Shown: positions 1-64,000 of the stretch, piece by piece
Layout: every line of letters begins with the position of its first letter
Numbering within the stretch: the stretch's first letter is position 1
NCBI RefSeq assembly: GCF_000189635.1
Contig: NW_002476013.1
Coordinates: 62,001-126,000 of the forward strand
Source of the DNA: Tetrahymena thermophila SB210
Lineage: Eukaryota; Ciliophora; Oligohymenophorea; Hymenostomatida; Tetrahymenidae
Direction of reading: 5' to 3'
Length of the DNA: 64,000 nucleotides
The notes under the pieces: generated by a model
What the model was told of the DNA's origin: nothing
The model's database searches: none
Seen by the model: the letters and a program-made list of their open reading frames with translations, nothing else
Program-made: the position numbers and the translations under genes

Positions 1-437
1 TCAACAAGCTTATCCTCTTTCTAAGCGTTTTGTAGATAGTTTAATTATTTTTTTTCTTTTTTTTCATAATAAAAATGAACAATTACAAATCTCTTTTCAT
101 AATTATTTTTAACAACTCTAGCCAATAGATTGTTTCTCTATTTTTATCTGCATTAGACATATCTTAAATCATCTAAAGATCTAATTTAACAACTACTCTA
201 ACACATAGTGCTAAAATCATAAAGCAACTCTTTCTTTATTTTTTATAGATCTAATTGAGTTTCATTTCCATAATATAAAAATACCAAGTCTTCTTTGTAA
301 TCAAAATTAGGTTTTTATCGTAGGACCCTTAAATTTTTATAGCAATTTTAAGAAATTTCTTGATAAAATTATAAGATCTATTCTTTGCTTTGATTAGGAT
401 CGAATCTTCTAAGATCAAAATCTTACAATCTGTTCAT
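1..437 (-). CDS. N-terminal part of an unknown protein, cut by window edge
   Basis: Reading leftward from an ATG at 435-437, preceded by an A-rich stretch, the frame stays open for about 145 codons to the window edge with TAA/TAG as Gln. The predicted start is MNRLQDFDLRR and the visible part is basic and Lys/Gln/Asn/Tyr-rich, without a signal peptide or membrane segment. I recognise no domain. The frame is clean although several TAA/TAG codons occur in it, and its composition (Arg, Asp, Glu, Cys) differs from the flanking AT desert, which supports real coding. The stop codon lies outside the window. Function unknown. Confidence 0.6.
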
Positions 438-2373
438 TTTTTTGCTTATTGTAAATATTTGGTATTATTTTAATTTTTTATGTGAAATTATATTTTCTTA
501 TATTTTCTTTTCCTCTCTCTAATTTACTAAAAAATTTATTTGTTTTTTTTTTTTTCTTTTTATGATTTTTTTATGATTTTTCTTTTCTTTTGAATAATAA
601 AATCAAAAATTTTTTATTAATTACGCATTATATATTTAATTAGAATATTTCATAATCTTCTAACAAATTATAAAATCTAATTATTAGTAACTTTTTTGAT
701 ATCAAGCAAGCAAATTTAAAAAAATAAATAGCTCTCAACATAAATTGATCAATAAATTAGTAAACTAAATATTTTAAAGATAATGAAGATAAAACTAAAG
801 CTTAATTATAGACACAATTTATGATTCAGTATAAAAAAATAATAAGTAAATTGCAAACTAAAATAATTCTTGATTGTAAGAATTAAGTTTCTAAGGTGTT
901 GTTTAAATCATTACAATTAATCTATCTAAATATTATTTTGAATCTTCTTATAAAAAATTATTTTTTAGAATCTAATAAATTTTATTTGATTAACCAATAA
1001 GTTTTTAGCCTATTTATAAATTATAAAATTTTATGTATTTTAATTCTATTAAATTTTCTCAAATTGTTATTTTTTAAAAAAAAGTAAAAATTTAATGTGA
1101 TTTGTATCAATTTTCCAATATTTAAAAATGAATTAAAATTGATTTTTTTTATTTTAAAACTTTTTTTTATGATTAGACTTATTTATTTTTTTCATTAATC
1201 CAAAAAAAATTGATAAAATAAAGAAAGCTAAATTTTAGTAGGAATTTTTTCTTTTTCTTTTTTAACGTTAATTCTAAAATTATTTTTCTCAAGTTATTAT
1301 CATCTTTTTTATTTTTAAATATGATATAAATCAAAATTAATTACATATTTTTTTTAATGTCCATATTTATTTTTTATCTTTAAACAATCTTTTTTTTCTT
1401 TAAATTTATTAAAATCTGAGCTCATTTTTAAACTTAAAATCTTAGAATTTTTGTGCTTCTTTAATTCGATAAAATAAATTAAAAATTATTTTTTAAATTT
1501 ACTGATTGTGCTTGAAATACTTAAATTTTTACTTTTACGTGATCTATTATAATAAAATTATACATAATCTCTATCTATTTTATTTATTTTATATAAAATT
1601 TATTTATGACTATCTATTTTGGTATATTTAATTTCATTCAAATTAAGAAACTAAATTCACAAATATAAATAAAAGATTCTAAAAAATGATTAATCATTCT
1701 ATTTTAAATTAAAATCAAAGTTAATATTTTTATTTAATATAATTTAAATTAAATACTGGGTTTGAAAAATTGATAATAAAACCTTTAAAAATATAATTAA
1801 TATGAAGACTAAAATTTCATTCAATACCTTTATTAAAAAAACAAAATTCTTTCATACTTTTTATAAATTAATCTTTATAAACAAATTTATAAATGAATAA
1901 TGATGATGTTTTCTATTAAATAAAAACAATAGATTTTTATTATGAAAGTGAAATTAATTAAATCAAAATTGCTTAATTAATAATTCATTTATTGTCATCA
2001 TATTTTATTTTTAAAAATATGTCAATTATTTGATAGAATTGTTAAGAAGTATTAAAAAAATGCTTATTGATATTAAATCTGCATTAAAAAATACAAATTA
2101 AATAAAATTTTTATATTTATACATACAACCTAATTCAATTTTATTTTTCTTAATTATCTTAAATTCATTCAAATTTTTAATAAAAAAGTAAAAAAAATCT
2201 TGAAGAGTAAAAAAACAATAAAACCATAGTTTGTTTGCAGTTCAAATTATTAATTAATATTAGCAGCCCAGATTACTTTGTAAAATACATTTGCCATGAA
2301 TTTATTTCTTATTACAAAAATAATGGGTTGCGATAATATCATTTCTTAGACGAAAAAAAGTATTATCTTTTTT
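438..2373. other. AT-rich intergenic gap
   Basis: About 1.9 kb of very AT-rich DNA between two minus-strand genes. I see homopolymer runs and no frame that looks clearly coding. It must contain the promoter of the gene at 1-437 and the 3' UTR of the gene at 2374-4029, but no specific site can be named. Confidence 0.5.
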
Positions 2374-4029
2374 TCAATCTAATTAAATTCGCTCTTGCTA
2401 TTCTTCCTCTATTTTAATTGATGGTTATTCTTCATATTAAATTTTCTTTTCAATTGAAGCAGAGTATTTAAAACCATTAGCTCTTAACTAATTTAATTCC
2501 TATTTTACTAAAAAAGATCTGAGCTGCAAGTACATATCTTCAAAATATAAAGCTTTATATCTTTCAGAATCTAGCTGATTGGTCAGATCGCTGACTTTTC
2601 TTTTTAAACTATTTAATTATTCTGCTTATTGTCTTTCTTTTTATGTTTATGACTAATTCAAGTTAGAGCTATTCATAAAAGAATTATTCAATTACTAACT
2701 TTAGCTTTATGATTGCTATTAATTTTGCGAAGAGAACTTATCCATAAACTAAACTTTTTTACAAGACTATTCTAACTATTCTTTTTTTATTTTTTTATAG
2801 CTATTTTACATTTACAGGCTCTGATTTAGAGAGGTGCATGGGCTGGATGAATTTGAGAATAAATAAGATTAATTCTATTGTATTTGAGAAGGTTTATTTT
2901 TTTAGCATGTTTCGAATTTAGTTTAATTTTAAAAAGATTAATTAGAGAGAACTTTTTAATACATTTCTTATGAGCGAGTTTTAGTAACTTACTATCGAGA
3001 ATTTTAAGCTACACTTTATTGTTTATTTTCAGACGCACTTTATTCTTTATTATCAGACACACTTTATTATTGCTTATCTTAAGATACACTTTATTGCTTA
3101 TTTTAAGACGCACCTTATAGCTTATTTTCAGATTTCATAGGAGTGCTACTTTCAGAAATTTATTCAGAGGTATTATTTTCTTCCTTCATATTTAATTAAT
3201 CTTCTAAACCCTTATTAGAGTTTTATTTGTTTTTATCTGCTCGTTTAAATTTTTGTCTTAATTTTCTTCTGTATTAGGTCCTTTACTCTACATAATTAGA
3301 ATCTACATTTTCTGCTTTCATATCATTCTCTGTATAGCTTTCACTTAATTTATGTATGCTCTTTTCTATTTTTTTCTATAATCTCCTCTCTAGTTTTCTC
3401 TATTTATTTTAATCATATTCTTTTTTATAAGCTAACCTAGGGTACTTTTCTTTTTTGTAGTAGTGTATCAACACATAAGGGTAGAAGCTTTAATATTCTT
3501 GATTCAAACTAGAATTTTCTAAAACTCTAATTACTCTTATTCCAGTTGAATGATATTCTCTCAAATATCCATCAAAATACTAAAAATTCCCAATTATTGA
3601 AATGCCCTAGCTGATTCTAGGATCATTTTTTATACCATTCATCAATTAAATCGCTTTGCCCATATTTGATATAATTCCTCTTTATACAACAAACCCTTAC
3701 CCAATCTGGAATGTTTCATTTACAGGCATAAAATCAAACACTTTAAGCTAAGTATTTTAAATCAAATTGAGTAATTATCTATACTCTTTTAAGTAAATTT
3801 ACTCTAATTAGCTTTGATCTAATAATGTTGCTTCATCATAATTTAAATGAATCGATTTTTTTTCTACTATTTAATCAGATAAACAATTTTGTGCATCTTT
3901 TTCAGGCTGAATTACATCCTAATCTGGTTTAGATGCATCCTATATTTTTTAAGTCTCCTCCTCCATTTAGACATGATTTTCTAAATTTTAAGGTGCTTAA
4001 ACCTCGCAATTTTAGTCTAATGTTTCCAT
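2374..4029 (-). CDS. Unknown Q-rich protein with internal short repeats and C-terminal coiled coil
   Basis: A single uninterrupted frame of 552 codons (551 aa) runs from ATG at 4027-4029 to TGA at 2374-2376 with TAA/TAG as Gln. Residues about 1-60 are acidic and Gln-rich. Residues about 95-195 look like a folded region (hydrophobic and Gly-rich, containing VVQRGIISNMGKAIQLMNG), and then a strongly basic stretch follows. Around residues 300-340 there are about five imperfect copies of an 8-9 residue unit of the type NKQQSVSQ, seen in DNA as a 24-27 bp tandem repeat. Residues about 465-515 have heptad-like leucines and charges typical of a coiled coil (SLKRKVSDLTNQLDSE). I do not recognise the family. 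No intron is needed. A nuclear or scaffold role would be speculation. Confidence 0.8.
3009..3131. repeat. Imperfect 24-27 bp tandem repeat (about 5 copies) inside the coding region
   Basis: The core ACTTTATTGCTTATTTTAAG recurs about five times with small changes (for example CTTTATTATTGCTTATC). On the coding minus strand it encodes repeated NKQQSVS-like peptides. All copies keep the frame, so the array has expanded or contracted under coding constraint. Confidence 0.75.
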
Positions 4030-7000
4030 TTCCTTAAAATTTTGTTTCTTTAGAAATTTTACAAAATATAATTTTTTAATCAATCTGTCTGTTTAAAGTA
4101 ATATAAAAAAACTTTAATAATTGGAAGAGATTTCTTTTTTTTTAGTTAATGTGAAAAATGAATACAACGTATATATTATACCAAATATATAATTAATTAA
4201 TTAATTTAACTAAAAGACTTTATTTAAAAGCAATCAAAATAAATCAAATTTCTTTTTTAGGTAAAAATTCAATATTAGAATAAGTTAATATTTTAAAATC
4301 TATACTATAAATCAGCAAAAATTTAATAATAAATTATATTTTATTTTAGTAAGATTCCCATTTTGATATTTAATAAAAAGAATATCTTTCCACCAAATAT
4401 TCTTAAAAATATCTTTTTTATTAATTTAAATTAATATCCATTAATTTCTTGATGATATCTTATCTATCATTTTCACAATTTTTCAAGACATTAAGTAAAA
4501 AAAAAAAATGAAAATTCTTTAATACTTTAAAAATTAAAAATTAAAAATTAATAATAATTTTATTATATATAGTAAGATGCAATAAAGAAATTTGATCAGG
4601 TTAATATTTAATTATTAAATTATAGCAAAATATTTGATTTTCATTTTTTTATTTAAATATTCTAAAATAATTAGAGTTTTTTTATTAAATTTATTATTTC
4701 ATTTAAATAGAATTTTTTTTACACCTTTAAAATCAACAAAATAGCTTTGAATAAAAATGAGGTCCTATCAAATTAAAAATGATTTTTGCTCATAATAAAC
4801 TAAAAAAACTAATATTTAACAATATATTATTATTTAATTAATTTTTTTTTTGTGATTATTTTCAACATTTTATTTCTATTTATTATGACAAGTATTTTAT
4901 AAAAAAATTATTATACAAATTTTAACTTGCTAATTTATGTAAAATTAGCTTCATAAATGAAATTCATAAATAAATTTTATGAGTATTTCCATAATTATTT
5001 ACTTATATATTTATATATTAGCTAATAATAAAGGATTTTATTTTAAATATTTAAAATGTTATTGTTGTCACTTATTTTTTCCTATGATTTTTCTTTAAAA
5101 ACGAGTTTTTATATAAAACAAAAATAAATGAAAAAAATATTTTATATATTTACCAAGCATATTCTAACAATATTTCTTTTAAGATTTTTTAGAATAATTA
5201 TTTTCTATGTCAAAGCAAATTATTCATTTTTAAAGATTTTGATAAATATTTGACTTAAATCAGATATTTTTTTTATTTTAAAAAAATTCAAGTCTAATAA
5301 GAATTTTGTTTAAAATTATTAAAACTTATTATTTTCAAATCTATTTTTATTAATGCTATTTATAAACTAAAATGAAAAATGATTTTATAAAATATTCTTA
5401 TAGCTATTTTATTTAACCCACAATTTATAATATTAGTACTTGAACATGATCTAAAATTTATTACTTATAGGTAAGCATACTATAAATAATTAATAAGATT
5501 TAAATAAATTTTTTAAATTATTACGTTTTAGATAAATCTTAATAGTATTATTTTTTAACTAAATTGAAGGTTTATCGTTATTCATTTATATTAATAACTC
5601 TTTAAATTGTTTTTTAATGCAATTAAATCATAGATAATGCTCCTGTTACATTTTATTTTATATTGTTTTTGCAAGTTAAACATGGATACTTTTTATTGAT
5701 TTTAGATTTGAAAGAAATTTAATAGAAAGATAATTTTAGTTAGAGGATTATATATTATGATACAATAATTCAAAGAATTTATATATAAAATGAATAACAT
5801 TTTTTTGAAAATTTTTTCAATCAATAAATTGTAATATAAAATTAAAATAGTACTTTCTTGACATCTTTTTTTCTATGAAAAAATTTGTTAGTAGTCTTCT
5901 TTGAACGCATATTATTAATTTAGCTGCTATTACGTTATGGCATTATTATTGCATCATACTTTTTTCATCAAATTTTTTCTAATTAAGTTTTTGAATTAAA
6001 ATCAAAAGAATATTGTGTGATCGATATGCACTTAAAGTATTTAAATATGAATATTTTATAGAATAAAATGCAAATTAATGCTATAAAATATTTAAAAATT
6101 TTCATAGTTTATTATTTTAATTTTTACTCAAAAACTCTTTTAAAATTAATTTATAATTCAATTCTCCCTTTTTGACTTTGAATTACTCCATTTAAACCAA
6201 AAATAATAAACAACATTTCTTGAAAACCAGGACAGTATTTGTTTTTAGTTAGAGTTTTTTTAAAATTAAAATTATTCTTATTCATATTTTTTGTTATTTA
6301 AATAGTTTTAACATTTCGTACAGTAATTTTAGTCATCAGTGAGCTCATTTTTGACATAAATAATGAGCTTTATCATCTTTTTAGTTAAAAATAAGTTTAT
6401 TTTATGCAAAATATATCAAAGGATTAATTATCTTTTAAAAAATAAGAAAATCAAAAAAATAAATTTTGGGAGAATTAGAGTAAGAAAATAGATCAATTAA
6501 TAATATCAAAATTCTAATAATTTTATAACTGAGGGGTATTTCAATTCATAAAATAATCGAAAAGCAAAATTTAATTAATTAATTAAATAGGATTCAAGGG
6601 TATCAACAGATGAAGGTTGTTAATATTATTTTTTAAACTATTAACTAGTTCGAATAAATGAACTATTTTTAATTTTATTTTACTAGTAAAATAAATGCGA
6701 TGTATATTAATTTATCAAACAAAAAATGAGATATTTTTTTAACTTTCTTACTCGATATAATAAATACCAATCAATATCTTAAATTCATGAATAAATTTAA
6801 GTATTTTTATTTCGTTTTTTATTTGAATTTAACTTATAAATAAATAAACATGTTGAACCTGTTTAACAATGAAATAAGCTTAAACCATTAGCATTTGTAC
6901 CTAAGTAAAAAATTGGTTTTTGTAGTATTTAATTTATCTTAATTATTCTAAATCACATAGAAAAGATTGACATATTTATTTATTTTTTTCAAAAATGTAA

Positions 7001-9849
7001 ATTTGTTTAATCAAAATATCTTGATCGCCTTAATTACAATTTTGTTCGAGAAGGAAGAAAATCTATATATTTAAAAATAGTACAAACAAATAATTTGATT
7101 AATTTCAAAGCCAACCTTAGGCTACATACTACTTAATTTACAGTATAAGTAATACTGTTTTATAAAATTCTATGTAAATTTTTAATGAAGTATAAATACT
7201 TCAAACAAAAAATTACAATACATTATAAAATAAATAAAAGAAATATCTAATTTTAGAAAATATTTCACTAAAAATTCTTTAAATTAATTACAATTTTTCT
7301 TTATATTACACTGCATTTCTTGATTTTGACTTAATAAAAGGTTTTTCCTTTATAAAATTACAAGCTAAGAGTTAAATAAAAATAATTAAAGTATTGTTAG
7401 AGGGTAATTATATGAATGAATGAATGTAAAGATAAAAGCTCAATTGAAAAGTTTTGCAATCATTTTGTCATAAGGAAGGGTTTTATCTATAAATTAACTT
7501 GGTTTCGAAATGTCAAAATAATAAATTTTTATACTAACGCAGTTATTTATTAAAATTATGTTAAATATATTTAACAGGATTTGAATTAAAAAATTTATTT
7601 ACAATCAATTGATTAGATTTTTTTCTTTAAAAACGAATTATTAGATATTAACAATTATTTTTCATAATCATTTCGAATAGAAAATATTTTGTTATAAAAA
7701 CATATTGCAAGTAGACTCAATATGATAAAATTTATCTTAAAAGTAAATATCAACGCTAGATGTTAGGGTATTTTTTATCAAAGCCTGAATTAATTAATTT
7801 TTACAAAAAGAGTTAGTAATATAAGTTGCAAAGCAATAATTAATTAATTTAACTTTTTTCTTTTATTCATTTTACTAGTAGAATGAATCAATATTATATG
7901 TTATTCAGACTAATTTAGATAAAAACATCTAAATAAATTCTTTGATTTTTCGATGATATTTATTTATTACTTATCCATTTTTAAAAAATTAAATAAACTG
8001 CTCATATCGTTATTTAAAAATAGAAAATACTTAAAAGCTTTGTAAAACATATTGTTTCGTAATAATTTTAGTGTTAATTTTATGCTTTTTGTCTTCAGAA
8101 TTCTTTTTTTGCTTTTTTAAAATTTAAATGCTTATTTGGGAACAAAATTTGATTGAAGGAAAAACTGCAATTCATACTAAACTGTAAAGGAAATACAAAT
8201 TAATACTTTTAAGTGCGTGTTTAGTATAGTAAAACACTAAGTAAATAGCCAGCTTTCTTTACCTTCGGATGTCTATTATTAGAAAAAATTAACCATTTTT
8301 CAAACTCTTAAAGCCATATGAATTTACTTTAAAAATTGTATAAATTAAAAAGCAGGATTGATTCGAGCATTTAAGAAACATGCTAAAATTATATAATTTT
8401 AGTTTATTTAGAAATTTTTTAGTTGAAAATTTGTGAATTTTGTAGAAAAATTGTTTGATAAAAATTGACAGCTTTACTAAATTAACAAATACAAAATTAT
8501 AATCCTTCATTTGGAAAAAAAGGCGTCTGAATTTTAAAATAAAATAAAATCAATTAATCAACAGTTATTAACCATAAATTTGCCTAAAAAAACTCTAAGA
8601 AAATACCTTTTTTCCTTTTGTTATTCAATTTTTTTTCTTTTAATTGTTGGTTTTATAAAGAATTTTTTTTGTTTTATAAAATTAATAAAAATATTTCCAT
8701 TTTTTTGATAATAAAAATAATTATCAACTTCTCTAAAAAATCTGCTAAATTTGAATGCAGTTTGTTGAAATTTATTTTAAATATTTTCTAATTTAGTTAA
8801 AATTTATTTGTATTTAGAATTCAGGTATTTTGATAATATTATTTCGAAGACTTTCTTAAGATTAAATATTGTAAACATAATCAAAATTTTTTTTTATGAA
8901 AATCAAGTATAAAAGTGCGAATTAGCTTGTAAAAAATACAAAATAAAGAAAATAAATATGATGGCATAACTGTCTAAATTTTTTATTTTGGGAAAAAAAG
9001 TTTACTACAAATTTATAAAAATGAAAATAACTTTAGAAGCATCAGAAAAGTATAAATTAGTTATTAAAGCAGATTAAATGGTTATTTAATCACCAAAAAT
9101 AAGCTTGTGTAATACTACCGTATATAGGAAATACCAATTATTGAAAGAAAATTAATGGAAAAATTTTTAAAAGCTTATTGAAGATAATGAATGACCTTAA
9201 TGCTAGAACTGATCTACCTTAGAAAAATTATGTTTGTTTGATCAATGTCTCAAAAATACAAAATTTATTTCTTATTAACCAGTTTTAATCAAAAATTTAA
9301 AGGGTTTAGATTTTATTGGTATGATTATAAATTGAAATTATTTCTACTAGCTGCGAAATAAATAGATAAAAGCAAATGTTTAAATTTGCTTCGATAACCC
9401 AAACGCTGAATTAAATTTATTGAAGGCTAATTTAAATTTCTTCAGCTCAATCAGCTGAGCTGTTGCAGTTTTTTATAACAAAAGAACAGCGCTTTTTAAT
9501 GAATAGGCACAACTCATATTTATAATTTTAATTAATCATCTGAAGAGTTAGTTAGTCGAACAGTCGATAGCCTTTTTTGGAAATTAATTTTTAGTTTTAG
9601 ATAAACAATAGTCAAGTACTAGTAATTTCATACTCTTTAATAAAATACCTTTTTGTAAGGTGATAGCCACAAATTTCAAATTAATTTAAAGAACTAGCCT
9701 TTCATATGTAGGAATTAACCACCTCTAAAAATGTAATTAATTATTAAGTCATAAAAATAATTATTGCGATTAAACTAAAAAATAAATACGCAACATCTTG
9801 AAAAATAAAGCAATCAACTTCTCATTCGCCTTAACTTTTCTAAATTAAA
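4030..9849. other. 5.8 kb tract without a recognised gene
   Basis: This is the largest gap in the window. On the plus strand, the frame with codons starting at multiples of three is unusually poor in TGA: it is open from 6051 to 6869 and has only TGA at 6870, 7413 and 7884 between 6051 and 8153. The same frame then carries frequent TGA, including 9192, 9210, 9333 and 9456. The translation is Lys/Asn/Ile/Phe/Gln-rich, as any AT-rich DNA would be, and I recognise no domain. GC rises somewhat at about 9360-9720, just upstream of the permease, where a 7-bp stem hairpin (9443-9462) sits. It could be a decayed gene, an unrecognised multi-exon gene or plain intergenic DNA. I favour non-coding or decayed. 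Confidence 0.35.
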
Positions 9850-11349
9850 ATGTCAAATCCTCAAATTGAATAGGGATTACCTGTGTTGTAAGAATTGCCC
9901 TCACTTCAACAACAACCTGTTTCAACTGTTCCAATAATCACTGATAATGCAATTCCTGAAGACTACAACCTTAAGGACAAACCTAATGTTTATCGTACTT
10001 AATCTGAAGCTTTAACTGCTTCCGCCTATGCCTCAGGTTTTATTTAAAAAGAAGAACCTAAAGGTACAATCTTGACAGCCTCTGCAAGTCTCTTAAAAAG
10101 TGGTGTAGGTACTGGTATTTTGTTCTTTCCCAGTCTTTTCAAGAGCTGTGGTATTGCTTTGAGTATCATCTTTTGCTGCATTACATCTATTTTTTGTTAC
10201 TTCTGCTGGTCTCTTATCAGTAAAATGATGAGATTCCAAGAAAGCACTGACCGTAATGACCCTAACAACTAGCATCTTACCCTTGAAAACTGTGGTGGTT
10301 TATTCTATGGACCTAAATTCAAGAAACTTTTACAAGTTTGCACTTATATTTATTCTTATTCTGCTTGCTTTGGTTATGCTATTTTTATTTACAAAGCTGT
10401 TAATCCCACTTTCCCCAATCACTACCACACAATGCTTATCATGATGGCTATCTTCCTTCCCTTGTCTATGTACAAGAAGATCCACAAGCTCTCCTTCTTC
10501 ACTTACTTTGCATTGACTGCCACCACTATTACTTTATTGACAATTGTTGTCAAATCTTGTTATGTTATTCATAACACTGATGTTCACTATAGCTCTTTAA
10601 CTCAATTCGATTTTACTTAAATCCCTCTTTCATTCGGTGTCTTCACATTCGCATATGACTGTAATGGTGTCTACACTGAAGTTCACGCTTCCATGAAAGA
10701 TAAGAGTTAATTCGACACTGTCTTAAAAATTTATTTGAGTATCTTCACTCTTATCGGTGTCTTAGTTGGTACTATGGGTTACATTGCTTTTGGTGAATAG
10801 ACTCAAGCTGCTATTTTCACAAATATTGGATCTATGTAAGGATATGGTACAGCTTTATCTTTCCTCTACAGTTTTGCTGAATTAGCCAGTATGTTACTTT
10901 ATATTTTCTGCGTTGTTAAATTTTTCGATAACCTTGTTGGAGGATATGTTGTAAAGAACCCCAGCAACAACAAGTTCGTAAGTTTCTTAACTGACTTTGT
11001 TGTTAGAGCCTTAATTTTCCTTTCTTTCGCCTTTTTAGCTTTGTATGTCACCTAAATGAGTGATTTCTTCAATATCATGGGTTGCATCCTCTGTAGTTTC
11101 CTTACTTATCTTTGTCCCCTTATTCTTTATATTAAGGCTAAGCCAAAAAATGATAAGCTCTTAAAATAAGTTTAAAATGGAAATTAAGATGTTGAAAAGA
11201 ACGTAAAGGCAACTCCTAATAAAATTGATTTCTTTAGTACCACTAAAGTAGTTACTGCAATTGCCATTATATGCTTATTGTTTGGTTTACTTGGTGGTAT
11301 CTCTGGTCTTATATCTACAATTATCTAAATCAAAGAAAAAGGAGAGTGA
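9850..11349 (+). CDS. Amino acid permease, AAAP family (SLC38/AVT-like)
   Basis: One clean frame of 500 codons (499 aa), ATG 9850-9852 to TGA 11347-11349. A hydrophilic N-terminus of about 70 residues precedes the first membrane segment, which reads TASASLLKSGVGTGILFFP, the classic AAAP TM1 pattern (short polar stretch, then G-x-G-I-L-x-x-P). I count about 10-11 hydrophobic segments, including TFAYDCNGV near residue 265 (equivalent to the family's F-x-C/Y-x-x-N motif) and GYIAFGEQT near 310, which matches the Gly-rich GY-x-x-FG motif of the family. The length fits eukaryotic AAAP carriers. It probably moves neutral amino acids across the plasma or vacuolar membrane by proton or sodium symport (family knowledge); substrate and location cannot be read from sequence. 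No introns. Codon use is richer in C-ending codons than its neighbours, which suggests high expression. Confidence 0.93.
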
Positions 11350-12906
11350 AATTTTAATCGAATTAAAAGTGTAAAAAATTCAAACATTAATTAAGTTTAT
11401 AAAAAAGCAAACAAAAACATATAAATATATATTAAAACCTACCTACTATACTTAATATTTTCTCATTAATTACTATTTCTGTTATTATATATGAGTCTGT
11501 CTTCTAATTCTTACTAATTTTTCAGTTCAAAAAAATGAAACCATTTTTAAAAGAAAGCAACTTGAATATAAGTTTTTTTTTTATCATACTTGATTGATAG
11601 TTTCGTTTAAAAAATTTTTTTATAGTGATAAGATTCTTATTTGATATAGAAAATAAAACATATAATCGAACGAAGTAATTGATAATATTTTAGCCAAATG
11701 TTTTAGATTTTTAAAAGAAATGGATATGTTTAAATAATTGAAATTATTTGAATTTAAGAAAATGGAAAATTTTTTAAAAGGATAGGTAAAAGAAAGAGAG
11801 ATGATTTCAAATTCAAAGCTTTCTCCTTTTTTGACTTTACTGGATTAAAAAAATAATTAAAATTGATCTAGTCATAGTAAATGCATACTTATTAAATAAA
11901 TAATAAAGCTTTTGAATTCTTTAATCATCAAAAATTTTAAATCATAAACTCTTTAAAGAAAAATAAATAGTAAACATTTTTACCATAAAATATATTCGTT
12001 TGTTTTCTTAATTGCTTGCTTCTTTAAGAATTTGTTGAGAAAAAAAAAATTAGATAAAAAGGTAAATTAAAAATAAAAGTGATAAATTGAGAAGAGTGGT
12101 TAATTCTTGAATGATAATAATATATTTTATTAAATAATAATAGTAAAAATACCAATAAAATTCAAAGGTAATTTTATTTAATGGTGGATAAACATTTTGT
12201 GAAAGCTATTTGATTTCAATTTAATATTTATAATTAATTAATTAATTATTTTTTCCATGCAGAATAAATTTTAAAAAAATTGAGCTTAAAATGAAATTAG
12301 TAAAATATTATTATTTATCAAGTGTTTAAATTAAAAAATTTATAATATTTCATTAAAATTTATTTTTTTAAAATTTCTTTTTTTAAAGCAAATTTGATAG
12401 TCCAAATAAAAAATAATTTTCATATTTGTTCATTTTTAATTTTTGTGTTAAATAAAGAAAAGAAATTTATTAATTAAGATGCTATCTAAACTTGTCTTAT
12501 AAAGAAAATCAATAGAAAAAATGTCAATATTTTCATATTTATTTTCTTGATTTCAAAATATTTTTTAAAATCCACAAAACATATTTCAATAACTTTAATA
12601 AAACAAAATGAATATAAAAAAATTTAAATTGATGACTACTGACTCATTTATTCATTAATTTATTTAAAAAGTATTCAAAATATTTGAAATATCAAAATGG
12701 AAATTTAATTAACTAATTCATATTTATTTTATTATTTAACTTCAACTCAAAAATATATTGATTTATTTATTTCAGATTAACTGATGAATTTACAAACTAA
12801 AAAATTAAAACTTTATCATTAATTAATTAATTATTTAAAAATAAACTTTTTATTTAATACAATTTTTTCTGTTTTTTAGAATTAGATATTTGATTTATTT
12901 AATCAA
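11350..12906. other. AT-rich intergenic gap between convergent genes
   Basis: About 1.55 kb between the permease stop and the stop of the minus-strand gene, so both 3' ends lie here. It contains A/T runs and TTAATTAATTAA-type simple sequence. I saw no coding frame or structured element. Confidence 0.5.
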
Positions 12907-14229
12907 TCAATATGATGGGAAGAAGTAACTCTCTTCAAGACTATCTATAGATATATTCATGTTATTATACATATTAAATGTAATTACGTATTCTGTATCT
13001 TTATCAAATGAAACATAATCAAATTTTGACACTACATTTTCATAGTCAGGATAAGTGCAAAACTAAAGAATATTGTCTGAAATACTGAATCTCATTTCGT
13101 ATTAGCTTCCGTTTTATACACTCTAACCAAAATCTATGCCTTTCACTACTTCTGAGCAGTCTTATGTGGGGCTCTAATTGTAAAATCTCTTAAATATATA
13201 TCCAGATGTACCAGAATACATATAATTGGTTTTGACTTAATCTTTTCTGAACAAACCAACAAAGTGATAGTTATTATTAAAACTGTTAACAGTCCAACGA
13301 AGAGTATATTTTTTATAAGGATCAATCTCAAAATCAAGATGTACTTATTATTAGTAGGATTTTGCTTGACTTTAGATGTTAATAGAACCGTTTTTGTATG
13401 ACCATTTTAACTTTTTCTAAGTTCTATAATTTTAGCTTAGTCCTTCTTCAATTTTAAGATCAGAAATATCTATGCTTCTTCCACCTATAAAAGAGGAATT
13501 TATAGTCTATCTTAAAAGTTTATTTTCTTCACTAATTGCCTTAACCTAATCTCTCAAATATTTTGCCTTTTCTGAGATTCCATTCGACTTGAAATTGTTA
13601 TCCTCAAATAAAACATATGATTTAATATTCTCAAGTTCATTTTATATGTTTTCAAATGTTGGCTCACTGATTGCTTTTGTAATACTATTGGCAATAGAAT
13701 TGTGGGTTTCTTCAGGGGTCTTATATGTCAATATCTCTTTTTTGATAACCAATTCGATTTCATCAAGCTTTTAATTATACAAGTCAATTTAGGCAAAAGC
13801 TTCTTAAAGTTTTTCAGTATTAATTCCTTATTCCCCAAAAGATGAATTGAATTTTGTTTCATTCAAAAAAGTGCCAAGCTTTATAAAGAATTCTTCAACA
13901 TCTAATTCAGGTTTTTCTTTACATTCGCTGTGTTTTTAGAAATGGCATTTACCGCAAATTAACTCAAGATAATTGTTATGACCACACTCTGCATTCACAC
14001 AAATACGATCTGCATTTCTATTTGGGCATTTTTTGCAAGCGGGAGGTTCGAATTAATCACATAAATCTTTAATGTGCTAAGTAGTATTTGCATTTTCAAT
14101 GTTAAGCATAATTTATTCTTGCTAAACCACAGCCTTGCTAGGTTTTTTTTTTGGAGCTTTCTTTACAGGCTCTTTTTCTTCCTTTTCAATAGCTTTTTTA
14201 ATGACTCCTCCAACTTTTCTCCTGCTCAT
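12907..14229 (-). CDS. TRIM-like protein: zinc-binding domain, coiled coil, SPRY/B30.2-like C-terminus
   Basis: One intron-free frame of 441 codons (440 aa), ATG 14227-14229 to TGA 12907-12909. The N-terminus is Lys-rich (KKAPKKKPSK). Residues about 45-95 hold a dense Cys/His cluster: C at the start, C-x2-C (ACKKC), C-x4-C-x-H and C-x2-C-x2-C-x-H-x2-C near its end, resembling B-box or related zinc modules. Residues about 105-250 are charged and helical, likely coiled coil. From about residue 280 the chain is beta-rich with YTLRWTVNSFNNNYHFVGLF, which looks like the core of a SPRY/B30.2 domain. This order recalls TRIM proteins, but a classical RING is not evident. A protein-interaction or ubiquitin-related role is inference. 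The SPRY assignment is my weakest point and a MATH-like fold is an alternative. Confidence 0.75.
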
Positions 14230-15666
14230 TTACTCTATTTTATAATTAGTTAGTTTATTTTGTTAATTTATGTCTAAAACAATAAAATAAGGTTGTTTTA
14301 TTCTAAATAATTATATAAAAATTATTGTTTAGAGATTTATAAAGATAAAACATTAGATATTCAATTTCTGACTTATTCTTATTATCTGATAGAAACAATA
14401 ACTTACCGCTAATCTTTATTTTATAATATAAATCTGTTTATTTCTTACTTTATGTGGTAGTTATAAAATTGGCGCGATACTATAAATTTTATTATTACTT
14501 TATTTCAATATTTATTTTAGTAGAAAAAAAATTCAAAATCCCTTAAGTTGAATATTTAAAAAAATAAATTAATTTTATTATTTTAGATATTAAATAAATT
14601 TACAAATTTAGAGTATTAAGAGTTTATATTCAAAAGAAAAAATTAAATTTTTAAATTTTCTAAAAATAATAAATACTTCTTATTATTATAATAATAATAA
14701 TATCCCCAACAAACTAAGCTATTAATTTGTAAAATAAAGGGTCTTTTATCCTAATTTTCAATAAATTTCAATCCTATAATAAAAATAAACTTATTTTTAA
14801 CCTTTAAAATCTATTTTTCTCAAGTTAAGACAAAATTAATTTAATTTTTGGAAATTAAAGTTCGTTTATAACATTGATTTATATTTCTTAAATAAATTTT
14901 AGTAAAGAAATTAATTGAATTTTAAAATGCTATAATATGATTTGAATAGAAACAGGAATCAAAAGTTTAATTATCCTTAAAATAAATAGAAATCTAAAAT
15001 CGAATATAAATTATTATTTTCAATTTTCCTTTAATTTTAAATATACAAACTGTTGATTCCTATCTATAATTTTGAAGTAAATTGTTAGTCTCTTAAATTA
15101 CTCTATGTGTATTAATCATCATAAGAATATGATTATAAAAATTAATGTTGACTAAGCCAATAATGAATTTAAATTATTTTTTATGAATTGACATTTTAAT
15201 AAGCAAAGATTAATTCAGTTTTTACAAGAAACAAAGTTTTTTAAATTAAAAAAAAATTTAATTTGAAAGAAATCTGATTGTTTATTTTTATAAAAAAAAT
15301 AGTTTAATAATTAATCATTTTATAAACAAAATGAAATGATGTATATTTTCAAAATAATTATGTCTTCATAAATCTGTATTCCAAAAATGATTTATTAAGA
15401 AAAAAATAATAATAATATTTTGACTTAATTATTTATTTAACAAAATACTATCTCTGATAATTAAAACTTAAAAATTACCTTACTTTTTTTATTTTAGAAA
15501 TAAATTTAAAAATAATTAATTTCTTATATTTTCTTACTAAACATACACCAATTAATCTTTTATTAAATTTTCAATCTTTAATTAATTAATACTCACATAT
15601 TTATAACAAAAATAATAAAAAAATCATAAAAAGAAAAAATAAATAATCAAATATTTTTTTAAAACG
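14230..15666. other. AT-rich intergenic gap with start of the duplicated unit
   Basis: Divergent promoter region of about 1.4 kb. The last 170 bases, from about 15497, are nearly identical to 17305-17468 and form the left end of the tandem duplication. Nothing else is identifiable. Confidence 0.5.
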
Positions 15667-16017
15667 ATGAAATTAATTGGAATCCCTATTTTTTTATCAG
15701 TCTTACTCCTCCTTTCTGCTTCTGCTTATCTTGTTATACATAAGAATAGTAGTATACTGATAAACTTAGAGTCTGGCTTTGAATATTCTAGCTGTTTGAA
15801 TATCGAAATTGTTTAAGTTGGACATGCTTATCCTACTTACGATTTATATGCTTTAAATATTTGTGAAAAACCTAAAAGATTTACTTTGGTCTATAGTTTT
15901 GCAGGAAATCCTCCTAAAACTTTCGTATCATAATGCTTAGAGTAGAATTAAAAAGAAGATACTCCTCTCATTTACTAGTTTTCTGTAGTAACTAAATCTT
16001 CTTAAGAAGATTGCTGA
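15667..16017 (+). CDS. Small secreted cysteine-containing protein, copy 1
   Basis: A 117-codon frame (116 aa), ATG 15667-15669 to TGA 16015-16017. It opens with a strong signal peptide or membrane anchor (MKLIGIPIFLSVLLLLSASA, residues 1-20). The remainder has Cys near residues 43, 66, 91 and at the very C-terminus (EDC), compatible with two disulfides. Two NxS/T-like sites are possible. No known domain recognised. The paralogue at 17469 has the same length and about four fifths of its residues, with all four cysteines kept, so selection on the protein is likely. The product should enter the secretory pathway. A granule, surface or secreted role is open. Confidence 0.8.
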
Positions 16018-16055
16018 GCAAAGCAAAACTTAAATAAATAAATAAATATTAATAT

Positions 16056-16079
16056 AAATATATATATATATATATATAT
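16056..16079. repeat. (TA)n microsatellite
   Basis: A run of about a dozen TA dinucleotides shortly 3' of the first secreted-protein gene. It is absent at the equivalent place after the second copy (17820 onwards), so it arose or expanded after the duplication. Confidence 0.85.
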
Positions 16080-17207
16080 TTAAAGAATTTCTAAATTGTT
16101 TTATCAAAAAAATTTATATTTAATGTTTGAAAATGTTAACAAAACCACCAAATCTATCACTAATAAATCCACTTATATTTAATTTTATTATAAAATAGCT
16201 TTTTTATTGAAAAACATTCTTTATATTTTTATAAATTGAAAAATCAATTTCCAAATTTAATTAATAAAAGAATTTTTTTAGATCATCGATAGTCTTAATC
16301 ACGATATAAATTATTATTATATTAGCATATTTATTTCTTTACAAATTAAATAATATTATACAAAACTAAAAGTATAAAATATAAAAGAAATTGATTGTCT
16401 TAAGATTTTATCAAAAAATTGAGGTTTTTAGTTAAATTCTTTTATTAAAAAATTAAATAGTTTTCTTAAAGTAACTTAAAATTAAAAATTAATTAAATTA
16501 CATATTTTAATAGCAATTATGTTTTGTGTGATTTGTTGCATATTTTAATACACAATTAATCTCTCTGTATTCATTTAAATTATTTAATTGAATAAATAAA
16601 AGACAATAAAGTAGTTTTCTAAATCTAATTGATCTTTAAAATGTTATTTATTTACTTTTGTAAAGTTTCATAATTCAAATAGAACGTGAGAAATTATTAC
16701 TTGAAGGCATTTTAAAAATTGAATTTAATTTAATAAAGATTAACTTTCATAAAAGATTTAAACTGATTTAAATTAAATTTAATGAGGAAAAATATGTTTT
16801 TAATTAAGTGTATTCTTCTAATATAAATAAAATTACTCCTATGATAGTGTATTATTATGCCTGTTTTATAGTTTGCTGATTAAATAAGTAAGCAACTAAT
16901 ATATTTTTCTATTTCAAATAATAATGAAATTACTTCATATCAAATGATTTTATGCACAATTAACATTAGGATGACACCAAACATTTTAATATATGGTTGG
17001 TAAGAAAATAAAGAAGTTTTTTGTAAGGTAAATTTTTAAATGTATTCTTTGGTTTAATCAATAAGACTGTTTTTGCCTTAAATGTTTCATGAACTTGACT
17101 TTGGAATTATAGTGAAGATTGTATATATTTGCAAACAAGCAAATAAGTAAATATAATCAATATATATCTTCACATTAAAAAATAAAAAAATTATAAAGTT
17201 AAAAGTA

Positions 17208-17305
17208 ATGAATTAGGTAAATTAATTATGCCCTCTTTATTCTGTCAATTTTACCACAAGGAATACTAAGAACTAAAAGTTAAGAAAATTTAGAAGCAAA
17301 ATAAG
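17208..17305 (+). pseudogene. Truncated 5' relic of the monoglyceride-lipase-like gene
   Basis: ATG at 17208-17210 begins a stretch matching the first about 33 codons of the intact hydrolase at 19295 (both start M-N/D-Q-x-N-Q-L and share CCCTCTTT and GGAATACTAAGAA). Relative to the intact gene one base is missing in the ACCACAAGG region, which shifts the frame. The match stops at GAAGCAAAATAAG, where the next duplication unit starts. No catalytic region remains. About 330 bases upstream are also matched between the copies, so a promoter copy may still be present and the relic could be transcribed. Confidence 0.8.
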
Positions 17306-17468
17306 AATTTAAAAATAAATAATTTCTTATATTTGCTTATAAAGCATACATCAATTAATCTTTTATTAAAATTTCAATCTTTAATTTATACTCACACATT
17401 TAAAACAAAAATAATAAAAAAATCATAAAAAGAAAAAATAAAAAAATAATCAAATATTTTTCAAAGCA

Positions 17469-17819
17469 ATGAAATTAATTGGAATACCTATATTGTTATC
17501 AGTCTTACTTCTCCTTAGTGCTTCTGCCTATCTTGTTATGCATTAGAATAGCAGCAGAATGATAAACTTAGAGTCTGGTTTTAAAGATACTAGCTGTTTG
17601 GATGTCGAAATTGTTTAAGTAGGACATGCTTATCCTACTTACGATTTATATGCTGTAAATATTTGCGAAAAACCTAAAAGATTTACTTTGGTCTATAATA
17701 TCCCAGGATATCCTTCTAAAACTTTCAAATCTGAATGCTTAGAATAGAATTAAAAAGAGGATACACCTCTCTTATACAACCTCTCTGTAGTATCAAAATC
17801 ATTTTAGGAAGATTGCTGA
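17469..17819 (+). CDS. Small secreted cysteine-containing protein, copy 2
   Basis: 117 codons (116 aa), ATG 17469-17471 to TGA 17817-17819, with the same length as copy 1 and no indel. Signal sequence MKLIGIPILLSVLLLLSASA. The four cysteines and the block VEIVQVGHAYPTYDLYA are conserved, and so is ICEKPKRFTLVY. Differences concentrate in residues 36-42 and 77-90 (SFAGNPPKTFVS versus NIPGYPSKTFKS). Its upstream leader is almost identical to copy 1, so the two are probably regulated alike. Unknown function; secretory-pathway product inferred. Confidence 0.8.
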
Positions 17820-19294
17820 ACAATTCAAAGTTAAATAAATAAAAGTATATAAATATTTATTTTTACAGAATTACTCTAAAGTTTTATCAAAAAAATTATA
17901 TTTAATATTTGTAAATTTTAAAATAAAAACCAAATTTATCAATAATACATCCATTTATTTTAAACTATATTATAAAATAGCTTTTTTATTAAAAAGTATT
18001 ATCTTTTTAATTTTAGAAATTGAAAAATCTATTTCCAAATTTAATAAATAAATAAAGGAATTTTATTAGATTCTTAATAAAGTTAAAATTAAATCCTTCT
18101 AAATAAATAAAAGAGTTTGGAATATGAAATATATTATATTCTTAATAAGTATGATATAATTAATAGCTTATTAAATAATTATTAAATTAGCATATTTATT
18201 TCTTTACAAATTAAATAAAATTACACAATACTAAAAGTTTAAAATATAAAAGAAATTTTCAATAGATTTTATAAAAAAATGGATCTTAATAGGTATTCTT
18301 TGATTTAAAAGATAAATATTTATCTTAAAATAATTAAAAATTAATTCAACCAAATATTTTTTGTATATTAATAGCAAATTATGTCATATTTTCTTTAGTA
18401 TTTAAATTATCTGTATAATTTTTTTTAATTCATGTTTGTTTTAGTTAATTTAATTTTAAATAATTGCCTTTAATTTATTTTAATTAAATACCCATGAATT
18501 TTTTAAAAAAATTTCATTCTTTGTTTAAATTATTCATTCATTTGTGTGATTTTTTGCAGATTTTAATACAAAATTAAGAAGCTCATACTATTAATCTTAA
18601 AAATAGCTATTTAAAAAACTTTTATGTTAAAAATTTATTAGATTTTCAAAAAAAATAAATTTCTTTATATTGTTAATAAAATAACAAAATAATAAAATAA
18701 AATAAATAATCTATTTTGAAAAAAAAGGATTTCTTTGTTTATAAAATAATTAAAATTTAATTATTCAGCTAATTACTTAAAAATATAATCTCTTTGTATT
18801 CATTTAAATTAAATTTATTTGAATAAATAAAAAATAATAAAATAATTATCTTAATCAAATTGATCTTTAAAAAAATATGTTTTGAATCAAGTGTATTCTT
18901 CTTATGTAAACAAAATCACTAACATGACACATGTATTATTTATTATGTTTGTTTTATAGTTTGCTGATTAAAATAGTAAGCAGCTAATTTTTTTTTCTAT
19001 TTCATATAATAATGAAATTACATCATATAATAAGATTTTATACTCACGTAACATTAGGATGACACCAAAAATTTTAGTATATGGCTGATAAGAAAATAAA
19101 GAAGTTGTAAGGTAAATTTCTAAATAGATTTTTTGGTTTAATCTGAAAGACTTCTTTTGCCTTAAATGTTTCATTAACTTGACTTTCGAATCAAAAGTGA
19201 AGATTGTATATATTTGCAAACAAACAAATAAATAAATATAATCAATATATATCTTTGTATTAAAAAATAAAAAAGTAGAATAAAGTTAAAAGTA
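17820..19294. other. Spacer of the duplicated unit, upstream of the lipase
   Basis: 1.5 kb of AT-rich DNA. Its last about 340 bases are conserved with the copy-1 spacer (16870-17207) although no convincing protein frame spans both copies, so they probably hold the shared lipase promoter. Nothing else recognised. Confidence 0.5.
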
Positions 19295-20541
19295 ATGGAT
19301 TAGGCAAATTAATTACACCCTCTTTTTTCTGTTGACCGTACCACAAAGGAATACTAAGAATAAAAAATTAAGAGAATTTTAGAAGCAAAATAAGATGCTA
19401 AATGGGATTTCCCCAACCCTCGTGAAGGCACAGCTTTTCCTGAAATGAATTTTATGGATTTCAAAGTTATTTAAGATAAAAAAGAAATCAAACTAGCAAC
19501 CTTTAGATACAAACCAACTAATGGCTAAGAACCTAAAGCTCTTTTTTTGCTTTTCCATGGTATGAATAGTAGTGTTACTCATGGTTCTCATATTGCCAAA
19601 GCCTTAGCAGATGTAGGATTTTGTGTGGTTGGTTTCGATCATAGAGGTTATGGAGCTAGTGAAGGCATAAGAGGATATTTAGAAAGTTTTGAAATTCACT
19701 TGTAAGACTGTAGAGCTTTTGTCAATAAAGTAGAAGAAATGTATGGAAAATAAATTAAGAAATTTATTGGTGGTTTATCTATGGGAGGTATGTCATCCTA
19801 TAACATGTCTCTTGAGAATCCTCATAGATTTGCAGGAGTTGTTCTTTTTGCTCCAGCTCTTAAACCTGTTTAGAAGGGGTTTGCAGTCAAGTTTGTTAAA
19901 TCAATTGGTAAATAATTTTATTAAATGATTGTATAAATTTTATTTAATTAGATTTATTATTGACTCGATTAGTCTTCGATCCATTTTCTATTATAAAACA
20001 TATTTTTAGCTAATTTTAAACTCTATGATGTATTTTTGATATTTATTTGATAATTATATACTAATTAAATCTTATAAACAACTTATTTTATGCAAATAGT
20101 TGGAACTTTAGCTCCAAAGTGGTGCTTTGTTTAACAGACAGGTAAGAATGCTCACAGAAGCCTTAAATTAGCAGAATACTAGGCAAAAGATCCCTATTCA
20201 TATATTCACAAATTATCTGCTGGCAGTATAAAAACAATTTACACTGCCATGGAAAAAAGCTATGAAACCTTTGGATAATACAATGCTCCTTTCCTTGTCA
20301 TCTAAGGTGGTCTTGATAAATGTGTAGACCCAGATCTTGCTTTCGACTTAATGGAGAAATCACCTAGTAAAGACAAGCAAAGTAACATATTATTAATACA
20401 ATAGAAATGTGAGTTTTAAATTTGTATTTTTTTATATAAAAAGTTATCTATTATGAAGGTATGTGGCATGATATCTGGCATGAGCCTGAAATTTATGAAA
20501 TACTTCCTCAAGTTGTCGATTGGTGTTTAAAGAGAGTATGA
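19295..20541 (+). CDS. Monoglyceride-lipase-like alpha/beta hydrolase, copy 1
   Basis: Three exons: 19295-19907, 20100-20381 and 20444-20541, separated by GT..AG introns of 192 and 62 bases. Total 331 codons (330 aa), TGA 20539-20541. Features of the MGLL/Hydrolase_4 family: oxyanion-hole segment FHGMNSSV (His about 88), DHRGYGASEG, nucleophile elbow GGLSMGGMSS (Ser about 162), acid in GGLDKCVDPD (Asp about 277) and catalytic His in EGMWHDIWHEPE (His about 307). The length and spacing match monoacylglycerol lipases and lysophospholipases. There is no signal peptide, so it is probably cytosolic or peripherally membrane bound, hydrolysing monoacylglycerols or lysolipids (family inference). The intron positions are the same as in the paralogue at 21379. 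The second intron ends AAAAG rather than TAG; I chose it because it restores the conserved YYEGMWHD reading. Confidence 0.9.
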
Positions 20542-21378
20542 AGTAGCTTTTAAAACAATTAGAATAAAATAAAATATTATAAATATAACCTTAACAAAAT
20601 TACATAAGAAAAAAAAAAATAATAATAATCAAATTATGAATTAAAAAGAAAATTTTATTAAAAAATTACATTTTAGCAAAAAAATAAAATCATTCATTTT
20701 GATATTAAACTTAACAAATCAAAAACAAAATATTTTTTCACCTTCATTTTTATTAAATCTTGTTAAAATTTAATTTAAAATTAATTGTATTTGATACTAA
20801 ACATAATAATTCAATTTTATGTTAATCTCAATTCAATTTTATTTATTTTAAGATTTTTTAAAAAGTTTTTAAGAGAATGATAAAATAAATAATATTAAAT
20901 TTCAAAACAAATTATGAAAATCAAAAAAAGAATACACCAACAAATTGTAATTAAAAAGTAAATAAAATGAAATGAGAAAAGTATTAAGCTCAAAAAAAAG
21001 TTCATGGAAAATAAATATATGGTTATTAAATCTCCTTAAAATGATAAACAATAATATTTTTATTAAGATTTGATATTAAATTCGATTTAATAATATTGAT
21101 ATAAGTAATATCAATAAATAATTTCACCAATCATTTTTTGAAACATCTTAACTAGTATTTGTATTTTTTGATTACACATATATCTAAAATGTGTTAAATT
21201 TTATAAAAAAAAACAGATTCAAGCTAAGAAATTTACCAAACAAAAATCAAAAAAAATATTTGATTTCACAAAAGATAAGTAAAAAAGAATTTCAAAACCT
21301 ATTCTGTATTATAAAAACTGAATAATATATTAAACATATTGTTTTCAAAATAACTTAGAAGTAGAACAAAATATATAA
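20542..21378. other. Intergenic gap between the lipase paralogues
   Basis: 0.84 kb of AT-rich DNA. I see no copy of the secreted-protein gene and no clear similarity to the promoter block at 18950-19294, so the two lipases may be regulated differently. Confidence 0.5.
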
Positions 21379-22586
21379 ATGGAATCTAGTAAAGTTATAG
21401 ACTGTAATAATGTTTAGCATACCTAAGTTGACAGAAAAAATAAATTATATTAGGAATAAAAAAGAAAAAGAGTGATAAGTGCAAAGCAAGATCCTAAATG
21501 GAACTTCCCTAACCCTCGTAAAGGAACTGCTTTTACTGAAATCAATTTTATGGATTTTAGAGTAATTTAAGATAAAAAAGAAATAAAATTGACAACATAC
21601 AGATATAAACCAACTAATGGGCAGGAACCTAAAGCTCTGTTTTTGCTATTTCATGGATTAAACAGCAGTGTTAGTCATGGGTCTCATATTGCCAAAGCTC
21701 TTGCTGATTCTGGTTTCTGTGTGGTGGGATTCGATCATAGAGGATTTGGAGGTAGTGAAGGAAAAAGAGGATATTTAGAAAATTATGAAATTCATCTATA
21801 AGATTGTAGAACCTTCATAAATAAAATAGAAGAAATGTATGGTTAATAAATAAAAAAGTTTATAGGAGGGTTATCAATGGGAGGTATGTCCAGCTATAAT
21901 ATGTCACTAGAACTTCCATTTAAATTTGCAGGTGTTGTATTGTTCGCTCCAGCAATCAAACCTTTTATCAATGGTTTCCTTGTAAAAGTAGCAAAATTTA
22001 TTGGTAATTTTAATATTTTGAATAAAAAATTAAAGATGAAAGCAAGATTTTAAGATTTTGAGTTTAAAGAAAGAAATATTTATTTTAAATATACTAAAAT
22101 ATATATAAATTTACTTTAATTAAAAGCTGCTATTACACCTGAATGGAGATTTATAAAATAGGCTGGAACAAATTGTCATAAAAGCCCTGAAATGTCTTAG
22201 TACTAATCAAAAGACCCAAACACTTATTCTAGTAAAATGTGCACTGGTACAGTAAGGACAATCTATAAGGGCATGGAAAGCAGCTTCAAGACTTTTGAAC
22301 AATATAATGCCCCTTTCTTAATTATTCAAGGTGGTTTAGATAAATTGGTAGACCCTGATGTTGGTTATGATTTGATTGAAAGGTCACCTAGTAAAGACAA
22401 AACACGTAAAATTTTAATTAAATCATAAAATTCAAATAAATTTTTCATTTTCATAAATATATTTTTATTTGTTATAAATTTTATATAGATTGGTACTATG
22501 AAAATATGTGGCATGACATATGGCACGAACCAGAAATAGTTGAGATACTTCCTAGAGTTATAAAATGGTGTGAAGAAAGAATTTGA
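21379..22586 (+). CDS. Monoglyceride-lipase-like alpha/beta hydrolase, copy 2
   Basis: Three exons: 21379-22003, 22127-22405 and 22489-22586, with introns of 123 and 83 bases at the same codon positions and phase (1) as in copy 1. Total 334 codons (333 aa). The catalytic set is complete: FHGLNSSV, DHRGFGGSEG, GGLSMGGMSS (Ser about 166), GGLDKLVDPD (Asp about 280) and ENMWHDIWHEPE (His about 310). The N-terminal about 35 residues are basic and unlike copy 1, while the catalytic core is about 70% identical by eye. Synonymous sites are well diverged, so this is an older duplication than that of the secreted pair. Same probable reaction: monoacylglycerol or lysolipid hydrolysis. Confidence 0.9.
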
Positions 22587-23408
22587 AACATTCAATTAAG
22601 GGTTTATTTGTAAAAATAAGTAAAGTCATTATGGCATTTATTTCTTTCTTTTGTATATTTATTTATTTGATTATTTTTAAATTTGCCTATTTATTTATAG
22701 TGCTTTAGGTGTTTTATATTAAATCATCTAAAATTAATTATCATGTTATGTTATTCACACAATTTATTAATTTTATATTGGTCTATCCACATCTAAAATG
22801 TGTATTTTATTCATTATTATATTTCTCCAATAATACTTAATTTAGGTTGTTCATATTTTTTCACTAGCATTCATGTTACTTAATGAATATATTATTAATA
22901 AAATTGTGTTTATCATTCATTTATTGAATATGTACAGTATTTTGTTTATCTCATTAAAATGTAAATTAATCAATTTTGAATTTTTTTAGATCTCCTAAAT
23001 GTAACAAAATTATAAATTTGTTAATATTTGATACATAGAAACAAAACAATTTTTGACCAAACTAAGATATAATATTCTATTTTTTTAAATAATGTCTTTT
23101 TAGTTCGACTTATAGACAAAGCTAAATAGGTTTTCTGATCAGTTAATTTTTTTTTTAGATGTTAATGATTAATTAAGATTACAGTTTTTAAAAATACCTC
23201 AAAAAATCACTAATTAAAATATCTTCATAGATATTTAAAAAACATTTAAAATTAGTATATATTATGTAAGTTAAAAACCTAAACTATTCATATCCTTCTC
23301 AGCTTATTATTCTTTCCAAAATGATGTTTTAAATAAATAAAATTCTATGTTTGTTAATTAACTTAAGTAATTTCGTCATTATTTTATCCCTTAATTTGCA
23401 GCTAAAGT
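22587..23408. other. AT-rich intergenic gap
   Basis: About 0.8 kb with no coding frame seen. Homopolymer A/T tracts only. Confidence 0.5.
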
Positions 23409-24023
23409 ATGAGAGCCCCTACTAACAATAAAATGAAAATATATTTTATTTTATGTTTGTTGTTAGCTAATTTATCTTTAAATGCATACTTTAAAAAAAC
23501 AGATATTAAAAAATTCTTTGGAGTAATCTAAAAAATGATACTAAAAAAGAATACTAATAAACTATTATACATTATTGACTAAGGTTGCTGATTTTTGTTT
23601 TTTTGTTTTTAGTAAAAGTTTTATTTAATAAGAGAAAATAAAGCTTTTAAATATGATTTTTATGCAAATTTATCTATTATAATAGGCAAGTTTGAATTGA
23701 AAAAAAATTTGCTTGTTTTGTTACAAATGCTTCAGATAATTGCTGAATTACCTAAATACCTACCTACCAACCTATTTTGTCGAATCAAAAATTTTATTAA
23801 TATCTCATCAAATTTATAAAAAATTATTTACGCGAATTTAATAAATGATAGTGAGTACTATTTGTTAATATTAATTAACAAAATGAATGCTTTTTTCTTT
23901 TCTTTTTGTTATTCTAATTATTTTTGCAAGTACATTAAGAAATATTAAGAGATTAAGGAAAAATTTAAATAATTTATGTCAAACTTTTTTTATTAAATTA
24001 CTGTAAAAAATAACTAAATTTGA
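23409..24023 (+). CDS. Possible small gene with signal peptide (tentative)
   Basis: ATG 23409-23411 opens MRAPTNNKMKIYFILCLLLA, with a good signal-like hydrophobic core. Read straight through, the frame ends at TGA 23589-23591 (60 aa). Alternatively a GT..AG intron 23584-23685 joins in phase to an open frame that ends at TGA 24021-24023, giving 170 aa (Lys/Ile/Leu/Asn-rich). No homology recognised. AT-rich DNA readily yields such frames, so either model may be spurious. Its position next to the other secreted-protein genes is the only contextual support. Confidence 0.3.
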
Positions 24024-24248
24024 GAAGATTAAGAAATAGATTGACTTTCTTCATATAAAAAAAACAAGTAACTTAGTTATCAATAGTACTTATTAATTTA
24101 TAAGTTAGTAAGTAAAAAATATTAAGTGGATAAAAAATAACAGTAGAATACAAACATTTTATTTTTTAAAAAGTAAGAAAAGTAGCTAACATTAGTTTAT
24201 TAAAAGAGTATAGTTTGATTATTGTTAAGCTAAACAGGATCTGTTAAA

Positions 24249-26354
24249 ATGAGTGACAAAATTTAGGAATAATTATAAAAATAGTTAATTACAAATCATG
24301 TAAATGATGTATAAAGCAGCAATACAAATTAAAGCAATTAACTATAAATTAATGAGAAAAAGAATGAAAATAGTTAATTATAAACAAATAATTTAGCAGA
24401 GTAAATGAAAAGGACAAATTAAGATACGAATGTTTCCTAAAATAGACCTAATTTACCAAATTTGTCATAATAATCATCTACTCAGTCTTAATAAAGTAAT
24501 TCAATCACTGATAGATTAAAAGAATATGAGAAAATTAGAGAGATAGGACGAGGCGCTTATGGAATCGTTCATAAGGTAAGAAATAAGAGAGGCCAATATT
24601 TAGCAATGAAAGAAATCAACTAAACCAAATTGAATAAAGATAAAAAGGCACATTAAATATATATGGAAAAAATAATGAAGTATTTTAAATTTCCTGGAAT
24701 TCCAGAATTATACTCCTGCTTTAGGGATAAATCTTAGTCTACAATCTACATAGTAATGGCTTATGCAGAAGGAGGTTAATTTTAGCGGATAATAAAAAAA
24801 TATCACTAATATTTTACATTTGAAGTAGTTCAGTTTTTTGTGGCTGAGATGGTTTTAATTTTGGAGTATATACATTCTTTGGGTTTTTCTCATAGAGATT
24901 TTAAACCAGAAAACCTTGTTCTAACTAAAGATGGGCACCTTTAACTTATTGATTTTGGAACACTGAATGATTATTGCAAGAAACTTATTCCGTAAGGAGC
25001 AATAGATGAAGTAAGGATAAAAGATGACTACCGCAGATAAAAATTTGAAAGAGAAAAAATAAGGGAAATTAAAATGAGATAGTAGGAAGCTATTCATAAT
25101 CACGAAATGGGCAATGCAGATGCACCAAACATTAATTAAACTAGCTTAAATGATGGTATACTTCAGCCTTCTGATATAGAAGAAATAGAATAGCGTTTAA
25201 GATCTTAAACTTTTTGTGGGACTGCTGAATATCTTTGTCCAGAAATGCTGGAAGATGACGTTTGTTATATGAATGGAGATTTATGGGCATTAGGTTGCAT
25301 CATTTACAAAATATTCACTAATAATACACCTTTTGTGGATTCTTAGGAGTTTTTAATATTCAATAAGATAAAATAAGGAATATACAATAAAAATCATGAG
25401 TAAATACCTCCTGTTGCAAACGATCTCATCTCTAAATTGCTAGTTTTAGATCAGTATGAAAGACTTGGAAGTGTAGTAGTAGATGAAAACATAACTAAAG
25501 AAACAGTACATGAAGCTTATAAAAAGCTTAAATCACATCCATTCTTTGATGGTGTTGTTTGGGAAAATCTTTATAAATAACGTCCTCCAGAAATGATTTT
25601 ACAAATTATATCAGGATAATATGATGAAATAAAAAAACAGTTAAATGAAAATTAAAAAGGACCTAATCAAGGTCAAAAAAATCAAAATGATGATAATAAT
25701 GACGAAGATGATAGTGAAGATGAAGATGATTAAGAAGATTAAGAGGATTAAGCAGAGTTGTATATAAAAAATTAGATTAAAATGAACGAATAAAAAAACT
25801 TAGAAAATATGAGGAAAAGTGCTCATATCCCTACTGGGTATATTCAAGAAAACGAAGAAAAGTCTGCAAATCAAAATCAGGTATCAAATTCGCTAAATGG
25901 TAGAAAAACATGCTCTGAAGAATTAGCATAGTCTCCATCTAAAAATAAATAAAACTAATCTATAGGAAAATCAGATAATTAAAATACAAGTTATTTAAAT
26001 GTAGTAAGTAGCTTAAAGCCTCCATTTACTGAAGCTAATCTCTATTATTAAACTTTAATAAATAAAGTCAATAAAAAGCTATTTTTTATTCCAGTTAAAA
26101 AACCTAGATAAATTCTTTTATTTAATACTGATCCAATAAGAATAATATATTATATACCTTTCCGTTCTAAGCTAAATTTAAAATATATTGTGATAGATGA
26201 AAATGCCTCTATTAAATTAGAAACACCTTAAAGAATCATTATAAATGATCATAGCGATAAATACGTTTTTGAGAACATTAAGCAAGATACTGCTTAGCAG
26301 TTATACTAAGCTATCTTAAAACTCTAATAATTGAAGCAGTAGTAAAATAATTGA
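24249..26354 (+). CDS. PDK1-type AGC protein kinase with C-terminal PH-like domain
   Basis: One uninterrupted frame of 702 codons (701 aa), ATG 24249-24251 to TGA 26352-26354. The first about 90 residues are Gln/Asn-rich. Kinase motifs: Gly loop GRGAYGIV (about 100), MKEIN Lys (about 121), [11 protein letters not shown] (about 215), IDFGT (about 234), [13 protein letters not shown] (activation-segment Thr about 325), [16 protein letters not shown], and [20 protein letters not shown] (about 430), the last being a hallmark of PDK1 (PDPK1). The C-terminal about 90 residues ([20 protein letters not shown] onward) resemble the PDK1 PH domain. Oddities: HRDF instead of HRDL, an about 85-residue insert between DFG and the GTAEY motif, and an acidic Asp/Glu/Gln run (about 475-500). 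PDK1 phosphorylates activation loops of other AGC kinases in phosphoinositide signalling (family knowledge). This is very likely the ciliate orthologue or a co-orthologue. Confidence 0.92.
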
Positions 26355-27308
26355 AATTAAATTCTAATAATAATAAATCATTCTTCAATCTCCAAAACAT
26401 TATTCTAACCAATTTATTATTGAGATAGCATAAAAATTATGCATATTACAATTTATTAATAATTTAATCCTCTTAATCTCTCTTATACAAATTTCATTCA
26501 TCAAAAATGTATTTATGGTCTTTCTTTAACAAATTTTATCAAATAATTAAAATTATCCAAAAAAACATTATTAATTATAAATATGTAATTTCATATGTAA
26601 ATTAAACGTCTATGAAATTAACAAAACATAAATAAAATAAAACCAATTGATCATTATTTTAAATATATATTAAACAAACAAAACAAATAAGTATACAAAA
26701 ATAAATACAAATGTTTATCTAAATTAATTGAGATTTTAATTATATTTTTTTTTACTCATTAGAAATACGAAATTAAAAATGTACTTTAATCTCTTTCTTA
26801 TGTTATTTTTTAAATAATATTTATTTTTATTAGACTGTAAATATTTGGTATAATTTATTTTAAAATATCAAAAAAAGTAAATAAACACATCAAAGTTTGT
26901 TTATTTAATTTGATTATGAATTTTAAAATAATTTGTTTTTTTTAATTTTAAAAAGCTGAATGAAATTATTTAATAATCTCATTTTTAAATGGAAATATTG
27001 AGCTGAAATCTATATAAAATATTATTGTTTGAGACTTTTAAAATAAAAATACTTTAGAAATAATTATTAATTGATTTATTGATTAATTTTAAATTAAAAT
27101 TTGTGATTTTATAGAAGCTATATAAATTAACTTTGGAAATTCTAATTTACTTTAGTATTCTTTTGCTTAATAATTGGGGATTTGGTTGATCTACAAACAA
27201 TAGATTTTAATCTTTTACTTTATTCAAAGTCATACAAACTTAGAATTATTAAATTACAATAGTTTGTCAATTAATTGATTTTTAAAATATCTACATAACA
27301 GTACAACT
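26355..27308. other. AT-rich intergenic gap
   Basis: 0.95 kb between two plus-strand genes. No coding frame, RNA gene or repeat recognised beyond simple A/T tracts. Confidence 0.5.
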
Positions 27309-28771
27309 ATGAGAAGATATCTTCAATTTATAGTGCTACTAGCAATTATATCTTTTTCCTAATGCTTTTAAAATATAGATTCCAATTTTTCTTCTTCAAA
27401 GAAAAGACTTCATTTTGATGAAAAAGGCGAATTTAAAGTAAATTAACAAATAATTTATAAAAATTTCATTATTTTTTTTAAAGGTGATCTAATTTGCTGA
27501 TCTCCACTTTGGTGAAACTGACTTAAAGGATCTTCTATCTGTTTCTTTGATGAATTATTTGATAGAAAAGTATCATCCAAATTTTGCAGCGCTTTCAGGT
27601 GATATGGTTAGTGGATATGCATGGGATAATACAACAACATTTTATTAGCGTAATTGGAAGAAATACACAAGTCCATTTGGATTACATAATCTCTCTTATT
27701 CAATTATTCTTGGAAATCATGATGACCAAGCTAACCTAAACCGTACTTAAATTATGGATTTAGATATGACTAATCCTCACAGGTAATAACTAACCATCCC
27801 TTTTGATTAAATATTTATAAAAAATTTTTTTTAAATAACAAAAAATATCATCATATAAATTAATATCAGAGCATAAATTCATGAATATTTTTTAGGATGA
27901 AATGTTTTTTTTAGATATAAATTCTTTGAAATTAATTGGCATTAAATAGATTTTTAAAGACTTATAAATATTATAAACAAACAATAAATAAAATCATATT
28001 TTTAAAAATATTATTAGTCATTCAAATAAAAGTGTTCCTGGTTTGCCTGATGGCAGCAATTATTACTTAATCATATATGAGAATGCTACAAGCAATGTTC
28101 CAAAAGCTGTGCTCTGGTTTTTAGATACACATGATCACGAATGTGAGGATAATACTAATTCTTGGGGTTGTATTTCAAGAATTTAAGTTGAATGGTTTGA
28201 AAATGTAAAATTATATTGAAAATAATTCAATTTTATTTTTATTTTAAAATGGTTTTTCAAATAGGAAATTACTAAGTTGAATAAGTAATATGAAAATTTG
28301 CTTCATATTGCTTTTTATCATATTCCAATTCCAGAGTATGTTACATTATATAATAATTACAAAGTCTATGGAACTAGAGGAGAATCTGTTGGTTGTCCAT
28401 CAATTAATACTGGATTCTTTAAAGCTATGAAGGAAAACAATGTTAGAGCAGGTTTCTGTGGTCATGACCATAATAACGATTATGGAGGTTTTATTGAAGG
28501 AGTTGAGTTAGTTTATGGTAGAAAAACAGGATTTGGAAGTTATGGACCATAGGAAGATAAAATGAGAGGAGCAAGATTTCTTCATCTGACCCTTCAAGGT
28601 AATTCAACACCCACACTATATCACGAAATACTTTAATCTGATGGCACTAGAAAATAAAATGGAGAAGCCACTTACAGATACGACAAAGATGAAGAGGGTT
28701 GTGGAGTTACTCTTGGTCTATAATAACCCTTAGATACTTATCCAAAATTAAAGAAAAGAGTTGAATTATGA
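27309..28771 (+). CDS. Secretory metallophosphoesterase, Dcr2/PAP29-like
   Basis: Four exons: 27309-27437, 27484-27782, 28018-28204 and 28265-28771; introns of 46, 235 and 60 bases, all GT..AG; 374 codons (373 aa). A signal peptide (MRRYLQFIVLLAIISFS) is followed by the calcineurin-like metal-binding motifs in order: QFADLHFGE (D-x-H), SGDMVSG (G-D), LGNHDDQ (G-N-H-D), IAFYHIPIP (H) and CGHDHNND (G-H-x-H). The wording FADLHFGE, LWFLDTHDH, and the QINTGFF-like SINTGFF before the last motif are typical of the Dcr2 / plant PAP28-29 branch of the purple acid phosphatase-like family. It should bind two metal ions and hydrolyse phosphoesters in the secretory route, lysosome or outside the cell; the substrate is unknown. 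All active-site motifs look intact. Confidence 0.92.
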
Positions 28772-29416
28772 AAATTTTATAAGCTACATAAATCAGTCAA
28801 ATAACATTAAATTAATTCTTTAAACAATAAAATAAAGTTTAAAAGCTTCATTAAAAATGTTCATAATAAATTGATTGTTTTTAAATGAATATTATTTTTT
28901 TTCAGCATGTTTTTAAATTTGTAAATTTGATCTAATATTTTTACTTTTAATAAGAAAACAATTTTTTGTATATAAGTGTAAAGAAAATTGATATTTATAA
29001 AATAAATTAAATCAATTTTAAAGATATTTTTAAATAAAAACTAATAAATGTGATTAAAATGATCAAAAGTCCAATGTTATACTAATTAAAAGTTAGAAGT
29101 TAAAATCAAAATTATTGTGTATTTATTTCTTTATTTGCTTCCTTTTTAGTAATCATTTTTAAATGCTTGATAAAAAAATAAAAACTATATCACTAAATTT
29201 CGAGTAAAGAAGTAAATGTTTGTTATTTGACAATGCTCTTAAAAATTCTTAAAATAACAAAATTATTAAAGTGAAAGAGGATTTGCATTGATAGATAGAT
29301 AGATAACAATTAATTGAAAAGAGTTTATTTGTTTTTATCAAATATTCCATCAGAATCTGTAAATAAATAAATACGCAAATAAGTTAATAAAATTAAACTT
29401 AATAATAATTAATTAG
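28772..29416. other. Intergenic gap with short GATA microsatellite
   Basis: 0.64 kb of AT-rich DNA. A GATAGATAGATAGAT run lies near 29290. Otherwise nothing recognised. Confidence 0.5.
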
Positions 29417-31776
29417 ATGTCTTAAGAAGCTACAGCTGCTTATTCTACCTTTTCTGCAGCGTATTCTATTGGGTTTTCAAAGAGACGTATATAAACTATT
29501 TTAAACTAATTTTTCAAATCGAAAGATATTAGTTTAATCATATAAATAATTTAAAATTTATAATAAATTTAGCTGAGATATTTTAAGATATTGAATCACC
29601 AGGCCCTCAAGCTTATTTGAATATTAATCTCGATTTTTTGAAAACAAAATCACCATAATGGAGGTAAAATTCTTAGCTTCTAATTCTAAGAATTTATATT
29701 AAATAAAAAAATAAATAAGGATTTCTGAATCCAAAAAAGATTCAATTTTTGAGGTAACTTAGAATTTGCCTCCTCCTGGGAATTATGAAGTTTAATCTAG
29801 TATAGTAATATTTCTCATTTTGATCAACTTTAAGCATGATTTTTAAATACCAAATTTTAAATAAAATCATTTACTTATCTATTTTTTTATAGGGTAAAGG
29901 GATTTCTTATAGCATACAAAATCCTATCAAGAAAAAGTTCGATCAATCTAAGGTTAGCCCTGCAACGTAAATATATTTAATATAAATATCTTATATAACA
30001 ATAACGTTAATAATAATCAGATACACTCCAAATGTTTCATATGTAAAGAGAAATCTACCTTGTGTTTCTATGACTTCAAGATCAGTGCCTATGATAAAAA
30101 AAACATTTGAAGAAACACCAGGTGTAGGGTCTTATGAGATATCAAAATAAAAACCTATTACAAAGGGATAGCATAGTATTTTTGGTACTGCATAAAAAGA
30201 TTCTATTTATAAAAGCGAATAAATAAAAAACCCAGCTCCTAATTAATATAATGTTGTTGATGCTAATAATATCTAATCTCCTTCTTTTAAGTATTTGCTT
30301 TAATTTAACTATTTTATAAGAATAAATTAAGCTAAATTTAATGCTATTATTCTTTCTTAAAAATATTTTAAAATTATTGAAAAATTTCACAATTATAAAA
30401 TAAATTATAAATTTTTTTTAGATTTCAGTAAAGCAGGAGAAAAGAATTAATAAATGCATAGTATGAATAAAATGGCCCTGGTAGCTATAATATCAATAGA
30501 GATTTTATACAAAAAAAATATTCCAGTTTTACACCTAAAAATATGAGAAGCTAAAATCAATCTACTCATTAAATGCACAATTAAAGTTAAAAATCTAATT
30601 TTGGTGATAATAAAAGTGATTCAGTCCCTGGACCTGGTGCATATGAGCACAATCTTCCTAGCTTATATAATAGTTCTTACTTTAAAACTTGTAGATTTGG
30701 AATGTCTCCAAGATAAACAGATATGTTAACTAACAGAAATCCTGGACCAGGAGCTTACAATTTAACAAACATATAATAAAACGATGAAAGTTAAAAAGAA
30801 AATGCTTCCAAAAAGTAAATTTAAATCTCTACGATATAAAACTCACAAATTTATTTTCAAAAGGGTGTATACTTTTGGTGAAGCCAAAAAATTGGCAAAT
30901 GGTGACTCGTAGTAAACTCCAGGACCTGGGCAGTAATTAAATAATAAATAAAAATAATTTTTTAACTTTTAATTAAAAAAGATATGATATCCCAAATGTA
31001 ATTGGTCAAGGTCCTAAATATGGAATTACTAGGAGTTCTTCTAATTTACCTAGTTTTATTAAAAAAACTGATAGCCCTGGACCTGCTGCTTATGTTTTGA
31101 ACGAATCCTAGATAAGTACAGATATTTTATTTTATAATTATAAGAGATATAATTCATTTATTTTAAACAAAAATATCTAAAAAATGTTTAAAGCTCTTTG
31201 GTGGATGTTAATTAAAATTTTAATTTTTAGTATTTTAATCAAGAATCTAATTAAATTTAAATATTAAATTAATTTTAATAGGGCCTTCTCCTTTTTCAGT
31301 TAAATTTAATTCTAAAACCGAAGGAAATGAGGCACATAAATCATATATACCAGGACCTGGCTAATACGATTTACCAGATAATAGTTTTAGAACTTCTAAA
31401 ATATCGTAATTTAAAAGAAATGAGAAATATTTATAATAATTATTTATATTAACATAGTTTTACTTAAAGTGCTTTAAGAGATGCCTTTATCATAAAAGAA
31501 GGTCCAGGACCTACCTCTTATGAAATAAAATCGTAGGTAGCTGGATTACCTGAATACCATAAGAAATAAATAGAATATTTCAAAAATTAAATTAAGATAA
31601 TGAGAGATACAATGAAAAATAGTAGTTAAGGTTTACAATCATCTAGATTTTCATCATAAAAGTCACAATCTGTGTAAAAATCACTATCTAGTAATAAATT
31701 TATTTACTAAATTTTAAGAATAACATAAATTTTGCATAATAAAAATAGATTACAGAGATAATACAAATTTTATTGA
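29417..31776 (+). CDS. Sperm-tail PG-rich repeat protein (ODF3/STPG/CIMAP-like), axonemal
   Basis: Ten exons give 538 codons (537 aa) in one consistent phase chain: 29417-29486, 29573-29663, 29720-29789, 29893-29966, 30021-30290, 30422-30814, 30864-30932, 30982-31115, 31282-31405 and 31458-31776 (TGA 31774-31776). The third/fourth exon junction (GTTTAA donor) is the least certain. STPGR motifs recur: SPGPQAY, PPPGNYE, TPGVGSYEI, NGPGSYNI, VPGPGAYEH, NPGPGAYNL, TPGPGQYDI, SPGPAAYVL, IPGPGQYDL and EGPGPTSYEI. Proteins of this family line the lumen or surface of axonemal doublet microtubules and are found where there are motile cilia (family knowledge). The C-terminal about 90 residues are basic and Ser/Gln-rich. 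The intron-dense structure contrasts with most genes in this window. Confidence 0.88.
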
Positions 31777-32574
31777 AGAAAAAAATATTTGATGAAATCA
31801 GTAAATATTTTAGAACTTTTAAAATCATTATCAAAAATTAAAAATAAATTGATTAAAAAAAATATTATGAAAATGTTGAGTTGAAATAAAAATTAAACAA
31901 ACACTTTTAATTTATATATAAAAATAATTTGTTTTTTTATGTATAAATTAGAATAGCAAATCATATCTTTAACCCAAAATTACTTAATCAAAATTCTCAT
32001 ATTAAAAAATAATTGAAAATGCTCTTTATACAAAAAATGTTATCAAATGTTTAGATTTTATTTAAATAATATTGCTCTGTTTATTTAAATTTTATTCCAT
32101 TTTTTTTTTTCAAATAGCTAAAATAAATTTAAAATTTTTTGAATATAAAAAATACTTGTAAATAAAAAAACTAAAGTTTTACAAATAATATTCTGAGCAC
32201 AATAGTTTTGTTTTATTAGCTATTTTAAAATGAAACATAAATTAATTAAATTTTATATCATATTGTTTGGTATTTAAGATGTTTAAATAAATTTTCAATA
32301 TACAAATTAAGATGTTTACATAAATTTTCAATATACTTGTTAAGAATTCACAAAGTAATTTAAAACAAAATAACATGTTGTAAATTTAAGAGGTTTAATT
32401 TACTGTTTTGAAATTAAATATATTTCACTTATTTAATTTTTTATGTAACATTTTTTTTGTAATTACTTAGATAAAATTAAAAAAACTTATTATTCATAGA
32501 TATGTTTGCTGTTTATAAATCATTTTCTTGTAATTTTAAATTAAAGCTTTATTATTTAAATAGTTTTTTTTTAG
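31777..32574. other. AT-rich intergenic gap
   Basis: 0.8 kb. A near-duplicate pair of short phrases (ATTTTCAATATAC at about 32291 and 32326) forms a small direct repeat. No gene seen. Confidence 0.45.
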
Positions 32575-35283
32575 ATGAAAATATTTTTTAAAATATTAAA
32601 AGTAAATAGTGTAAATTTATATTAATTTACATAAATTATTTTGAAGAAGTTATGCTTACTTTTTTTTATAAGCTAAGTGTCAATTACAGATTTTCTTTAT
32701 TCAGCTTAATTAAAAAAGAATTAAGAATCTAAAGAAACATATAAAGAAAATTTACCAATATTTGTTTATATTTCTAATTCTGATTTCTTTAAAGAAACAG
32801 TAAATAATTCTTACTATAACTCAGGTTTTAAATCTATCCAAAAGGAGATAAGCATATAGTAAGAGAGTATAGATTCTTTTCAAAGCAACAAATAATTAAC
32901 CATCTCTCAGAGTAACAGGTAGAAGAGAGATAAATAATTTTTAAGTATAATATGAAGGTATCTTAATCATAGGATAAATAAGAAAGTAATCAATATTAAC
33001 CTCAATAAAATAGGGTTAAATAAGAGATAAGAATACTTTTATAAAATAAATATATTGATAATAATGTAGCCTGTTCAACTTATAGAAGTGGAGAAACATC
33101 TGATGCAGATGGAACTTAGCTTAATTCTGATAGGAGCCATTACAAATTACTATTGAAACCTCGAGAGTTTTCTATAAATTCTACTAATGAAAAATCTAAT
33201 TTATAGAATTTGATTGATCCCATTTTAAATAAAAAAAATATTTAACACCCAATAAAACTGCTTCTGAACTCACCTTCAAGCATCGGTTTTAATAATAACA
33301 ACAACAACTCTACTTAGCTGATTTCGCCTTTTTCAGGAATAAATTAGTAAAATAAAAAAATTTGAAAATTTGATCATAAATTTATTTTCTACTCATTCAA
33401 ACTGTTATGCAAAAAATTAAATGAATATTTCACTTTTTAACAAAACTAGATCAATTTAACAAGGACCAGCTAAGCTCTCAGAAAGAAGCATTACTGACAA
33501 TTTCGATAGATCTAATTTAACTAAGAACAACTACTAGGAATACATATTAACTGAAGCAGATAATTCGAAGCAAAATGGTATGCAATTTAACTTAAGGCGT
33601 GGCATTAACTCAAGCGTTATGAATATTTCAAGAGACGTTTCTGAAAAAAATTAAAAGGCTATTTTCAATACTCGAGCAGTAAAAACTGAAAGAAATTCAA
33701 TTATAGATATTGAAAATTATATTTTAGAAAACAATCATTTCTACAATAGAAAAAAATAGCAAAATAACTCTTTTAAAGAAAATCCTAATTATGAAACTTA
33801 TCAAAATCAATTGCTTGCATACTCGATGCAGAAAGCTACTAATCATAAAATAAATCCTGACTATTTCACTTTGGCATAGTAAGTCTGCAAAAATCAAAAC
33901 TTAATGAAGCTCAAACCTACTCATAATCCTTCTGCATCAACTGGATAATCTCCTCGAAGAGATAACTAAAATCATGTAAACGATATGATGACTACTTACA
34001 AGTAAACAGTAAAAAAGCTTATCAACGATAGAAAAGAATTAAATAAGAGCAAAGCGAAGATATTCTCTAAAACTAATACTATTTCTTTTAATAAAATATC
34101 ATAATAAAATACTCCACTTGGCTCCTAACAGGTAATCATGTAAGATTAGCAATAAGATTTGAATTTTTAGAACCTGTAATCTTATTAAAATATTTAATCT
34201 TAAAACATTCAATCTCTGATAAATCTAAAAAATTTGACATAAAGTACAAATCTTTAATAGCAATAGCCATCATAGTCTTTAATGTAAAAGTAAAATAGCT
34301 ACAACTTAAATGCTATTCAAATTTCTAACAACTAAAGTTAAAACACAATACAAAACGAAAATAATTCTAATGTTAACACACCATAAAAATAATAGCAAAA
34401 TTCAAATTTTGCAAGATTTGCTCTTGAATAAATTTAAGACGAAAATTAATAAAAAACAGAAAACGATAATTTTTTGATTTCTAATTTTAACAGAGTATCT
34501 AAAGCTAGCTCTTAAAATTTTAATAGCCTCTAAAATACTCCAAGATCTCGACCTTTTACAAATTCTTAAAAAAGAATCTAGAGATAATAGCAATAGCTTT
34601 AAAGAGAGTATTTCTCTTCTTTATTTGAAGATAATTACAGAAATGAAGCTGCTTAAAAGTATTTAAGAATTATGAGTGTTAATTAAACAGAAAAAATTGA
34701 TCATAAGTCTGAGAACTTTAAAAAAAATAAAATTAATTAACTAAAAAGATAGGAAATAAGCCAAATAAAGAAGTTATCATAATAATTAATTGAAAATGGT
34801 AAAGTAAATGCATAGGAATAAGAGCTACTTGAATCGAAACTTAAAATATAAAAATTCTTCCTCTAAAAGGATGTTTCATTAATTCATAAAAAATAATGCT
34901 TTAAAAAGCTGATTACTGAGTTTAATCCATCAAATTAAAAATATTCTTAGCAAAATTCATCTCAAATTACTAAAATGCTAACAATTATGAAACCATTTTA
35001 CTTTGATGAAGTTAACAACCCAACAACAAATTAATATTCTCATAAAATAAAATAACAAAGCAGCGAAAATAAAAAAAATTAATCTTTCAAAGCCTCAAAA
35101 ACGATTTCTTCATTTGGTAATACAGAACAAAATTTTATTTCCTAACTAACAACTTTCTACAACTCAAAATAAAACGATTTATATCAAATTAAGTAATAAA
35201 ATTAACCAAAGGGGATAAAATTTAGATCAAATCCAAACTTACTGAATTAAAAGAATTTCAATAGTTTATAACCTAAAGAGTGA
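32575..35283 (+). CDS. Q/N-rich orphan protein with C-terminal coiled coil
   Basis: The main exon 33450-35283 is open for 611 codons to TGA 35281-35283. It joins in phase, across a 103-base GT..AG intron (33347-33449), to an upstream exon open from about 32987. Further upstream, another frame from ATG 32575-32577 carries coding-like sequence (ISNSDFFKETVNNSYYNSGF) up to about 32944. A frame change between them must be an intron within 32912-32986; three GT..AG choices fit and I cannot decide, and the ATG at 32952 is an alternative start. The product is about 850 aa, dominated by Gln, Asn, Ser and Lys, with a helical segment near residue 690 (QLIENGKVNAQEQELLESKL). No domain recognised. Such proteins in ciliates are often lineage-specific. 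Confidence 0.7.
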
Positions 35284-37023
35284 ATAAAATTCATATATAA
35301 GATATTATGTCTAAAATATATTCATCTTATTTTGTAAAATTAAGTAAAAAATATATATTATTTTACAAAACTTAATTCAATATTGAACTTAAATTAATCA
35401 TTATGAGTTTAAATTTTTTAGTTTTTTTTATTACAAAAGACATTCAATTTATTTAACAATAATAATTATTGAAATTACAGCTTAAATAATTATAGAAAAC
35501 TTTTTTATTAACATTAATATTAAAAATTTAATAACATAGAAAAAAATTTTAAATATTGAAAATCCTTATTAATAAATTTAAATTTAAAAACTTTTAGATT
35601 AAAAAGTACATTTTAAAATTTATCTCAACATTCTTTGCCTCATAAAGACTCTAAATTGCAAATCATTTGATTACAATTTAAGGAAAATATACCGAAATTT
35701 AAAATTATTTACATCATAAAAACAAAATTATTATTGCCTAAGTAACATTTATTGTATTTTAATATAATTATATTTTACCTAATAATAATTAAGTATAACT
35801 TTTACTTGTTAGTGTATGAATATATTTTCAATTATTGTTGATAGTGATTTATTAAAATTTTATTATTTTCTTAAAAATTATTTTGAATAAATCATATTTT
35901 TTGATTAAAGAATTTTAAAGGTTATTTTTTTAAATTAGATTTCTAAATTTCTGATATCTAATTTTAATTTATGCTTTTAATATTTTGCTTAATTTAATCT
36001 AGAAAAAAATATTATTAAATAATTCGTAACACTTACACTCTATAAATAATTTGATATAATCTATATTTTATAATTCTAATAAATCTTTAATCAAAATCCT
36101 ATAAAATCTATTTAACCTTCTTGAAAAGAGTAAATAATAAATAAATATATTAGATTTAAAGAAATTATAATAATTTTTTATGAATTATAAATAGGCTTTT
36201 CGTTTATATAAGCTTATGTCAATGCCTTTGGGATAATTTAGACATAATAGATAAATAAAATAGAAACAATTCATAATTTCTCATATCTTATTTATTTGCT
36301 TATTTGTTCTCAATCTTTTTAAGGTATTAATAAAAGAAAAATTTAATATATTTAGAAACAGATAGTTTTTTTATTAAATAGTTTAGATAAATTATTCAAT
36401 ATAAAATTATATTATATAAATCATAGGCTAATATAAAAAAGTACATTTTTTGAAAAGTTATTCAACACTAAGAAAATTCCTTTTTGAAAAGCCATTTAAT
36501 ACTGAGAAAATTAATATTTGAAGAGTAATAAAGATCTTTGTATTTTATCAGATATTTATCTAATCTTTTTTGAGAAAATAAAATTTTAGAAAGATATTTC
36601 ACAAAATATTGATTGATTTAGGCTAAAAATAAATTATTTGTCTACCGTCGATAGATATGTGTCTGTAAAAACATCTTTTTAACAAATAAGCAAAGTATTT
36701 TTATTAGCTTATGTTTTTTTAAAATTTTAAATAAATTTTTATTTTTGAAGTAGAGTTGATTTGTATGTGGAGTGCTATTTAAATTATTTTAGCTACTATT
36801 TGAAATTATATTGGCTTAAAAAGCTTTATTCTTTCATTATTTCACATGCCTGCTATACTAAATGTATCAAAAATATGATAAATGTAAAACCTAAATAACA
36901 ATTAGCCATTATTTTTATGATCAGAATTTAATAATTAATTTAAATTAAAAGTCAATAATTTTTTGGTCAGATTTTGTTAAAATAATATAAAAATGCTTGT
37001 TAATAAATAAATTAATTAATAAA
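35284..37023. other. AT-rich intergenic gap
   Basis: 1.74 kb of AT-rich DNA ahead of the giant zinc-finger gene. A short near-repeat is visible at 36448-36510 (TTTTTGAAAAG..ATT..AACACTAAGAAAATT versus TTTTTGAAAAG..ATTTAATACTGAGAAAATT, about 36 bases apart). No coding frame or RNA gene seen. Confidence 0.45.
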
Positions 37024-40000
37024 ATGAATATTTACCAATAATAAATGAATTATTCTCACTATAAATTAAAGTAAGATTCAATTAATTCCTGATTTAATTC
37101 TAAAGCTTTTGTTGGCTTTTAGAATCTTTAAAATTAGATCACAAGCTGAATCTTTCTAAATTAATAAAAAATAACTAAAAACTTAAATTGGATAGAATGA
37201 ATTTTCAGATAAATCTAAGCTGCTCCAATCACCCTTAAAAGAAGGTTGAATTTTTTGCTTATAATTAAACATCAAATAAATATGAATTAGTATGCTCACG
37301 CTGCATTAGTAAGCTACCAAAGGACTTTGTCACTATTGATAATGAAGAAGTCTTCTCTGAAAGTTAGAAATACATCACTAATTGGCCTCCCTTAAAAAAT
37401 GAGTAATTGTAGCAACAAATACAAAAAAAACTAGAGAATTAGGATAATCAAGAAACTAAAACTGATAATCCAGGTAAATGTGATAACTAATAGTTATTTA
37501 CTAAAATGAGTGAACAATTTTCAACTTTTCTGGTAGATTTCGAAGAAAATTTGAAAAAATAACCTTAAGGTAGTTAATTAATCTAATAAAAGTATTAAGA
37601 AATATCTTAATCGAAGTAGCTTCTCTCTTTCATTAAGCAGGAGGTTAGTAAAAAGGAGAAATTTTCAGGTGTATCTTAGGATTTTAAAAGTTTTTTATAA
37701 TAACGCTGCTAGGATAACTCAACTGATAAGTAATTGGAATAGGCTTTAATTAAATAAGATAAAAATGCTTAAGAAGAACAAATCGTTAAACTGTAATAAG
37801 CACTCAAAATTTTTTATAATAATTACAATAATTTACCATAGAAGTTTTCAAAAATCTAAAGAGCTTTAGATTCTTAAAAAAAATAATAAACTAAGTTAGA
37901 GGAAGAAAATGAAATGCTTTCATTATTTAATGAGAAAAAAAAACCTGAAGACGAATAATGGTTTTGCAACATGAATCATTTCTATTAAAAGTGCTTAGGA
38001 AAAAAGTAAAGATTTACTAAAGAACATTTTAAGCATTTGTTAGAATTTACTTTAGGAAAAAGTCAATATTGTACTAAATGTTCAAGAGTTACTAAAAGCT
38101 ACTATTGGGCTTGCTAATAATGCAAATATTATTTGTGCTTAGACTGTTCTTAAAAAAAAGATTAATTTAATATATTTTATGACAAACTTTTAAACTCAAG
38201 ACTTTAAAAAAATATTCGTGAAGATAAAAATGAATTTGGATATTTTTTCGTTTTTGCATTTAAAAGTGATGGTAATAGATTTGCTTATTGTGATAAATGT
38301 TCAAGATAATTAGTAGATAAGAAAAAATATGCTTGGTATTCAAAGTCTCAACAATTTTTGTAATGTCTTGTCTGTTTTTAAGGTGCTGCTGACATTTTTA
38401 TTGACAAAAATTACTATGCTAAACCAGATATCCCATCAACATTTTTCAATCCAGGTTACATGCAAATTCTCTAATAAAATTAACAATATGTTATTGAATT
38501 TTTTGTTAACCCTGCAAATAAATCTTTAAAAAAAGATAACTAATTACCGTACATACATTTTTAAGTAGAAACTTAACAAAATTCTAAATAATAAGATTCA
38601 AATAAATAAAATCAGAATTAGCCACATAAAGAGTATTAGATTGTTAAATAATCAGAATTTTAAGGAAGCTTGCAAAAATAAATAATTCCAATACAAGACA
38701 ACGCTATTAATTAATCTACTAATAATATAAATTGGTCTAATAGTAATAGTGATAATAACAATTCTAATAATTTAAATAATTTGAATGTGAATCAGAAATT
38801 AGACATACCAAATAGTTAAATAAATCAGGTTAAATAAATAAAATCTACAAAATAATATGACCAACAAGATTAAATTATTATTATTAATTTTTCTGAATTT
38901 TTCAAGAAAAATCTCAATGTTTAGAAAAAGTTCCCAAAAATTGATTTTAAACATGATTTGAAATTTACTGAAAATACTGGTAAAAATTGCAAATTATGTA
39001 ATAGATGTATCAATTAATATTGTTGGTCTTGCGATTTATGCTAATACTATGTATGTATAGAGTGCTTATCAATAGAGACATTTACTTAATTTTACTAAAA
39101 ACTAATTAATTCTGAATGCGATGAAAAAATTGGATTACACAATCATTCTAAAATGCAGTTTAAAAAATTTACTAATATGTATTGTGGATAATGTAGAAAA
39201 GATTCTAAAACTCTACTAGGATGGGAATGTTCTGACCCAGTAAATAAATGTAATTTTTGTGTTTGCTTAGATTGCAGCTCAAAATTTGGTGAAATTATGG
39301 TAGATTCAATAATCTATAGTTCAACCCCTGATATTCCTGTTTAAACAAGTTAAAATTAATTTTAGAATTAACAAGATGATGAAAACTTTATGGTTGTTAA
39401 TTTCTAAGAGTTTTTCAAGAAAAATCTAAACATTCAGAAAAAATTCCCAAAAATAGATTTCAAACATGATTTGACATTTGCTGAAAATGCTGGTAAATAC
39501 TGCAAATTATGTAATAGATCTATCAATTAATTTTGTTGGTCTTGCGATTCATGCAATTACAATGTATGTTTAGAGTGTATTTCAATAGAGACATTTACTT
39601 AGTATTACTAAAAGCTAATTAATTCTGAATGTGATGAAAAAATTGGATCACACTAACATTCAAAAATGTAGTTTAAATAATTTACTAAAATGGAATGCAG
39701 TTCATGCAGAAAAGATTCTAAAACTCTACTAGGATGGGATTGTTCTGACCCAGTAAATAAATGCAGATATACTGTTTGCATAGATTGCAGCTCTAAATTT
39801 GGTGAAATTATGGTAGATACAAAAGTCTATAATTCAATCCATGATAGTCCTGTTTAAAGCAGTTAAAATAAGAATATTAACGAAAATTAATTTTAGAATT
39901 AATAAGATGATGAAGACTTTATGATTGTTAATTTCTAAGATTTTTTTAAGAAAAATCTAAACATTCAGAAAAAATTCCCAAAAATAGATTTTAAACATGA

Positions 40001-43000
40001 TTTGAAATTTGCTGAAAATGCTGGTAAATACTGCAAATTATGTAGTAGATCTATCATTTAATATTGTTGGTCTTGTGATTCATGCAAATACTATGTATGT
40101 ATAGAGTGTATTTCAATAGAGACATTTACTTAATACTACTAAAAGCTAATTAATTCTGAATGTGATGAAAAAATTGGATCACACTAACATTCAAAAATGT
40201 AGTTTAAAAAATTTACTAAAATGGAATGCGATTCATGTAGAAAAGATTCTAAAACTTTATTAGGATGGAAATGTTCTGACCCAGTAAATAAATGCAGATA
40301 TACTGTTTGCATAGATTGCAGCTCTAAATTTGGTGAAGTTATGGTAGATACAAAAGTCTATAATTCAATCCCTGATACTCCTATTTAGAGCAGTTAAAAT
40401 ATGAATATTAACAAAGGTAATAACCAGTCAGAATATTTATATTAGAATTAATAGGATGATGAAAACTTTATGATTGTTAATTTCTAAGAGTTTTTCAAGA
40501 AAAATCTAAGCATTCACAAAAAATTCCCAAAAATAGATTTCAAACATGATTTGACATTTGCTGAAAATGCTGGTAAATACTGCAAATTATGTAGTAGATC
40601 TATCATTTAATATTGTTGGTCTTGTGATTCATGCAAATACTATGTATGTATAGAGTGTATTTCAATAGAGACATTTACTTAATACTACTAAAAGCTAATC
40701 AATTCTGAGTGTGATGAAAAAATTGGATCACACTAACATTCAAAAATGTAGTTTAAAAAATTTACTAAAATGGAATGCGATTCATGTAGAAAAGATTCTA
40801 AAACTTTATTAGGATGGTAATGTTCTGACCCAGTAAATAAATGCAGATATACTGTTTGCATAGATTGCAGCTCTAAATTTGGTGAAGTTATGGTAGATAC
40901 AAAAGTCTATAATTCAATCCATGATACTCCTGTATAAAGCAGTTAAAATATGAATATTAAAGAACATTAATTTTAGAATTAATAAGATGATGAAGGCTTT
41001 ATGATTGTTAATTTCTAAGAGTTTTTCAAAAAAAATCTAAACATTCAGAAAAAATTCCCAAAAATAGATTTCAAACATGATTTGACATTTGCTGAAAATG
41101 CTGGTAAATACTGCAAATTATGTAGTAGATCTATCATTTAATATTGTTGGTCTTGTGATTCATGCAAATACTATGTATGTATAGAGTGTATTTCAATAGA
41201 GACATTTACTTAATACTACTATAAGCTAATTAATTCTGAATGTGATGAAAAAATTGGATCACACTAACATTCAAAAATGTAGTTTAAATAATTTACTAAA
41301 ATGGAATGCGATTCATGTAGAAAAGATTCTAAAACTTTATTAGGATGGTAATGTTCTGACCCAGTAAATAAATGCAGATATACTGTTTGCATAGATTGCA
41401 GCTCTAAATTTGGTGAAGTTATGGTAGATACAAAAGTCTATAATTCAATGCCTGATACTCCTGTTTAGAGCAGTTAAAATAAGAATATTAACGAAAATTA
41501 ATTTTAGAATTAATAAGATGATGAAAACTTTATGATTGTTAATTTCTAAGATTTTTTTAGGAAAAATCTAAACATTCAGAAAAAATTCCCAAAAATAGAT
41601 TTCAAACATGATTTGACATTTTCTGAAAATGCTGGTAAATACTGCAAATTATGTAATAGATCTATCAATTAATTTTGTTGGTCTTGCGATTCATGCAATT
41701 ACTATGTATGTATTGAGTGTGTTTCAATTGAACCATTTAATTTATATTATTAAAAACTAATTAATTCTGAATGTGATGAAAAAATTAAATCACACTAACA
41801 TTCAAAAATGTAGTTTAAAAAATTTACTAAAATGGAATGCGATTCATGTAGAAAAGATTCTAAAACTCTACTAGGATGGGAATGTTCTGACCCAGTAAAT
41901 AAATGCAGGTATACTGTTTGCATAGATTGCAGCTCTAAATTTGGTGAAGTTATGGTAGATACAAAAGTCTATAATTCAATGCCTGATACTCCTGTTTAAA
42001 GCAGTTAAAATATGAATATTAACGAACATTAATTTTAGAATTAATAAGATGATGAAGACTTTATGATTGTTAATTTCTAAGAGTTTTTCAAGAAAAATCT
42101 AAACATTCACAAAAAATTCCCAAAAATACATTTTAAACATAATCTGACATTTGTTGAAAATGCTGGTAAATATTGCAAATTATGCAATAGAAGTATCAAA
42201 CACTATTGTTGGTCTTGCGATTCATGCAAATACTATGTATGTATTGAGTGCATTTCAATTGAATCATTTAATTTATATTATTAAAAACTAATTAATTCTG
42301 AATGTGATGAAAAAATTGGATCACACAGGCATTCGAAAATGTAGTTTAAAAAATTTACTAAAATGGATTGCGATTCATGTAGAAAAGATTCTAAAACTTT
42401 ATTAGGATGGGAATGTTCTGACCCAGTAAATAAATGCGGATATACTGTTTGTATTGACTGTAGCTCGAACTTTGGTGATTTAATGGTAGATATTAATATT
42501 TATAAATCAATCTCTGATTTTATTCCTTAAATTGAAGATAATGAAGAAGACGAATTAGTATTAGATTTCTAATTTTTATTTAAAAGTCTAGTAAATATAA
42601 AACACAGATTCTATAGCTTACACTATACACATGATTTATGCCTAATACAAGGTTAAGGAAAAAATTGCAATTTATGTTGGAAATCAACTTTGAATGTCTG
42701 TTGGAATTGTTAAGAATGTTAACTTTTTGTGTGTCTTGATTGTATACCTTCTACAAAACTTTTTAGAGGCCTTTATGATAAACTTCTAAATTCAGAAGCA
42801 GAAGAAGATCTTAGAAATTTTAGACATAAAAATTTTATATTTACTAAAAATATTAAAAAAGAATCTTGTACTAACTGTCAAGATAAGCGTAAAGCGGAAT
42901 ATGGATGGATTTGTAGAGAATAAGGTTGTGGTTAGTTTGTTTGTTTAAACTGCTCTTCTAATTTTTAAGAAATAAATGTTAATAATTCAATAGGAAAATA

Positions 43001-44606
43001 AGAATCAAATTTAATTACAAATATCTTCAAAATTTTAAAAAACAAACAAAATTTGACAGATTCTACTATCTAGGAAATAAATCAGTTTAATCGAGACGAA
43101 GAGGATGAAAAAATCGTTCTTTACAGCTTTGATTCAATATTTAAAAATAATATTAATCTAAAAAATAAATCAAAATACCACAATGATCATGAACTTGAAC
43201 TGGTAATATCTAATGAAGGCTACTGCAAAAGGTGTGTAACAAATACAAAAGGGTTATATGTATGGAATTGTGAGTAATGTAAAATAAAATATTGTATAAA
43301 TTGCACAACTTTCGAGTCTGATTTAAGATATTATTATGATAAATTTATAAACTCAGAATATGATTAAGTAATTAAAAAACATAGACATATGAAATTTGTT
43401 TTCAGGAATAATCAAAAAGGAAAATCAATTTAGTGTGACCTTTGTAATTCAAGACCAAGTGATTAATTCTACTATTGGTCATGTGCAATTTGTGATGATA
43501 GATTTGAAATATGCTTAAGGTGCTCTCTAACCTTTGGTGAAGTAAAAATAGATTAAAAAATTTATTAATCAAGCCCTGATCCTCCATAGAGACTAGCTGT
43601 TCAATAAAAATAATAAGAAGAGTAAAAAGAAGAAGAAAATATTAAACTAAATATAAACTAGTATTTCTAAAATTGTATCAATTCAAAGCAACAATTCGAT
43701 TCTCACAATGCTCATGAATTAGTTTTCTCAGATATATAAAAAGGTACTTGTAGATAATGTGATAGATCTCTCAAAAGCTACAGTTGGAGATGTGAGTAAT
43801 GCAACTACTCATTGTGTTTAGACTGTTCTTCAACTGTATAATCATTTAAGTACTTTTACAATAAAATTGTTAAAGCTTAGTATGAATAGTAAGCACATAA
43901 TCATAAGCATACTTCATTTTCTTTTGTTAGCTTTGCAGATGGAAAGAGTGGTAAGAGATGTGATATTTGTTCTAGGTCATTGTATTATTATGGATGGAAA
44001 TGTGGCTAGTGCTCATTTGATTTGTGCCTTAATTGTTCTGGAAAATTTGAAACAGTAAAACTAGATTTAGAAGTCTATAAATCTCAACCAAGTATTTCAT
44101 AAAATCAAATTAAAGAGTCAGAAGTAACAGTAATCAATTTTAAATAGTTCTTCTAAAACTGCTTGAATGTTAGGTAGATATTTGATTCCCATAAAGATCA
44201 TGAATTAACGTTCACAAATTACTAGAAGGGATGTTGCAGAAAATGTGATAGATAATTAAAGACCTATAGCTGGAGATGTGAGCCTTGCAACTATTCACTA
44301 TGTCTTGACTGTACCTCTACATTGAAATACTTTTAATTCTTCTACAATAAGCTTGTAAAATCTTCATACTAACAAAAAATAGATAAACACAATCACTAAT
44401 AAATTGATTTTATTTAATATCCCGACGGTAAAAGTAAAAGAATATGTGACGTTTGTTCTAAATCAATTTTCTATTACGGATGGAAGTGTCCATAATGCGC
44501 ATATGATGTTTGTCTAAATTGCTCTGGCTAATACGAGAATTTAAATATAAATATGGAAGTATATAATTCTTAACCTAATGTTCCTTAAGTTTTCACAAGT
44601 TAGTGA
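37024..44606 (+). CDS. Giant tandem DC1-like zinc-finger protein with B-box-like N-terminus
   Basis: A single frame with no TGA runs from about 37106 to TGA 44604-44606 (2,500 codons). I start it at ATG 37024-37026 with a 35-base intron (37071-37105); ATG 37197-37199 is the alternative. Near residue 60 a B-box-like module reads LSCSNHP ... LVCSRCIS. After a Gln-rich coiled region come about 12 units of roughly 177 residues. Each has two Cys/His fingers: one with H then C-x2-C-x7-C-W-x-C-x2-C-x4-C-x2-C, and one with H-S-K-M then C-x2-C-x9-W-x-C-x6-C-x4-C-x2-C. They resemble DC1/C1-like fingers. Between units lies an acidic Gln linker (QNQQDDEDFMIVNF). Units 2-8 are nearly identical; units 1 and 9-12 are diverged. 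Such fingers usually mediate protein or lipid binding; the actual role is unknown. Confidence 0.88.
38890..42560 (+). repeat. Seven near-identical 514-549 bp tandem units inside the giant gene
   Basis: Units begin near 38890, 39405, 39935, 40485, 41015, 41545 and 42085, judged by the phrase AAATCTAAACATTCAGAAAA and its variants. Adjacent copies differ at only a few positions over hundreds of bases, silent sites included, whereas the flanking units (1, 9-12) keep only the Cys/His skeleton. Length variation comes from the linker (for example an added NKGNNQSEYLY-like segment before unit 5), always in whole codons. Confidence 0.85.
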
Positions 44607-46005
44607 TCATTTATTTATCTTTTAAATTATATTTAATGTATTACATTTTTTTATTTTTTAAAAAGCATTTATAAAATTTTTAATTGATTTCATCTTAGAT
44701 TTTTTTAAGTGAAAATTAATTTTGGTTGTTTAAATTCATAAAACATTTTCTTTAAATATTTAAAATTCATTGATAATTATTGTATATTAGTTGCAAATTT
44801 TCTTTACTTTAAACAAACATTTTAAATTAAAATATCAATTAAGTTTTAATGAATGTGAATTAATTTAAAAAATTAATATTTATTCTTATAATTCTTCTTT
44901 TTGAAATTAATTTCATTTTCTTATTTTTTATTGAAGATTTAAGCAAAATTAAAATATAAAAATATACAAGATAACTTAAAAAATTTAAATACAATAAGAA
45001 TCTTAATTGTACCCATTCTTTTAATGTATTAAGAGTGGTAGGGAGGTGATAAAATAATCTACATGAATGAATTTTTTTAAATAAATTATATTAAATTTTT
45101 AGAATTATTTTAATAATGAAAATCATTTTTAAAAAAATTAGCTTAATTTACTAAATAAAAAAATTAATAACTTTAAAATTATAAATAAATTTAAAATATT
45201 GGTAAAAGCAAATAAAAAATCATATATATTTACTTCTTTGCTGAATGATATATTCTAACATTCAAAAATTATTAGAATTTAATAATTTTCTTAGAGCTTT
45301 TACATAAAACCCATAATTAAAATATCTAGCTCTCTATGTATTGTAAGAGTTGAGAATATAAATTATAGATTATTATGTTTGTATACGAATGAATATGTTA
45401 ATTTCTGATCAAAAAAAAATTAACAATAAAATAAGAGGAATAATAAAACTAATTGATTGTTTTTTATTTGATCTCATAAAGTATGCAAAAGAAAAACCAA
45501 ATAAATTTAATTATTTTATAAATATTAAAAACAATTTTTAGCTTTTGTACTAAACCATATGAATTTTTTTGCTAGAGCAAATGATTTTTTATCTATATTG
45601 TTCTAAAATTTTAACAGTTAAGATGTTTTATAAATTAAAAATAAATGGATCTAGAGTTTTAAGTGAATTTTAAAAAGCTTATCTAAAAATAATTGCAAAA
45701 TAAATGATATTTAATACGAAATATAAAATTTTTTTGATCAGAAAGTGATTGATGGATGGATGTTTGGATATTTAAATTGCATTTTATAAATAAAACTTTC
45801 TCAGCTATATCTAAATTTAATTATAATAAAATCTTTATTCTCAATATCATGTTTTGATCTATAATATCAATATTCAATCTTCTCTTTTAATTATCTATCT
45901 ATCTATGTTTGTATTTGTCTGGATTTTATTTAGATTGATTTGTTAATTATTAATAAACAATTAAAAAAAGTAGAACTAATAATAGATATCAATCTAATAA
46001 CTTAA
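44607..46005. other. AT-rich intergenic gap
   Basis: 1.4 kb. Short ATCTATCTATCT and GATGGATGGATG tracts occur near 45750 and 45890. No gene seen. Confidence 0.45.
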
Positions 46006-46659
46006 ATGAAAAATCATAAGATGAGAAGTAAATATGAAAGCCATAATTTATTTGACGAAGGATAAGAAAAAACTGCCCCAACATCATAGCTAAAAAGCTT
46101 AGACTGGAAAGTTTCTTCAGAATACTATTTAAATTCAATAAAGTAGTAATAAGACCATTGTTAAGGAAACTATTAATAATTCTTTTAGTCATAAATTTCT
46201 TAAAAAAAGAAATTTACATTTAAATCCCATCAACATGAACTGGCCTTTACTTGCAAATTAAATTAAATTTTCTAATGCAGTGTATGTTAAAGTCCTGTGC
46301 TCAGATATTTTTGGAAATGTGATTAATGCAAATACTATATATGTTTAAACTGTTCTGCTGATGTCGATACATTTAAAGAATTTTATGAATCCTTGACGAA
46401 ACCTCAGTTCTGTTTTATTGATTATTATAGAGAATAAGAGAGTAAGTTATTATTCATAAAGCATTTAGTGAAGCCCAATGACGTATGTTATATATGTCGC
46501 TATCCTATTAAGCTTTATTCGTGGAGTGATTTAAAATTGGGCAAACATGCTTGTTTAAATTGTGCAAATTCATTTAATTCTGTATTGCCTGTAGATCCAC
46601 TTACATATAAATAGAAATTCGAAAAACCAAAATAAAATTAAATAGAATTAAATTTATGA
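46006..46659 (+). CDS. Single-unit DC1-like zinc-finger protein, relative of the giant gene
   Basis: One frame of 218 codons (217 aa) from ATG 46006-46008 (a second in-frame ATG is at 46021) to TGA 46657-46659. After about 75 hydrophilic, Gln-rich residues it carries the same H-x-H-E-L start and C-x2-C ... W-x-C-x2-C-x4-C-x2-C finger as the giant protein (FWKCDQCKYYICLNCS), then a second, degenerate finger (VCYICRYPIKLYSW ... CLNCANSF) that has lost the middle Cys pair. It is about one unit long. It may be a remnant of the array or an independent small member. Zinc binding by the first finger is likely; function unknown. Confidence 0.8.
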
Positions 46660-47809
46660 AAATTGATATTAAAAAATTTAGATGTAATTTGATGATACAT
46701 GTATGAATGTATGATAGATAATCAAAAATATAAAATTGATTTTCTAAATTAAAAATTAAACTTTTTTTTATCTTTAGTAAAAAAAATTACTATAAATTAA
46801 ATTGAAAATAATCTAATTTATAATACACAAACAATTTATTTTATTTTAAGTTTAACAATAAATTAAGATTTAATTGTTATAATAACGTTCTGAAATATTT
46901 TTAAAGATAAAGGTATTCATTCATTTTTTAATTTTATTTTTTCTTCATCTAAACTATATATAAAATTTATGTGAGATAAAAGTTTGCATTGTTTATGTAT
47001 GATTTTTCATTTATTTATTTATCACAATTTTTAAGTTCCAAAATAAATGTAAAACTTTTAATTTAAATGTCATAAAAATTATTTAATATTTTAAAATAGT
47101 AATTAATTAGTTAATTTTTTTAAATCTTGACTTATTAAAGTTTGATAAAATTAATTTATTATTTTTATTGTTTGATTGATTTAATAATCACCTTTATAAT
47201 TTTCATTTAGATAAAATTTAAAAAGAATTCCTGAAAAATTATATTTTTATCTTTTAAAAAATTAAATTAAAAAGCAAAATTAATTCGCTTAAAAGCTATG
47301 GTTTACTATGTAAATTTATAAATTACCTTGAAATTAAAATAAAATAAATTGAATTTTTATTATAATTTTATTCAATTTTATATTGGCTGAAGAGTATTCG
47401 AATTTAAAGAGTATTCAAAAGAAACAATTATTGCATTAAAACAAAACATTAATTGTTTATTTCATTTTTAATTTCAAAATGTATTAAAAAATTTAACAAA
47501 ATTTGGTCAATCTTCTTTGGTATTTTGGTTTAAAGGATAATAAGTACGAATTAATTTATCAATTTTTAATACAAATATTTCTTAAAATTATAACTTTAAA
47601 CGTATCACTAAACAGAAAGTATAAAATTTAATTTTCAGTTACTTCCTCCACAATTAAATTTAATGAGGTTAAGATTTTGTTTTAATTTTTTGCTATATCA
47701 CACCTAATTCTTCTAGCTAGTCTTTATTTAATATAATTAATTTACTAAAAAACAAAAAACAAAAGCGCAGATTAAATTCAAACAAAAGTTATCAATTGAT
47801 TCATATAAA
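46660..47809. other. AT-rich intergenic gap
   Basis: 1.15 kb. The last about 60 bases (47755-47809) remain open in frame with the downstream gene (KAQIKFKQKLSIDSYK), so its true start may lie a little upstream in an unrecognised exon. Confidence 0.45.
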
Positions 47810-50800
47810 ATGTTAAATGGTAAATCATTTGATAAAATATCTGTAAATTATTTTGTTCAAAAATTCATATTAACCACATCTATTTTCTTTCACATAGTTC
47901 GTTAAAAAACTATTTCTTAGTCCTCCTTAAGAAAGATAGTTAGATGAAATTGGCTGGATTTTAGATACTTACAACTTTAATTCGATTCATACTTATAATA
48001 TAGGACTGAAAATAAATAACGAGTTTTATCAACAAGATATGAAAGATCTACACTAACTAATAGTCTAGCATATGCAATACAACTACTATGAAACCACCCA
48101 TAAGATTATAAAATAAAAAGGTAATAATTAAAATTAAGTTATAATATATTTTAATATTCTTTATTTTCATCATTGTAGTTTAATTTGTTTGTTAGTTAGA
48201 AATTAACAAAGTAGAAAATAAGATCATATAAAAATTACAAAAAATATCATGTATTAAATATTATAAAATAGATTCTTGCAAATTTAATTGCTTTCTAATT
48301 GTAGAAGGATAAGTTAATATCTATGAAACAAGTGAAGATGGAGAATTACTTTATACTTTTAAATATGGAGACGTTTTTACTGATAAAGAAATAATTAAAA
48401 GTGTTAAAAAAACTCTGGTATTTGTTTTTGCTGCTCACAGTCATGTTGGTTAAACTAAATATGAAGATATACAAGACACTTTAGAATCTTCTAACTATAA
48501 CTTGGAAGAAAAAAATAATAAATTTTTACAGTATACTTACTTGCTGTAAAAGCTTAATATCAAATACTTCAAAGAGTTAATTCAAAATTTATCATATTTA
48601 GATTTTTTAAATGGAGAAACAGTATTCTAGCAAGCTGATCCCATAGATTCTTTCTACATTATTAAGTCAGGCGAATTCAGCGTATTTTTTAATTTTTTTT
48701 ATAAAACTCTCCTAAAAGCAATTATAAAGTTTTTAATTAAAATTATTAAATATATTATTCACTGATTTATGGCCTGATTTATTTAAATCAGTGTTATAAA
48801 ATTCCTATTTAAGTATTGAATTCGATAATAAAAAATCAATAGATTAAGAGATCATTTTCCATTTAAGAGTTCCACAAGAAAGGATCCATGGAAGTAGAAA
48901 TAGGCTAAAGTGACAAAGAATTTGAAGAGTTACTATTAAATAAGAAAAATAATAAAAAATCACTTCAACTCAGAGTGATGATTTAAAATGAAATTTTTGG
49001 AGAAGAGGAATTGATTAAATCATATTATTAGGAACTTTAATCTAATCCAAATTAAGTAGTCCCTAAAGATTTTAATGTAAATCTTTAAAGAAGCTATTAA
49101 GTTTAATGCTGCTCTACGCAAGGAACTCTCATTAAAATATCTAAAGAAGACTTATTTAAAAAAATCCTCAGTAAAATGAAATACTACTAAATTTAAGATC
49201 TTATAACCAGAATTGATGCCAAGTTAAAAAATAGTGAAAATAAAGTTAGAAAAATAAGAAGGAGTATAATACCATTTAAACAATATTTAATTTCTGACTC
49301 TCCTTCCTCTAATGACTTGTCAAATTATACAAGAAGACACTCGCAATTCAGTTAGTAAGCTTCTGCTTAACTTAGTCACTAAAACTCCACCAATAATAGC
49401 TTAGTAAGAACATCAACTCCAAACACATAGTCCCACAGATAGACAAGACCAAGCTAGTCTACTTAAAGCTTATCCCAAACTTCGAAAATAATTGCATTTG
49501 ATAGCTTTTCAGATTAGATACTCAAAATCTAAAAGGGAAAAAGTTAACCTGAATTTTCGTAATTAAGTCCAACTTGTAGTATCAATACACAAAGAGGTAG
49601 GCCTTATTCAGCAAGATGTTAAAACAAAGAAGGATAGTCTATTTAAGAAAGTAGAATTTAAATTTCAAAAATAAGAAATAACTCAGCCCGTCCAGTATCA
49701 TCTTCTATCTTTTGTTAACAAAGCAAGAATGCTTCTAAAGGTGAAAGGATTGAATAAAAATAAATTTAGTCCTTCTTAAGTTTAGAATAGTAAAGTTCAA
49801 GTATTTTACATCATTTAGACTTCCAGTAATCAGCTAGTAAAGATCACTTTTGTGATTAAATCAAAGAAAGTTAGTCTAAATTATTCGCAGAAGACAAAAC
49901 TTCGATGATGATGATAAAAAAGAGGTTTTCAGTATTCGAAAAGAGTACCTTAGAAACTTCTTTTTATCAATAAGGTGGTGAATCTTAAATTAAAAGCCCG
50001 AGAATGAAAATTTAACTTGGAATAAATCAGTCTCAAGATCTCACAAACTAAGAAAAAAGATTTATGAAATTTTAAGATTAAATATAAAAAAAAGTTGAGT
50101 AGAATCATGCAAGTCAAAAGCCAGTTTTCGTAGAATTTGTACCTGTTCCTAATCCTAAAAATTAAGAAAAAACATTAAATTAAAAAGGAGCTGTTTCACC
50201 AACATACTAGGGTTTAAATTCGCATGTAGTAGAAAAAGTGAAAGACAGAAAGATGAAAATTTAATTAATTTAGCCTATCTTTGATAGAGGATATGCAGAA
50301 AATTTTAATAAAGAGTTAATAAAGATAAATAAAAAAAATGCCAAGCATAACTATATTGTAGATGTAAAGGAAGATAATATGAATAAAGGTCTGAATAAAT
50401 TTAATATCCTTTAATAGATTATTGAAAAGCAAAACAAGTTGAAATAAATGTAATCACTTCATAAAGAAAATTAAAGCAATACAAATAATGCATTTCATAT
50501 GAGTAATTTACTGTAAGCAAGCAAACTAGATATCACTCAAACTAATTTACTCAATAAAGAAAATTTTTAAAGTTATAATATTTAAGCTAGCGAAAGCATA
50601 ATAATACAAAGTTATCCCAAATAAACTGTTAATAAATTATCAATTAATACTAATATCAATAACTCTTAAAATATTTCTAGCCCATTAATATCTCCAAAGC
50701 TAAAATCATACAGTGCATAAGTATCTCCAAAAACTAGTCCATTATAAAACAAATAGATAAAAAGTGCAGTTGAAATGCTATCTTAACTTGTTGAAAAAAA

Positions 50801-51026
50801 ATTTCATCATTAGAGCTCTACATAAAGATTTTAACAGCCCATTATAAGAGCAAAATCTCAATCAGTAAAGCATTCATAAAGCAATTAATTTACTTTCTAA
50901 TAAAAAAACACAAACAAATATGATTAGTTATTCAAATAAACTTCTCATTTAAATGGTGAGAATAGGAAAAAAACTGTTTCACAATATACTCAGTTAAACA
51001 GTCCAAAACTAAATTAACTAATATGA
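47810..51026 (+). CDS. Cyclic-nucleotide-binding-domain protein with long Q/S-rich tail (copy A)
   Basis: Four exons: 47810-47842, 47898-48120, 48305-48681 and 48792-51026 (introns 55, 184 and 110 bases), 956 codons (955 aa). The N-terminus SPPQERQLDEIGWIL and the segment YETSEDGELLYTFKYGDVF look like a first cNMP-binding-type beta roll. A second one has NGETVFQQADPIDSFYIIKS GEF, then EIFGEEELI (the phosphate-binding-cassette-like FGE) and GTLIKISKEDLF. Both are interrupted by long inserts. Residues about 400-955 are low-complexity Ser/Gln/Asn/Lys with SPKLKSYS-type SP sites. There is no kinase or channel domain. The usual Arg of the cassette is not evident, so ligand binding is uncertain. 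A paralogue lies convergently at 52048-55759. A scaffold or regulator is inference. The start codon is uncertain. Confidence 0.78.
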
Positions 51027-52047
51027 AAAAATATAATCTGATAAAAATTTGATTACTAAATTTTGAAAAATAATAAAAATAAATATGTATATATTAGCTG
51101 TTTAAACAGATAAAAATAATTATTTTAAAATTACTAAAATAAAAAATGAAATAATCTTTAATTCATTCAAGATACAAAAATCTTGTAAAATAAACATTTG
51201 CATTCTTTAATTAAAATAAAAATTTTTGAAAATACAAAATACTTAATAAATAATGAAAAAAATATATGAATTGATTTTATTTTATAAATATATCTAAAAT
51301 CAAAATAAACTTTAAATATGAATAATAAAAATTATATAGAGCTATGTTATTTATTTAAAATGAGTTTTGGAATTAAAAAAAATGATTTAAAATAATTTAT
51401 TAATATTTTGATTTTTAATCTCTTTATAAATGTGGTAAAAAAATAAATTTTGATTATTAATAATAAATTTTATTTATATTTATTTAGCTTTTAGAATATA
51501 AAATTATTGTATTTCTTTAAAAAACTTTTTAAAATAATTTATTAATTACTTCATTTTATAAATATTTATATACGTATGCGTAATATGCTTTCATAAAAAT
51601 TCTTTGAATTAATAATAATAAAATTATCTTGATTTTAATGATATTATGTAATGTCAGTTATTATTTTTTATATTATTATACTTCATTAAAAAAATTATTT
51701 AAAATATTATATTACTAAGGCTAAATCTAGTCAAATGAAATTTTAGCTGATTATTTCCTAAATTTAATTTTCTTAAAATTTAACATGCTCAAATTTTGCT
51801 ATCTTCTAAAAAAAAATATTAAAATAAAGCTGACAATAATAAATTATTTAAAGATATTAATATTTTGAAACTTAAAAAAGTAAAAATATTAATTAATAAA
51901 TAAATTGACTAATTTTTGATAAAAATATTTTTAATTAATAATAACAAATTTTATGTAGGTTATGATTTTTTACTTAAATTTATTTAAGATAAGTTTTGAT
52001 ATTTATTTACAATAATTATTTAGTTAAAAATTTATTAAAAATATTAT
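51027..52047. other. Intergenic gap between convergent cNMP paralogues
   Basis: 1.0 kb holding both 3' ends. Strongly AT-rich; no gene or obvious inverted repeat found. Confidence 0.5.
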
Positions 52048-55000
52048 TCATTTTTAAGCATTTTGATCTAATTATGGATAATTAATGTTTACTAATTGAG
52101 TTGTTTTTTTTATTATCAAATTTTTTTTATTGGTATGCTGTAAGCTGCATCCACCTTATTGCAGCTAATACCTTAATTCAGATTTAGAAGTATTCTATTT
52201 ATAGTGTGGGATGCAAAACCTGCAATCACATGTGCTGCTTTATAAACAAGAATTATTGACGTAAACATTACTATTATTTGAATATCTCTTTTACTTTTAT
52301 AAACTTGAAGATTATTTATATCTTTCACTTTTAGGTATAAAATTATAGTCAAATTAAGCTTAATCGTTCAAATTAGTAGGTGTGTTTCCAACTGATGGAT
52401 TATGAGATAAAAGCTTATTGGCTATTTCTCTTTTAAAGGCTGCTTGACTATTTATTGGGGAGTTTTTGTTTAGAACTCCTAATGATATCATTTCTTAGTT
52501 GATTTCCAAGTTTTAATCAGGTTCCTTAATTAGTTTATACTTTTTAGTCATCGTTCCTAGCTAGTCGTTAATATAATTTTCTATTTTATCTCTTATTATT
52601 TAGTTATATTCTTTAGATTTTCTGTTTTAGTTGTCTTAAGAAGGAGACTTCTCAAGTAGTCTGTATTTTTCTAGAGAATTATATAATGGCTTTAGATTTT
52701 ATTAAACTCCTTATAGTTGCTCATTCTGTTAGAAACTAGTTGTAAGATCTTATTGGTTAGAAAAATTTTACACTTTTTTACCCTTTACAGGCTTTTCATA
52801 TTTATTCATAAGATAGTTTTTGCTTGGACGGAAGTAAGTTCCTAGTTTTTAATATATTTTATAATTTTTATCTATTAAGCTACCTATTTAAGTCGGACTT
52901 AATTCATTTTTAGAGTTTCTGGCAGAATTATCTTAAAATTAGTTATCATTGATATATGAATTTCTAAAGGAATGTATCCTAGTTGCTTCATTATCCATTG
53001 TAGTAGTTATGAGTGAAGTATTTAAGTTTAGTTTATCAATTTATGAATATATATCATCCATACTTCTATTTTATTCTTTTCCTAGCTTTTGAAAAGAATT
53101 TCTTGAGACGGCTCTTGTGTTTGTATTAGTTTTAAAATTGATATATGGTATTTATTGATTGCTATTTTAAGAAATTTAAGTCAATTATTTCTACATTGGT
53201 AAGACAATTTAGGAAATCTTTGTTTAATCTTTTAAGGCATCTACCTCAATGTCATTCATAAGTTTTTCAAAATTTTTGTTTGATGGTTGTGAATTGAGAC
53301 TAATATTCAAGTTAGAAGTATTTTAAATTAATTTATTTTTAATTTTTTAATTTATTTATTGTTCACAAAAACTATTTTCTAAGGAATTTATGTAGTCTAT
53401 AGAAGGTTATGAAACATTTCTACTATGCTATTTTGATGAGGACAATAAAAATTTATTTTTACTTTTAACAGCTAGACCATAGCCATCTACAGGAATGAGA
53501 GGCTTTTCAAATGAAGGAAATCTATTATTTGTTAAAATAGAGTTATTTTTTTTGAACATACTAATTATATTTTATTTTCTTCTTAAATTTTTTTTTATTT
53601 TGCTTTCTTCTGAATCAATGCTATTTTTTATTGTCTATACATCTTTATAGTTGCTTTAACTAGACTTATTTTTTCTTTATGTATTAATCATTTGAGGTTG
53701 AATTACTTAATTGCTATTATAATCCTTAGATTGATTTCTTGTAACTCCAATATTTGTTTACTGCAAATCTGAAATTTGAGGTAATATAAATGGGTTAGCA
53801 GCCATTTTAGGGTGGATTTTTAAAGGAATAGGTTCCATTCTCAAATGAGAGGATGCTCTTTTTTATTTCCTATCTGGAGAATTCTGTGCACTTTAATCCT
53901 ATTTGTTATGAGGTATCTTCATCACGAGGCTTTAGTCAGAAGCAACATGAGTTAAGTCATTAACTTAGGTGTTTTTCAATAAATTAGAGTTGGATTTATT
54001 AGAAATTTCAATCTGATTCAATCTTTTTTGAACTTTCTAAATTGAGTCAATTTAATTGTTTCTCCAAGCCAATTTGTTTTGCATCATTAATTTTAGTTTT
54101 TCATAAAAGAGATCATTTTATCTGCAAATGTAATCTAAAAAAAACTATTTATTTTAATTAAATTCAAATTTTATTTTGAGCAAAATTTATTTTTTAATTC
54201 ATCAATAAAAAAAAAATTCATACTAAAAATAAATATTTCTTTTTAAATTAATGATAAAGAAAATAATTTTTAAACTATAATAGTAGTTAAATTACAAATA
54301 TTGATAGCTGATAAACAATCAGTCTTTTTGAACATACTCTAGCAGTAAAGTTTCTTACTGACTGGAGGATTACTTCTTCCTCACCAAAAATGCTACCATG
54401 AGATAATACACTGGCTTTGATATAAGAATTAAGCTTACTCGTAGAAGAAAAATTCTTTTTAGGAGATAAAGATGGTGATCTTGATATATTTTGACTATTA
54501 ACAGGATTACTTGATTTTAAGAGTTCAACTTCTCCTTCCAAGATAATATAAAAATACTAAGCTAACTCCTACTCTTTAAACACAACATCACCTTATTTGT
54601 AGTTAATTAAATTAAAAGACTAATCAATAATATCGCTATTCAGTTGCTAAAAGAGAGGGATTGATTTAATAAATTTGTATTTCTCTATGCTTTCACTAAA
54701 AGTTTCCTCAAAAGCAGTATTTGCATTATTAATATTTTGGTTGTAATCATATTACTATTATTACTGTTATTCGAAAGTTTCTTGTTCATTTTAGGTGTAT
54801 CTGTAAAAATTTTGCCATTAAGTATAAATTTTTAGGTTACTTACTTAAGAAATACCTATTTTTAAAACTGTAGAACCCTTTGAGCATGTACCAGTTGCAG
54901 TATAATATTTTAATTCTTTAAATGTGATAATATCTCCTGCTTAAAATTTCTTTAAAATAAGACTTTAAGAGTTCTTCAAAGTTAAGTCTTTTTTAGATTT

Positions 55001-55759
55001 AATTTCTGACTTTTTAATTGAAAAATTATTAATAGTCTAATTTGATCTTTCATACTGCTCACTGATTTCAACTTCTTTTTTTTCTTTTTCATCAATGTTT
55101 TGTGTATGTTCTTTCTATGATATATCATCTTTATTTAAATAATACAATAAATTTGTATTCATATTTAAAACACTATTTACTTTCATTTTAAATGAATGAA
55201 AGCCTTTATATTACATTATGCGTTCTCTGATTATGATCTTTGTATAGGAGATTATGCCTAGCTTTTACAAAATGTAAATGAGAGCTAAGGACTATCTCTA
55301 AGCTTCGCATAGTCAAAAAACTAAATTACATCTTGGAGCTCAGCGCTAACTTAAGGAAATTTAAGTGGATTGTAAGATAATCTAACACTCCCTTCAATTA
55401 TGAAAAACCAATATTCTACCTTATTATCTTGAGAGAATATAACTTTATCCTCATTAACCTTTTCAACTTAAATCTAGCTAAAATTTATGTCCTAACTGTT
55501 GATAAATAGATCTAATCTAGTAATTTATTCCTTTAAATCTTGAGCACTCTCTTCCTTTCTTATATTATCAAAATTTGAAGAGTAGACTTTGTGATAAGAC
55601 TATTCTGGAGACTTCAATTTTAGTTACATTATTAAAATGATTTAACAAGTTAAGTTGCGGTTGTTTTATAATAAATCTTACTAGCTCTTAGAACGTAGCC
55701 GTCTTTAGATTCACATTTTCAGTGAGAAATTGTGAAGTGAGAGAAGATTGTTCATTCAT
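52048..55759 (-). CDS. Cyclic-nucleotide-binding-domain protein with long Q/S-rich tail (copy B)
   Basis: Four exons on the minus strand: 55682-55759, 55330-55611, 54296-55297 and 52048-54144, all phase 0, total 1,153 codons (1,152 aa). Introns are 70, 32 and 151 bases; the 32-base one (GTAATT..CTTAG) could end 6 bases later. Two cNMP-binding-type rolls: KVIFSQDNKVEYWFFIIEGS in the first; YKQGDVVFKEQELAQYFYII followed by LEGEVELL in the second, with HGSIFGEEEVILQSVRNFTA. The helix between them (LALIYILQKLGI) matches copy A (YTYLLQKLNI). The tail of about 650 residues is Asn/Gln/Ser/Lys-rich and ends with a Cys patch (STCDCRFCIPH). Same family as copy A but the tails are hardly alignable by eye. 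Possibly a cNMP-responsive regulator; ligand uncertain. Confidence 0.8.
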
Positions 55760-56694
55760 TTCTTTTGCTCTTTAATATAATTTATTTAACTAACAAATCA
55801 AAATTAGGTTGTAATAAATATTTATGGCTTTAAAGAGCTTAATCAAATCTATTTATTAGTATTGTAATCAAACTTTAAAATTTCTTAGTATTTAATAATT
55901 TTTTTAAAGCTATTAATTAGATTTATTAACTTACAAATACAATATTACCTTAAAAAAATCTGTAAAGTAATCTTTAGGATAATTTTAGATTACAATTTAA
56001 AATCTATACTAAATCTTTAATTTTTTAATTTTTTCAAGTACATTTTAATATTACTATTCAATATAAATTGTTGCTATTGTAAAACAATATTTAGCAATAA
56101 TTACTAATCCCTAAATATAAATTAATTAATTAAGAATCCTATGCTCTCTCTGATTTAATTTGATTAATTAATTAATTAAATTTTTCTAATAAACTTTAAG
56201 TAAATAAAAATATTTTTAATTAAAGATATTCATTTTTATTAATAAATAAATTTGATGAAAAACAATTTTTTAGTAAATTTTTTAATAAAAAAAAATAAGA
56301 AATTAGATAAATAAAGTCAATCTAAAAATATTTTTATATTATCAATATTATTTTATCTTTATTAAATATTTGATATTTGATAAATATAATATTTATTATA
56401 TATTGCTACCATTTATTATTTCGACTGCTTTGTATGAATATTTTTTTTAATTTCCAAAGAAAATATTATTTGTTTTTATGATTCTTGATTGATCAAAATA
56501 TACTTATGGTATTAGAATTAATTTACATAGATTTGACAACAAATTAAAAAAAATACTTTGAATGATTGGTGCTTATAAGTAAATATTATTGTTAATTGAA
56601 TAATTTAGAAGATATTTTGTTAACTTATTTATTAAAAGCTGTAAATTAATTAATATGTTTTTTAATTAATAATCAAAATTAGGAAATAATTAGA
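55760..56694. other. Divergent intergenic region
   Basis: 0.93 kb between divergent genes, so it contains two promoters. TTAATTAATTAATTAA-type simple sequence occurs near 56120-56180. No other feature seen. Confidence 0.5.
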
Positions 56695-58668
56695 ATGACA
56701 GAAAAGGCTATCATAATAAACAAATAGGTTAATTTTAAGTAAAAAAAGTATAAGTTTGCTTATTGCTTAAAATAGGGGCATTTATAAAGTATTAAAAAGT
56801 ATGTTTGCCTAGAGGAACAGTGCTCAAAAATTAAATCAATATGTGAATATTGCTTTAAAAAGGACAACTAACACAATGCTCATTAGATTATTCCTTAGGA
56901 ATTATTGCTTAATATTGCCCAACAAAAATTAATAAGTTCAAAGATCCCTTAGCAGTTAGAAATGATAGATTATAAAATAGAGAAACTATAAGCGAATTAA
57001 AAATCCACACTTTTGGTTGATGCACTTAAAGAGTTGAAAGAATTACTTCATAAAGTGATGAAATTCGATTTGATCTAGGAATATAGCGTATTTCAAACTA
57101 ATTCCATATTGGAGCTTGCTTATAAAATGATTGCTTTCAATAAAAATTTTGTTATGATAAAAGAACCCCTATCCCTTAATATCATGGAATTTGAAATTCA
57201 GGTTGAGAGTATTTCAAGTATTTTTGACATGATAGCAGTTAAGACTAAAAGGTTAAATGAAGTTGAAGACGCTTAGAGTTAGCTTTTAAAGTTTTAAAAT
57301 CCTTAAAGTATTAAAAAAAAGAATCAAACAGATCCTTATGAAGTAACTCACTACAGCTAATATGATACTCCAAGAAAGAGTTATACATAAGTTAGGCACA
57401 GTGAGAGCATAATTAGCGTAGAATCTAATAATAAAAGTGATAATCAAACATAGGTGATAAGAACCAGGTCTATGGATATGGCTTTAGATTTAAAACTAAC
57501 AAAGTAGAAGAAGAAGACAAAAGACACACAAATATTAAATTCTCCACAGAGTATTTCGTATGCTTAGAAGGAAAAAGGTGATAGAGAAAAATAATAAATA
57601 GAGTCAGAACAGAGTGAAGATATTCCTTCTTTGAGTTGTAATCATAAAAAAAGCTCATTATAAGAATTAATTAATGATTATAACAATTTTGAGGTAGTTG
57701 TAGATCCTAGTAAGATGTTAGTATAAAGAGCTCATGAAGGGATCATCTATAACTTTTTAGATCTAGGAGAGGGTTCAGGAAATTCTCTTTCCTAAGTGGT
57801 CACTCTAGGCGAAGATGGATTGATGAAATTTTGGAATCCAGTTGATCTAAAATGCTTGCATACAATTAATTTTAAAATAAATGACCTTCATTTTTCTTAG
57901 ATCAGAGATATTTAATACTTAAAAAGAATTAAGTGTATTGCAGTTGTTTGTAAAAATTACATAGGAATTATTAATATAAAAAATTATAAAGTAATCAAAA
58001 AAATATATGTAGAATCCAATAACTTAGATTCTTGTGATTAATTAGGGCAACTATTCTTAGTCAACCCTTCACAATAATGTATAATGATATATGACATGTT
58101 CACTTTTGACTAAATTGGTTAACTCTAGGGTATATAAGAAGACATAACATCTCTCGCTTATGCTCAAAAAGGAGGAAAGTACTATTACTTTACAGGAACT
58201 AAAAATGGAAATTTGAGCAAGTTTGATTTAAGTAAGCGCGAGCACCTTTTCACCAAGAAAGTAAATAGGATTACAATATTTTATTTATCTACAGTCAGAT
58301 ATTAAGGTGGAGACGAATGTATAGTAACATACAGCTGTAACGAATATGTTAATGCTTCTTATGTTAAGTTTGTAGATGTTGAAACACTAGATATAATAGT
58401 AAATTTAAATTTTACTGCTATAGATTCAGCAATATGCTATAATAATGAAATATATTTAATGTAATCTAATTAAAACATCGTACAAATCTTAGTTGAATAT
58501 AACAAATATACTATTAAAAGAATGACAAAAATACCCTCATCATTTTCTAGAGGGTCTGATGTCTTTAATGAAGGTTTGAGGTGGGTTAAAAGCTAAAGAA
58601 TAGCGCTTTTAAGTTAGTTTAGTCGTACTTAACATTATTCTAATTTAGTAGCTTTTCCCATTATTTGA
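56695..58668 (+). CDS. Zinc-finger / WD40-like repeat protein
   Basis: Single exon, 658 codons (657 aa), ATG 56695-56697 to TGA 58666-58668. Residues about 23-70 contain a Cys/His cluster (YCLKQGH ... VCLEEQCSKIKSICEYCFKK ... HNAH), B-box-like. Residues about 75-230 look helical or coiled. A Gln/Ser/Lys-rich linker follows. From about residue 335 (VQRAHEGIIYNFLDLGEGSG, then VVTLGEDGLMKFWNPVDLKC) the chain resembles a WD40 beta-propeller. The later blades are weak and lack obvious WD dipeptides (TGTKNGNLSKFDL, FNEGLRWVKSQRIALL). This zinc-finger plus propeller layout is seen in many ciliate proteins of unknown function. It probably works as a protein-interaction scaffold (inference). Confidence 0.8.
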
Positions 58669-59258
58669 TTATATGAATGATTAAAATCATTTGAGTTAAT
58701 TTATTAAATTTTACTTCTGTTTTTTTATATTTCAATAAAATAAATAATTAATTTAGAAAGTTGGAATTAAATGAAATGATTTTCTTAAAATTAAAAATTT
58801 TTAATAACGGATTTTGCTATTCATTTTATTTTATTAAATAGTTTATTTTAAAAAAGAAATTAATTTTTTTGATTCTTTTTAAAAGTTAAAAATTATTTTT
58901 TTATTTGCAAAATGATTTTCATAATCATAAACAATTCAAAATTTATAAAAATTAATAGCTTAAAAATATTTGAATTAAAATATTTATGTTTTTATTACAA
59001 AGTCTCTTTATTTAAAATAATTCAATAAATAAAAGTAAATAAATAGTAAGAAAATAATTTATGAGTTTTTAATATAAAAATTATTTATTGTATTTGAATT
59101 TTTAGCTTCGAATAAATAGATAAAATATGCTTTAAAATTATTATTATTATTATTATTATTATATTTATATTTATATTTATATTATAGATGAAATAGTACT
59201 TGAATACAGTATTTTTTATTTATATTTATCATCTATTCTAAGTTTTATTACTATTTTT
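58669..59258. other. Intergenic gap with ATT microsatellite
   Basis: 0.59 kb between convergent genes. Holds the trinucleotide tract listed separately. Otherwise AT-rich sequence with no gene seen. Confidence 0.5.
59137..59186. repeat. (ATT)n then (TATATT)n microsatellite
   Basis: About eight TTA/ATT trinucleotides pass into three copies of a TTTATA hexamer, located 3' to the minus-strand gene. Confidence 0.9.
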
Positions 59259-59844
59259 TCAATTAATTCGAGTGTTAATGTTGGGATAGATGCCATAATT
59301 TCCTTAGTGCTATTATTATTATGGGTAGTTATAGTTTACTTATGGGGGAAATTAAACATTCTAAATTGGTGGCTAATTGTAATATGGTTATTGTTACTAT
59401 TAGTAATTCATTTGATTATATCCTTGATTGTTGCTAAAGTTTCCATAATTAGGCTATTGTTTTGCAAATAGTTTTTCATCCAAAAAAGGCTCCTCTTAAA
59501 GTAAAGCATATTGTTAATTACTTTTAGCATTTTAATAATTTTGTTCTTAAACAGGAACTCCGATAACAACCCCAGGAGTATTCAGTATTTCTATTAAAAT
59601 TAAGATTGATTTAAATATTTTTTGAATCAAAAAATAAATTACATTTGTTTGCAGCTATTTCATTTAAAAGTTTCTTTTTTTAAACATACAATTCTTGTTC
59701 TCTTTTCTATTTTTCAGTTTATTCATACATATTATTGTACATATCCTCTAAGCCTTTTAAACTCTCATTAAAGTCTTCATCATCTCCTTTTAAAAATGCA
59801 AAAGGGTCTTCTTTAACTTATTGATTGTTATTATTATAGTTCAT
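59259..59844 (-). CDS. Small Q/N/P-rich protein of unknown function
   Basis: Two exons, 59643-59844 and 59259-59590, with a 52-base GT..AG intron (59591-59642) in phase 1; 178 codons (177 aa). The N-terminus is acidic (MNYNNNNQQVKEDPFAFLKG, then DDEDF), followed by a short charged helix (EQTEKQKREQELYVQKKKLL) and a C-terminal half rich in Asn, Gln, Tyr and Pro (NYQQQQQPYYNQPPIQNVQF). The motif DPFAFL and the disordered tail recall trafficking or RNA-granule adaptors, but I recognise no family. The intron is needed because the unspliced frame hits TGA. Confidence 0.7.
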
Positions 59845-61240
59845 TCCGCTACTTATCAAAAATTTTAATTGAAAATTAAATTATTAATAGTTATTTTAAT
59901 TGATTACCTAAGATTTAAATTCGATCAATCTACTCCTAAAGCTTGCTCTTAACACCAGCTTTGAGTATTTTGGTTTAAAGTTATTAATATACCTTACCAT
60001 AAAGAAAGATTAGCTAAGCTGATCAAAGGCTATACTTATTATCGAAATTTATAGAATTTACAAATAATTTAAATAAATCCTGTCAAATTCATTTATTTAA
60101 AAATAATATTTTTCTTTTTGAAATTAATGATAATAAAGTTAATTATTTAGCATTTTTATGCTTATAAAATACAATATTCTAAAAATAGATACTTAACCTT
60201 TACTACCTTTTTTTAATTTATAAATTTACTTATTTTGTTTGTTACAAAGTTTATTAATAATTTTTAATTTTACCATAAACAAACAGATTAGAAGAAAATG
60301 TAAATTCTATTCATTTTAGATAAAGAATAGAAAGGTAACAAATAGATAATTTGAAATTTTTCTATTTTTATTTAATTTCAATTAAATTAATTTTTTTAAA
60401 TATATTTATATAAAATATTAAAAGTTAATTGGGTTATTAAAAATTAAAATTTCAATTAAAATATTATAAATTTTTTTAAAATAAAAAAATCTAATATTAA
60501 AATATCTCAAAGAATTTAAATTATTTCCTTAATAAAAATAAAATAAATTTTTATAGAGCTTTTTTTTAATTTAAATATTTTTAATTATATTTTATTTTTT
60601 TTTAATTTTTAAAAAGACCAAAATTTTTAAAGAAAAAAAGATTCTTTCTGGCCTAAATTAAAGTTCGAAATAAAAGTTAAAAAATATTTTCTTAAATCAA
60701 ATTTATTAGCATTATAATATTATTATTAAGGCTCAAATATATAATTTTCAAATAATAAAACTTTATTTCTAATTATTATGAACCTAACAAGGGTATTCAA
60801 ATTCATTTTCTTCCTCCATAACTTAAATTAATATCTTATTTATTTTTAATTATCATTAATATAGGTAGTTTGAGAAAGCATTTGTTGTAACTCCCTCCAT
60901 TATACAATTTATTTTTATTAAGAATTCTAATTTTTACGATAGCGACGCTAGGAAAAATTATTCTTTTTTTTTATAGTGCCTTCCGCAGTTTAGCTGCAGG
61001 GAAATTTTTATATTTCAGCAGTTTGTCAACTACCTTTAAATAAAATTTTTCAATTTACTTTTTGGAAAAAAATTTCAAATCAATTTATTTTTTACTACTT
61101 TTGAATTTGTGTTGCAACTAAAAATATTTTTTTAATATTATCTTAACCAACAAAATAAATAAATAGTTATATATTATATATATAATTTTTGATTGTATTA
61201 AATTTTTCAATAAATCTGAAAATATATTTAATTTTATTTA
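59845..61240. other. Upstream intergenic region with small GC-richer island
   Basis: 1.4 kb between two minus-strand genes. Mostly AT desert, with one compositionally distinct patch at about 60880-61035 that contains two hairpins (listed separately). No protein frame seen. Confidence 0.5.
60930..61010. other. Hairpin pair in a GC-richer patch (possible ncRNA, tentative)
   Basis: TAGCGACGCTA (60940-60950) is a perfect 4-bp-stem palindrome. TTCCGCAG-TTTAG-CTGCAGGGAA (about 60981-61003) can form an approximately 8-bp stem with one bulged A. A run of T (60963-60972) lies between them and would suit an RNA polymerase III terminator for a plus-strand RNA, while AATTTTTA after the second hairpin faintly resembles an Sm site. 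No known snRNA, SRP RNA or tRNA sequence could be matched, so the call stays open. Confidence 0.2.
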
Positions 61241-62680
61241 TCAAAATGAGCGCTTGCATAAAGGGCATAGTTTTTTTACTTTAATCCAACTATCTATGCA
61301 AGAAGTATGAAATTTGTGAGCACAAGGAAGCATTCCAAGTGTTTCTTTTTCAACAAATGTGACAAAGCATATGCAGCAATCTTCGGCTTAAGATGATTAA
61401 GGATCTTTTACATATTTGACATCAGCATAATATTCTGATCTTGATACTTTGTTTTAGTAAGATTTTTTAATTTTCCTTTAGTTCTAAACTATAAGCTTTT
61501 CTATTTCTTTTTATTATTCAAATGTCTGCTAATTAAATTACTTTCTCATATAATCTCTGCTTCCAAAGAAAATTTAATGTGTTCTATTTACTTATAAACC
61601 ATCTTCTGCAAAGGCCCTTTGGTAAAGATCTAATAATTTAAATTCTTCTTTTCGAAGGCAATCTATAGTGTGATCATTTATAATATATCTTGGAAATTAT
61701 CTATTACAAAACTCACATATTACATTAGCCATTTTACATTTTTCATTATGAGATTCCATCTAACTTTATCTTTAATACTCACCACATAGATCACAATATT
61801 TAACACCTTCTACTTCCTTCAATAAATTCTAAAAATCAGAATTGGAAGATATTTAATTAGGTTTTTTCTCATTTGGGCTTACATAATTCGCAATGAATTA
61901 TTATTTATTTGACTGTAATTGCTATTTATTGTTTAACTATTATTATTATTACTTTTATTATTCTATAATCTATTTTTATGATCTTCTTTATAGCTATAGA
62001 GCTTGATTTTCATTTTTAATCTGCTTTTCTTTATGTATTTTATCCAGTATTTATTAGTTATTAGGATATTACTTATTAAATATATTATTTATAAATTCTT
62101 CATTAACTTCAACTAAATCAAAATCATTTTTGTTCTATTCTTTTTGCTTATTATACATCTCGAGCTCATACTATTACTTTTTTAAAAAATTCTTTTCCTT
62201 TTCTGTTAGGTTTACTTCATTCCTTCTAAGTTAATTTTCTTTTGATCTTTTTTACATTTCAAAATCGCAAATTTATAAATTATCTCTCTACTAGTTTATA
62301 GGAATTTGGTTTAATTCTTAATGTAATATTTATGCTAATAAATGATCATTTTCAGTTTAATTTTAATAATCATTTTACTTTTGACTATTGTATATAATAG
62401 ATTCTTTTTGTGTTTAATTTGAAGTTCTCTCTGTTTGATAAAAATCATTATTTTAAGTTGTTTTAATTTGTTTCAGTTCAATAGATTCTTTTTTTTAGAA
62501 ATGCTAATTTGATTTAAGATGATCTTCTTTATCTTAATTTATATCTTGGATTATTTTAAAATTCTCATTTGAGTTTCTTTTCTCAGTAATGTCCTTATCT
62601 AACTATTTATCTTATTCATCTAATTCATTAAGCTACTGCTCAACATTCTTATTCTTTCTTTAGACAAAAAAATGTAGCAT
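61241..62680 (-). CDS. RING-H2 finger protein with additional zinc finger (putative E3 ubiquitin ligase)
   Basis: Single exon, 480 codons (479 aa), ATG 62678-62680 to TGA 61241-61243. The last about 45 residues are a canonical RING-H2: C-x2-C-x14-C-x-H-x2-H-x2-C-x10-C-x2-C (GMLPCAHKFHTSCIDSWIKV, then LCPLCKRSF). Residues about 293-340 hold a second Cys/His cluster (YCDLCGEYQRQ ... H ... C ... ICEFCNRQF ... DHTIDC), like a TRAF-type or UBZ-like finger. The N-terminal 280 residues are highly charged Glu/Lys/Gln/Asn, likely coiled coil or disordered. RING-H2 proteins recruit E2 enzymes and transfer ubiquitin (family knowledge). No membrane segment, so probably cytosolic or nuclear. Substrate unknown. 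Confidence 0.88.
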
Positions 62681-63422
62681 TTTTTATAATTTCAATTTTA
62701 TTTAAAAATAGTGTTCTATTAAATTATTAATTATTATGCATACAATTATTAATAAGGTAATTTAAAATAGAAGTAAGTCTAAACACAAATTATAGCCAAC
62801 AAAATATTTTAGAATATTTCATTTCAAATATATATTATTAAATGTTTAAATTATTATTATTAATTTAAAAATAAAAGTATAAAAAGTAAAGTAAGTTCAT
62901 TCATTTATTAACTCAATCACTCACAAGAAATATTTATGTTTTTAGAAAATTTTAGATTTTTTGAAAATGTTCAAATTAAAAACTATTTAAAGTTGTAGAA
63001 GAGATTCAGTTTTCAATTTGTTATTATTATTTTTTGTTAAAATAACTTTAATAAATTAATCAACAGCTTTTGAAGAATTAAAATAATTTATTACTTGTTA
63101 ATATCATTTTAAATTTAATTTAGATTTTCTAAGCTAATACTAAATTCTGCTATTATTCTCTTTGATTTTATATAAATTTATTTTTTTTGTTAGAATTCTT
63201 GTGAATAAAGCTTCATGTATTTATCTTATTAAATAAATCTATCAAGTATATAAATTAATTTTGTAAGCAATTATAAAAAATAGTATATTCGTAGCTAATT
63301 ATGTAAATATTTTTCTGAATAAATAAAAACATTATAAAGAACTAATAAATTTAAATTTACTTAGAATAATAAATTAGTACGTACTTTAAAATAAAAATGA
63401 ATATTAATATTTATAAAACTTA
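62681..63422. other. AT-rich intergenic gap
   Basis: 0.74 kb upstream of the RING gene and downstream of the edge gene. No feature seen. Confidence 0.5.
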
Positions 63423-64000
63423 TCATACACTTAGATTTTATAGTATTATTTATAAATCAAATAACTTATGTAAATAATTTAAAATAGCATATTTACTTTA
63501 CCCTTGATTAGAATATTGGACTATGCTTAGTTTTACAACTGACATCATAGTTAGAATTCCTATAAAATCTATTCCTACTATCAACAAAAATGATAAAGTT
63601 TGGCTATTAGCGTAACTAGCTTCTTGTCCACTTATAATAGATAAAATTACATAATAATAAAATAATAGAAGGCAAATTAAAAATAAAGCTGATATCTTTT
63701 TACCAACAGTTTTGATTTTATGTATAAAAATTATAATGGTTACTCCTGCAACTAATATAATTGAACTTATTAAAGAGATAATTACTTTTTAATCAAGATT
63801 ATAGCTGTCATCAAATATTGTTGTTAAGCATAAAGAATGAATTATTCTAAGATAAAAAATATTAAATCTGATTGCTCTTGATATTTTTGGATCATAGGTA
63901 TAAAATATGTTAAAAAAATCATGGAATATAATTAATTTTTTGAAAAATGATTTTTTTGCTAGCTTAAACTAATTACCATTTATATTTTTTTATTAAAGAA
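63423..64000 (-). CDS. C-terminal part of a multi-pass membrane protein, cut by window edge
   Basis: Minus-strand frame open from the right edge to TGA at 63423-63425 (about 192 codons visible). It starts in a basic segment (KLAKKSFFKKLIIFHDFFNI), then FYTYDPKISRAIRFNIFYLR, followed by at least three hydrophobic helices (VIISLISSIILVAGVTIIIF; ALFLICLLLFYYYVIL; FLLIVGIDFIGILTMMSVV) and a short polar tail. The juxtamembrane DPKISRAIRF style is familiar from large ciliate surface membrane proteins with long extracellular parts, but the deciding N-terminus is outside the window. An intron beginning at GGGTAAAG (near 63498) could give a different last exon. Confidence 0.65.

Follow-up and report, generated by a model that had tools for sequence, protein, structure and literature searches.

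A giant Tetrahymena gene with twelve pairs of DC1-like zinc fingers behind a front module found in a large gene family

The DC1 finger of plants follows the ligand pattern H-x2-H, CxxC, CxxC, HxxC, which is visible in the plant structure 1v5n. TRIM or RBCC proteins are built from a RING, a B-box, a coiled coil for dimerisation, and a variable C-terminal domain. In tomato, 19 of 21 DC1 proteins carry 1 to 5 domains, and two carry none, according to the excerpted text of PMC10707348. Tetrahymena thermophila itself has Zfr1p, a protein of 448 aa with an N-terminal B-box of 40 aa and a hydrophobic C-terminus, whose B-box and distinct C-terminal domain are both required for localisation to the conjugation junction, as described in the consulted portion of PMC3519685. 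Among the papers listed in searches of the open-licence literature, none dealt with DC1 fingers or with the CxxH/CxxC-WPPL family described below in Tetrahymena, and the comparative genomics paper PMC6564038 mentions neither DC1 nor B-box in its main text. Here we describe a gene encoding 24 DC1-like fingers in a stretch of 64,000 nucleotides from T. thermophila SB210 (contig NW_002476013.1, positions 62,001 to 126,000; hereafter the window, in whose numbering coordinates are given unless another contig is named).

The gene, its reading frame, and its parts

The giant gene lies on the plus strand, where translation with NCBI table 6 gives a frame of 2,537 codons from the first ATG at 36993 to a TGA at 44606, within a stop-to-stop span that opens at 36921. 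The first-pass annotation had proposed a giant zinc-finger gene starting at 37024; the observation holds, with 24 fingers in one frame, but that start falls in the wrong frame, and the translation of 37024-44603 carries 28 stops. The likely start is the ATG at 37197, because a paralogue on another contig (C221) aligns Met to Met with it, and 37197-44606, with TAA and TAG read as Gln, is a single open frame predicted to encode about 2,469 aa. The first 68 codons of the 36993 frame are AT-rich, with a GC content of 0.186 against 0.262 in the N-terminal module. An array without introns, as claimed earlier, fits the open frame, in which no intron is needed; six intron-like pairs (one pattern, GTA[AT]G...TTTAG, 35-300 bases) all lie within finger units, and their removal would delete fingers. 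The parts of the gene, and of a one-unit gene next to it, are as follows.

37197..37304, plus strand: likely start, placed by the C221 paralogue, and half of a B-box-like zinc site (C-x2-H ... C-x2-C)
37305..38006, plus strand: WPPL motif, then a presumed helical stretch, both common to an N-terminal family
38016..38402, plus strand: u0, the most N-terminal finger pair, with a degenerate B finger
38403..38912, plus strand: Q/N-rich linker without Cys (35% Q+N), whose end overlaps the u1 query window
38853..42551, plus strand: tandem array u1-u7, mostly with a 531-bp period
38853-39365, 39366-39878, 39897-40409, and 40446-40958, plus strand: u1, u2, u3, and u4
40977-41489, 41508-42020, and 42039-42551, plus strand: u5, u6, and u7
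42531..43043, plus strand: u8, a divergent pair
43089..43601, plus strand: u9, a divergent pair
43614..44126, plus strand: u10, the top-scoring DC1 pair, with HxxH-xL kept
44100..44603, plus strand: u11, the final pair
44604-44606, plus strand: TGA stop
46006..46659, plus strand: neighbour gene, 217 aa from the chosen Met in a frame open from 45760; one unit, second finger degenerate

The 24 fingers form twelve units, each of an A and a B finger, and the A fingers start at residues 360, 666, 837, 1014, 1197, 1374, 1551, 1728, 1892, 2078, 2253, and 2415 in the 2,537-aa numbering. A strict pattern of three CxxC pairs is found in 15 fingers (12 A and 3 B), whereas 1,000 composition-preserving shuffles yielded 0.018 matches on average and never more than 1. 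The nine fingers that depart from it are the B fingers of u0-u8; in u1-u8 the middle Cys pair is wider, and in u0 it is gone. The second His, that of the HxL motif, is present in 12/12 A fingers and the first in 6/12, with Asp in its place in u1-u6, and the last pair is CxxC, not HxxC, in all twelve. A and B fingers are themselves mutually related (hhalign probability 97.3, one comparison). The array is missing from the list produced by Tandem Repeats Finder, its unit being longer than the period limit of 500.

The GC content of the linkers is 0.20-0.26, the low end of which lies between the values of the finger units (0.25-0.30) and of the upstream flank. These linkers had been called acidic and rich in Gln, a description that suits the NQQDDE blocks in the unit linkers but not the protein as a whole, which is slightly basic (net +36). 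A membrane-like segment was not found in the giant, where the best 19-residue hydropathy is 1.09, and a secreted or membrane protein was set aside in view of the lack of a hydrophobic segment. A role as a zinc store was also considered and set aside by judgement.

Among the other genes in the window, one at 56695-58668 (plus strand) has a Cys/His-rich front that is B-box-like by eye but unmatched by the Pfam B-box at E<=1; WD40-like repeats (sub-cut-off in Pfam) come after it. A RING-H2 gene lies at 61241-62680 (minus strand; zf-RING_2, 42.1 bits), and two neighbouring alpha/beta hydrolase (Hydrolase_4) genes at 19166-19963 and 21379-23031 (plus strand) are apparently a tandem pair.

Relatives of the giant and history of the array

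Searches of the genome (101 Mb, 445 contigs) with u11, u3, the C221 unit, and the neighbour as queries, in which only the best candidates were scored, placed the finger-pair unit at three loci: the giant, the neighbour, and the C221 paralogue, which combines one unit with the same front in the same order of parts. A further weak match to the finger pair lies on C134 (E 0.09). Outside this genome, 4 pattern matches came from viral contigs scanned with u3 and 13 from bacterial and archaeal genomes, none of them confirmed, each scan reaching close relatives only; at the level of fold, the viral search returned 302 matches at E<=10, none of which among the best 50 reached E<=0.001. On scans of this reach, viral, bacterial, and archaeal relatives were not retained as candidates.

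The front module consists of a half-site (CxxH...CxxC), WPPL, and a presumed helical stretch, and its four ligands recur in every one of 10 sequences picked by hand for alignment, the giant among them. This CxxH/CxxC-WPPL family is found at about 104 sites of the genome; many of these form tandem arrays, often closely spaced on a single strand (23 on C111 and 17 on C24; other members lie on C180, C73, C227, C5, C54, and further contigs; L044-L073). Compared as a single sequence, the module of the giant matches that of the C221 paralogue with E 5.2e-28 and one on C111 with E 1.5e-4; it also matches a family HMM built from other members (E 1e-8, with heavy composition bias), by which C221 goes unreported at E<=10. 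The description of this front as B-box-like stands for the motif, CxxH plus CxxC, but not for the profile: zf-B_box (PF00643, cut-off 24.1 bits) has no match in the giant and is passed by no sequence scanned, with sub-cut-off matches in the C221 paralogue (13.2 bits) and in 1/10 N-terminal modules (E 0.0072). Family members whose ends were read carry another C-terminal domain instead of finger pairs, and a member on C250 has other Cys-rich stretches. In the single gene of C111 that was scanned, the family's C-terminal domain exceeds no Pfam cut-off. Within the window, a frame at 12907-14229 (minus strand) matches an HMM of that domain (E 1.9e-5), likewise with no Pfam match over cut-off.

It was first proposed that the giant represents an undescribed system. 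This is overstated: because its front recurs in about 104 places and a one-unit gene has the same order of parts, the giant is a lineage-specific kind of gene in expanded form and not an isolated invention.

Pairwise DNA identity among u1-u7 is 79.5-97.7% (93.6-97.7% among u2-u6), and dS is 0.038-0.052 among u3-u5, 0.092-0.107 between u2 and these three, 0.152-0.183 between u6 and them, and 0.335-0.399 when u1 or u7 is compared with them (0.29-0.51 for all pairs with u1 or u7). Because dS rises outward from u3-u5 to u1 and u7, the middle copies are the youngest, matching the prediction for unequal crossing-over. Beyond u1-u7, a tree of 14 units is mostly unresolved, with 1/11 inner branches well supported (u10+u11) and long branches for C221, the neighbour, u0, u8, and u9; therefore, no order of origin is claimed for the divergent units. 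Across u1-u7, dN/dS (over 148 codons, in a model that leaves out gene conversion) is 0.20-0.46 and below 0.5 in 21/21 pairs, which argues for an array that is translated and useful and whose copies, whatever their exact number, would not be assembly duplicates.

Such a history would also suit an ordinary internal repeat expansion, in which a C221-like protein of one unit was lengthened by unequal crossing-over, its copy number stayed near neutral, and the giant does the job of its short paralogue. The one-unit relatives (C221 and the neighbour) and the young middle copies are in line with it, and so is the range of dN/dS, which lies close to and within the Ka/Ks values of young Tetrahymena genes: according to the part of PMC6564038 that was consulted, these are often tandem duplicates under relaxed but purifying selection, with a median Ka/Ks of 0.25-0.30 and about 0.4 for LRR genes. 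We nevertheless consider this explanation less likely than the one favored below, since every one of the 21 pairs is below 0.5 and 23/24 fingers retain all three Cys pairs.

Resemblance of the fingers to DC1, ZZ, and C1 domains

The first-pass annotation called the fingers DC1-like, which is supported by the C1_2 profile and by the rank of 1v5n in the fold search. Over the whole giant, Pfam C1_2 (PF03107) scores 84.8 bits (E 4.9e-24, 19 stretches; curated cut-off 26), and 5/12 single units exceed the cut-off (u2 29.0, u6 30.8, u7 27.2, u10 34.7, and u11 33.0 bits). Scores are below it in u1, u3, u4, u5, and u9 (24.2 bits in u9), and u0 and u8, scanned singly, have no C1_2 match at E<=0.1. The neighbour gene, too, stays under the C1_2 cut-off, with 22.0 bits. 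The top profile match in the PDB is 1v5n, a plant DC1 (E 1.5e-4). Five models of u11, built on 13 units, have pLDDT values from 64.3 to 86.8, the best with a pTM of 0.82 and two fingers joined by a helix, which suggests that a finger pair can fold as a single domain. On the other hand, a two-unit model of u4-u5, made from a 7-row alignment after a 10-row one had stretched to 554 columns and been discarded, is poor (best pLDDT 50.8, pTM 0.28), so that it speaks neither for a rigid pair nor for beads on a string. In Foldseek, 241 matches were obtained at E<=10 and none at E<=0.001, with 1v5n on top (probability 0.99, E 0.04, TMt 0.50). Among the best 50 of the 241, ranks 2-6 are unrelated zinc-ribbon-type parts of transcription or repair complexes (probability 0.10-0.25), whereas the C1 domains of Raf and GEF-H1 and the ZZ domain of p62 stand lower with probabilities of 0.5-0.9. 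"DC1-type" is the best name for these fingers, with a last ligand pair, CxxC instead of HxxC, that leans towards ZZ.

An alternative is that the finger acts like a ZZ or N-degron reader in a receptor of the ubiquitin pathway, feeding substrates to an E3 with an affinity raised by the array. The ZZ_ADA2 profile (PF25299) reaches 25.7 bits in u10, the PDB profile search includes weak matches to ZZZ3 (E 0.019) and the E3 MIB1 (E 0.093), the p62 ZZ domain is a weak fold match (probability 0.57), and the consulted part of PMC4506424 presents the B-box and ZZ folds as relatives. Relatives of the finger also occur in two adjacent genes on C129 (L043, 4419-5309 and 5670-6713, minus strand), which combine a front that is RING-like by eye with a terminal C1_2-like finger and are possibly ligase relatives of the finger. 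In the genome search, these single fingers scored 26.8 and 22.5 bits, the first gene giving 23.5, below cut-off, when rescanned as a protein; this gene also has a sub-cut-off Sina zinc-finger match, and further sub-cut-off C1_2-like fingers were found on C158, C277, and C184. However, ZZ_ADA2 stays below its cut-off of 27.5 in 12/12 units and in the neighbour, and the giant has no match to a RING or other ligase domain at E<=10, making such a receptor improbable.

A membrane lipid sensor, whose tandem C1-type fingers would bind diacylglycerol or phosphoinositides, is very unlikely: the C1 domains in the fold list would fit it, but the canonical diacylglycerol-binding profile C1_1 (PF00130) is below its cut-off of 26.5 in 12/12 units (best 22.5 bits, u10), and diacylglycerol binding by plant DC1 is itself termed unclear in the excerpted text of PMC13033517. 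Least credible of all is a mis-assembled or decayed, untranslated array, because, even though u2-u6 are alike enough for an assembly to miscount copies, every copy is distinct, the linkers vary, no stop interrupts the frame, and dN/dS is below 0.5 in all 21 pairs.

A tentative reading and its comparison with known systems

We favor reading the giant as a cytosolic, TRIM-like multivalent adaptor that may, in the cytosol or cortex, gather or retain a partner of repetitive make-up, with a probability of roughly 0.45. According to this reading, the giant would have grown by unequal crossing-over from a C221-like ancestor; its N-terminal stretch, presumed helical by eye, would self-associate, and each finger pair would act as one bead binding a peptide or protein. 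The seven similar beads of u1-u7, on linkers containing Q, N, and D, could then use avidity to engage a ligand present in many copies, and u0 and u8-u11 might bind something else or cap the array. The putative ligand is more likely a protein or peptide than diacylglycerol; a protein ligand is reasonable because the fold list holds the C1 domain of GEF-H1, a microtubule C1 domain by its entry title, although this does not identify the ligand. A broader and decidedly speculative extension is that ciliates possess a set of TRIM-like proteins, encoded at about a hundred often tandem loci, that combine the same N-terminal assembly module with interchangeable recognition ends. The giant would then be the multivalent form, its 12 beads adapted to a single repetitive ligand inside the cell, for instance a microtubule, a coat, or the surface of a pathogen. 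From a practical point of view, the presence of the finger pair and of a one-unit paralogue in the same genome makes the effect of valency directly testable, and the locus draws attention to a large family, multiplied in tandem, whose members have a common front and, where read, differing ends.

Of the described systems, Zfr1p, with its reported N-terminal B-box and a distinct C-terminal domain, resembles the giant in layout, a likeness by description in the consulted portion of PMC3519685 and, as regards kinship, a lead only. Plant DC1 proteins (e.g. 1v5n, At1g60420) share with the giant the finger profile, the HxL...CxxC...CxxC...CxxC spacing, and the repetition of fingers. They differ in number, and the array is indeed long for DC1, as first noted (24 fingers against 1 to 5 domains in 19/21 tomato proteins in the excerpts of PMC10707348); in ligands, the A fingers of the giant ending in CxxC instead of HxxC and those of u1-u6 having Asp for the first His; and in arrangement, the fingers of the giant being paired, with a helix between the two in the u11 model. 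The front module of the giant is not mentioned in the portions of the plant DC1 texts compared. TRIM or RBCC proteins are like the giant in the order of their parts, a small zinc site, a presumed helical stretch, and a variable end, whereas the giant has no RING match, falls short of the B-box profile, and ends in a finger array. The CxxH/CxxC-WPPL family has the same N-terminal module and, in the C221 paralogue, also one finger-pair unit, whereas the members whose ends were read, a minority of the 104, join that module to another C-terminal domain.
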